Below are positions 1 to 39,287 of a stretch of 39,287 bases of DNA, in pieces. Numbering within the stretch: the stretch's first letter is position 1; every line of letters starts with the position of its first letter. The notes beneath the pieces were generated by a model, which was not told the DNA's origin, did not search any database, and saw nothing but the letters and a program-made list of their open reading frames with translations. The stretch is from a bacterium (GTDB lineage Bacteria; Joyebacterota; Joyebacteria; Joyebacterales; Joyebacteraceae). The stretch covers positions 1-39,287 of the forward strand of contig JALGVU010000020.1 in NCBI GenBank assembly GCA_025774545.1, in the 5' to 3' direction. Both the position numbers and the translations under genes were made by a program.

Positions 1-169
1 TTCCGTCCTGTGCATCGATCGCGTCGGAGACTGATCCTCCGGGCGCGCCGTCGGGGCGGCCTCGCTCGGGCCGATCGTCTTGGCTCCACGCGGCCCCGCC
101 GCGAAGCCTCTCGGGGTCGGTGGTCGACGGCCGCGCGGCGGGTGAGCCGCCGCGGCCGCGAGCCCCGAC

Positions 170-199
170 AGGATAGCCCGCGATTCGAGCGGTGGTCAA
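170..199 (-). promoter_or_regulatory. Possible sigma-70-type promoter reading leftward
   Basis: On the minus strand TTGACC (199-194) is followed after 18 bases by TATCCT (175-170). This gives a reasonable -35 and a moderate -10. A transcript from here would run out of the window at position 1, through a stem-loop at 129-157. The target gene is not visible, so this is only a candidate. Confidence 0.25.
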
Positions 200-566
200 G
201 GGGTTTCGCCCGACGCGCAGGGCCTTTCCGGCTCGAGGAGGTCGCGCGGGTGTCCCGGCGGTGCTCCGGGCGAGGTCGAACAGAGCCGACACCCGTCGGG
301 CGCGTAGGGAGCACACGGCCTGAGTCGGCGGCCGACGTCGAGGTGCCTCGAGACTCCTGGGGGGGCGGCGCGTGCGGCCGGGTCCGGCTCGGGTGGAGAT
401 CGGCGGCTGAGGCCGCGCCTCCGGCCTCCGCGACTGCCTGCGGGGAACGTCGCTCCGGCGGACGCCGACCGCTCGTCGATTCCGTCTCCTGGGCCTCCCC
501 GCTTGCCGCGCGTGCGGAACGAGCCCGGCGCGTCCAGGGGCGGCGTTGCTCGTGTGTCATCGCCCT

Positions 567-593
567 GTAACTCTGTCTTTCGCAATGAGTTAC
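567..593. promoter_or_regulatory. Inverted repeat upstream of sigma-54 promoter
   Basis: A perfect inverted repeat, GTAACTC-N13-GAGTTAC, has its centre near 580. That is about 60 bases before the start site predicted from the -24/-12 element at 613-628. Dyads like this upstream of sigma-54 promoters often bind an enhancer-binding activator. The position is somewhat closer than usual, so a repressor site or a chance dyad is also possible. The symmetry is seen directly; the function is inferred. Confidence 0.4.
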
Positions 594-612
594 GAACGTT
601 GCAGACGGCCTC

Positions 613-628
613 TGGCACGTCACTTGCA
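613..628 (+). promoter_or_regulatory. Sigma-54 (-24/-12) promoter
   Basis: TGGCACGTCACTTGCA matches the RpoN consensus (TGGCAC-N5-TTGCA). The invariant GG is at 614-615 and GC at 626-627, with exact spacing. Transcription would start near 640, leaving a leader of about 130 bases before the ATG at 770. No rpoN or activator gene is in the window. The downstream gene codes for a secreted protein, so expression of this surface or extracellular product is probably under activator control. Confidence 0.75.
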
Positions 629-769
629 GAGAGAAGCACGGGAGGTCTCTCACCGGGACACCGGGGAATCGTCCCGCGTGCGGCCGAGCGAGGGACCGCT
701 CCGACGACGCGCGAGACAGCGAGGGCTCGCGGCAGAGCGTACAGGCACCAGCAGGGAGGAGAGACAACT

Positions 770-1993
770 ATGAAGAGAGTGCTAGCGTTGGTTCTTGTGG
801 CGGCTCTTGCCCTGACAGCGTCCACGCCCGGCTTCGCCAGGAAGACCGAGGCCGTCATGTCGGACGGCACGATGCCCCGGAGGTCCCGCACCCCCAGTGT
901 CCTCTTCTTCGACGACATGGAGAGTGGGGAGGGCGGATGGACCCACACCGATGAGACGGCGACGTCGGTTCCCAAGTTCCACCTCGACACGTACTACGCG
1001 TACGAGGGAACGTACTCGTGGTGGTGCGGAGAGCTGAATCCGGCCTTCTCGGGCGGAGGCGGCTACGCGAACGGATGGGACATGCGCCTGTCCGTTCCGC
1101 CGACCCGTGTGACCGACGCGTCCATGCCGGTTCTGACCTACGCGTTCCGCTACGATTCCGAGACCGGCTACGACTTCACCTACGTGCAGGCCGAGAGTGC
1201 CGGGGTCTACGTGAACCTCAACCGAGGCTACGACGGCTCGAGCGCCGGCTGGAACGATCTCGGCGAGTACGGCTTCCTGCTCGCCGAGTACGACGATCCG
1301 GCGAACGTTCGATTCCGCTTTGTTTCGGACGGCGCCTGGTCGGACGAAGACGGTCTCTACGACTCAGATGGCGGCGCCTTCCACTGCGACAACGTGAAGA
1401 TCTTCGACTACTACGGCGGAGAGGTGTACTTCCTCGACGACTGCGAGGATCGCGGCCGGTGCACTCCGAGCGTCCCGGACGCGTCCGGCGATTGGTGGCA
1501 CATCACCTCCAGGGCGTGCGCCGCGTTCAGCGACCCCCACTGCTGGTGGGCGGGCGATAGCGGTGACACGAGCAAGATCCCGGGCGGTCTCTCCAACGCC
1601 CTCCTCTCCCCGATCGTCAATCTCAGCGGAGCGACGAACTGCTCCCTCAGGTTCATGCTCCACGCCGAGGTCCCGACCGTCGACAACGACTACTGGACCG
1701 ACGAGGTCAGCCTCGACGGCGGCCAGACGTGGCACCAGACCGGTGCCTGGTGGGGCGACTTCGCCCAGTGCAGCGGCTGGGGCACGCACGGGATCAACGG
1801 CGTCGATCTCAGCCAGTACCTGCCGGGCAGCGCCTTCCAATTCAGGCTGACGCTCCACACGACCGACAATGGCTGCGGGCCGGGCGAGGCCGGCGGCGCG
1901 GGCATCATGCTCGACGATCTGTGGGTCGAGGACTGGACGGGGTCCGCCGTGGAAGAGACGACCTGGGGCAGGGTCAAGGCCCTTTACCGGTAG
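770..1993 (+). CDS. Secreted two-domain beta-sandwich protein, function unknown
   Basis: The 407-residue protein opens with a classical signal peptide: MKRV, a hydrophobic stretch to about residue 18, then PGFA before a likely cleavage near residue 23. The ATG at 770 is preceded by GGAGGAGA at a good distance, so the longer frame upstream is not used. The mature part looks like two tandem MAM or jelly-roll-like modules. The first starts at FFDDMESGEGGW (about residue 44), the second at YFLDDCED (about residue 222). The second contains LLSPIVNLSG, SLDGGQTWHQ and LDDLWVEDW, which are typical of extracellular adhesion or carbohydrate-binding modules in secreted bacterial proteins. Cysteines are concentrated in the second half, which suggests disulphides. 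The C-terminus is a short basic tail, TTWGRVKALYR, which could be a sorting signal. No protease or hydrolase motif is visible. A sigma-54 promoter lies upstream. Confidence 0.8.
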   Translation: MKRVLALVLVAALALTASTPGFARKTEAVMSDGTMPRRSRTPSVLFFDDMESGEGGWTHTDETATSVPKFHLDTYYAYEGTYSWWCGELNPAFSGGGGYANGWDMRLSVPPTRVTDASMPVLTYAFRYDSETGYDFTYVQAESAGVYVNLNRGYDGSSAGWNDLGEYGFLLAEYDDPANVRFRFVSDGAWSDEDGLYDSDGGAFHCDNVKIFDYYGGEVYFLDDCEDRGRCTPSVPDASGDWWHITSRACAAFSDPHCWWAGDSGDTSKIPGGLSNALLSPIVNLSGATNCSLRFMLHAEVPTVDNDYWTDEVSLDGGQTWHQTGAWWGDFAQCSGWGTHGINGVDLSQYLPGSAFQFRLTLHTTDNGCGPGEAGGAGIMLDDLWVEDWTGSAVEETTWGRVKALYR

Positions 1994-2028
1994 ACGCGCC
2001 GGCTCAGAAGGACGTCCGAATGCTCGAG

Positions 2029-2055
2029 ACGGGCAGCGGTGATTCCGCTGCCCGT
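2029..2055. terminator. Hairpin between convergent genes, candidate terminator
   Basis: ACGGGCAGCGG and CCGCTGCCCGT form a perfect 11-bp stem around a 5-base loop (TGATT). It lies 35 bases after the stop of the secreted-protein gene and about 140 bases after the end of the oppositely oriented permease. It could serve both. No U-tract follows on either strand, so it would be a non-canonical terminator or a transcript-stabilising hairpin. Confidence 0.5.
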
Positions 2056-2192
2056 CCTTGCGTCGGTGAGGCCTGAGGCGTGAGCGGCGCGCGGGTGAGG
2101 CTCGAGCCCTCGAGCCGCGAGAACGGGATTGCGAGTGAGCGGGGCGCGGCCGCGCGTGCCCGCGGCGTCGTCCCCGAGAGCCACGAATCGGA

Positions 2193-3506
2193 TCAGAGGT
2201 ACCTGAGAACGATGTAGCCGCTCGTGATCGCGAGACAGATCGCCGTTACGGGGATCCCGTCGCGCGAGAATGCGGCGAAGGTGAGAGGCTCCCGCGCCTT
2301 GGCCGAGCTTGACACGACGGCCATGTTGGCGGCGGCCCCCACGACGGTGGCGTTGCCGCCCAGGCACGCGCCCGCCGCGAGCGCCCACCAGAACGCCAGC
2401 GACACCTCGGGAGTCCCCGCGTCCGCGAAGTGGTTCACCAGGACCTGGACGAGCGGGATGAGGACGGTCACGGTCGGGACGGCGGAGAGGAACGCCCCGA
2501 TCACGGCCGTGCCCCAGAGCAGGATGAGGACGAGCACGACCGGGTTCTCGGAGACCGAGAGGAAGCCGTGCGCGAGAACCTCGATGACGCCGACCCGCTC
2601 GAGCGCCCCCACGAGGACGAAGAGCCCTATGAAGAAGAAGAGCACGCCCCACTCGACGTCCTTGAGGACCTCCTCGGGATCGATGCGTGTGACGACCAGA
2701 AGGAGCGCCGCGCCCGCGAGGGCGACCGTGGCAGGCTCGAGTCCGAGCTCGTGGTGAAGCAGGAACCCGACCAGCACGAGGCCGAGGACGAGGAGCGACC
2801 GTCTGAGGAGTCCGGGGTCCTTGATCGCCTGCTTCGCGTCGAGCGACGCGAGCGTCTTCATCTTGTCTTCCTTCGGGGCCTCGAAGAACCGCCCGCCCGT
2901 TCTGCGCCTCAGGACGAGGAGACAGACCACGAGGCAGACGACGGCCAGCGGACCGAGGTTGAGGAGGAAATCGAGGAACGAGAGGGAGTCGCCGGCCGGC
3001 GGGATCGACGCGCGGCTTCCTACCAGGATGTTCGGTGGATCACCGATGAGGGTCGCCATGCCTCCGATGTTGGCGGTCATGATCTCCATGATGAGGAAGG
3101 GCACCGCGCTCTTGCCCAGGAGGTCCGAGACGAGGTAGATGACCGGGACGATCATGATCACGGTCGTGACGTTGTCGATGAAGGCCGACGCGACGGCCGT
3201 GATCGCGCCGAATCCAACGAAGATGAGGAAGATCCTCCCCTTCCCCTCCTTCGCCACCTTGAGGGCGAGGTAGCGGAACACGCCCGTACGCTTCAGGACC
3301 GCCACGATCAGCATCATCCCGACGAGGAGTCCGAGCGTGTTCCAGTCGATGTGCGCGATCGCCTCGTCCTGGGACAAAGAAAACCCTGGCAGGAGCAGCA
3401 CCGCAAGCGCTCCCGCCAGGGCGATCGTTGTCCGATGCAGCCGTTCGGTGACGATGAAGAAGTAAGTGATCAGGAAGATCGCCGTCACGGCGATGACCTG
3501 ATACAT
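2193..3506 (-). CDS. ArsB/NhaD-family ion permease (SLC13-like)
   Basis: This is a 437-residue integral membrane protein with roughly eleven to twelve hydrophobic segments. It contains the hallmark of the ion-transporter superfamily holding ArsB, NhaD and the P-protein: NIGGMATLIGDPPNILVGS near residues 146-164. A second GGNATVVGAAANMAV near residue 388 marks the inverted repeat half. The repeated glycine- and asparagine-rich hairpins (SAFIDNVTTVIM and the motifs above) are known to line the ion site. The substrate cannot be read from sequence; sodium/proton exchange, arsenite or a carboxylate are all possible. The length is normal. The gene is last on the minus-strand array, 26 bases after the PPIase lipoprotein gene, so co-transcription is likely. 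Confidence 0.85.
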   Translation of the reverse strand: MYQVIAVTAIFLITYFFIVTERLHRTTIALAGALAVLLLPGFSLSQDEAIAHIDWNTLGLLVGMMLIVAVLKRTGVFRYLALKVAKEGKGRIFLIFVGFGAITAVASAFIDNVTTVIMIVPVIYLVSDLLGKSAVPFLIMEIMTANIGGMATLIGDPPNILVGSRASIPPAGDSLSFLDFLLNLGPLAVVCLVVCLLVLRRRTGGRFFEAPKEDKMKTLASLDAKQAIKDPGLLRRSLLVLGLVLVGFLLHHELGLEPATVALAGAALLLVVTRIDPEEVLKDVEWGVLFFFIGLFVLVGALERVGVIEVLAHGFLSVSENPVVLVLILLWGTAVIGAFLSAVPTVTVLIPLVQVLVNHFADAGTPEVSLAFWWALAAGACLGGNATVVGAAANMAVVSSSAKAREPLTFAAFSRDGIPVTAICLAITSGYIVLRYL

Positions 3507-3532
3507 CGATCGGCCTCTCTACCTTCCCACGG

Positions 3533-4702
3533 CTACTCCGGCGAGGGCGCGCCGGGCTCGTCGAAGTCAGGATTCTCGTTGCCCATGTTGTCGATCATCC
3601 ACTGCGCCGACTCGGTGAGATCGGAGTCCGGGTACTTCTCGAGTACCCGCCGGAACGCGTTCATGGCGGCCGGCTCGTTGTTGAGCTCCTCCGAGTGGAT
3701 GAACCCGATCATGAACTGGGCCTCGGCGGCGTGCTCGCCCTCCGGGTAGCTGAACACGAGCTCCGTGTAGAAGTTCAGTCGCTTGAGCGGATCGTCGGTC
3801 TCCTGTGCCATCGTGAAGAGCTCCTCCTCGGTGTGCGGGCGCGAGCGGAACACCGACTCGTTGATCTCGGCGTTCATGCGCCGCTTGAGCTCCTCGAGGG
3901 TGCTCTCGTAGCGCTCCCTCACCTTGGCGGGTCTCAGGCTCTGGACGATCTGGTCGCGCACGTCGCCGAGCGGCCTCGTTCCCCCCTCCTCCTTCTCCTC
4001 GAGCCGGAGCACGTGCCAGCCCTTGCTCGACTGGAGCGGCTCGGTGACCTCTCCGACCTTCCACTCGAAGAGCGCCTCGATGAACGCGGAGTCCATGCCG
4101 ATGTTCGGCAGCTCATCGCCCCCGTGGATCGAACGCATGAGACCGCCGGCCTCCCTCGTGCCGGCGTCGGTCGACACCTCCCGAGCCACGGACGCGAAGT
4201 CCTCGCCCGCGAGGATCCTGCGCTTCACCTCGGCCGCCTGCGAGCGCGTGGCCGTCATGATGTGGCGGAACTTGATCCGCGAGCGGCGCTGGAACTGCTC
4301 GTCGTGCTCGCTGTAATACGCTTCGACCTCTTCCTCAGGAACCTCGACGTTCGCCTCGATCTGCTCCTTGTAGTAGGCCTGGATCATCGACCTCCGGCGC
4401 ACGGCGTTGAGCGACCGCACGACGTCCGGGTTCTTCTCGTAGCCCGCGTTCTCCGCGGCCTGGTAGAGAACCTCCTCCTCGACGAGCTTCTCGAGGAAGT
4501 CGATCATCCCCTCCGGCCCCCCGAACTGCTGCTGCGTGAAAGGCGGCAGCTCGGCGAGCTTCGCCCGCAACTCCGATTCGGTGATGTTGACACGCCCGAT
4601 TCGGGCGACCACCGCGTCTCCCTGATCCTTCCCGCAGCCGGCGACGAAAACGCTCGCCGCGCAGGCGATGATCAGGAGCGCCGTGAGAACCTGCCTTCGC
4701 AT
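3533..4702 (-). CDS. Peptidyl-prolyl isomerase lipoprotein (parvulin/SurA-like) with TPR-like tail
   Basis: The 389-residue protein begins MRRQVLTALLIIACAASVFVAGCGKD, described here in parts. The basic N-terminus, hydrophobic core and lipobox VAGC place the lipidated cysteine near residue 22. The chosen ATG at 4702 has GGGAGGAG just upstream; the 31 extra codons of the longer frame are not credible. A SurA_N-like helical part (VVARIGRVNITESEL, then long helices) precedes one parvulin domain running from IKFRHIMTATR to GWHVLRLEEK (about residues 140-245). The C-terminal 90 residues carry TPR/BamD-like helices (LNFYTELVFSYPEGEHAAEA, AFRRVLEKYPDSD). It is likely a periplasmic or outer-membrane folding factor for envelope proteins. 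It sits between rplI and the permease; the 74-base gap after rplI may hold its own promoter. Confidence 0.87.
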   Translation of the reverse strand: MRRQVLTALLIIACAASVFVAGCGKDQGDAVVARIGRVNITESELRAKLAELPPFTQQQFGGPEGMIDFLEKLVEEEVLYQAAENAGYEKNPDVVRSLNAVRRRSMIQAYYKEQIEANVEVPEEEVEAYYSEHDEQFQRRSRIKFRHIMTATRSQAAEVKRRILAGEDFASVAREVSTDAGTREAGGLMRSIHGGDELPNIGMDSAFIEALFEWKVGEVTEPLQSSKGWHVLRLEEKEEGGTRPLGDVRDQIVQSLRPAKVRERYESTLEELKRRMNAEINESVFRSRPHTEEELFTMAQETDDPLKRLNFYTELVFSYPEGEHAAEAQFMIGFIHSEELNNEPAAMNAFRRVLEKYPDSDLTESAQWMIDNMGNENPDFDEPGAPSPE

Positions 4703-4776
4703 ACGCTCCTCCCGGGAGTTCCTTCCGTCCGCGCCCGCCCCGCGACGACTCAGGTCGACGCGGCGGCGCGGGTCCG

Positions 4777-5220
4777 CTACTCCCTGATGATCCACACCTT
4801 GATCTCGCCGAAGACGTCCTTGAAAAGCTCGATCTTCACCGGGTAGACACCCAGCATCTTGATCGGCTCCTCGAGAACGACCGACGACGCTTCGATCTCG
4901 ACTCCCTGATCCTCGAGCGCCTGGAGGATCTCGCGCTCATGCACGGCCCCGTAGAGCTTGTCGTTCTCGTCCGCCTGGACCCGAACGGTGCAGGAGACCC
5001 CGCTCAGTCGCTCCGCCATCTGTTCCGCCTGGCGCCGGTCCTTCTTGACCCGCTGTTCCTCAAGGCGGATGCGCCCCTCGAGCTTCGCGAGGTTCGCAGG
5101 CGTGGCGGGAAGCCCGATCCCCCTCGGGATCAGGTAGTTCCTTCCGTGGCCGTCCTTGACCGTGACCAGGTCGCCCTGGGAGCCCAGGCGGGGGACGTCC
5201 TGTGTGAGTATGAGTTTCAT
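4777..5220 (-). CDS. rplI: 50S ribosomal protein L9
   Basis: The 147-residue protein matches L9 end to end. It starts MKLILTQDVPRLGSQGD and contains GRNYLIPRGIGLPAT, the conserved rRNA-binding N-domain signature. A long helix (EEQRVKKDRRQAEQMAERL) follows, and the C-domain ends with VKIELFKDVFGEIKVWIIRE. L9 binds 23S rRNA near the L1 stalk and helps maintain reading frame. It is the last ribosomal gene of an rpsF-rpsR-rplI group and starts 30 bases after rpsR. The usual ssb gene between rpsF and rpsR is absent. Confidence 0.97.
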   Translation of the reverse strand: MKLILTQDVPRLGSQGDLVTVKDGHGRNYLIPRGIGLPATPANLAKLEGRIRLEEQRVKKDRRQAEQMAERLSGVSCTVRVQADENDKLYGAVHEREILQALEDQGVEIEASSVVLEEPIKMLGVYPVKIELFKDVFGEIKVWIIRE

Positions 5221-5250
5221 CGCTCTTCCACCTCCAACGTGTGCGCGTCC

Positions 5251-5487
5251 CTAGCCGTGTCTGTGGTGCCTGCCTACGTAGGGCAGAAGTGCGATCTGGC
5301 GGGCGCGCTTCACCGCCACCGCGAGCTGCCGCTGGTGCCTGGCGCACGTGCCGGTGACCCGTCGGGGGATGATCTTCCCGTGCTCGGTGATGAAGCGCAT
5401 CATCCGCTTCTCGTCCTTGTAGTCGATCTTCACGACCTTGTCCTGGCAGAATCGGCAGAACTTGCCGTGCTGTTCTCTTCTCCCCAT
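5251..5487 (-). CDS. rpsR: 30S ribosomal protein S18
   Basis: This 78-residue basic protein is a clear S18. After a short leader it has [16 protein letters not shown], then [27 protein letters not shown] and an arginine-rich helix [15 protein letters not shown]. The cysteines (CRFC and TC plus H) resemble the zinc-binding form of S18. S18 pairs with S6 on the platform of the small subunit, and rpsF lies immediately upstream (43-base gap). The C-terminal HHRHG may also bind metal. Confidence 0.97.
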
Positions 5488-5530
5488 GTCGTGCCTCCAT
5501 CGATGTCGAATAGCCGTTCCGTGAGGTCGC

Positions 5531-5821
5531 CTACTCGTCGAGGTTGATGTGCAGGACCCTCAGGATGTTCTCGTTGAGGCGATACGCCTGTCCCAGACTC
5601 TCGATGATCGATGGATCAGCCTCGAAGGTGAGGAACGCGTAGAACCCGTCAGTCTGACCTTTGATCTCGTAGGCCAAGCGCCGCCTGCCCCACTTGTTCC
5701 ACTCCTTGATCGTGCCGCCCTCTCGCTGCACGACCTCCTCGACGCCGGCCATCTCCCGCGACAGGCCGGTCTCGTCGAGGGCGCTCGAAAAGATGAACGT
5801 TCCCTCGTAGTTGCGTGCCAT
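5531..5821 (-). CDS. rpsF: 30S ribosomal protein S6
   Basis: The 96-residue S6 begins [17 protein letters not shown]. The ATG at 5821 was chosen because it gives the normal N-terminal beta strand, and a GGAGGAT-type site lies upstream; the open frame continues upstream without homology. Conserved features are [20 protein letters not shown], then [13 protein letters not shown] and [12 protein letters not shown]6 forms a heterodimer with S18, encoded next. The gene follows ychF by 127 bases, enough room for a promoter or an S6:S18-responsive leader, though I could not identify a defined RNA structure. Confidence 0.96.
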
Positions 5822-5948
5822 CTCCCGAAGATCCTCCTCTCGGTCTTCCGTCTCGACCCCGCCACGTGGGCGGGGTGAGGAGGTCCCGTCGCTCGGGCGC
5901 CGCCGGAGCGGTCGCTCATGATGCGTCGGGACGTACCCTCCGCCTACC

Positions 5949-7046
5949 TCACTGATGGAAGTGAACGAGCATGACGTCGCCGTCCGTGACGACGTAGTCC
6001 CGCCCTTCCGTTCGCACGTCGCCCTTCTCGCGGGCCGCGTGCATCGAACCTCCGTCCAGAAGGTCGTCGAACGAGACGACCTCCGCCCTGATGAAGCCCT
6101 TCTCAAGATCCGTGTGGATCTTGCCGGCGGCCTTCTCAGCGGTCGTGCCGCCGGGCACGGCCCACGCCCTCACCTCCGCGCCCTTGATCGTGAAGAAGGA
6201 CACGAGTCCGAGGAGCCGGTAGCCCGCCCGGATCAGTCGGGTGAGTCCCGCCTCGGACAACCCGAGCCCCTGCTCGAAGCCGGCCCGATCCTCCTCAGGG
6301 AGCCTCGTGAGCTCCGATTCGAGCGACGCCGCCATCGGGAGCACCCGCCAGTCGGGTCCCCCCGTCACCTGGGCAATCCGCTCGATCCAGTTCTGTTCAC
6401 CGTCGCCGACGTCACCTTCTGCGATGTTGGCGACGTAGAGCATCTCCTTCGTGGAGAGGAGCCTCATGGACTCGATCTGCTCGAGATCCGCCTCGCCGAG
6501 GTCCATTCTCCGAACCGGCGTTCCGGCGTCGAGGCCCGCGCGGACCTTCTCGAGCGCCGGGATCGCGGTGCCTGCTTCCTTGTCGCCGCGAGCGAACTCC
6601 TTGCGCCTCTTGGCCAGGGCTCGGTCGACCGTATCGAGGTCGGCAAGAAGGAGCTCCGTGTCGATGATCCCGACGTCGCGGCCGGGATCGACGTTGCCCT
6701 CGACGTGGCTGACGCTCGCGTCCTCGAAGCACCGCACGACGTGCACGACCGCGTGAACGTCGCGGATGTTGGCGAGGAACTTGTTCCCGAGCCCCTCGCC
6801 GTGGCTCGCGCCTTTCACGAGGCCAGCGATGTCGACGAACCGAATCGTCGCGGGCGTGAGCTTCTCGGGCTCGAGCAACGTCCCCAGTCGCGTCAGTCGC
6901 TCGTCGGGCACCGGAACCACGCCGACGTTCGCCTCGACCGTGCAGAACGCGTAGTTGCTGCACGGCACGCTCGTTCCGGCCAGAGCGTTGAAGAGCGTCG
7001 ACTTCCCAACGTTCGGGAGACCGATGATGCCGAGTTCGAGCGCCAT
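5949..7046 (-). CDS. ychF: Redox/ribosome-associated ATPase YchF (Obg family)
   Basis: The 365-residue P-loop protein has G1 [14 protein letters not shown] at residues 9-22 and the YchF hallmarks [18 protein letters not shown] and [19 protein letters not shown] (G3). At the G4 position it should have NxxE rather than the GTPase NKxD. The C-terminal TGS domain is clear: [20 protein letters not shown], then [20 protein letters not shown] and [15 protein letters not shown]. YchF hydrolyses ATP better than GTP, binds ribosomes and influences stress responses and start-site fidelity. The length is standard. It lies upstream of the small ribosomal-protein group and in the same direction. Confidence 0.97.
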
Positions 7047-7150
7047 GGTGTCCCCGCGGCCCGCTGCCGATCATCCGAGTGCTCAGGACCTACGACGCAT
7101 CGCGCGGCCCGGACACGAACGGCGCCCCGGCGCGGCGCGAGAGGCCACCG

Positions 7151-9187
7151 TCACTTCACGAAGAGAGGCGCAAGCACGAGCGAGATGACCGACATCAGCT
7201 TGATCAGGATGTTGATCGACGGGCCGACCGTGTCCTTGAGTGGGTCCCCCACGGTGTCGCCCACCACGGCGGCCTTGTGGGCCTCCGAGCCCTTTCCGCC
7301 GAAGTGCCCCTCCTCGATGTACTTCTTCGCGTTGTCCATGGCGCCTCCGGAGTTCGCCGTCTGGATTCCCAGGACGACCCCGGTCACCACGGCTCCGATC
7401 AGGAGCCCGGCGAGCGCCCGCTCGTCGTAGAGTCCGACGATCACGGGGACGACGATCGCCATGATCCCAGGCTTCATCATACCTCGGATCGCCCCGCGCG
7501 TGCTGATGTCGACGCACGTGGTGGAGTCGGGCATCACCTCGCCCTTCAGGAGGCCGGGGATCTCCCTGAACTGCCTCCGCACCTCGTCGATCATCTCGAA
7601 CGCGACCTTCGAGACCGCGCCGAAGAGCATCGACGAGAAGAAGAACGGCAGCATTCCTCCCACCAGCAGCCCGGCCATCACCTTCGGATCGGACACATCG
7701 GCGATCTCGATCGAGGCGGACGCCAGGTAGGCGGAGAGGAGGCCGATCGCGGCGAACGCCGCCGAACCGATCGCGAAGCCCTTGCCGATCGCGGCGGTGG
7801 TGTTGCCGACCGCGTCGAGGTTGTCCGTGATCTCGCGGACCGACGGATCGAGTCCGGCCATCTCCGCGATCCCACCGGCGTTGTCGGCGACCGGTCCGTA
7901 CGAATCGACCGCCACGACCATGCCCGTCGTCGCGAGCATGCCGAAGGCCGCCATGGCGACCCCGTACATGCCCGCGAAGTGGTGCGCGACGATGATCGAG
8001 ATGCCGAGAACGAGCACCGGCACCGCCGTGCTCTCCATCCCGACGGCCGTGCCGGCCGTCACGGTGATGGCAGGGCCCGTCTGCGACGCCTCGGCGAGGC
8101 GCTTGACCGGCGCGTACTTGGTCGACGTGAAGTACTCGCTCACGAGCCCGATGATCACGCCGGACGCGATGCCCGCGAGCGTTGCGTAGAACGGCCCCAG
8201 CACGCCGTACGTCTTCCCGCCGATCGTGAACGCCGTGCCGAGATTGCCGATGATGAAGTAGCTCGCGACGGCGGTCAGGATCGCCGCGACGTACGTCCCG
8301 CCCATCAGGGCGGCCTGCGGGTTCTTCCTCCCGACGGCCTTCACGAAGAGGATCCCGAGGATCGAGGCTATGATCCCGGCGGCCGCGATGTAGAACGGGA
8401 GAGTCATGAGCCTCTCGGAGGCCATCGACCCGATCCCGAGGAGCGCAGCGGCGAGCGCCATGCTCGCGATGATCGACTCGACGTACGACTCGAGAAGGTC
8501 GGCGCCAAGTCCCGCGACGTCTCCGACGTTGTCCCCGACGTTGTCCGCGATGACCGCGGGGTTCCTCGGATCGTCCTCGGGGATGTTCGCCTCGACCTTC
8601 CCGACGAGGTCGGCCGCCATGTCGGCGCCCTTCGTGAAGAGGCCTCCGCCCGAGCGCGCGAAGAGCGCAACCAGGCTCGCTCCCATGGCGTACCCGTTGA
8701 CGATGACGGGCACGCGGAAGACCCAGTAGACGACGGCGAGCCCCAAGAGAGCGAGGCTCACGACGGAGAGCCCCATGACGGAACCCGCCGAGATGGCGAC
8801 CCCGAGGGCGCCCCTCACACCGTCGTCCGCGGCAGCCTGCGTGGTTCTGGAGTTGGCACGCGTCGCGATGCTCATGCCGATGTAGCCGGCGAGCGCGGAC
8901 ACGACGGCGCCCACGACGAACGCGACCGACGTTCTCCAGCCGAGCACGAGATCCGGGTTCCTCGTCAGCGTCGGGGCCAGAGCGATCAGGATCGCGACAA
9001 GAAGCACCAGGATCGAGACGGTGGCGTACTCGCGCTTGAGGAACGCGCGAGCGCCCTCTTGAATCGCCCTCGAGATGCGCACCATCGTTTCGTTCCCGGG
9101 GTCCTTCCTCAGGACATCGAGGGCGAGGACCACGACGAAGATGAGACCGATGACACTGGCCAGGAGCGGAGTGGCAACTGCGCCCAT
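7151..9187 (-). CDS. hppA: Membrane-bound ion-pumping pyrophosphatase
   Basis: The 678-residue protein has about sixteen membrane helices and hydrolyses PPi to pump H+ or Na+. The catalytic loops are all present: TKGADMAADLVGKVEANIPE, then DDPRNPAVIADNVGDNVGD, and the C-terminal copy around DTVGDPLKDTVGPSIN. The segment GNTTAAIGKGFAIGSA carries alanine where K+-independent enzymes have lysine, so this is the K+-dependent class. H+ versus Na+ specificity cannot be settled by eye. The pth stop and the hppA ATG share a base (TGATG), with GGAGG upstream, so the two are translationally coupled. A GTG one codon earlier is an alternative start. With the por operon nearby it fits an energy-economising lifestyle. 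Confidence 0.96.
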   Translation of the reverse strand: MGAVATPLLASVIGLIFVVVLALDVLRKDPGNETMVRISRAIQEGARAFLKREYATVSILVLLVAILIALAPTLTRNPDLVLGWRTSVAFVVGAVVSALAGYIGMSIATRANSRTTQAAADDGVRGALGVAISAGSVMGLSVVSLALLGLAVVYWVFRVPVIVNGYAMGASLVALFARSGGGLFTKGADMAADLVGKVEANIPEDDPRNPAVIADNVGDNVGDVAGLGADLLESYVESIIASMALAAALLGIGSMASERLMTLPFYIAAAGIIASILGILFVKAVGRKNPQAALMGGTYVAAILTAVASYFIIGNLGTAFTIGGKTYGVLGPFYATLAGIASGVIIGLVSEYFTSTKYAPVKRLAEASQTGPAITVTAGTAVGMESTAVPVLVLGISIIVAHHFAGMYGVAMAAFGMLATTGMVVAVDSYGPVADNAGGIAEMAGLDPSVREITDNLDAVGNTTAAIGKGFAIGSAAFAAIGLLSAYLASASIEIADVSDPKVMAGLLVGGMLPFFFSSMLFGAVSKVAFEMIDEVRRQFREIPGLLKGEVMPDSTTCVDISTRGAIRGMMKPGIMAIVVPVIVGLYDERALAGLLIGAVVTGVVLGIQTANSGGAMDNAKKYIEEGHFGGKGSEAHKAAVVGDTVGDPLKDTVGPSINILIKLMSVISLVLAPLFVK

Positions 9188-9786
9188 CACGCCTCCTCGG
9201 AATCAGGCGAGTCCGCTGGGACCCTCCTCTGGTTCACGATGCTCATCGTCCTCTCGAATCCGTCGCGCGTGATGCGAACGATGGCGTCGACGGCATCGTC
9301 GAGCATCGTCTCCACCTCGGGAGTCTCGTCCGCGCGGAATCGCGTCAGCACGTAGTCGGCCCGGTCGACCCCGGAAGGCGGCCGTCCGATGCCGAGCCTC
9401 AGCCTTGGAAAACCCTCGCTCCCGAGGCGTTCGATGATCGACGAGAGCCCGTTGTGGCCGCCCTCGCTGCCGCAGCGCCTGACCCTCAACTGCCCGAGCG
9501 GGAGGTTCACGTCGTCACAGACGACGATGAGATCGGCGGGCGCGACGTGGTGCAGATCGAGCGCCTGTTCGATGGCCCGTCCGCTCTCGTTCATGAACGT
9601 GAGGGGCACAAGCAAGAGCGCCGGTTTCCCGCCGATCCTGCCGCGGCCGCTCAAGAAATCGCCCCGGCCGGCCCCGAGCCCGATCCTGAACTCGCGGGCG
9701 AGCCGGGCGATCACGTCGTACCCAAGGTTGTGACGGGTCCCCGCGTATTCGCTCCCGGGGTTCCCGAGCCCAGCGACCATTCTCAC
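9187..9786 (-). CDS. pth: Peptidyl-tRNA hydrolase
   Basis: Pth releases peptides from prematurely dropped peptidyl-tRNA. The 199-residue reading begins with a GTG at 9786 (MRMVAGLGNPGSEYAGTRHN), two bases after the rplY/ctc stop; the ATG at 9780 is an alternative. Catalytic and binding residues are in place: Asn in LGNPG, His in TRHNLG, Asp in VVCDDVNLPLGQLRVR, and Asn in GGHNGL. The C-terminal part (RLRLGIGRPP, YVLTRF) is typical. Its neighbours are ctc upstream and hppA downstream; the ctc-pth pair is conserved in many bacteria, and both act at the ribosome. Confidence 0.95.
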   Translation of the reverse strand: MRMVAGLGNPGSEYAGTRHNLGYDVIARLAREFRIGLGAGRGDFLSGRGRIGGKPALLLVPLTFMNESGRAIEQALDLHHVAPADLIVVCDDVNLPLGQLRVRRCGSEGGHNGLSSIIERLGSEGFPRLRLGIGRPPSGVDRADYVLTRFRADETPEVETMLDDAVDAIVRITRDGFERTMSIVNQRRVPADSPDSEEA

Positions 9787-9788
9787 TG

Positions 9789-10475
9789 CTACGACTTCTT
9801 CTCCCCAGCGTCGGTCTCCGCGACCTCGCCATCCGCCGGAGCCTCGGCCGAGGCCTCCTCGTCCGGAGCCTCCTCGCCCTCGGCGGCGGCAGCCTCCTCT
9901 TCCTCCTCGCGGTAGATCGTAGGCTGCAGCACCTCGACCACGGGACGATCCTCGTGGTCCAGGATCTCGACGTCCGGGATCTGGATGTCGTACACGTGGA
10001 TCGCGTGCTTCACCTCGAGCTCGGAGATGTCGACCTCGATGCGCTCGGGGATGTGCCGTGGAAGGCACTTGACCTCGAGCTCGCGCATCGTGTGGTCGAG
10101 GATGCCTCTCCCCTCCTTGACGGCGAGCGACTCCCCGGTCAGCGTGAGCGGGACGTGCATCGTCACCGGCTTGTTCTCGGAGATTCGCTGCAGGTCGACG
10201 TGCAGAATCTGCCGCGACACCGGATCGCGATCCATCTGTCGGATCACGGCCCGCGTCGCCTCGTCCTTCCCGTCGACCCCGAGCTGGATGATGACGTTGC
10301 GCCCCGCGGGTGTCGACAGCGCGACGTGCAGATCGTGCTTGTCGATGGTGAGCGTGACGGTCCCCTCGTTCTCGCCGTAGAGGATCGCCGGGATCAGTCC
10401 CTCTGCCCGGATACGCTTCGCGCCCTGCTTTCCCAGGTCGCTTCTCGAGATGACCTTCAGTCGTATCGTTGCCAT
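9789..10475 (-). CDS. rplY: 50S ribosomal protein L25, CTC/TL5 long form
   Basis: The 228-residue protein is the general-stress CTC form of L25. The N-terminal 5S-rRNA-binding domain (MATIRLKVISRSDLGKQGAK, LIPAILYGENE, ILHVDLQRI) is followed by the TL5 C-domain (VPLTLTGESLAVKEGRGIL, RELEVKCLPRHIPERIEVDI). An acidic, alanine- and glutamate-rich tail follows (EEEEEAAAAEGEEAPDEEA), common in this family and probably disordered. It binds 5S rRNA in the central protuberance. GGAGAG precedes the ATG. It follows prs by 80 bases and is coupled to pth downstream. Confidence 0.95.
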   Translation of the reverse strand: MATIRLKVISRSDLGKQGAKRIRAEGLIPAILYGENEGTVTLTIDKHDLHVALSTPAGRNVIIQLGVDGKDEATRAVIRQMDRDPVSRQILHVDLQRISENKPVTMHVPLTLTGESLAVKEGRGILDHTMRELEVKCLPRHIPERIEVDISELEVKHAIHVYDIQIPDVEILDHEDRPVVEVLQPTIYREEEEEAAAAEGEEAPDEEASAEAPADGEVAETDAGEKKS

Positions 10476-10555
10476 GGAGTTCTCTCCGTGCTCTCGTGTG
10501 TGGCCCCGCGCGCGTCCGCACCGCAGGGGGCCGAACGCCGGCGGACTGCGAGCCG

Positions 10556-11488
10556 CTAGACGAACAGCGAACTCACCGACTTCTCCTCGTGGATCCTATC
10601 GATCGCTTCCCCGAGGAGCTCCGCGACCGAGAGCACCTTGATCGTGGGCTCCGGGAGTCCCGTGTGGGGAAGCGTGTTGGTGATCACTATCTCCTCGATG
10701 TTCGACTCCACCAGGCGGCCGATCGCGCCTTCCGAGAAGAGCGCGTGCGTGGCGCCTGCCGTGATCTTCGCAGCGCCCAGCTTCCGAAGAGCCGTGGCCG
10801 CCTGCATCATCGAGTTCCCCGTGTTGATGATGTCGTCGACCATGATCACGTGCCTGCCCTCGACCTCGCCGACCACGTTCATCACTTCGGCCGCGTCGGG
10901 TTTCGGTCTCCGCTTGTCGACGAACCCGAGTGAGCCCCCGAGACGCTTCGCGAAGGCCCGGGCCATCTTGATGCTCCCGATGTCAGGCGCCATCACGACG
11001 AGTCCCTCGGCCGAGTGCTGATCGAAGTACCGGAGCAGCACCGGCGCCGCGTAGATGTGATCGAGCGGGATGTCGAAGAACCCCTGGATCTGCGGAGCGT
11101 GCAGGTCCATCGTGAGCACCCTGTCCGCGCCGGCGACCGTCAGGAGGTTCGCGACGAGCTTCGCTGTGATGGCGACGCGGGGACGGTCCTTCCGATCCTG
11201 GCGGGCGTAGCCGAAGTACGGAATGACGGCCGTGATCCGGCGGGCCGAGGCCCGCTTGAGCGCGTCGATCATGATCAGAAGCTCGAACAGGTTCTCCGCG
11301 GGAGGCGCCGTCGGCTGAACAACAAAGGCGTCCACTCCCCGCACGTTCTCGGAGATGCTGATCCTGATTTCGCCGTCCGCGAATCTGCTGACCTCGGTCT
11401 CGCCGAGTCGCCGATTGAGGTACGTGGCGATGTCCTCCGCGAGGGCGTGGTTCGCATTGCCGCTGAACAGCCCCAGCTCGTTCGGCAT
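10556..11488 (-). CDS. prs: Ribose-phosphate pyrophosphokinase
   Basis: PRPP synthetase makes PRPP from ribose-5-phosphate and ATP for nucleotide, His, Trp and NAD synthesis. The 310-residue length is normal. Recognisable elements are FSGNANHALAEDIA, VSRFADGEIRISISENVRG, the catalytic loop VIPYFGYARQDRKDRPR, MDLHAPQIQGFFDIPLDHI and TNTLPHTG. The PRPP-binding loop reads MVDDIINTGNSM, where most enzymes have VDDMIDTGGT: the Asp that contacts ribose phosphate appears as Asn, and the second Gly as Asn. This could be a lineage variant, with activity retained by the conserved DD. tRNA-Gln and spoVG lie upstream, ctc and pth downstream. Confidence 0.95.
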   Translation of the reverse strand: MPNELGLFSGNANHALAEDIATYLNRRLGETEVSRFADGEIRISISENVRGVDAFVVQPTAPPAENLFELLIMIDALKRASARRITAVIPYFGYARQDRKDRPRVAITAKLVANLLTVAGADRVLTMDLHAPQIQGFFDIPLDHIYAAPVLLRYFDQHSAEGLVVMAPDIGSIKMARAFAKRLGGSLGFVDKRRPKPDAAEVMNVVGEVEGRHVIMVDDIINTGNSMMQAATALRKLGAAKITAGATHALFSEGAIGRLVESNIEEIVITNTLPHTGLPEPTIKVLSVAELLGEAIDRIHEEKSVSSLFV

Positions 11489-11537
11489 GAAGCGCCTCCA
11501 GTTCGCGTCACCACGTGATCGTGTCGCAATAGCCGCG

Positions 11538-11567
11538 CCGCCCCAGCAGGCAAGCTGGCTGGGGCGG
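11538..11567. terminator. Inverted repeat overlapping the tRNA-Gln 3' end
   Basis: CCGCCCCAGC and GCTGGGGCGG are perfect 10-bp arms around a 10-base loop. On the minus strand the first arm is the 3' acceptor strand of tRNA-Gln, including the first two bases after it. The second arm lies in the trailer and closely resembles the tRNA 5' end. The hairpin could end transcription of spoVG-tRNA, but no U-run follows. It would also compete with folding of the acceptor stem. Confidence 0.4.
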
Positions 11568-11629
11568 GAGGATTCGAACCTCCGATGCGGGATCCAAAGT
11601 CCCGTGTCTTGCCACTAGACGACGCCCCA
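11556..11629 (-). tRNA. tRNA-Gln (anticodon TTG)
   Basis: The 74-base sequence folds as a complete cloverleaf. Its acceptor TGGGGCG/CGCCCCA has the U1-A72 pair typical of bacterial tRNA-Gln, and the anticodon stem is CGGGA/TCCCG with loop CTTTGGA. The T arm is GGAGG/CCTCC with TTCGAAT, followed by discriminator G and an encoded CCA. The anticodon TTG reads CAA and, by wobble, CAG. It follows spoVG by 12 bases and is probably processed from that transcript. Confidence 0.95.
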
Positions 11630-11641
11630 GCGACCTCCTCC

Positions 11642-12013
11642 CTAGTCGCAGACCTCTTCAGCGTGGATGAGCTGTCGGTCTGACAACGGTCGCTCAGAAT
11701 CTGACATCGTCTGCTCTTGATCCGGTGTCGGTCGCTCGTGATCGGCGGTGTCGCCACCCAGCGCAAACTGGCGGTCGTACTCCGAGAGCACCGCCTGCTC
11801 GATCATCTCGCGCGTCTCGTTGTTGATCGGGTGCGCTATGTCTCGGAACTCACCGTCCTTTCGCCGCCGGCTCGGCATCGCCACGAAGAGCCCGGTGTTC
11901 CCGTCGATGACCTTCAAACCCCGGACCACGAAGGCGTTGTCGAACGTGATGCTAACAAATGCCTTGAGCCTATCCTCGTGACGCAGCGTCAGCCTGACCT
12001 CAGTGATCTGCAT
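11642..12013 (-). CDS. spoVG: SpoVG family RNA/DNA-binding regulator
   Basis: The 123-residue protein starts [20 protein letters not shown] and carries the family core: [19 protein letters not shown], then [20 protein letters not shown] and [19 protein letters not shown]. The start at 12013 fits SpoVG proteins exactly. SpoVG is a site-specific nucleic-acid-binding regulator, first known from Bacillus sporulation but present in many non-sporulating bacteria. The core is about 90 residues; the extra 30-residue acidic tail ([18 protein letters not shown]) is unusual and likely disordered. It is 56 bases after ispE, an order also seen in Firmicutes, and just before tRNA-Gln. Confidence 0.93.
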
Positions 12014-12069
12014 TGCACTCACCGCCCTTTGCCTGGTAAGGGGAGTAGATCGTTCTCCGGGTCCCGCTG

Positions 12070-12975
12070 CTAGCTGCTGGCACGCTCCGAGGCGGCCCCT
12101 TCGTGTCTGATCGTGCACCCGGCATCGATCGGCTCTGCGACGTGTATTAGCCAGTCCCGCCCGGCGAGGCGCGACTCTATGTTGTGCGCGTCCTCCTCCG
12201 TCCTAGCGATTCCCACGACGGTCGATCCGCTGCCACTCATGACCGCCGCCATCGCGCCGGACTCCAGGAGCCGGGCCTTCGCCTGCCCGACCTCCGGGTA
12301 CGATGAAACGACGCCAGCTTCCAGATCGTTTTCGAGTCCCCGAGCCAGGGCTTCGGGGTCGCCATTCTGGATAGCTGAACAGTTGAGTCTAATGAACGGG
12401 CTCCGCCCTGTCAACCTGATTCTCGCTCGCCGGTATGCCTCCCCCGCCGAGACCTCGAAGGGCGGGGTCACGAGGACGAACCAGAGCCCGGCGAGCGGCG
12501 AGAGCCTCTCGAGGATCTCGCCCCGTCCTCGCCCTCGGGACGTTCCCCCTCGGATGAGGAAGGGCACGTCGGAGCCGATCGAGAGCGCGAGGCCCAAGAG
12601 CGCGTGTGCGGGGAGCCCGAGCCCGAAGAGCGCGTCCATCCCGACCAGGACGGCCGCCGCGTCCGCGCTGCCGCCTCCGAGCCCCGCGCCGACGGGAATG
12701 CGCTTCTCGAGGGAGATGGCGGGGCCGCGGCATCCGGACGCCGCGACGATCGCCTCGGCCGCACGAACGGCCAGGTTCGCGGGCCCGCCCGGCACGGGAA
12801 TGCCGCTCGTCTCGAGCGAGATCGTCCCGTCTGGCGACGGCGAGAGCCGCAACGTGTCGGAGAGAGAGATGGTCTGGAAGATGGTGTCGATGTCGTGGTA
12901 GCCGTCGTCCCGCTTCGCGAGGACCTCGAGGCCCAGGTTGACTTTCGCGCGCGCCTCGATCTCGACGGTCCTCAT
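12070..12975 (-). CDS. ispE: 4-diphosphocytidyl-2-C-methyl-D-erythritol kinase
   Basis: IspE phosphorylates CDP-methylerythritol in the MEP route to isoprenoids. This 301-residue GHMP kinase has the N-terminal [20 protein letters not shown], the ATP-binding loop [18 protein letters not shown] (about residues 92-109) and a C-terminal glycine motif [15 protein letters not shown] precedes the ATG at a good spacing. The gene feeds the polyprenyl or geranylgeranyl pool needed by the UbiA-type transferase immediately upstream and by the GGGP synthase further upstream. The length is at the high end of normal. Confidence 0.95.
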
Positions 12976-13026
12976 GCGGGATTGGCCTCCGGGCGCGTCT
13001 GCGCTGGGTCCTCAAGCCGCCTCGCG

Positions 13027-13911
13027 TCAGAAGTAGATGATGGCGGCGGCGACGACGATCCAGAGCACGATGTTGACGGCGAGCGGTGTGTCGGAGACGA
13101 GGGCCTTCGACGGCTTGCCGCCGCCCCCCGCGGCGAACATCAGATAGAGGTAGCGCAGCACGCCGTAGACGACGAACGGCACCGTGTAGACGAGCTCCGG
13201 TCCGCCCACCTTCTCGACGGTTCCCGGCCAGATCGTGTAGATCGCATACGAGACGACGGTCGACGCGGTCACCACCCCGATGAGGGCGTCGACGAGCTCC
13301 GGCGGGTAGTGGCCGAGCGTCGAACGGTGGCGGCGCGCGTCGTCTCCAAGGAGCCGGACCTCGTGGCGCCGCTTGCCGAGTCCGAGGAAGAGCGCCAGGA
13401 AGAACGTGCACACGAGGAGCCACGGCGAGAGCTCCGTCTCGGGGGCCGTCCCGCGGAGGACCTCGACGCTTCCCACCGCTCGCAGGACGAACCCGATCGA
13501 GATTGCCATGACGTCGAGGATGACCATCTTCCTGAGTGCTAAGCTGTAGATGACGTTCAGGGCCAGGTAGGCGACGGCCACGTGTCCGAAGCTCGCGTGG
13601 AGGCTGTAGGCCCACGAGACTCCCGCGCCGGCCAGAACGACGGCGGTCGCGACCGCGACGCCGATGGGAAGATCTCCCGCGGCGAGCGGCCGGAGTCTCT
13701 TCTCCGGGTGGAGGCGATCGCGCGGCATGTCGATGAGGTCGTTCAGAAGGTAGGTCGCGCCGGACAGCATGCAGAACACGACGAACCCCGAGACGGCCAG
13801 CAGGGTCAACTCGCCGTCTCCCATGCCTCCCGCGAAGAGCAGCCCCGCGAAGAGGACCAGGTTCTTGGTCCACTGGTCGGGACGGATCGTCAGAATCAGG
13901 TTTCGGAACAT
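13027..13911 (-). CDS. UbiA-family prenyltransferase, DPPR synthase-like
   Basis: The 294-residue membrane protein has about eight to nine helices and both UbiA aspartate motifs: LLNDLIDMPRDRLHPEKR near residue 55-73, and a second aspartate cluster after GLGKRRHEVRLLGDDAR. The opening IRPDQWTKNLVLFAGLLFAG and RLRPLAAGDL are the pattern of decaprenyl-phosphate phosphoribosyltransferases. These transfer 5-phosphoribose from PRPP to polyprenyl phosphate, the first step to decaprenyl-phosphoryl-arabinose. By that reading it would make a lipid-linked pentose for envelope glycans. It does not resemble DGGGP synthase closely. Uridine kinase follows upstream with a 13-base gap; sugar and isoprenoid genes surround it. 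Substrate assignment is inference. Confidence 0.85.
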   Translation of the reverse strand: MFRNLILTIRPDQWTKNLVLFAGLLFAGGMGDGELTLLAVSGFVVFCMLSGATYLLNDLIDMPRDRLHPEKRLRPLAAGDLPIGVAVATAVVLAGAGVSWAYSLHASFGHVAVAYLALNVIYSLALRKMVILDVMAISIGFVLRAVGSVEVLRGTAPETELSPWLLVCTFFLALFLGLGKRRHEVRLLGDDARRHRSTLGHYPPELVDALIGVVTASTVVSYAIYTIWPGTVEKVGGPELVYTVPFVVYGVLRYLYLMFAAGGGGKPSKALVSDTPLAVNIVLWIVVAAAIIYF

Positions 13912-13924
13912 ACCTGGTGGCTCC

Positions 13925-14578
13925 CTAGGCCGCGTGGTCCTCGCCGTGCTGGGCGAGGATGTCGCGGATCTTCGTCGTGATGAGGTCGACCGCGACCACG
14001 TTCAGGCCTCCCTCGGGAATAATGACGTTGGCGTAGCGTTTGCTCGGCTCCACGAACTGCAGGTGCATCGGCCGGACGGTCTTGAGATACTGCTCGATCA
14101 CCTGGTCGACGCTCCTTCCTCGCTGGCCGATGTCGCGCCTGAGCCTCCTGATGAAGCGTTCGTCGGCGTCGGTGTCGACGTACAGCTTGATGTCCATGAG
14201 TCCCCTGAGCTGCGCCGAGGCGAGCACGAGAATGCCCTCGAGCAGGATGATGCGCGCTGACCGCACCCTGATCGTCTCGGCGAGGCGGGTGTGCGTCTCG
14301 AAATCGTAGATCGGCTTCTCGATGGCCCGGTTGCCCTTGAGGTCGCTCAGGTGCGCGATCAGAAGCGCGTTGTCGAACGAGTCGGGGTGATCGTAGTTGA
14401 TCTGCTCGCGTTCCTCGGGACGCATGCCGCTCCTGTCGAGGTAGTAGGAGTCGTGGTGCAGGATGACCACGCTCTCCTCGGGGAAGTGCTTGAGCACCTC
14501 CTTCGCCACCGTCGTCTTTCCCGACCCGGTCCCGCCGCCGATACCGATGATGATCGGATCCAAGGCCCCACCTCTCAT
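13925..14578 (-). CDS. udk: Uridine kinase
   Basis: Udk phosphorylates uridine and cytidine in pyrimidine salvage. The 217-residue protein has the P-loop [19 protein letters not shown] near residue 9-27, [44 protein letters not shown] and the [16 protein letters not shown] lid region, all typical. The annotated ATG at 14578 has no clear ribosome-binding site. A TTG at 14563 is preceded by GAGGTGGG and would give [10 protein letters not shown], a better family fit, so the true start may be there. The gene follows gmhA closely (TGA-CGG-ATG). Confidence 0.94.
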
Positions 14579-14581
14579 CCG

Positions 14582-15172
14582 TCAGTCGCCGAAGAGCTCC
14601 GATTCTACCGTTTCGCACACCGCGTGTCCCACCGCGATGTGGATCTCCTGGATGCGCTGCGTGTCGCGAGACGGCGCCTTGATGGCGACGTCGCAGTGGT
14701 CCTCCATCGGTCCCCCGAGCTCCCCCATGAGGCCGATCGTCGCGAGACCGCGCGTCCTTGCCTCCTCGAGCGCTCGGACGACGTTGGGCGAGGAGCCGCT
14801 CGTGGAGATCCCGATCAGCACGTCTCCCTCGCTCCCCACGGCCTCGACCTGCCTCGCGAAAACGGCCTCGTACCCGTAGTCGTTCGAGACGGCCGTCAGC
14901 ACCGAGGCGTTCACGGTCAGAGCGAGCGCGGGCAGTCCCCGGCGTTCGCGTCGCAGGCGACCGGCGAGCTCTGCAGCGATGTGCTGCGCGTCGGCCGCGC
15001 TCCCGCCGTTTCCGCAGAGAAGGACCTTGGCGCCGGCCCGCATCGCTCGGACGACGATCGAGGCCGCCTCCGCCGCCTGGGCCGGGATCGAGTCCGCCGC
15101 CCGCGCGAGCGCGTCAGAGGATTCCCTGAAGATACGCTCGATCGCCCGTTCGGTGTCCCTGTTCCCGCTCAC
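14582..15172 (-). CDS. gmhA: D-sedoheptulose-7-phosphate isomerase
   Basis: This 196-residue SIS-domain protein contains LLCGNGGSAADAQHIAAEL, the sugar-phosphate loop ISTSGSSPNVVRALEEAR, and QEIHIAVGHAVCETVE with the zinc-binding Gln and His near the C-terminus. GmhA makes D-glycero-manno-heptose-7-phosphate, the first step to ADP-heptose for LPS inner core, or GDP-heptose for S-layer glycans. Its presence supports a diderm, heptose-containing envelope. DiaA-type replication regulators are similar in sequence, but the metal ligands favour the isomerase. The GTG start has AAAGG upstream, and the rfbD stop is six bases away. Confidence 0.92.
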   Translation of the reverse strand: MSGNRDTERAIERIFRESSDALARAADSIPAQAAEAASIVVRAMRAGAKVLLCGNGGSAADAQHIAAELAGRLRRERRGLPALALTVNASVLTAVSNDYGYEAVFARQVEAVGSEGDVLIGISTSGSSPNVVRALEEARTRGLATIGLMGELGGPMEDHCDVAIKAPSRDTQRIQEIHIAVGHAVCETVESELFGD

Positions 15173-15178
15173 GTTCGC

Positions 15179-16021
15179 CTACCTTTCGCCGATGTACTCC
15201 GAGACGGCGTCGGTCCAGTGACGGGGAACCCACCCCAAGAGCGAGCAGAGCCGCTCGAGTGAGAGGACCGAGTTCGTCGGCCGACGCGCCGGGCGAGGGA
15301 ACGTGTCCGTCCCGACCGGCTCTGCCGCCACGCTCTCGAGGCCGGCCGCCCTCAGGATCTCCCGTCCGAATTCGTACCAGGAGCAGGAGCCCGAATTCGT
15401 CGCGTTCAGGATGCCCGTCGCCCCCGTCGGAACGAGCTCCTTCAGCATCACCGCCAGGTCCCTCGCGTTCGTCGGGGCGCCGATCTGATCGTCGACGATG
15501 CGAAGCCGCTGCTCCTTCTCCGCGAGCGACAGGATCGTTTCGACGAAGTTACGTCCCGCGTGTCCGTAGAGCCACGCGGTTCTCACGATCAGGTGACGCC
15601 CGCCCGCGGACCGAATGAACCGCTCACCGGCGAGCTTCGACTCGCCGTAGACGTTCGCCGGACACGGTTCGTCGTCCTCGAGGTAGGCCCCGTCCTTCGA
15701 TCCGTCGAACACGTAGTCGGTGCTCACGTGCACCAGAAGGGCCTCCGCGGCCAGCGCCGCCCGGGCCAGGTTTCCTGCCGCGTCTGCGTTGACCGAGAAC
15801 GCCAGCTCGCGCTCCGCCTCGGCTCCGTCCACGTCGGTGTACGCGGCGCAGTTGACGATCACGTCGGGCGCGATTCTGCGGACGGCGTAGTCCACGGCGT
15901 CCCGGTCGGTGACGTCGAACTCCTTGAGGTCGGCCGCCACGACCTCGGCCGTTCCCGTGAGCGCCTCCACGACCTCGGTGCCGAGCATGCCGCGCGCGCC
16001 GGTGACCAGTACCGTCCTCAT
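15179..16021 (-). CDS. rfbD: dTDP-4-dehydrorhamnose reductase
   Basis: The 280-residue SDR protein starts MRTVLVTGARGMLGTEVVE (Rossmann glycine motif). It has VIVNCAAYTDVDGAE, STDYVFDGSKDGAYLE, and the catalytic YGESKLAGE (Tyr-x3-Lys). It also has IVRTAWLYG and IVDDQIGAPTNARDLA, all diagnostic for RmlD. The enzyme completes dTDP-L-rhamnose. GGAGGGAGCG precedes the ATG at 16021. It lies 38 bases after the rmlA-type gene. rmlB and rmlC are not in the window, so the pathway must be finished elsewhere or use a different branch. Confidence 0.95.
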   Translation of the reverse strand: MRTVLVTGARGMLGTEVVEALTGTAEVVAADLKEFDVTDRDAVDYAVRRIAPDVIVNCAAYTDVDGAEAERELAFSVNADAAGNLARAALAAEALLVHVSTDYVFDGSKDGAYLEDDEPCPANVYGESKLAGERFIRSAGGRHLIVRTAWLYGHAGRNFVETILSLAEKEQRLRIVDDQIGAPTNARDLAVMLKELVPTGATGILNATNSGSCSWYEFGREILRAAGLESVAAEPVGTDTFPRPARRPTNSVLSLERLCSLLGWVPRHWTDAVSEYIGER

Positions 16022-16059
16022 GACGCGCTCCCTCCAGATGCGGCTCCCGCGCCGCCGGC

Positions 16060-17133
16060 CTACGGCACCTCGATGCGACTCGCGTCCCCGACCATGAAAC
16101 GATACGCCTTCGGCATGGTCGCGCTCTTCGTGATCTCCACGTCCTTGCCGATCAGGCTCCGCTCCATTCTCTGGCCCAGGTTGCTCACGGTCGAACCCTC
16201 GAGGATGATGCTGTGCTCGATCTCGGAGTTCTGGACGGTCACATCGAAGTAGATCGACGTGAACGGGCCGACGTACGATCTCACGATCCGGCTGTCGCGG
16301 CCGATGACGAGCGGACCGCGGAGAACGCTTCCCTCCACGACGGCCCCCTCCTCCACGACGACCTTCCCGTCGACCCGCGATCTCGCGTCGACCTCGCCCC
16401 TGATGTCGCGATCGATCGTCTCGAGGATCATCCGGTTGGCCTCGAGGATGTCGTCGAGCTTCCCGGTGTCCTTCCACCACCCCGTCACCTCGTGCGCGCG
16501 GACGTCCCTGCCCGCATCGATCAGGTACTGGATCGCGTCGGTGATCTCGAGCTCGCCCCTCCCCGAGGGCTCGATGCTCCCGACGGCCTCGAAGATCTCC
16601 GCGTCGAACATGTAGACGCCGACCAGCGCCAGGTTGGAGCGCGGCGCCTCGGGCTTCTCCTCGAGCCTCACCACGCGCCCGTCCGCGAGCTCCGCGACTC
16701 CGAAGTCGCTCGGGTTGTCCACGCGCGCCAGGAGGATCTGCGAGTTCGGCTTGTTCTTCTGGAACTCGCCGACGAAGTCCGATATGCCTCCCATGATGAG
16801 GTTGTCGCCGAGGTACATGACGAACGGTTCCTTCCCCATGAAGTCGCCGGCGACCATGACCGCGTGCGCCAGCCCGAGAGGAGCGTCCTGCCGGATGTAG
16901 GTGACCTTGAGACCGAAGCTCGAGCCGTCGCCGACGGCCGCCTCGATCTCGCGGTGTGTGTCGCCGACGACCATGCCGACGTCCACGATGCCGGCGTCGC
17001 GGATCGCTTCGAGCCCGTAGAAGAGGATCGGCTTGTTGGCGATCGGCACGAGCTGCTTCGCGCTCGTGTGTGTGATGGGGCGGAGCCTCGTCCCCTTCCC
17101 CCCTGCCAGTACGAGTGCCTTGATGGGCCTCAC
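16060..17133 (-). CDS. rmlA: Glucose-1-phosphate thymidylyltransferase, long form
   Basis: The 357-residue nucleotidyltransferase starts MRPIKALVLAGGKGTRLRPI from a GTG at 17133 with AAAGG before it. No ATG lies near the family N-terminus. Signature stretches are SAKQLVPIANKPILFYGLEA, QDAPLGLAHAVMVAGDF, VMYLGDNLI, and TGWWKDTGKLDDILEANRMI. The C-terminal 110 residues form a left-handed beta-helix of hexapeptide repeats (VDGKVVVEEGAVVEGSVLRG, VIGRDSRI), the mark of the rmlA_long group, which may lack the usual dTDP-rhamnose feedback site. It makes dTDP-glucose for rfbD-linked rhamnose or another deoxysugar. Confidence 0.93.
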   Translation of the reverse strand: MRPIKALVLAGGKGTRLRPITHTSAKQLVPIANKPILFYGLEAIRDAGIVDVGMVVGDTHREIEAAVGDGSSFGLKVTYIRQDAPLGLAHAVMVAGDFMGKEPFVMYLGDNLIMGGISDFVGEFQKNKPNSQILLARVDNPSDFGVAELADGRVVRLEEKPEAPRSNLALVGVYMFDAEIFEAVGSIEPSGRGELEITDAIQYLIDAGRDVRAHEVTGWWKDTGKLDDILEANRMILETIDRDIRGEVDARSRVDGKVVVEEGAVVEGSVLRGPLVIGRDSRIVRSYVGPFTSIYFDVTVQNSEIEHSIILEGSTVSNLGQRMERSLIGKDVEITKSATMPKAYRFMVGDASRIEVP

Positions 17134-17158
17134 CAGCCTTTCGAGTGGGTCTCCGGTC

Positions 17159-17917
17159 TCACGCGCCGTGCACGGCGTCCGCGAACGCGCGGACGAGACC
17201 TCCGTCCCTCGTGCGTTCGACGACGTCGCCCGTGACGATGAGCTTCGCACCCGCCCTGACGATCCGCGCGGCGGTCTCAGGGTCGCGGATGCCGCCGCCC
17301 ACCATGACCGGGATGTCCACGTAGCCCGCGACCGCTGAAACGATCTCCTCGGGAACCGGCGCCTTCGCCCCGCTCCCCGCGTCGAAGAACGCGATCCGCA
17401 ACCCCAGGTACTGCGCCGCCAGGGCGTGCGCCATCGCGATGTCGGGTTTCGTCCGAGGGATGGGCCTGGTCCCGCTCATGAACTCGACCGAGGTGGTCGC
17501 CCCGCCCTCGACGAGCATGTAGGCCGTCGGGATCGGCTCGAGGCCGATCCGCTTGAGACGCGGCGCCGCCTGGACGTGCTCCCCGATCAGGAACTGCGGA
17601 TTCCTCCCGCTCACGAGCGACAGGAAGAGGATCGCGTCGGCCTCGGGCGCCACGAACCCCACGTTGCCCGGGAAGATGACCACGGGGAGATCGACCTCGC
17701 GTTTGATGGCGGCGATCGTCTCCGAACATCGTCCCTCGAGCGACAGGCTGCCGCCCACCAGGAGAACGTCGACGCCGCCCGCGGCCGCAAGCGCGGCCAG
17801 ATGCACGTTCTCGTCGGGCGTGAGCCGATCGGGATCGAGCAGGACCATGTAGAGCGCCCCCACTCGTCCGATCGTCTCTATCATCCGACGGTAGACCGGT
17901 CCCGTCACGCTCTCCAT
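17159..17917 (-). CDS. Geranylgeranylglyceryl phosphate synthase (group II GGGPS, PcrB-like)
   Basis: The 252-residue TIM barrel joins a polyprenyl diphosphate to glycerol-1-phosphate through an ether bond. Evidence includes the start (ALYMVLLDPDRLTPDE), GGVDVLLVGGSLSLEG, VIFPGNVGFVAPEADAILFL, the group II loop EGGATTSVEFMSGTRPIPRT, then KPDIAMAHALAAQYLG and FDAGSGAKAPVPEEIV, ending with VMVGGGIRDPETAARIVRAGA. These match the group II enzymes of archaea and Bacteroidetes-related bacteria better than Firmicutes PcrB. The ATG at 17917 is chosen by homology. The gene lies 31 bases after alaS. No DGGGP synthase or glycerol-1-phosphate dehydrogenase is in the window. Confidence 0.9.
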   Translation of the reverse strand: MESVTGPVYRRMIETIGRVGALYMVLLDPDRLTPDENVHLAALAAAGGVDVLLVGGSLSLEGRCSETIAAIKREVDLPVVIFPGNVGFVAPEADAILFLSLVSGRNPQFLIGEHVQAAPRLKRIGLEPIPTAYMLVEGGATTSVEFMSGTRPIPRTKPDIAMAHALAAQYLGLRIAFFDAGSGAKAPVPEEIVSAVAGYVDIPVMVGGGIRDPETAARIVRAGAKLIVTGDVVERTRDGGLVRAFADAVHGA

Positions 17918-17948
17918 CGTCGTTCCGTCCCTCCGCCGCCTCAGTTCT

Positions 17949-20625
<2,677 letters not shown>

Positions 20626-20633
<8 letters not shown>

Positions 20634-21204
20634 CCGCGTCTCCCTCGAGCTCTCTCACCACCCGCGACACGACGTCGTACGAGAAGCCCCGTCTCGTCAG
20701 GAACGACTGGAGTCGCGAGCGGAGCTTCGCCCGATCGCTCGCGCGGGGTGCGCCTCGCTCGCTCTTCCCCACGGTGCGCGTTCTCTTGCCGGCCGCGCGC
20801 CTCGCGAGGGCAAGCTCGGTCGCTTCGTCGAGCGCCTCATCGAGCACCTCCGCAATCACCTCGGGTCTGACGCCCTTCGCGCGGAGCTCGCTCGAGAGGC
20901 GCAGCCTCCCCATGGGACGGAGCCTCGTGCGCTCGTCGACCCAGGCTTCAGCGAACGCGCGGTCGTCGACGAGGCCGGCGCCGGCCAGACGCTCGACCGT
21001 GATCGCCACCGTCTCCGCGTCGAATCCCAAACGCCTCAGACGGTCGACGAGCTCGGATCTCGAACGGGCGCGGACGGCGAGCAGGCGCAGGGCCCGCTCC
21101 CTCGCCCGCCCCCGTTCGTCATCGTCGCGGGCCTCCTCGACCTCCTCCGAGCCGACGTCGAGTCCGATCGCGAGGCCGAGCCGCGCGGCCGTCTCCTCGG
21201 ACAC
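20626..21204 (-). CDS. recX: Regulatory protein RecX
   Basis: RecX binds RecA filaments and limits their growth. The 192-residue protein has the RecX three-helix repeats: RARERALRLLAVRARSRSEL, VERLAGAGLVDDRAFAEAWV, and LRAKGVRPEVIAEVLDEAL. A longer basic C-terminus (RSRLQSFLTRRGFSYDVVSR) completes the fold. The GTG at 21204 gives the start, with AGAGG eight bases upstream; the frame runs further upstream without homology. It follows recA directly, the usual order, and overlaps alaS. With recA itself damaged in this sequence, recX looks intact. Confidence 0.9.
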
Positions 21205-21341
21205 GGTGAAGGCCTCTGATTCTACCGCCCACCGTTTCCTCGTCGTCGCGCCGCGTGGGCGCGCGTCGTGCGCTTCCCCGACGTTGCGCCCCTGAGCACG
21301 CGGTCGATCGCCTCTTCGCCATCGCGCCCCTGGACGCGCGT

Positions 21342-22410
21342 CTACCGTTTCTTCGCGCCGGACCCGACCTTCTCGGGCTCGGAGCTCTTGACCTTCCCCG
21401 ACTCGACGCCCTCGCCTGCCGCCTCCTTCGGGTCTGTCTCGCTCCCGTCAGACGCGTTCTCGCTCGGGGCGTCTCCAGGCGTCGACAGATCGAGAGCCTC
21501 GCGGACGTCCCGCTCGAGACTGTCGCGAACCTCCGCGTTCTCCTCGAGGTAGCTCCTCGTCTTCTCTCTGCCCTGGCCCAGCTGCTTGTCGCCGTAGCTG
21601 AACCACGTGCCCGCCCTCGAACGAGATGCCCTTGCCGTAGATGATGTCGAACTCCGCCTGCCTGAACGGCGGAGCCACCTTGTTCTTCACGACCTTGACC
21701 CTCGTCCGATTCCCCACCATCGTGTCGCCGACCTTCAGGGCCCCGATTCGCCGAATGTCGAGTCGCACGGTCGCGTAGAACTTGAGCGCCCGTCCGCCCG
21801 AGGTTGTCTCAGGGTTCCCGAACATGACGCCGATCTTCATGCGAATCTGATTGATGAAGACGACGCAGGTCTTGGAACGACTGATCGCGCCCGCCAGCTT
21901 CCTGAGCGCCTGCGACATGAGGCGCGCCTGGAGCCCGACGTGGGAATCCCCCATCTCGCCCTCGATCTCGGCGCGAGGGACGAGGGCGGCGACCGAGTCG
22001 ATCACGATCACGTCGACGGCCCCGCTTCTCACGAGCATCTCCGTGATCTCGAGGGCCTGTTCGCCGGTGTCGGGCTGAGAAATCAGGAGGTTGTCGGTGT
22101 CGACGCCGAGGTTCCGCGCGTAGCCGGGATCGAGCGCGTGCTCGGCGTCGATGAACGCCGCCACTCCGCCGAGCCTCTGCGCGTTGGCCGCGATCGAGAG
22201 CGAGAGCGTCGTCTTCCCTGACGCCTCCCCCCTCGGCACGCCTCCGATCCCGAGCGCCAAGTCGAGCGCGAGCGAGCCCGTGGGAATCGCCTCGATACCC
22301 TGACCGACGTCCTGGGTCCCGAGCTTCATGATCGAACCCTTGCCGAACTGCTTCTCGATCTGGGAAACCGCCAGATCCAGGGCCTTCCTCTTCTCCTTCT
22401 CCTGAGTCAT
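21342..22410 (-). pseudogene. recA: Recombinase RecA, disrupted by two deletions
   Basis: The start [20 protein letters not shown] and most of the body are unmistakable RecA, with GGAGG before the ATG. Two lesions are visible. At 22227/22228 the protein reads [15 protein letters not shown]: about eight residues (normally like RVVEIYGP) are missing, so the Walker A motif has lost its first glycine. Around 21612 the frame shifts after FEG. The correct continuation, [20 protein letters not shown], lies in another frame and runs to the TAG at 21344-21342, with about fifteen residues lost at the junction. Without repair the frame gives a nonsense tail ending at 21448. The C-terminus, ending GSGAKKR, is otherwise normal. 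A free-living bacterium rarely lacks RecA, so an assembly error is as likely as true loss. Confidence 0.9.
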
Positions 22411-22491
22411 CGTGTCCTCCGAGTCGGAAGTCTCTTCAGCCGATGTCAGCTTGGGGCGTCCCGCGCGCGGGGGTCCCGCTCGAGCGGCGCG

Positions 22492-22992
22492 TCAGGCGCT
22501 TACGCCTTCCTCTTCCCCGCCCAGCGCCACGGCGGCGACGACCTCGTGGATCGCGCCCGCGGGCCTGAGCGTGCTCTTCATGATCCTCGTCTCCCGGATC
22601 ACCACCCTTCCGTTCGGGGCGGACAGGGTCGCGAGGTGCTCGTTCGCACCTTCGGCGTCCCGGGGATTCCTGATGACGAGATCCCAGAGCGCGTCCGGGG
22701 CGTCGATTCCGACCCAGAGCACGCGCGGGCGCCGCGGCGACGGGAAGGCCCCGAGCGAGCCGAGTTCGAACGCGAACGACGGCACGCGGGCGGACGCCCG
22801 GCGCACGGCCCCGATCACGTCGGGCAACAGCTCCTCATCGACGTCGCCCAGGAACTTGAGCGTCAGGTGAAGCGTCGCCTCTCCCGACCAGCTCGCACGG
22901 ACGCCCCGGCGGCGCAGCGTCTCGATCAGATCGAGTATGCCTTCTTTCACCGGCCTCGACAACTCCAAAGCGACGAAGGTCCGGACGGGCAT
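22492..22992 (-). CDS. thpR: RNA 2',3'-cyclic phosphodiesterase, second catalytic motif missing
   Basis: The 166-residue protein of the 2H phosphoesterase family (formerly LigT) starts MPVRTFVALELSRPVKEGI and has the first HxTx motif, HLTLKFLGD, at residues 42-50. The family needs a second HxTx motif (HVTLAR-like) after a helix. Here the chain jumps from PDALWDLV to IRNPRDAEGANEHL, so roughly 25 to 30 residues including that motif appear deleted in frame near 22674. The C-terminal strand RETRIMKSTLRPAGAIHEV is normal. A protein lacking that His/Thr pair should be inactive. The start overlaps the cinA stop (TGATG). recA, its downstream neighbour, shows similar deletions. Confidence 0.82.
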   Translation of the reverse strand: MPVRTFVALELSRPVKEGILDLIETLRRRGVRASWSGEATLHLTLKFLGDVDEELLPDVIGAVRRASARVPSFAFELGSLGAFPSPRRPRVLWVGIDAPDALWDLVIRNPRDAEGANEHLATLSAPNGRVVIRETRIMKSTLRPAGAIHEVVAAVALGGEEEGVSA

Positions 22993-24239
22993 CAGGGGGC
23001 CTCGATGTTGAGGAGAACGCGTCTCAGGGAGTCGAGGGCCGCTTGTGCTGCGCGCTCGCGCACCTGGCCGCGGCCTCCCGGGAATCGGAATTCGCTCACG
23101 CGCTCGCCTCGCTCCCACGCGACCCCGACGTAGACGAGGCCGACCGGCTTCTCGGCCGTGCCGCCCCCGGGTCCCGCCGTGCCCGTGATCGAGAGCGCGT
23201 ACGAGGCGCCGGTCTTCTTGCGAACGCCCGCCGCCATCTCCGATGCCACTTCGGCCGACACGGCCCCGTGCCGCTTGAGGGTTCCTGCCTTCACGCCGAG
23301 GAGCCTCTTCTTGAGTTCGTCCGCGTATGCGACGACGCCGCCGAGGAAGTAGTCTGAGCTCCCCGGGACCTTCGTGACGCGCCACCCGAGCCTTCCTCCG
23401 GTGCACGACTCGGCGACCGCGAGCGTCGCTTCCCCCATGGCGAGGAGATAGCCGACGACCTTCTCGATCGACTCCCCACCGCGCGCGTAGACGTACGACC
23501 CCAGCCTGTCCGCCAGGCGCTCGGCCGACCGATCGGCCGTCCTGGCCGCCTCCGCTGGGGTGTCGCCCCTCGCCACGACCTTGAGGTCGACTCCCGTCAT
23601 CGACGGGAGGTAGGCAACCTCGGTCCGGATGAGCTTCCTGGCGAGGTCGCCAGTGCGCTCGGCGACGGTCGACTCGGGAATCCCGGTCGTTCTGATGACG
23701 CGTTCCTGCACCAATCGCACGAGCCCGCGGCCCTCGAGGAACGGCACCACGTAGTTCTCGACCATGGCCCGCATCTCAGAGGGCACGCCCGGGAGCGAGA
23801 AGAGGACGGCGTCGTCCTTCTCGAGCACGAGCCCGGGAGCGGTGCCGCGCGTGTTCATGATCACCCTCGCGCCCTCGGGGATCATCGCCTGCGACATGTT
23901 GATCTCAGGCATCTCCCGCCCCAACTCCTCGAAGTAGGCGTAGAGCCTCGCGAGCACGTCCTCGTCGAGCACCAGCTTGCGCGCGAAGAGCCGCGCGACG
24001 ACGTGCTTGGTGCGGTCGTCGCTCGTCGGTCCGAGGCCGCCCGTGGTGATCACGATGTCGGCCGCCTCGAGCGCGCGCCCGACCGCGTCCTCGATCGCCG
24101 CCGGCTCGTCCGGCACCGTTGTCGAGCGCACGACCTCCGTCCCGAGCGCCCACAGGCGCGACCCGAGGTAGACCGTGTTCGTGTCGGACCGGCTCCCGTC
24201 CAGGAGCTCACGGCCTATCGTGACGATCTCTGCGTTCAC
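22992..24239 (-). CDS. cinA: CinA-like protein with NMN amidohydrolase domain
   Basis: The 415-residue protein has two domains. The N-terminal MoCF-like part begins MNAEIVTIGRELLDGSRSDT with ADIVITTGGLGPTSDDRTK and FSLPGVPSEMRAMVENYVV; in CinA this acts on ADP-ribose and related compounds. The C-terminal part (AVAESCTGGRLGWRVTKVPG, FLGGVVAYADELKKRLLG, SITGTAGPGGGTAEKPVGLV) deamidates nicotinamide mononucleotide in pyridine nucleotide recycling. The GTG start has GGAG five bases upstream. cinA next to recA is a widespread arrangement, here with thpR between, and transcription may run through all three. Confidence 0.94.
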   Translation of the reverse strand: MNAEIVTIGRELLDGSRSDTNTVYLGSRLWALGTEVVRSTTVPDEPAAIEDAVGRALEAADIVITTGGLGPTSDDRTKHVVARLFARKLVLDEDVLARLYAYFEELGREMPEINMSQAMIPEGARVIMNTRGTAPGLVLEKDDAVLFSLPGVPSEMRAMVENYVVPFLEGRGLVRLVQERVIRTTGIPESTVAERTGDLARKLIRTEVAYLPSMTGVDLKVVARGDTPAEAARTADRSAERLADRLGSYVYARGGESIEKVVGYLLAMGEATLAVAESCTGGRLGWRVTKVPGSSDYFLGGVVAYADELKKRLLGVKAGTLKRHGAVSAEVASEMAAGVRKKTGASYALSITGTAGPGGGTAEKPVGLVYVGVAWERGERVSEFRFPGGRGQVRERAAQAALDSLRRVLLNIEAP

Positions 24240-24264
24240 GGGGACTCCACGGGGGCGACAAGGG

Positions 24265-24762
24265 CTACCAGCCTCGAACGTGCAGCATCAGTCTGACGAG
24301 GATGTTCGCGTAGACGCCGGCCACAAGGTCGTCGAGCACGATCCCGAGTCCACCCCTCACCGACTCAGCGCGGCCGGCCGGGAACGGCTTCAGGATGTCG
24401 ATGGCTCGGAAGAGCAGAAAGGCGGCGACGAACACGAAGATCGACTTGGGAAGAAAGAGGACGGAGAGGATGAACCCGCTCCACTCGTCGATCACGATCT
24501 TGGAGGCGTCCTTCCCGAAGGTCTTCTCGGCGACGTCGGCGGCCCAGATGGACATGGCCACGAAGGCGGCGACCGTGATCAGGGTGACGGCGATCGTCCC
24601 CGGGGGACTTGCGAGCGTGACCTCGGGGGCGAGGAACCACACGACGACGGCGCAGCCGAACGCGCCGACGGTCCCCGGCGCCACCGGCGCGTATCCGAGG
24701 TAGCCTCCGGTCGCGAGAAGCCTGGCGATCGGGTGAAGCCCGCGCGAGGACGGCTCGGCCAT
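24265..24762 (-). CDS. pgpA: Phosphatidylglycerophosphatase A
   Basis: PgpA removes the phosphate from phosphatidylglycerol phosphate. The 165-residue membrane protein has about four helices and the family motifs GGYLGYAPVAPGTVGAFG, KIVIDEWSGFILSVLFLPKS, FRAIDILKPFPAGRAES and GGLGIVLDDLVAGVYAN; the acidic residues of the latter form the active site. The ATG at 24762 has AAGGGGG upstream and comes right after the pgsA stop. The pgsA-pgpA pair makes phosphatidylglycerol in two consecutive steps, a functional operon. cinA follows after 25 bases. Confidence 0.92.
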   Translation of the reverse strand: MAEPSSRGLHPIARLLATGGYLGYAPVAPGTVGAFGCAVVVWFLAPEVTLASPPGTIAVTLITVAAFVAMSIWAADVAEKTFGKDASKIVIDEWSGFILSVLFLPKSIFVFVAAFLLFRAIDILKPFPAGRAESVRGGLGIVLDDLVAGVYANILVRLMLHVRGW

Positions 24763-24766
24763 CTGT

Positions 24767-25372
24767 CTAGCCCCCTTCCCGGAGGTCGCGCTCGGGTGGC
24801 GCCTCGCCCGACCGGGCGAAGCTGCGGCCATTGAGAAGGTACTCCGCGCCCGAGACGAGCGTCAGAACGACCGCGGCGGTGCCCAGAACCCAGAGGAATC
24901 GCTCGACTCCGGCGGATCCCGGCGACGAGAACGACGGGGCCGCGCGCGAGACGATGGTGAGGTAGAGAAGAACCGTGGCGAGCCACGCCATCTGAGCGGC
25001 CGTCTTCCACTTGGCGATGCGGCTCGTGACGAAGCCCTCGCCGCTCTTGAAGGCGCCGGTGCGGCAGCCCAGGATGAGGAGCTCGCGCCCGACGATCGCC
25101 GCGACCATCCAAAGCGGAACGTAGGTCAGACCGAGAAAGAGAAAGCCGACGAGGACCAGCGACACGAGGACCTTGTCGGCCAGGGGATCCATCAGCTTCC
25201 CGAACTCGGTGACGTTGTCGGAGAGACGCGCGAGGTAACCGTCGTAGAGATCCGTCAGCATGGCGACCACAAAGAGGTAGAAGGCGAGCCTCACGGCCCC
25301 CGCGATGAGGCACGCGAGCACCACGGGCCCCAGGATCATTCGCCCGACGGTCAGTCCGTTCGGCCAGTTCAT
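24767..25372 (-). CDS. pgsA: CDP-diacylglycerol-glycerol-3-phosphate 3-phosphatidyltransferase
   Basis: The 201-residue membrane enzyme makes phosphatidylglycerol phosphate. The CDP-alcohol phosphotransferase signature is complete: LYDGYLARLSDNVTEFGKLM followed by DPLADK, giving DGxxAR...GxxxDxxxD. About five to six helices flank it. The N-terminus MNWPNGLTVGRMILGP is typical of PgsA. The conserved pair GRELLI and FVTSRIAKWKTAAQM further supports it. It starts 48 bases after porB, so it may share the por transcript, and runs straight into pgpA. Confidence 0.94.
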   Translation of the reverse strand: MNWPNGLTVGRMILGPVVLACLIAGAVRLAFYLFVVAMLTDLYDGYLARLSDNVTEFGKLMDPLADKVLVSLVLVGFLFLGLTYVPLWMVAAIVGRELLILGCRTGAFKSGEGFVTSRIAKWKTAAQMAWLATVLLYLTIVSRAAPSFSSPGSAGVERFLWVLGTAAVVLTLVSGAEYLLNGRSFARSGEAPPERDLREGG

Positions 25373-25420
25373 GGTCCCTCACGCCGCAGGTCGAGCGGCC
25401 TCGGGAAGCGCTGCGCTACG

Positions 25421-26350
25421 CTACGACTGGGCCAGCTCCTCGCGCTTGAGGAGCCACGCCCAGTTGCGGTCGACGTCCGCCTGTATCTCGTCGATGATGT
25501 GCCTGTTCTGATCCTCGAAGAGATGGCGGAACCTGCCCTGCCGCTTGAGCCACTCCTCGACCGGCTGCTTCTCCTTCGGCTTCCTGGTGATCCGGAGCTT
25601 GCCGTGCTCGACCTCGAAGACGGGCCAGAAGCACGTGTCGACGGCAAGCCTCGCGATCTCCATCGACTCCTCCATCGGATAGCGCCATCCCCTCGTGCAC
25701 GGGGTCAGGACGTTCATGAAGGCCGGGCCCTCGATCTCGAGCGCCTTCTCCACCTTGTCCGAGAGGTCCTTCGGGAACCCCGGCGTGGCCTGCGCAACGT
25801 ACGGGATGTTGTGGGCAATCATGATCTCGGTGAGGGGCTTCGGGAACTGCTTCTTCCCCGGGATCACCTTGCCGACCGGCGTCGTCGAGGTCGCGGTGCC
25901 CTTCGGCGTTCCTCCCGACCTCTGGATGCCGGTGTTCATGTACGCCTCGTTGTCGTAGCACAGGTAGAGCATGTTGTGGCCGCGCTCCATCGCGCCTGAG
26001 AGCGACTGGAGCCCGATGTCGTACGTCCCGCCGTCGCCGCCCAAGGCGATGAAGTTGATCTTCCTGTCGATCTTCCCCTGGCGCCGGAGCGACCGGTAGG
26101 CCGCCTCCGCGCCCGAGATCGTCGCCGCGGAGTTCTCGAACGCGTTATGAATGAAGGGCGTCCGCCACGCGGTGTACGGGTAGATCGTCGTCACCACCTC
26201 CACGCATCCCGTCGCGCACCCGCAGACCGTGTCACGCCCCGCCGTCAGGAGCATCTGCCGCATCGCCGTCATGGGCAAGCAGCCCGCGCAGGCGCGGTGC
26301 CCTCCGGCCATCAGCTCCTCACGTTGCGCCAGTTGCTTCAAGCCTGGCAT
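25421..26350 (-). CDS. porB: Pyruvate:ferredoxin oxidoreductase, beta subunit
   Basis: The 309-residue beta subunit binds thiamine diphosphate and a 4Fe-4S cluster. The ThDP motif is LGGDGGTYDIGLQSLSGAME followed by CYDNEAYMNTG. Cluster cysteines are in HRACAGCLP, CGCATGCVEVV and, near the C-terminus, TPCTRGWRYP. Together with porA it converts pyruvate and CoA to acetyl-CoA, CO2 and reduced ferredoxin. Some related enzymes use other 2-oxoacids, but RSGGTPKGTATSTTPVGK is the pattern of pyruvate enzymes. AAGGAGGGG precedes the ATG. It is the last por gene, 12 bases after porA. Confidence 0.94.
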   Translation of the reverse strand: MPGLKQLAQREELMAGGHRACAGCLPMTAMRQMLLTAGRDTVCGCATGCVEVVTTIYPYTAWRTPFIHNAFENSAATISGAEAAYRSLRRQGKIDRKINFIALGGDGGTYDIGLQSLSGAMERGHNMLYLCYDNEAYMNTGIQRSGGTPKGTATSTTPVGKVIPGKKQFPKPLTEIMIAHNIPYVAQATPGFPKDLSDKVEKALEIEGPAFMNVLTPCTRGWRYPMEESMEIARLAVDTCFWPVFEVEHGKLRITRKPKEKQPVEEWLKRQGRFRHLFEDQNRHIIDEIQADVDRNWAWLLKREELAQS

Positions 26351-26362
26351 CTCGTCCCCTCC

Positions 26363-27544
26363 TTAGTCTCTCAGCCCGAGGAAGCGGACGCCGTCGGACG
26401 GTGTCCCCTCCCGAGCGATGGTCGTGAGGTCCGTGAAGGCCTGCCGGATGTGATCCATGGAGACGTCCCGTCCGCCGAGGCCGTAGATGTAGTTCACGAG
26501 CCCGATGTCGCATCCCGTCCCGTAGAGGGCGGCCTTGATCTCCTTGTGAACCGGCCCGCCCGGAGCGCCGAACGACACCGATCGGTCGAGGACCGCCACT
26601 GCCTTCGCGCGTGAGAGCTTCTCGGCGATCTCGGCCTCGGGGAACGGGCGAAAGCAGCGGATCTTCAGAAGGCCGACCGCCTCCCCCGCCGCGCGCATCT
26701 CGTCGACGACGGCCTTGGCCGTGCCCGCCGTGGAGCCCAGCGCCACGATGACGCGCGTGGCCCCCTCGAGCTCGTACGCCTCGAGCAGGTCGTACGAGCG
26801 TCCGGAGATCTCGCCGTACGCCTTCCCGACGTCCCTGACAACCTTCGGCGCGTTCCGCATCGCCTCGATCTGCTGACGCTTGTGCTCAAAGTAGTAATCC
26901 TGAAGATCGAGCGGCCCGTACGTCACGGGCTCGTCGGTGTTCAGGAGCGTGTACTTCGACTCGTAGTCGCCGACCCACTTCCGCACGACGGGATCCTCCA
27001 GGCCCTCGAGGATCTCGGCCGTGTGGCTGAGGATGAACCCGTCGAACGTGACCATCACGGGAAGCAGCACGTCGGGGTGCTCCGCGATCCGGATCGCCTG
27101 GAGGACGTTGTCGTACACCTCCTGAGCGTTCTCGGAGTAGATCTGGAGCCAGCCGCTGTCGCGGCAGCCCATCGTGTCGCTGTGGTCGCAGTGGATGTTG
27201 ATCGGTCCGGACAGCGCGCGGTTGACGACCGGCATCACGATCGGGAGCCTGGATGATGCCGCGATGTAGACGATCTCCCACATGAGCGCGAGCCCGTTCG
27301 CCGACGTGGCGGTCATCGCTCTCGCACCCGCCGCCGCCGCCCCCACCGTGGCGCTCATGGCGCTGTGCTCGGACTCGACCAGCACGAACTCCGCTTTGAC
27401 GTCGCCGTCCGCGACGTGCTGGGCGAACTTGTGCATCAGCTCCGTTTGCGGAGTGATCGGGAACGCCGCGACCACGTCGGGGTCGATCTGCCGCATCGCC
27501 TCCGCGGCCGCGTCGTTGCCGGTTAGGATCAATCTCCTGCCCAC
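26363..27544 (-). CDS. porA: Pyruvate:ferredoxin oxidoreductase, alpha subunit
   Basis: The 393-residue alpha subunit carries domains I and II of PFOR. GNDAAAEAMRQIDPDVVAAF and PITPQTELMHKFAQHVADG are typical, with the conserved Thr of YPITP-type motifs. FVLVESEHSAMSATVGAAAA contains the catalytic Glu next to ThDP, and TATSANGLALMWEIVYIAA follows. The C-terminal half (VALGSTAGTAKAVVDEMR, SFGAPGGPVHKEIKAAL) is domain II, which helps bind CoA. The start is a GTG at 27544 with AAGGGAG upstream. It lies between porD (66-base gap) and porB (12-base gap). Confidence 0.94.
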   Translation of the reverse strand: MGRRLILTGNDAAAEAMRQIDPDVVAAFPITPQTELMHKFAQHVADGDVKAEFVLVESEHSAMSATVGAAAAGARAMTATSANGLALMWEIVYIAASSRLPIVMPVVNRALSGPINIHCDHSDTMGCRDSGWLQIYSENAQEVYDNVLQAIRIAEHPDVLLPVMVTFDGFILSHTAEILEGLEDPVVRKWVGDYESKYTLLNTDEPVTYGPLDLQDYYFEHKRQQIEAMRNAPKVVRDVGKAYGEISGRSYDLLEAYELEGATRVIVALGSTAGTAKAVVDEMRAAGEAVGLLKIRCFRPFPEAEIAEKLSRAKAVAVLDRSVSFGAPGGPVHKEIKAALYGTGCDIGLVNYIYGLGGRDVSMDHIRQAFTDLTTIAREGTPSDGVRFLGLRD

Positions 27545-27610
27545 TCTGTGTCTCCCTTCTCGTTCATATGGCGTAGGGCCTGAGGCCCGGGAGGGCGCCC
27601 GCGCCGACGG

Positions 27611-27910
27611 TCAGCGCTCCGACACGTCGGTCTCGAGCTTCATCTCGATCGCCTTCGGGTCGACGGGACACTCGAAGGCGCAGATGCCGCATCCCTTGCA
27701 GTGCTCGTAGTCGATCCCCGTGAGCTTCCCGTCCTCGAGGAGGATGGACGAGTCGGGGCACGCGACCCAGCAGCGCAGGCAGTGAATGCAGGTCTCCTCG
27801 TTCCAGATGGGGCGGTAGGTCCGCCAGGAACCGGTCTCGTAACTGTGTGCGTTCCCGGCGTCCTCGATGACGCCCCCGATGGGAATCTCGGTCCACGCTC
27901 TCTCCTTCAT
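27611..27910 (-). CDS. porD: Pyruvate:ferredoxin oxidoreductase, delta (ferredoxin) subunit
   Basis: The 99-residue protein has two 4Fe-4S motifs, CIHCLRCWVACPDSS and CKGCGICAFECPVDP, each CxxCxxCxxxCP. It passes electrons from the PFOR cluster to ferredoxin. The N-terminal GSWRTYRPIWNEET is the usual PorD leader. Its ATG overlaps the porC stop by four bases (ATGA), so the two are translationally coupled. A separate delta subunit indicates the archaeal-style four-subunit enzyme rather than the single-chain form. Confidence 0.95.
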   Translation of the reverse strand: MKERAWTEIPIGGVIEDAGNAHSYETGSWRTYRPIWNEETCIHCLRCWVACPDSSILLEDGKLTGIDYEHCKGCGICAFECPVDPKAIEMKLETDVSER

Positions 27911-28479
27911 TCCGCCTTGACCTCCTCGTAGGCTCTCCGGATCGCGCGGACGTTACCATCCAGCACCTCCGGCCTGAAGCCGTGGGAAAACTTCTTCTTG
28001 ATCTGATCGACAACGGTATCGAGCGACAGGAGGCCGACCGCCTTGATCAGCGCCCCCAGCATCGGCGCGTTCGGAATCGGGCGACCGATCTCGTCGATCG
28101 CGATCCCGGTGGCGTCGACCGTGAAGAGCTTCCGGCCGTCGAGCTTGAGCTTCTTCCGCACGGCGTCCGCCGGCTGGATCGTGTTGATGATGATGACCCC
28201 GTCGTCCGGCGTCCCGCTGGCCACGTCGACCGTCGTCAAGAGCGTGTCGTCGAGGACGATCACGATCGCGGGCGAGTAGATCGCGCAGTGGACCTTGATC
28301 GGCTCGTCGCTGATTCGGGTGAAGCCGCGCATCGGCGCGCCCATCCGCTCCGGCCCGTAGTCCGGGAAACCCTGACTGTACTTCCCCTCCATGGCGGCGG
28401 CCTCCGCGAGAAGGAGCGACGCCGTCTTGGCGCCCTGTCCTCCTCGCGCGTGCCACCGGATCTCCATGATGTCCGCCAT
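27907..28479 (-). CDS. porC: Pyruvate:ferredoxin oxidoreductase, gamma subunit
   Basis: The 190-residue gamma subunit starts MADIMEIRWHARGGQGAKTA, the invariant PorG/PorC glycine motif, followed by SQGFPDYGPERMGAPMRGFT and VIVLDDTLLTTVD. IDEIGRPIPNAPMLGALIKA near residue 125 is diagnostic. The fold supports CoA-dependent electron transfer in PFOR. AGGAGG sits seven bases before the ATG, and a promoter-like element lies at 28538-28566. It is the first gene of the por operon (C, D, A, B) and probably leads into pgsA-pgpA. Confidence 0.95.
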   Translation of the reverse strand: MADIMEIRWHARGGQGAKTASLLLAEAAAMEGKYSQGFPDYGPERMGAPMRGFTRISDEPIKVHCAIYSPAIVIVLDDTLLTTVDVASGTPDDGVIIINTIQPADAVRKKLKLDGRKLFTVDATGIAIDEIGRPIPNAPMLGALIKAVGLLSLDTVVDQIKKKFSHGFRPEVLDGNVRAIRRAYEEVKAE

Positions 28480-28537
28480 GTGGAATCCTCCTGGGAAAAC
28501 GCACAGGTAGCACCGTCTCGAAGCAAATCAAACACGA

Positions 28538-28566
28538 AACTTAGCACCCTGTTTCAGGGGGGTCAA
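28538..28566 (-). promoter_or_regulatory. Candidate promoter of the por operon with a palindrome
   Basis: On the minus strand TTGACC (28566-28561) is followed after exactly 17 bases by TAAGTT (28543-28538). The -35 is good; the -10 is weak. The spacer contains the palindrome CCCTG-AAA-CAGGG, a possible operator for a redox or metabolic regulator. The predicted leader to the porC ATG is about 50 bases. The surrounding DNA is unusually A+T rich for this window, as expected of a promoter. Confidence 0.5.
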
Positions 28567-28622
28567 GCAGAAAGCAGATGAAGGCGGAGTGACCCGGGAT
28601 CGGGGTGGGACCACAACGTCCG

Positions 28623-28642
28623 GCGGCGCTCCACGGCGCCGC
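28623..28642 (-). terminator. Hairpin after recR, candidate terminator
   Basis: GCGGCGC and GCGCCGC form a perfect 7-bp stem around a six-base loop just after the recR stop. No U-tract follows, so termination would be weak or factor-assisted. It separates the dnaX-ybaB-recR group from the por promoter. Confidence 0.4.
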
Positions 28643-28645
28643 GCC

Positions 28646-29245
28646 CTAGAGCTCGCGGCGCTCCTCGATGGCGGTCCCGAGCGTCAGCTCGTCGGCGAGG
28701 TCGAGATCCCCGCCAACGGGGAGACCGCTCGCGAGACGTGTGACCTGCACGCCGAGCGGCGCAAGGAGCTTGGCCACGTAGAGCGCGGTCGCCTCCCCCT
28801 CCGCCGTGGGATTCAGGGCGAGGATGATCTCCGAGAGGTTCCCGCTCCTCGTGCGTTCGAGGAGGAGGTCGATCCTCAGGTTCTCAGGACCGATCCCGTC
28901 GAGAGGCGACAGGAGGCCTCCGAGCACGTGGTAGCGGCCGCGGAAGCGGCCGGTCCTCTCGAGGGCGAGGATGTCGCTCGATCGCTCGACGGCGCAGACG
29001 AGTCGTTCGTCGCGCCGGACGTCGGTGCAGATGGCACAGGGGTCGTCCTCGGTCAGCCCGCCGCAGATCGAGCAGCGCCGCGTTCGCTCGCGCGCCTCGA
29101 CGATCGACCGGGCGAGCTCGCGGCACTCGGCCTCCGAGCCATCCAGCAGCCTGAGCGCGATCCGCGTCGCCGACTTCCTGCCGATTCCGGGGAGGCGCGA
29201 GAGCATCTGCACGAGCCGCTCGAGCGCCGGGGGTAGGGAGATCAT
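28646..29245 (-). CDS. recR: Recombination mediator protein RecR
   Basis: The 199-residue protein has the complete RecR layout: a helix-hairpin-helix LSRLPGIGRKSATRIALRLL, a zinc finger C-x2-C...C-x2-C in RCSICGGLTEDDPCAICTD, and a TOPRIM domain (VVE-like AVERSSDILALERTGRFRGR, then YHVLGGLLSPLDGIGPENL, ILALNPTAEGEATALYVAKL). It loads RecA on gapped DNA with RecO. Its position downstream of dnaX and ybaB is the common bacterial arrangement, with 13 bases from ybaB. Confidence 0.96.
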   Translation of the reverse strand: MISLPPALERLVQMLSRLPGIGRKSATRIALRLLDGSEAECRELARSIVEARERTRRCSICGGLTEDDPCAICTDVRRDERLVCAVERSSDILALERTGRFRGRYHVLGGLLSPLDGIGPENLRIDLLLERTRSGNLSEIILALNPTAEGEATALYVAKLLAPLGVQVTRLASGLPVGGDLDLADELTLGTAIEERREL

Positions 29246-29258
29246 GGCGCCTTCTCTG

Positions 29259-29573
29259 CTAGGAGGATCCCGGCGTTGAAGCCATGCCGGTCACCTTCGC
29301 CATCTCGCGCGCCGCCAGCTCGTCCGAGCGCGTCTTCGCGTCGCGCAGCGCCGAGAGGATCAGATCCTCGAGCATCTCGCGATCTCCGCCCTCGAGCGCC
29401 TCGGGATCGATCGTGAGCCCCGTGACGTCGCGCTGGCCGTTCATGGTCACGCGCACGGCGCCTCCTCCCGCGGTTCCCTCGACCTCCATCTCCGCCAGGG
29501 TCTCTCTGACGGCCGCGAAGCGCTTCTCGAGCTTCTGCGCTTCCTTCATCATTTTGGCCAAGCCCTTCGCCAT
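29259..29573 (-). CDS. ybaB: YbaB/EbfC family nucleoid-associated protein
   Basis: The 104-residue protein starts MAKGLAKMMKEAQKLEKRFA and has the family core: EVEGTAGGGAVRVTMNGQRD, VTGLTIDPEAL and EMLEDLILSALRDAKTRSDEL. YbaB binds DNA as a dimer with tweezer-like helices. The C-terminus lacks the methionine-rich tail of some homologues and ends TPGSS. It sits between dnaX and recR, as in most bacteria. Confidence 0.95.
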   Translation of the reverse strand: MAKGLAKMMKEAQKLEKRFAAVRETLAEMEVEGTAGGGAVRVTMNGQRDVTGLTIDPEALEGGDREMLEDLILSALRDAKTRSDELAAREMAKVTGMASTPGSS

Positions 29574-29621
29574 TCCGTCTCTCGCTCCTCCCTCTCGAAC
29601 CGCTCGGTCTCGGGCGTCTGC

Positions 29622-29702
29622 GATCTACCGTCTGATCTCACGGACGGAGATCCGCCGCTTGATCTCCCCGCCCTGGATCTACCGTTTGATCTCACCGTCG
29701 AA
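29622..29702. repeat. Three diverged tandem 27-bp repeats at the dnaX 3' end
   Basis: Units begin at 29622, 29649 and 29676, with exact 27-base period. Each contains, on the minus strand, a version of GAGATCAAACGGTAGATC. The rightmost unit is the last coding part of dnaX (DGEIKR and stop). The other two lie after the stop and in the same frame would read GGEIKRRI and VREIRR plus stop. Nine-codon periodicity suggests the array arose as coding sequence. Confidence 0.8.
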
Positions 29703-31460
29703 GATCTCGAGTACCTTCCTGACCATCGGATCGGCGTCGGCGCCAGCCGTCCCGGGGCCTCCGTCGAGCGCGCCGCGCGAGACAGCGTTGCGGCTCGCCG
29801 GCGTCCCGGCTCCGGGCGCCGCCGGGACCTCCGGTGCGCCGAACGTGAACCCGAGGCTCATCCGCCCCCCGTAGATCTCGCTCGCCGCCCGCTCCATGAT
29901 CCTCATGTTGCCGCGGTCCCGGAGCTGGTCGCGGTGAAAGTTCGATCCGTTCGGCACCTCAAGCGAGACGGCGCCGTCCGCAGGGAAGGTCGGTACCGCA
30001 CCGTTCAGGAACGCTGCCAGGGCCGGTTTCTCAGCTCTGACTCGCTCGACGACGTCACACCAGAGCGCCGGATCGAGATCTGCGACCGCCACGACCGTTC
30101 CGGCCGTCCCGGCGCTTCCTACGGGCGCCGGCTCCACGACGGCCACGCCCGCGGCCTTCTGCGGCGCCTCGCTCCGGACCGCCTTCCTCGCGGTCGAGGT
30201 TCCCGCTCCTCCCGAGCCCGCGGCCGGCTCACCGCCACCCTCCGCCGCCGATCCCGCCCGCGTCCCACCGCGCGCGCCCTCGCGCGACCCTCCGCCCGTG
30301 TCCCCCCCAGCGCGCGTTGCGGACCCGGAGCCCTGTTCGCGGAGCGCGCGGACGACCTCCTCGAGCGCGACCGCGCTCTCGAGCTTCGCCATCCGGAGGA
30401 GCGCCAACTCGGCGATGAGCGTGGGCTGGGTGCTCCACTTCGCCGACGCCTGTGCGTCGACGCCGATCCGGACGAGGCGCACGAGATCGTCCTCACCGAG
30501 GTCCGCGCTCGAGCCCTCGTGCGCGCGGTAGTCCGCGATCCGACCGACGAGCCGCTCCGGAGCCGGCGCGACCGCGATGAGGAGGAGGTTTCTCATGTGC
30601 TCGACCAGTCCGTCGAGCAGATCCCTGGCGTCGAACCCCGTCCCGAGGGCCGTCTCGAGAGCCTCGAGCACGGCGCTCGTGTCGTGGGACGCGATGGCGT
30701 CGGAGATCCGGAAGAACACGTCGATGTCCGGGATGCCCAGTACGGCGACGACGTCGTCGACCGAGACGCCACCCTTCCCGACCGACATCAGCTGATCAAG
30801 AAGGCTCTCCGCGTCGCGCATGCTCCCGTCGGCGCGAGCGGCGACGAGCCTGAGGGCGTCGTCGTCGACGTCGATCTTCTCGGCGGCGGCGATCACGCGG
30901 AGGCGCTCCTCGAGCTCGGCGGACGAGATTCGGTGGAAGTCGAACCTCTGGCACCGCGACGCGATCGTGTCGGGGATCTTGCCGGGCTCGGTCGTCGCGA
31001 GCACGAAGACCACGTGAGGCGGGGGCTCCTCGAGGGTCTTGAGGAGCGCGTTGAAGGCCTCGCGCGTGAGCATGTGCGCCTCGTCGATGATGTAGACCTT
31101 CATCCTGCCTGAGAGCGGCGCGTACTGAACCGTCTCCCTGATGCCGCGGGCGTCCTCGATCCGCCGGTTCGACGCCCCGTCGATCTCGATCACGTCGAGG
31201 CTCTTGCCGCGGCCGATCTCGGTACAGGAGTCGCACGTGCCGCAGGGTTCGTCCGTGGGACCCTTCTCGCAGTTCAGCGCTTTGGCGAGGATCCGCGCGA
31301 CGGTCGTCTTGCCGACGCCTCGGGGTCCCGTGAACAGGTAGGCGTGCGCGATCCTGTCGCTCCGCACGGCGGCGGCGAGCGTCAGGACGACGTGCTTCTG
31401 GCCGACGACCTCCGAGAACGACTCGGGGCGCCACTTCCGCGCGAGAACTAGATAGGACAT
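29679..31460 (-). CDS. dnaX: DNA polymerase III subunit gamma/tau
   Basis: The 593-residue clamp-loader ATPase has the Walker A AYLFTGPRGVGKTTVARILA at about residues 40-59. A zinc site of four cysteines lies in ALNCEKGPTDEPCGTCDSCT. Walker B IIDEAHMLTREAFNALLKTL, SRC-type arginine motif TIASRCQRFDFHRIS and sensor 2 GSMRDAESLLDQL follow. After domain III comes a low-complexity glycine, alanine and arginine linker (about residues 380-440), then a tau-like C-terminal domain. I see no A-rich slippery site for making gamma. The SRP RNA gene lies upstream; ybaB and recR follow. The gene ends inside a tandem repeat array. Confidence 0.96.
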   Translation of the reverse strand: MSYLVLARKWRPESFSEVVGQKHVVLTLAAAVRSDRIAHAYLFTGPRGVGKTTVARILAKALNCEKGPTDEPCGTCDSCTEIGRGKSLDVIEIDGASNRRIEDARGIRETVQYAPLSGRMKVYIIDEAHMLTREAFNALLKTLEEPPPHVVFVLATTEPGKIPDTIASRCQRFDFHRISSAELEERLRVIAAAEKIDVDDDALRLVAARADGSMRDAESLLDQLMSVGKGGVSVDDVVAVLGIPDIDVFFRISDAIASHDTSAVLEALETALGTGFDARDLLDGLVEHMRNLLLIAVAPAPERLVGRIADYRAHEGSSADLGEDDLVRLVRIGVDAQASAKWSTQPTLIAELALLRMAKLESAVALEEVVRALREQGSGSATRAGGDTGGGSREGARGGTRAGSAAEGGGEPAAGSGGAGTSTARKAVRSEAPQKAAGVAVVEPAPVGSAGTAGTVVAVADLDPALWCDVVERVRAEKPALAAFLNGAVPTFPADGAVSLEVPNGSNFHRDQLRDRGNMRIMERAASEIYGGRMSLGFTFGAPEVPAAPGAGTPASRNAVSRGALDGGPGTAGADADPMVRKVLEIFDGEIKR

Positions 31461-31578
31461 GGAATCCCCCGGCCGGATCGTGCGGGAACGGAATCCCAGC
31501 GGGACCTGATTGAGGGTCTTCGCTCTGGCACGCGTCCCCGTCGACCCCCGCGGCCGTCGAGCCCTCGATCAGTTGGCT

Positions 31579-31676
31579 CCAGCCAAGCTCCCCCACGGCA
31601 CATCGAGTGACCGGCTTACGGCTGCTGCCTTCCGGCCCTGACCGGATTCACCGGGCTCGATTGCGCGGGACCTGGC
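31579..31676 (-). ncRNA. ffs: Signal recognition particle RNA, small bacterial type
   Basis: The minus strand carries the SRP domain IV signature: GGTCAGGGCCGGAAGGCAGC, comprising the Ffh-binding symmetric loop and the GGAA tetraloop. The flanks pair over a long helix: the 5' side (GCCAGGTCCCGCGCAATCGAG) matches the 3' side (CTCGATGTGCCGTGGGGGAG, then CTTGGCTGG). The length is near 98 bases; ends are estimated from the helix. The RNA targets membrane and secreted proteins to FtsY/SecYEG. Its place between tRNA genes and dnaX is conserved in many bacteria. Confidence 0.92.
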
Positions 31677-31861
31677 CTTCGACGCTACTTCTTCGCGGTC
31701 CCGGTCGGCTGCAAGGGGCCTCGAGAGGATGTTCGACCCCGCTGTAGCGGATTGCGGGTCACAAGGCACCGCTAGTTCCCCGTCTAGCGTGCCAGAGCGA
31801 GGAGCCTCGACGGCTTCCGCTCCCGGGGCACACCTCGTGCGACGCGGGCCCCGGAAAGAGC
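31677..31861. other. Spacer between tRNA-Ala and SRP RNA
   Basis: This spacer has no gene. It contains a small perfect inverted repeat, CGCTAG-N8-CTAGCG (31770-31789), which may end the tRNA transcript or mark a processing site. I could not identify a strong promoter for the SRP RNA. Confidence 0.4.
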
Positions 31862-31937
31862 TGGTGGAGATGAGCGGGCTCGAACCGCCGACCTCTGCCT
31901 TGCGAAGGCAGCGCTCTCCCAACTGAGCTACATCCCC
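31862..31937 (-). tRNA. tRNA-Ala (anticodon CGC)
   Basis: This is a 76-base cloverleaf. The acceptor GGGGATG/CATCTCC includes one G-U pair, and the D arm is GCTC...GAGC. The anticodon stem CTGCC/GGCAG has loop TTCGCAA, the T loop is TTCGAGC, and discriminator A with CCA is encoded. The anticodon CGC reads only GCG, a codon favoured in this high-G+C genome; other Ala tRNAs must be elsewhere. Confidence 0.94.
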
Positions 31938-31967
31938 ATGATGGTATGTTCGTGTGCGAGGTCCTTC

Positions 31968-32058
<91 letters not shown>

Positions 32059-32069
32059 GGCGACGTAGA

Positions 32070-32159
32070 TGGCGGTGGGGGTGGGATTCGAACCCACGGT
32101 ACCCAGAGGGTACAACGGTTTTCGAGACCGCCACGATCGACCAGCTCCGCCACCCCACC
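32070..32159 (-). tRNA. tRNA-Ser (anticodon CGA)
   Basis: A 90-base class II tRNA. The acceptor is GGTGGGG/CCCCACC, the anticodon stem GCGGT/ACCGT with loop CTCGAAA, and the variable arm is the paired GTACCCTCTGGGTAC. Discriminator G and CCA are encoded. It reads UCG. It is the first tRNA after tadA in the minus-strand direction, 29 bases from its stop. Confidence 0.95.
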
Positions 32160-32188
32160 GGAGTCCGCGAGAGACAAGAGCCCGGGTG

Positions 32189-32656
32189 TCAGCGCCTCGC
32201 CCTGAGCGCGTCGAAGAAGCTCGACAGAAGATCCGAGCAGGCTTGGGCCGACACGCCTGACGTCACGGGGACTCTGTGATTGAGCCCCGGGTCATCGACG
32301 ACGTTGCCGACGCTCCCCGCGTATCCCGCCTTCGGATCGGTGCACCCGTAGACGAGTCGTCTGAACCGCGTCTCTACGATCGCACCCGCGCACATCGCGC
32401 AGGGCTCCATCGTAACGTAGATGATGGCCTCGGTCAAGCGCGGCAGCTCGAGCGAGCGGCAGGCGGCCCCGATCGCGATGATCTCGGCGTGTGCGGTGGG
32501 ATCGCAGAGCGTTTCCACCTGATTGTGCCCGCGACCGACAACCCGCCCGTCGTCGACGACGACCGCTCCGATCGGCACCTCGCCCTCGTCGTAGGCGCGG
32601 CGGGCCTCATCGAGGGCAAGCCCCATCCACCTCTCGTCCTCCTCGCGGGCCCTCAA
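32189..32656 (-). CDS. tadA: tRNA-specific adenosine deaminase
   Basis: TadA converts A34 to inosine in tRNA-Arg(ACG). The 155-residue protein has the zinc deaminase motifs HAEIIAIGAAC (His, catalytic Glu) and PCAMCAGAIVETR (two zinc cysteines), plus EVPIGAVVVDDGRVVGRGHN and DPKAGYAGSVGNVVDD. The likely start is a TTG at 32656, preceded by GGAGGTGAGG, because it keeps the conserved N-terminal helix (DERWMGLALDEARRAYDEGE). The first ATG at 32626 would cut into it. The gene heads the tadA-tRNA-SRP-dnaX cluster. Confidence 0.94.
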   Translation of the reverse strand: MRAREEDERWMGLALDEARRAYDEGEVPIGAVVVDDGRVVGRGHNQVETLCDPTAHAEIIAIGAACRSLELPRLTEAIIYVTMEPCAMCAGAIVETRFRRLVYGCTDPKAGYAGSVGNVVDDPGLNHRVPVTSGVSAQACSDLLSSFFDALRARR

Positions 32657-32771
32657 GCGTTCCTCACCTCCGGCACAGGTGCCCCGGCACGAGCGATCAC
32701 CAACCTAGCAGCGGCTCGAGGGCCTGTCAACCCGGGAGGACGGTCGGTGCGAGCCTCCCCCGAAAGCGAGC

Positions 32772-32801
32772 GCCCCCGGCGTCGTCGTCCGCGCCGGGGG
32801 C
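32772..32801 (-). terminator. Hairpin after the GGDEF gene, candidate terminator
   Basis: GCCCCCGGCG and CGCCGGGGGC form a perfect 10-bp G+C stem with a 10-base loop, about 30 bases after the stop of the receiver-GGDEF gene. Only a short TTT follows. It separates the signalling pair from tadA. Confidence 0.55.
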
Positions 32802-32833
32802 CGTCGGATTCCGAGGCGGCTCGTGCCGAGCGC

Positions 32834-33805
32834 CTAGTTCAGCTTCTCCTCGCCCCAGACGACCACCTGGTTCTTGCCGTTGCCCTTCGCCCGGTAGAGC
32901 GCGCGGTCGGCGTTCTCGAGAAGCGCGCTCTTGCTGTCGGCCTGTATCGGGTACGTCGCGAGTCCGATGCTGATGGTGAGCCGGCCTCCCGACATCGTCT
33001 CCTCACCCTCGAAGTCCGACTCGTCGATGAGGCTGCGGATCCTCTCGGCCATGCGCCGCGCCGATTCCGCCGAAACCTCAGGGGCGATGACGGCGAACTC
33101 CTCCCCGCCGTAGCGCGCCACGAAGTCGCAGTTCCGCGACGAGCGCTTGAGGAGCCTCGCGAGACGTCTGAGCACGAGGTCGCCCGACGGGTGGCCGTGC
33201 GAGTCGTTGTAGCTCTTGAAGTCGTCGATGTCGATCATGAGAAGGCTCACGACCCGGTTGTACCGTTCCGCGCGCGACACCTCCGTGTCGAGGAGCTGAT
33301 GGAAGAACCGGTGATTGTACAGTTCGGTCAGCCCGTCCTTCCGTGAAAGCTCCTTGTAGAACTCGCCCTCGGCGGCGCGCCGCTTGAGGGCTCGTGCCTC
33401 GAGCGCGTTCTTCACGATGATCCGGATCTGATCGATGTTGAACGGCTTCGTGATGTAGTCGGTGGCTCCGAGCTTCATCGACTCGACCGCCGTCTCCATC
33501 GACGCGTACCCGGTCATCACGATGACCGCGACCTCGTACGGGAGCTCCTTCGCCGCCGAGACGACCCCGAGCCCGTCCAGCCCGGGCATCACGACGTCGG
33601 TGATCACGATGTCGTAGGTGTGACCCCGCATCTTGTCGACGGCCTCACGGCCGGAGCTCGCCAGATCGATGACGTACCCCTCGTCGGTGAGGACCTCACG
33701 CAGGAACTCCCGCATGATCTCCTCGTCGTCGACGATCAGGAGACGCGCGACCCGAGTCTCCTCGGTCTCCTCGATGCCGTGAGTGGTCTCCTCCGGTGTG
33801 ATCAC
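32834..33805 (-). CDS. Response regulator with receiver and GGDEF domains
   Basis: This 323-residue protein is a PleD-like diguanylate cyclase with one receiver. The receiver runs from ARLLIVDDEEIMREFLREV to about residue 140, with the phosphoacceptor Asp in DIVITDVVMPGLDGLGV, Thr in VIVMTGYAS and Lys in DYITKPFNIDQI. The GGDEF domain (about 155-320) has LTELYNHRFFHQLL, MIDIDDFKSYNDSHGH and the active-site ARYGGEEFAVIAPE, so c-di-GMP synthesis is likely. A canonical RxxD I-site before GGEEF is not clear (RNCDF is close). The GTG start directly follows the kinase stop, with AGAGGGG upstream. Its partner is probably the kinase encoded next door. Confidence 0.93.
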   Translation of the reverse strand: MITPEETTHGIEETEETRVARLLIVDDEEIMREFLREVLTDEGYVIDLASSGREAVDKMRGHTYDIVITDVVMPGLDGLGVVSAAKELPYEVAVIVMTGYASMETAVESMKLGATDYITKPFNIDQIRIIVKNALEARALKRRAAEGEFYKELSRKDGLTELYNHRFFHQLLDTEVSRAERYNRVVSLLMIDIDDFKSYNDSHGHPSGDLVLRRLARLLKRSSRNCDFVARYGGEEFAVIAPEVSAESARRMAERIRSLIDESDFEGEETMSGGRLTISIGLATYPIQADSKSALLENADRALYRAKGNGKNQVVVWGEEKLN

Positions 33806-35915
33806 CTACGCCCCTCTGCTTTCGTGAAGCCGTGCCTCGGCGCCGGCGTGCGGAAGCCGAACCGTGAACACCGATCCCTCACCCGGCTGGCTCTCGACCT
33901 CGATCTGTCCGCCGTGGTCCTTGACGATGCCGTAGCTGACCGCGAGCCCAAGCCCGCTACCGTCTCCGGTGTCGTGCGTCGTGAAGAAGGGCTCGAAGAC
34001 CCTGCCGAGATCCTCCGCGGAAATGCCGCAGCCGCTGTCGGTGAAGACGATCTCGACGCTCGCGTTGCCCCGGGCGTCGACCGCCCTTGCGGCGCAGATC
34101 GTCAGCGTCCCTCCGCTCGGCATCGCGTCGCGGGCGTTCAGGATGATGTTCGCGAACACCTGCCGCAGCTGATACTGGTCGCCCGTGACCTCCGGCAGGG
34201 CCTCGTCGACACGCTGCTCGAGTTTGATGCCCCTCATCCCGAGCTGGTGCTCCGTGATGTGGATCGCTTCGACGAGGACGTCGCTCACGCTGATCTCGGT
34301 GAACGAGCCCTGCGACGACCGAGAGAACGTCAGAAGGCTCTGGACGATGCTGCGGCACCGCTGCGACGCCTGCTCGATCGAGCCCAGGTGCTTGACGAGC
34401 TTCTCGACCTCCTCGGGGCTCAGTCCGCCCTTGCCCCTCGAGATGATCCGCTCGAGATCGTACTGCGCGTATCCCAGAATCCCGCCGAGCGGGTTGTTGA
34501 GCTCGTGCGCCACCCCGGCGGCCAGCTCGCCGACCGCCGCGAGTCGTCCGGACTGAACGACCTTCTCCTGCATCCTCTGGAGGTCGCGGGTTCTCTCCTC
34601 GACACGCTGTTCCAGATCCTGATTCAGTGCCTCGAGGTCGGCCCGGGCCTTCTGCAGCTCGGCCGTTCGTTCCTCCACCTTCTGCTCCAGGGTCTTGCCC
34701 CAGCTTTCCACCTTCGTCTTCGCCTCGTCGACGTTCTCGTAGAGCCGCGCGTTCTCGAGCGCGTGCGCGACCTGGCCGCCGATGGTGACGAGGAGTTCGA
34801 CGTCCTGCTCCCCGAACGCCTTCGGCTCGCGGCTCTCGATCGCGAGCACCCCGACCAGCCTGTCGCGCGCGAGCAGGGGGATTCCGGCCCACGCGCGCGG
34901 CTCGACTCCTCTCGACTTCGCCATGCTTGCGAGCCGGCTGTCGAGCTCGCGCGTCTCCGTCTCGTCGGCGATGTCGGCGACGAGCAGTGTCTCGCGGTGC
35001 GCGATGACCCACCCGGCGAAGGTGTTGCCGGGCTTGCTGCGCCGGTGCGCGATGACCCACCCGGCGAAGGTGTTGCCGGGCTTGCTGCGCCACGCCGGGA
35101 TGCGCTTCGTCCCCTCGATGCAGACCCGGTAGTCCAGGTCGCCCTTCTCCTCGTCGTAGAGGCAGACCGTGACCATGGTCGAGCCGAAGAGCTCGCGCGT
35201 GCTCTCCTCGAGACGCACAACCAGTTCGTCGAGTCTGAGCGTCGAGGAGACGGCCTGCGCCGTGGCGTTGATCGTGTCGAGGTCGCGGACGTGGCGCTCG
35301 AGTGTCTGTTTCGTGCTCCAGAGCGTCTTGCCGGCGGCGCTCGAGACGAGCAGCACGACCACAAGGAGCGGGAACGTCGCAGAGCCGCTCGGCATGTACG
35401 CGGCCGCAAGCAGGAGCGACAGTGGCAGAAGCGCGATCTCCACGACGACCCCGCGTCCCTTGAGCCACCGAGCGTAGCCGCCGACCGTCTTCCGGCGCTC
35501 CGACGCCATGATCCAGTGCGCCACGACGCCGGCCGCGCTGTAGGTTCCGAACATCCCGAGGAAGCGGAGCGCGTCGGCCAAAGTGAGGTCGCCGCTGAGC
35601 GGCAGCCCACCGGTCAGGACGTAGAACGTGCCCGCGGCGAAGACCGCGAGCACCTGCGTGCTGACCTCGACGACCGCCCGCCGGCTCATCCCCTTGAAGC
35701 AGGTGAACTCTCTTCTTGCCTATCGGAAACGCGAAGAGCCCGGTCGCCAGACCGAGCGCGCTCATGATGCCGATCGCGCCCCAGTCCATCCAGTCCGTCT
35801 GGAGCACCGCGAGCGCCAGGAAGAGCGCGGCCGCCGCCGCGCCCCGGATCCAAGCCCGGCCGCCGGCCGGGCGCTCGCAGACCGTCTGATTCCTCGCCAA
35901 TTCCTGGGCGTGCAT
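33806..35915 (-). CDS. Membrane GAF-histidine kinase, frameshifted near the N-terminus
   Basis: Two frames together make one kinase. The first runs from ATG 35915 (MHAQELARNQTV) through two hydrophobic helices to GLFAFPIGKK. Near 35707-35716, in an AG-rich run, the frame changes; the second frame continues EFTCFKGMSRRAVVEVSTQ with four more membrane helices. A GAF domain (about LDTINATAQAVSSTLRLDEL to HALENARLY) and a coiled coil follow. HisKA has LAAVGELAAGVAHELNNPLG with the phosphorylated His, and HATPase has IILNARDAM, DSGCGISAEDLG and GSGLGLAVSYGIV. The intact part ends at 33806 and starts at an internal ATG at 35689. A perfect 48-bp duplication lies in the GAF part. It is preceded by a sigma-54 promoter, and the GGDEF regulator follows. 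Confidence 0.85.
34995..35090. repeat. Perfect 48-bp tandem duplication in the GAF domain
   Basis: Copies 34995-35042 and 35043-35090 are identical. In the kinase they encode RSKPGNTFAGWVIAHR twice in a row. GAF domains normally have this strand-helix segment once (WR-SKPGNTFAGWVIAHRET). The duplication is in frame, so the kinase remains open. Identity implies a recent event or an assembly or read artefact. Confidence 0.95.
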
Positions 35916-36046
35916 CGCGCAACTCCTCGAGCGGCGCCCACGGGCACCGCACACCGAGCCGCCGCCGGTTCCTTGGACGGGTGTGCTTCGCCGACGGCGA
36001 CGCACCCCGTCGAGGTCCGACGAGAACCCTCGCTGCGGGCCCTAAA

Positions 36047-36062
36047 TGCAAGTCCTGTGCCA
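36047..36062 (-). promoter_or_regulatory. Sigma-54 (-24/-12) promoter for the kinase-GGDEF pair
   Basis: On the minus strand TGGCACAGGACTTGCA has the invariant GG and GC and the exact spacing of RpoN promoters. Transcription would begin near 36035 and run into the kinase gene. It closely matches the element at 613-628, so at least two unlinked units in this window appear to be sigma-54 controlled. Confidence 0.72.
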
Positions 36063-36181
36063 CGATGACGGCGTTCCGGAAGGTCGTACCTGCAGGATGC
36101 CGACAGGCGTCGGGCATGGTTTTCGCGACGGAGCCGCGCTCGTAGGACGGCCGGCGGACCGCCGCGATGCGGACCTCGGGA

Positions 36182-36202
36182 GGCCCCTGATCCTCAGGGC
36201 CG
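36182..36202 (-). terminator. Hairpin after the anti-sigma gene
   Basis: GGCCCCTGA and TCAGGGCC pair with one bulged C around a three-base loop, 16 bases after the anti-sigma stop. No U-tract follows. It may separate the CHAT-sigma operon from the sigma-54-driven signalling pair. Confidence 0.4.
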
Positions 36203-36217
36203 TCAAGAGGTAGAGCT

Positions 36218-37060
36218 TCACTCGCCGTCTGGTCGGTCGTGCGTCACGAGCTCCAGCTCGAGTTCGAGACGGCCACCGTCAAGGTCGATGCCCGACAGGA
36301 CGACCGTGTTCCTCCCGATCTCGAGCGGCCACGGGCCTATCCGGCCCTCCGGGTCCGGCGACTCCGGTCCCCTGGTGGATCCGGGCGTGCGGAGTGCGAC
36401 CGAGATCGCCCGCGCCGGCTTCCCGTCCGCCGTCACTCGGGCGATCAGGGTCGGCGCCCCTTCCCGGAGCCGCACGCGGCCCTCGAGGGCGATACCGCCG
36501 CTCCCCACCCACGAGAGACGGATCTCGCCGGGCTCCGCCCTGGCCGCGGCGGCGAGCGGCGTCTCGGACACAGGGAGCAGGCCGGCGCCGAGCGCCGCCG
36601 CCCCCGAGCGCGCGAAGTCCGTCACGACCGTGAGGGTCCGCTCGGCGATACGGACGACGGCGCTCCGTCCCTCCCTCTCGAGACGGCCGAGCACCCGATC
36701 GACCGCGCGGTCGGGTCCCCGCTCCGCCGCGCCGTCGGGTGAGCGCCAGAGATCGGCGAGGAGGGCGGAGCACGACGGGCATCGCGCGAGGTGGGCCTCG
36801 ACCTGCGACGCCTCCCCCGCAGCGAGGGTCCCGTCGGCGTACCCGGACACCCGCTCCGATTCACGACACGACGCGGCCTCCTCGGGCGCGCCCCGGACCG
36901 CCCCGCGGAGCGCCTCCGTGAGGCGTTCGAGCGCGCGCACGCGCGCGCCGCAGTCCTCGCACGTCGCGACGTGACTCTCTACCCTCTCCCGATCCGATCC
37001 CCCGAGCGTTCCCTCCACCAACCGGAGGAGCTCGCCCTCGGAGGGACACGTGCTGCGCAT
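36218..37060 (-). CDS. Double zinc-finger anti-sigma factor with beta-rich C-terminus
   Basis: The 280-residue protein has two zf-HC2 modules with the same spacing: C5...H30-x3-C34-x2-C37 and C65...H90-x3-C94-x2-C97. This is the H-x3-C-x2-C signature of zinc anti-sigma factors that clamp ECF sigma factors. The rest (about 110-280) is predicted mostly beta (EIRLSWVGSGGIALEGRVRL, RNTVVLSGIDLDGGRLELEL) and has no clear membrane helix, so it is probably cytoplasmic. The ATG at 37060 has AGGTGAG upstream; a GTG at 37069 overlapping the sigma stop is an alternative. It follows the sigma gene directly and is most likely its regulator. What the beta domain senses is unknown. Confidence 0.85.
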   Translation of the reverse strand: MRSTCPSEGELLRLVEGTLGGSDRERVESHVATCEDCGARVRALERLTEALRGAVRGAPEEAASCRESERVSGYADGTLAAGEASQVEAHLARCPSCSALLADLWRSPDGAAERGPDRAVDRVLGRLEREGRSAVVRIAERTLTVVTDFARSGAAALGAGLLPVSETPLAAAARAEPGEIRLSWVGSGGIALEGRVRLREGAPTLIARVTADGKPARAISVALRTPGSTRGPESPDPEGRIGPWPLEIGRNTVVLSGIDLDGGRLELELELVTHDRPDGE

Positions 37061-37065
37061 GCCGC

Positions 37066-37704
37066 TCACCTCTCTTCCCAGTGCCTGGCGACGCCGCCGT
37101 CCCGCCGGAGCTTAGCGAGCGCCCGGTAGACGAAGCCGCTCATCGCTCCCACCGTCATGCCCAGTCGATCGGCCACCTCGCGGTACGTGAATCCCTCGAA
37201 GTAGATGAGCCTCACGACCAGCGCCTCCTTCGGCGAGAGCGTTCGCTCGATCGCCTGATCGAGCGACATCCGGAGGTCCCGGCGTCCGACGTCGCTCGCG
37301 GTCGACAGGGCCGTGGAGCGGTCCGGCTCGCCGTCTTGCTGCCCCGGCTCGTCGCACTCGCGCCGGTGGACCTGCTTCCTGAGCGTGTCGACGCAGACAT
37401 TGCGCGCGATCCGATAGATCCATGTCTCGAGTTTGCACTCGCCCTTCCACGAGGCGAGCGCCTTCCCCCGTCGTCGGACGAGCTTGAAGAGCGCCTCCTC
37501 GAAGATCTCCTCCATCGTCGTCTCGTCCCACTGGGCGTGGAAGCGGGCGTTGGCTCTCACGATCGCACTGTAGATGAGCCGGCGGTAACGCTCGATGAAC
37601 TCTGCCCAGGCGTCGGAGTCGCCGGCCGTGAGTCGCTCGACCAGTTCGATGACGTCGCGATCGATGTTCTTCCTCGTGGCCACGAAGGAGATCTCCTCGC
37701 TCAC
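37066..37704 (-). CDS. ECF-type RNA polymerase sigma factor
   Basis: The 212-residue sigma-70 family protein has region 2 (FIERYRRLIYSAIVRANARF, then ETWIYRIARNVCVDTLRKQ) and region 4 (RTLSPKEALVVRLIYFEGF, TYREVADRLGMTVGAMSGFV) with the helix-turn-helix. No regions 1 or 3 are present, as in the ECF class. The linker is arginine- and glutamate-rich. The frame starts at a GTG (37704) with weak GGAG. A second GTG at 37683 has AGGAG at a better distance and may be the true start. It lies between the CHAT protease gene (68-base gap) and its likely anti-sigma. No convincing autoregulatory ECF promoter was found in that gap. Confidence 0.9.
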   Translation of the reverse strand: MSEEISFVATRKNIDRDVIELVERLTAGDSDAWAEFIERYRRLIYSAIVRANARFHAQWDETTMEEIFEEALFKLVRRRGKALASWKGECKLETWIYRIARNVCVDTLRKQVHRRECDEPGQQDGEPDRSTALSTASDVGRRDLRMSLDQAIERTLSPKEALVVRLIYFEGFTYREVADRLGMTVGAMSGFVYRALAKLRRDGGVARHWEER

Positions 37705-37771
37705 TCCAACGGTCGTCTCGGGGGTCCTGGTTCTTCGCGGAAGTTCGCGGTCAGGTGGTCCGGCCGCAGGG

Positions 37772-39196
37772 TCAGCGCGGCCGCCCGGGAACGAGGCGGA
37801 GCGTCGGATCGCCGTAGAGCACGTAGTTGGCCCACGCCAGCGGATGCGCGCCGAAGAGGGCGGACCTGGCGGCGCTCACCGCCTGCGCGAGGGTGCTCCC
37901 GCCCACGAGCGCGCGGTAGAAGGCGTCCGCGAAGGCGGCGCTACCGGCGTCGTGCAGGTCCCAGTTCGTGCCGACGTACGCGGCGACGCCCGCCTCGAGG
38001 AAGCGACGGGCCGGGCTCTCCCCACCTCCCCAGACACGCTCGGGACCCGAAGAGCACGCGTTCGCGAAGACCAGGACGGGGGGGCTCCCCTCACCGAGCG
38101 CCTGGTCAATGGGGCCCGCGGGCTCCCCGTTGCCGAGGACCCACGCGGCCTCGCCGCCCTCGCGCGACGAATGTCCCGCGAAGTGAACGACGTCGTAGCC
38201 CTGCCCGATCAGGAGGCCGAGCTCGCGCGCCGACGCGGGCGACTTGCGCTCCACCCGGAAGACGTCGGGCCGCGCGGCGGCCAGATCAAGCAGAAGGGCC
38301 GCCTCACGCTCGGCGTCCGGCAGGTCGCGTCCCTCCCGTCCCGCCTCGAGGTTGGCCAGAAGGAGGACGCGCAGCGGTCCCTCGGCGCGTCGCGGGCTCC
38401 TCGGCGCCCCCTCGCAGCCGCGGATCTGGCGCGACACGTCGAAGAGCTGCCACAGGAACTGACCGCCGCGTCTCGGGACGAGGAGCTCCCACGGGATGCC
38501 GAGAAGCTCGGGTTGCACGCGGAGGAGCAGGTGATCGCCATGGAGGTCCGCGATGCGAGCGCGCGCGTCGGGCGCGGGCCCGAGAAGACGCTCCCCGATC
38601 GCCAACCCCAGTGAGTAGACGGCGCGACGGGAGGCGTCGATCTCCTCGCGCCCGGCGTGGAGCGTCCCAGCCTTCGCGCCGCGATCCTCGCCGAACGAGA
38701 CGCTCCTTCGGGCCAGATCGGCGAACTCCGACAGGAGCCTCTCCTCTTCCTCGGGAACGCGATCGACGACGAAGTCGCGGACGGCGGCGGCGCGCGTGTC
38801 CGACACGACGATCGTGAGCTTCCCCTCTGGCTCGGCGCGGAGATGGACGTCGGGCGCGAGGGTGGCCGGGAGAGCGTCCGCGCGCCTCCTCGGCCGCCTG
38901 AGCGACGCTGCGGCAAGCAGGACGGCGGCGACGGCGAGCGCGGCCATCCACACGGGCTTGAGGAACCCCTCGACCGCTGAGGTGATCGCGCCGTAGAGCG
39001 CGGCCCGCTCACCGAACGGGAGCGTCCTGAGAAGCACCCACAGGACTTCGTCGTCCGGCCAGTCGACGCTTGTTTCGAAGCGACTGCCGCACGAGACGCA
39101 GCCGTGCGTTCTGACGACGCGACGATCCCCGCGGTGCCAGCTCTCGCTCTCGATCTCGGTCCGCCCCCCGCAGCGGGGGCAGCGACCCCGTGTCAC
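37772..39196 (-). CDS. Membrane-anchored zinc-ribbon CHAT-domain protease
   Basis: The 474-residue protein has three parts. A zinc ribbon has C6-x2-C9 and C33-x2-C36. One membrane helix lies at about 81-98 (PVWMAALAVAAVLLAAASL), followed by a basic stretch. A CHAT domain (about 200-470) carries the caspase-like dyad: His in YDVVHFAGHSS (H338/H342 region) and Cys in VLVFANACSSG (C381). The end, YVGTNWDLHDAGSAAFADAF and WANYVLYGDPTLRL, is typical of CHAT. No TPRs are present, unlike most CHAT proteins. By charge the ribbon and CHAT domains would lie on opposite sides, or a hairpin is needed; topology is uncertain. The GTG start overlaps the previous gene (GTGA) with GAGGT upstream. The protease is the first complete gene of the sigma operon. 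Confidence 0.88.
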   Translation of the reverse strand: MTRGRCPRCGGRTEIESESWHRGDRRVVRTHGCVSCGSRFETSVDWPDDEVLWVLLRTLPFGERAALYGAITSAVEGFLKPVWMAALAVAAVLLAAASLRRPRRRADALPATLAPDVHLRAEPEGKLTIVVSDTRAAAVRDFVVDRVPEEEERLLSEFADLARRSVSFGEDRGAKAGTLHAGREEIDASRRAVYSLGLAIGERLLGPAPDARARIADLHGDHLLLRVQPELLGIPWELLVPRRGGQFLWQLFDVSRQIRGCEGAPRSPRRAEGPLRVLLLANLEAGREGRDLPDAEREAALLLDLAAARPDVFRVERKSPASARELGLLIGQGYDVVHFAGHSSREGGEAAWVLGNGEPAGPIDQALGEGSPPVLVFANACSSGPERVWGGGESPARRFLEAGVAAYVGTNWDLHDAGSAAFADAFYRALVGGSTLAQAVSAARSALFGAHPLAWANYVLYGDPTLRLVPGRPR

Positions 39197-39287
39197 GCGT
39201 CACCTCCCGCAAGCGGCGGCAGCACGACCACGCTGTCGGCGAGGCCGGCGCCCTCGTCGTCGCAGGCGAACACCACCACCTGGCGCT
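39193..39287 (-). CDS. C-terminal fragment of an unidentified gene
   Basis: Only the last 30 codons are in the window, reading RQVVVFACDDEGAGLADSVV to the TGA at 39195-39193. The stop overlaps the GTG of the CHAT gene, so the two are translationally coupled. The visible part looks like the edge strand of a beta fold followed by a flexible tail (LPPLAGGDA). I do not recognise it. Its position makes it a likely member of the CHAT-sigma system. Confidence 0.6.
   Translation of the reverse strand, partial: RQVVVFACDDEGAGLADSVVVLPPLAGGDA

Follow-up and report, generated by a model that had tools for sequence, protein, structure and literature searches.

The closest described system is the pathway of Ca. 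Cloacimonetes (Villanueva et al., PMC7852524), in which a geranylgeranylglyceryl phosphate synthase (GGGPS), a UbiA-type DGGGPS and a geranylgeranyl reductase are reported alongside bacterial lipid genes, and for which the gene set described there includes neither egsA/araM nor CarS. Joint production of the Cloacimonetes GGGPS and DGGGPS in engineered E. coli gave an archaeal-type lipid (PMC7852524). In the survey reported in PMC6431249, GGGPS and DGGGPS were present in 12 of 12 FCB phyla and glycerol-1-phosphate dehydrogenase (G1PDH) was given as missing in 10 of them, as it was in the four MAGs described in PMC7852524; therefore, G1PDH does not define the FCB version of the pathway. For the GGGPS enzyme itself, two tyrosines and one glutamate (Af Y124, Y165 and E167) are called strictly conserved and are proposed to be responsible for stereospecificity and catalysis in both groups I and II; in this account, the glutamate polarises the acceptor hydroxyl and the tyrosines aid the selection of glycerol phosphate (PMC9385802).

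The genome studied here has the Cloacimonetes gene set in common, with no egsA/araM and no CarS found. In contrast to the Cloacimonetes system, where GGGPS and DGGGPS are co-localised and their activity was tested (PMC7852524), the two genes lie on separate contigs here, and GGGPS stands behind alaS. In addition, the Cloacimonadota sequences L029 and L036 keep the tyrosine and the glutamate, whereas the GGGPS described here has phenylalanine and aspartate. The pathway is thus an already published FCB gene set without G1PDH, of which we report a new instance. No open-licence paper pairing Eisenbacteria with GGGP was found, and in the main text of the phylum paper (PMC11323493) the words "lipid" and "geranylgeranyl" have 0 occurrences.

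The window, by which we mean the whole analysed stretch of 39,287 nucleotides, comes from a draft genome of 4.1 Mb in 512 contigs with an estimated contamination of 4.74% (features in Table 1). An earlier note on this DNA had proposed an archaeal-type ether-lipid enzyme in a bacterium from the GGGPS loop EGGATTSVEFMSGTRPIP and the motif FDAGSGA. Both are contained in the protein, which also passes the NCBIfam models NF003198 (286.9 bits, cut-off 247) and TIGR01769 for GGGP (210.1 bits, cut-off 161.55) as well as PF01884 (147.7 bits, cut-off 23.9), a family with no other match in the draft genome. The narrower equivalog models NF003202 (184.7 of 353 bits) and NF003201 (181.4 of 388 bits) were not reached, and the heptaprenyl PcrB model NF003197 gave 24.5 bits against a cut-off of 260. 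The assignment to the family is far beyond chance. Across nine hand-picked pairs, dN/dS was 0.06-0.26 (dS was near 1 in two of the pairs), which shows that GGGPS is under purifying selection.

Table 1. Coordinates of the features discussed, as positions in the window
Feature	Position	Strand	Evidence or remark
GGGPS, group II (bacterial) geranylgeranylglyceryl phosphate synthase homologue, 252 aa	17159..17917	-	ATG at 17917, stop at 17159; NCBIfam, PDB homologues, alignments, tree, AlphaFold2, Foldseek
alaS, immediately upstream of GGGPS; conserved neighbour, thought to be outside the pathway	17949..20621	-	match <=1.2 kb upstream of GGGPS in 32/48 related loci
pgsA-like CDP-alcohol phosphatidyltransferase, candidate for the head-group step	24767..25372	-	PF01066 119.3 bits; TIGR00560 108.9 bits, just below cut-off 109.1
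pgpA, phosphatidylglycerophosphatase A	24265..24762	-	PF04608 124.3 bits
ispE-like GHMP kinase, MEP isoprenoid pathway	12070..12975	-	PF00288/PF08544; name from sequence
UbiA-family decaprenyl-phosphate phosphoribosyltransferase homologue, not DGGGPS	13027..13911	-	NF008977 250.9 bits, cut-off 234

The AlphaFold2 model of the protein had a pLDDT of 92.2 and a pTM of 0.91, and in a Foldseek search against the PDB the top 27 matches were all GGGPS chains, with TM scores of 0.78-0.92 by query length. The model indicates that the window protein is a group II GGGPS homologue with the modified TIM barrel of the GGGPS type. Compared with the group II structures of Methanothermobacter (4mm1), Flavobacterium (4jej) and Thermoplasma volcanium (6nke), it has the same fold (TM 0.89-0.90 for 4mm1_A/C, 4jej and 6nke) and shares the metal-site Asp28, the first tyrosine (Tyr133), the phosphate-loop glycines and the aromatic hexamer anchor (Phe146), but it differs by Tyr to Phe177, Glu to Asp179 and Thr/Ser to Asp231. 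The Firmicutes heptaprenylglyceryl phosphate synthase PcrB belongs to the same superfamily and has the same TIM barrel (TM 0.72-0.79), but it is only 17-22% identical by Foldseek and keeps the tyrosine and the glutamate in 3 of 3 sequences. MoeO5 of the moenomycin pathway, a related TIM-barrel prenyltransferase using farnesyl diphosphate and 3-phosphoglycerate (PMC9385802), reached TM 0.81-0.82 at 18-19% identity. We consider that the window protein is probably an active TIM-barrel prenyltransferase, with which an archaeal-type route to diether phospholipids would begin at its first committed step, alongside bacterial phospholipid genes.

The conserved Tyr/Tyr/Glu set is only partly kept in the window GGGPS: Y133 is retained, but F177 and D179 occupy the positions of the second tyrosine and the glutamate, so that an FxD within FFDAGSGA stands where the catalytic YxE is reported, and D231 lies in the phosphate loop. 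We counted residues in an alignment of 57 rows, comprising 17 from the phylum (sampled as 20 genomes including the window's, from one family and eight genera), L028, 33 other FCB-type sequences, two archaea, Flavobacterium and three PcrB. All 17 phylum rows and L028 had Phe at position 177, and all 39 rows outside the lineage had Tyr (33/33 other FCB-type, 2/2 archaea, Flavobacterium and 3/3 PcrB). The same 18 sequences had Asp at position 179; the other FCB rows had Glu in 25 and Asp in 8, and the remaining six rows had Glu. At position 231, the phylum had Asp in 16 rows and Glu in one, L028 had Asn, PcrB had Asn in two and Asp in one, and Asn, Thr or Ser was found in the other FCB rows, the archaea and Flavobacterium. 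Position 133 was Tyr in every row except one other FCB row (Leu). Eight of the 33 other FCB rows have Asp for the glutamate and one has Leu for the first tyrosine, so that even there "strictly conserved" overstates the case. A second fetch agreed with these counts, but it covered 16 of the 17 phylum sequences already used and so is not independent. The residue between the pair, position 178, varies in the phylum (Phe in 13, Met in 4), and thus positions 177 and 179 are held fixed rather than decaying. Taken together, these results show a lineage-wide change of Tyr to Phe and Glu to Asp at the acceptor site of GGGPS. With regard to numbering, Y134/Y178/E180 are labelled as Methanothermobacter residues in PMC9385802, whereas the chain positions fit Flavobacterium 4jej instead; by hand count, the same residues in 4mm1 are numbered 130/172/174.

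Because two of the three supposedly strictly conserved residues are changed, the activity of the homologues cannot be transferred to the window GGGPS. Asp179 could still act on the acceptor from a slightly greater distance, and Phe177 would cost one hydroxyl contact to it. Judged from these residues, we would expect the enzyme to be active, possibly with a relaxed or changed choice of acceptor. We call the system a variant of the known pathway because the lineage-specific FxD site departs from the conserved residues, and this altered acceptor site, with Phe177 and Asp179 across the lineage, is what looks new in the sequences; it is the most unusual feature of the protein, and the earlier note does not mention it.

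The search for G1PDH (EgsA/AraM) gave no PF13685 match in the window's genome, whereas the same search was positive in 13 of 14 reference genomes. Among the 15 of the 20 phylum genomes that were searched (G000-G014), the one match, in G001, is AroB, as is the match in the genome of L028 (G015), and no G1PDH was found. Across a set of 45 genomes, PF13685 matched in 29 and exceeded the cut-off in 24. Seven of the hits were scanned further; two were AroB, and five had the G1PDH model NF002022 as their best model, all below its cut-off. Likely G1PDH genes (L106-L110, all below the curated cut-off) were observed in the genomes of L048, L042, L041, L021 and L044.

The altered site and the missing G1PDH are also what an alternative would rest on, in which the acceptor has changed with the Phe177/Asp179/Asp231 pocket to sn-glycerol-3-phosphate (G3P), or to another phosphorylated three-carbon compound as in MoeO5, so that no G1P would be needed. 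It would agree with the fixed Phe177 and Asp179, with an acidic residue at position 231 in all 17 phylum rows, with the absence of a G1PDH match from the searched phylum genomes, with the fold likeness to MoeO5, with the proposal that ties these positions to stereospecificity (PMC9385802), and with reports that other GGGPS use G3P (PMC7852524, PMC9385802). However, both substitutions are conservative, and Phe177 needed only one change on a quick tree built without the three columns (position 179 needed six and position 231 fifteen), so that it is a single event on that tree. Phe/Asp also failed as a marker of G1PDH loss: the genomes of L043 and L046, the only two outside this lineage that gave no PF13685 match, keep Tyr and Glu, and the genome of L041 has a likely G1PDH yet Asp at the glutamate position. 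Therefore, these residues do not track the loss of G1PDH. Furthermore, E. coli is reported to obtain G1P without araM (PMC7852524), and PlsY and PlsC of E. coli and B. subtilis are reported to accept both enantiomers (PMC13400652), and thus G1P is not barred from bacterial lipids either. We regard a changed acceptor as unlikely, although it is the strongest of the alternatives, and the fuller version, in which the phylum has rebuilt the GGGPS pocket for G3P or another bacterial metabolite and makes isoprenoid diethers with bacterial glycerol stereochemistry, as slightly less likely still.

The earlier note had suggested a search of the genome for partner genes. The UbiA-family protein in the window was ruled out as the partner DGGGPS, as it passes the model for decaprenyl-phosphate phosphoribosyltransferase; this homologue lies among udk, gmhA and rfb genes in a non-actinobacterial lineage. 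The genome has seven UbiA-family matches, six of them above the Pfam cut-off and the seventh (L056) below it, and the one on contig C83 (L050) is a DGGGPS homologue. Its best NCBIfam model is the prenyltransferase PRK12884 (194 of 269 bits), followed by the GGGP geranylgeranyltransferase PRK12882 (179 of 296 bits), both below the equivalog cut-off. Its best match among solved structures is the DGGGPS 6m31 (1.1e-33, 120 bits), which we take to be the Methanocaldococcus enzyme, with both Asp-rich motifs aligned, compared to 28 bits for the next best, chlorophyll a synthase. A separate MenA-like UbiA protein is also present, below the cut-off. Another UbiA domain was observed on contig C301 (L051), joined with TPR repeats in an open frame of 881 aa, and weak UbiA matches recur in related genomes, in frames roughly 540-914 aa long.

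Three proteins of the genome exceed the cut-off of the reductase model TIGR02032. One of them, on contig C465 (L060), has the DGGGPL-reductase NF041080 as its best family (240 of 580 bits, below the cut-off) and matches the "Conserved Archaeal protein" structures 4opu/3atq, presumably Sulfolobus geranylgeranyl reductase, at 1e-44; it keeps the Cys of KxCG, which we take to have an active-site role in that enzyme. Both prenyl-diphosphate synthases of the genome pass the FPPS subfamily model, one of them with dxs beside it, and both fall short of the cut-off of the CrtE GGPPS model (353 and 282 of 460 bits). Thus, of the partners named in the earlier note, a DGGGPS homologue was found but G1PDH was not, and the two prenyl-diphosphate synthases did not reach the GGPPS cut-off. 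CdsA is present (CTP_transf_1 200 bits versus CarS-like 22.6 bits). The sole match to the CarS model (23.9 bits, cut-off 22) was rejected as CarS, being a CdsA-type protein, and CdsA is reported to be able to stand in for CarS (PMC7852524). GGGPS, the DGGGPS homologue and the reductase are each on a separate contig.

Based on these homologies, the best reading is a diether pathway of the archaeal type, in which the first enzyme appears to have a lineage-specific acceptor pocket. GGGPS would link a C20 prenyl chain to glycerol phosphate through an ether bond, and the DGGGPS homologue would add a second chain to this product. CdsA and then PgsA/PgpA would activate the diether and add the head group, and the archaeal-type reductase on C465 would saturate the chains. 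In this scheme, the activity of the enzyme, its C20 donor, the sequence of steps and a role in the membrane are all inferred.

Across the 20 phylum genomes, GGGPS was found in 17, DGGGPS (at least 176 bits) in 18, the reductase (at least 208 bits) in 20 and all three in 16, so the three genes do not always occur together. In G054 (97% complete), DGGGPS and the reductase were matched but GGGPS was not, and in G061 (90% complete), GGGPS and the reductase were matched but DGGGPS was not. G059 and G062 (73% and 57% complete) gave no GGGPS match, and the DGGGPS match in G062 was just 17.7 bits. The genome of L028, with the same Phe/Asp site, gave no match to a C465-type reductase. The DGGGPS homologue (C83, L068:7053-8868) adjoins the undecaprenyl-diphosphatase gene uppP, an adjacency found in 23 of 34 loci examined, namely 18 of 18 phylum loci and five others (genomes of L028, L037, L041, L042 and L048). 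This adjacency, the scores of DGGGPS and reductase below their equivalog cut-offs and the gene content of G061 would fit a second alternative, in which GGGPS makes a single-chain prenylglycerol derivative in small amounts, like PcrB in Bacillales, and the UbiA protein and the reductase serve polyprenol or quinone metabolism. We find this doubtful, since the best solved match of the C83 protein is DGGGPS by a wide difference in bits, the C465 reductase most resembles those of archaeal lipid synthesis, and the separate MenA-like protein exists, albeit below the cut-off.

In a third alternative, very unlikely in our view, GGGPS runs in reverse or scavenges, degrading archaeal lipids from the environment. 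The idea has been raised for FCB bacteria without G1PDH (PMC6431249), and it would suit both the negative G1PDH search in the window's genome and a phylum reported mainly from seeps (PMC11323493). Archaeal lipid is plentiful in such places. However, ether formation with release of diphosphate should strongly favour the forward direction, and the homologous Cloacimonetes pair went forwards in E. coli (PMC7852524).

The inheritance of GGGPS was examined with a tree of the 57 rows (IQ-TREE, LG+C20+F+G4), in which archaea were represented by two rows only, both group II; IQ-TREE gave a long-branch warning. The 52 bacterial rows, Flavobacterium among them, form one clade (support 97/86) separate from the two archaeal rows, and the longest branch of the tree, with length 5 to either side of the root, sets off the three PcrB rows. 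The window's GGGPS falls inside a clade of the 17 phylum rows (100/95). Its nearest relatives come from MAGs that carry the labels bacterium, Candidatus Eisenbacteria and Candidatus Effluviviaceae. The earlier note had named grouping with Firmicutes PcrB and a lack of partner genes as evidence against its proposal. Instead, the protein lies in an FCB bacterial clade, on the side of the archaeal group II enzymes and far from PcrB, and partner homologues are in the genome, which upholds the proposal. L028 ("Eisenbacteria") adjoins the phylum clade at 92/81 in the full tree, but the SH-aLRT of this grouping falls to 3 in the quick tree without columns 177, 179 and 231, and therefore Phe/Asp may have arisen twice, once in L028 and once in the phylum. 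A plasmid search for further GGGPS relatives gave 11 weak matches, and of the eight that were annotated, one was PcrB and seven were HisA-type.

GGGPS lies in the block porDAB-pgsA-pgpA-cinA-thpR-recA-recX-alaS-GGGPS-NTP transferase-rfbD-gmhA-udk-UbiA-ispE-spoVG-prs-rplY-pth-hppA, and the gene order is identical in 14 related phylum loci up to the contig ends. The ispE, pgsA and pgpA genes named in the earlier note were all found, and they are indeed nearby, but in a block made up mostly of housekeeping genes such closeness says little by itself. Where alaS lies upstream of GGGPS, it is within 350 bases in 29 loci, and 18 of the 32 loci are outside the phylum, in KSB1, Edwardsbacteria, Gemmatimonadetes-labelled, Stahlbacteria and Bacteroidetes MAGs and others, including one of two assessable loci each in Latescibacterota and WOR-3. 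It is absent in 13 of the 48 loci, and 3 were not assessable; assessable loci without it come from Poribacteria (5), Marinimicrobia (3), Cloacimonadota (2) and Calditrichaeota (1). This pattern argues for GGGPS having been long inherited in place, as opposed to a recent transfer. A binning error that brought in the gene from an archaeon or another bacterium, as a contaminated draft in many contigs might allow, is hardly credible given the shared order of the housekeeping block and the place of GGGPS within the phylum clade.

As a gene-order link, alaS-GGGPS is deep, and its functional reason is not obvious; in the open-licence literature, GGGP synthase was never named among the matches listed for this link. 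Two oddities were seen elsewhere in the window. In recA (21448-22410), compared by eye with the usual RecA, some residues before Walker A are apparently missing and the C-terminal part looks frame-shifted, which may reflect an error of assembly or sequencing. In the histidine kinase gene (33806-35689), a 16-residue repeat, RSKPGNTFAGWVIAHR, occurs twice in tandem and in frame, perhaps a local assembly artefact.

The question of archaeal lipid synthesis in FCB bacteria, and of the glycerol enantiomer that such lipids would carry, bears directly on the lipid divide. Here, a phylum-level group has most of the pathway homologues, no G1PDH detected in the searched genomes, and substitutions at the positions proposed to determine stereospecificity. 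One small soluble enzyme would make the question of the glycerol enantiomer testable, and this group would be a good test case for archaeal lipid synthesis in bacteria. If G3P were indeed the acceptor, the product would be a natural lipid that decouples chain type from backbone chirality, which would account for G1PDH being needless. The window's genome probably falls in Ca. Effluviviacota, a seep phylum whose reported share of the gene catalogue from cold seeps is about 1% (PMC11323493). Should these bacteria make the lipid, archaeol-type compounds in the sediments of seeps would not be a purely archaeal signal.

Follow-up and report, generated by a model that had tools for sequence, protein, structure and literature searches.

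A conserved CHAT protease, ECF sigma factor and double-zinc anti-sigma module in Candidatus Effluviviacota

Main

Sigma factor systems linked to CHAT proteins are already known, with DdvA, Craspase and ECF54 as examples. In Myxococcus xanthus the ECF sigma factor DdvS is active once DdvA is inactivated (PMC4374960), and DdvA (PDB 8rlz, 8rot, 8rw5) joins zf-HC2 to CHAT within a single transmembrane chain. In the type III-E CRISPR system Craspase, Csx29 cleaves Csx30, the inhibitor of CASP-sigma (PMC10028731), and proteolysis is proposed to lift the inhibition (PMC10028731, PMC9729208). CHAT proteins are also conserved in the genomic context of the ECF54 group, for which proteolytic regulation has been proposed (PMC8999054), and EACC2-caspase systems place a caspase-like protease and an ECF sigma factor in one neighbourhood (PMC8195603). 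A literature search confined to one collection returned no paper combining 'CHAT domain' with 'zf-HC2'.

Here we describe a locus at the end of a 39,287-nucleotide contig (the window, meaning the whole stretch of DNA analysed) from an uncultured deep-sea seep bacterium, a member of Candidatus Effluviviacota. Its CHAT, sigma and anti-sigma genes are best read as a variant of the DdvA and Craspase kinds that is split into separate proteins and anchored in the membrane. As in DdvS/DdvA, an ECF sigma factor is paired with a zf-HC2-type anti-sigma, a CHAT domain and a membrane anchor, but all Effluviviacota loci have separate genes in place of the single DdvA chain. The locus further differs from DdvA in its soluble anti-sigma with two zinc modules, in a CHAT protein with a zinc ribbon and without TPR, and in an SbcD/SbcC-like gene pair. 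It shares with Craspase/CASP a CHAT protease, an ECF-like sigma factor and an inhibitor, but lacks Cas7-11, crRNA and TPR-CHAT, has a zf-HC2 inhibitor instead of Csx30 and a membrane anchor, and is a vertically inherited core locus. A Pfam search of the conserved neighbourhood genes found no Cas7-11-like or Csx30-like gene, in agreement with a first-pass annotation, made from the letters alone, which had reported no CRISPR gene here. Membership of type III-E Craspase was rejected on the absence of Cas genes and of TPR in the CHAT protein. ECF54 is set apart by its description, being regulated without an anti-sigma, whereas the present locus has a dedicated double-zf-HC2 one. The EACC2-caspase systems differ in their caspase rather than CHAT annotation and variable effector-associated domains, and no such anti-sigma is described there.

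Results

The locus is collinear on the minus strand and reads from the contig end inward:

39193..39287, minus strand: SbcC/Rad50-like ATPase gene, last 30 codons, truncated by the contig end (overlapping contig C483 and relatives)
37772..39196, minus strand: membrane CHAT protease with N-terminal zinc ribbon and dyad H342/C381 (Pfam; AlphaFold/Foldseek)
37712..37737, minus strand: candidate ECF-type promoter of the sigma/anti-sigma genes, CGAAGAA-N15-CGAC (conservation)
37066..37704, minus strand: ECF sigma factor, regions 2 and 4 (TIGR02937)
36218..37069, minus strand: anti-sigma with two zf-HC2 modules, linker and beta-sandwich-like tail (Pfam and alignment)

All four collinear elements of the first-pass annotation are present. 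Its two GTGA overlaps are present at the SbcC-like/CHAT joint (39193-39196) and the sigma/anti-sigma joint (37066-37069), and a 67-nt gap separates CHAT from sigma. The partial gene it had seen is real and, by comparison with C483 and relatives, is the C-terminus of the SbcC/Rad50-like ATPase.

The CHAT protein belongs to the CHAT peptidase family (PF12770, 93.7 bits against a curated cut-off of 24, E=1.8e-26) and begins with a zinc ribbon (C6/C9/C33/C36), followed by a membrane segment and, at the C-terminus, the CHAT domain. The catalytic motif residues of the window copy are H338/H342 and C381, of which H342 and C381 are invariant among complete orthologs. The intact His/Cys pair, the zinc ribbon and the lack of TPR (none in the Pfam search) are as first annotated; in the genus represented by L050 the ribbon has been lost and the rest of the protein kept. 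The claim that the enzyme has its own membrane helix holds for the window copy, with one predicted transmembrane segment (residues 81-99), but not for the family: at least two hydrophobic segments are predicted in 15 of 17 ortholog sequences, the window copy and L051 having one. Compared with C483, another contig of this assembly that overlaps the locus (L035 1-339), the window gene has a 75-nt in-frame deletion that removes 25 residues, the first helix. As judged from these sequences, two membrane helices are typical of the family, and the first has been lost from the window copy. Two helices would place the zinc ribbon and the CHAT domain on the same, presumably cytoplasmic, side. The absence of these 75 nt, which C483 and relatives have, could mark a strain variant or an assembly error. 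The AlphaFold model is of moderate quality (pLDDT 64), and Foldseek matched it to SAVED-CHAT, separase, Craspase (Csx29) and DdvA. The same genome encodes three more large CHAT proteins (L162 on C438, L163 on C498, L164 on C67) with apparent signal-peptide-like starts, and no ECF sigma gene was found near them.

The sigma protein is short, has regions 2 and 4 and matches TIGR02937 with E=2.4e-27, as expected of an ECF sigma factor. Nearly all orthologs share a start position that lies seven codons downstream of the annotated one; this GTG, at 37683 in the window, is probably the conserved start. The anti-sigma has two zf-HC2 modules of identical spacing, C8-H33-C37-C40 (residues ~8-40) and C68-H93-C97-C100 (~68-100), followed by a variable, poorly conserved linker and a beta-rich, beta-sandwich-like tail (~182-276). 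All eight ligands are invariant in complete orthologs, which bears out the paired modules first described, and no transmembrane helix is predicted. The gene overlaps or adjoins sigma in every genome, the context of a zf-HC2 class I, zinc-binding anti-sigma, and its product is a putative inhibitor that would bind the neighbouring sigma factor. Its profile matches the N-terminus of DdvA (8rlz) and also a CHAT protein of 991 residues (8rot, 8rw5) whose zf-HC2 sequence is identical; 8rot/8rw5 are listed in the fold search as the transmembrane anti-sigma DdvA. Matches to the ChrR/RsrA families are weak. The anti-sigma model is also weak (pLDDT 63), and a fold search with it gave no significant match.

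We searched 20 Candidatus Effluviviacota genomes, all from one family, as are the genomes in the paper describing the phylum (PMC11323493). In the loci examined, and within the reach of their contigs, gene order is identical: NifS-like, peptidase-MA, lipoprotein-like, SbcD-like, SbcC-like, CHAT, sigma, anti-sigma, histidine kinase, response regulator-GGDEF, tadA-like deaminase, dnaX, ybaB-like and recR-like. Because this order is kept across the phylum at 33–68% protein identity to the window, the arrangement is far beyond chance. The CHAT query matched in 19 of 20 genomes, including G015, where the match is a fragment of 42 residues at the edge of a contig but sigma and anti-sigma orthologs are present, and G011 (57% complete), where it is a weak match to a different CHAT protein. 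In G001 (100% complete) the SbcD-like and SbcC-like genes are followed directly by the kinase, and CHAT, sigma and anti-sigma orthologs are absent; its best sigma match scores 67 bits against >330 for complete copies, and its best anti-sigma match 34 against >300. Loss and never having gained the genes both fit this gap. As G001 lacks exactly these three genes and keeps both flanks, CHAT, sigma and anti-sigma behave as one unit. The first-pass annotation had staked its reading on relatives keeping the order and on co-occurrence; the order proved conserved throughout Candidatus Effluviviacota, with the three genes present together or, in G001, jointly missing.

C483 (L035) extends the locus to SbcC-like and SbcD/Mre11-like genes and the start of CHAT. 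Both flanking proteins score below curated NCBIfam cut-offs (SbcD-like, TIGR00619, E=1.4e-18; Rad50, NF003034, E=1.2e-30; L036) and by these profiles are distant relatives of SbcD and Rad50/SbcC, that is, an SbcCD/Mre11-Rad50-like pair. They lie 5' of CHAT in every genome, with genes overlapping or closely spaced, and hydrophobic segments occur mid-chain in the SbcC-like protein (about residues 340-380). Near its C-terminus the SbcC-like gene of C483 (L035 343-2442) differs in frame from the window copy, probably through an assembly error. On the other flank, the window histidine kinase gene (33806-35689) contains a tandem repeat of RSKPGNTFAGWVIAHR; it apparently lacks part of the N-terminal region of its relatives, which continues in another frame, suggestive of small rearrangements. 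A strong sigma54-type TGGCAC-N5-TTGCA stands ahead of the kinase/response-regulator genes in most Effluviviacota loci (L036, L037 and L039 among them). A mobile defence island is disfavoured by the core neighbours (dnaX, recR, nifS-like) and by PADLOC, which gave a weak SAVED_CHAT match to the CHAT protein alone and none to sigma or anti-sigma.

A bipartite element, CGAAGA[A/G]-N15-CG[A/T]C, precedes the conserved sigma start by 49–54 nt in 16 of 16 sequences from seven genera, in one genus inside the 3' end of CHAT. The hexamer CGAAGA is common to all 10 representatives upstream of sigma. Of these, 7 share the best exact 5+3 bipartite word, whereas shuffles reached no more than 3. The element resembles an ECF promoter and may serve as one. 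At the operon head, several genera have sigma70-like boxes (TTGACt-N17-TAnnAT) and others sigma54-like ones (GG-N10-GC), and we reject autoregulation through the head on these grounds. The first-pass annotation had suggested that CHAT might be part of the sigma regulon; since the sole ECF-promoter-like element lies past most or all of CHAT, and the head carries sigma70-like or sigma54-like boxes, we do not place it there. Genome-wide, CGAAGAA-N15-CGWC gives 18–82 matches per genome, mostly within coding sequence, on a GC-rich background; a possible intergenic site shared by two related species, ahead of a gene whose product resembles a peptidase-MA/TolB-type protein, is too weak to define a regulon.

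Similar pairings occur in other bacteria, and the arrangement is not unique. Outside the phylum, 42 CHAT-bearing genomes yielded 85 CHAT loci. In 15 of them the stretch retrieved around CHAT contains an ECF gene, which lies on the CHAT strand in 14; the usual order is ECF, zf-HC2 anti-sigma, TPR-CHAT. Arbitrary stretches totalling 400 kb, drawn from six of these genomes, contained one ECF gene, and against this conservative background the enrichment has a Poisson P of about 3e-4. Triad counts are lower bounds, as the ECF profile missed the sigma factor of L166, a further CHAT/ECF pair. One locus (L266) has the order CHAT, thioredoxin-like gene, ECF, zf-HC2, and DdvA-like zf-HC2-TPR-CHAT fusions lie beside ECF genes in two other families (L224:3508-7107, L274:5999-9208). 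By a simple pattern, His and Cys motifs are present in 12 of 15 ECF-linked CHAT proteins checked.

Discussion

The protease gene shares one block with the sigma/anti-sigma switch, an arrangement suggestive of protease control over the pair. We give roughly even odds (about 0.5) to a dedicated CHAT-gated transcription switch, in which the membrane CHAT protein disarms the anti-sigma to free the ECF sigma factor. The cytoplasmic double-zf-HC2 protein would keep the sigma factor inactive, and the CHAT cysteine protease would sit on a two-helix membrane hairpin, the zinc ribbon as well as the catalytic domain facing the cytoplasm. A signal, which may originate in the adjacent SbcCD-like complex, would activate CHAT, and the anti-sigma would be cleaved or otherwise disarmed, with the linker or the beta tail as the probable site. 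The released sigma factor would then transcribe its targets, including its own gene, from CGAAGAA-N15-CGWC. In favour of such a switch stand the shared gene order, the joint absence in G001, the invariant dyad and zinc ligands, the ECF-linked CHAT loci and fusions outside the phylum, the CHAT fold matches and the element ahead of sigma. Points against it are the poorly conserved anti-sigma linker, the models with pLDDT 63 and 64, and the window copy being one transmembrane helix short.

CHAT-dependent disarming of the anti-sigma, through cleavage or conformation, is the most likely course, and cleavage by CHAT, one of the options raised in the first-pass annotation, is plausible. DdvA has an anti-sigma module and CHAT in one chain, described in the PDB as a transmembrane anti-sigma, so CHAT could also act without cutting: it would bind the anti-sigma and hold or release sigma by conformation, with the dyad reserved for another substrate or for autoprocessing. 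The zf-HC2-CHAT fusions elsewhere fit this possibility, but a purely structural role would not need the dyad, which is invariant in complete orthologs here and kept in most ECF-linked CHAT proteins elsewhere, and we consider a non-proteolytic switch unlikely. Rather improbable is direct sensing of redox or zinc by the two zinc modules, as in RsrA/ChrR, with CHAT a co-transcribed effector acting on another substrate. Zinc-binding members are over-represented among soluble anti-sigmas (PMC7406223) and the weak ChrR/RsrA matches point the same way, but the joint absence of exactly three genes in G001 and the recurrent ECF/zf-HC2/CHAT triads tie CHAT to the sigma pair.

What would feed the CHAT-gated switch is more speculative. 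The SbcD/SbcC-like pair, ahead of CHAT in every genome and with transmembrane segments mid-chain in its SbcC-like member, might form a membrane-anchored DNA-end-processing complex through which DNA damage or foreign DNA is signalled to CHAT and thence to sigma. We hold this to be a long shot, given that G001 retains the pair without the module and that the core flanking genes speak against a mobile defence island. Quite doubtful, too, is the fuller version, a phylum-wide non-CRISPR path in which a membrane SbcC/SbcD-like complex recognizes DNA that is broken or foreign and switches the zinc-ribbon CHAT protease, which cuts the double-zinc anti-sigma; if true, it would couple DNA-end sensing to an ECF transcriptional response. 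The 'stand-alone' path of the first-pass annotation survives in being free of CRISPR, but it sits behind the conserved SbcD/SbcC-like pair and has precedent in known CHAT-linked sigma systems.

Pairing of CHAT with a sigma factor has previously been highlighted through the CRISPR Craspase and DdvA. Here it forms a vertically inherited, CRISPR-free core locus of an entire uncultured phylum, in which the protease is split from an anti-sigma with two zinc modules and the sigma gene carries its own conserved promoter-like element. The recurrent triads in other lineages suggest a general wiring scheme, and the module offers a compact, testable system for the control of bacterial transcription by a caspase-like protease.
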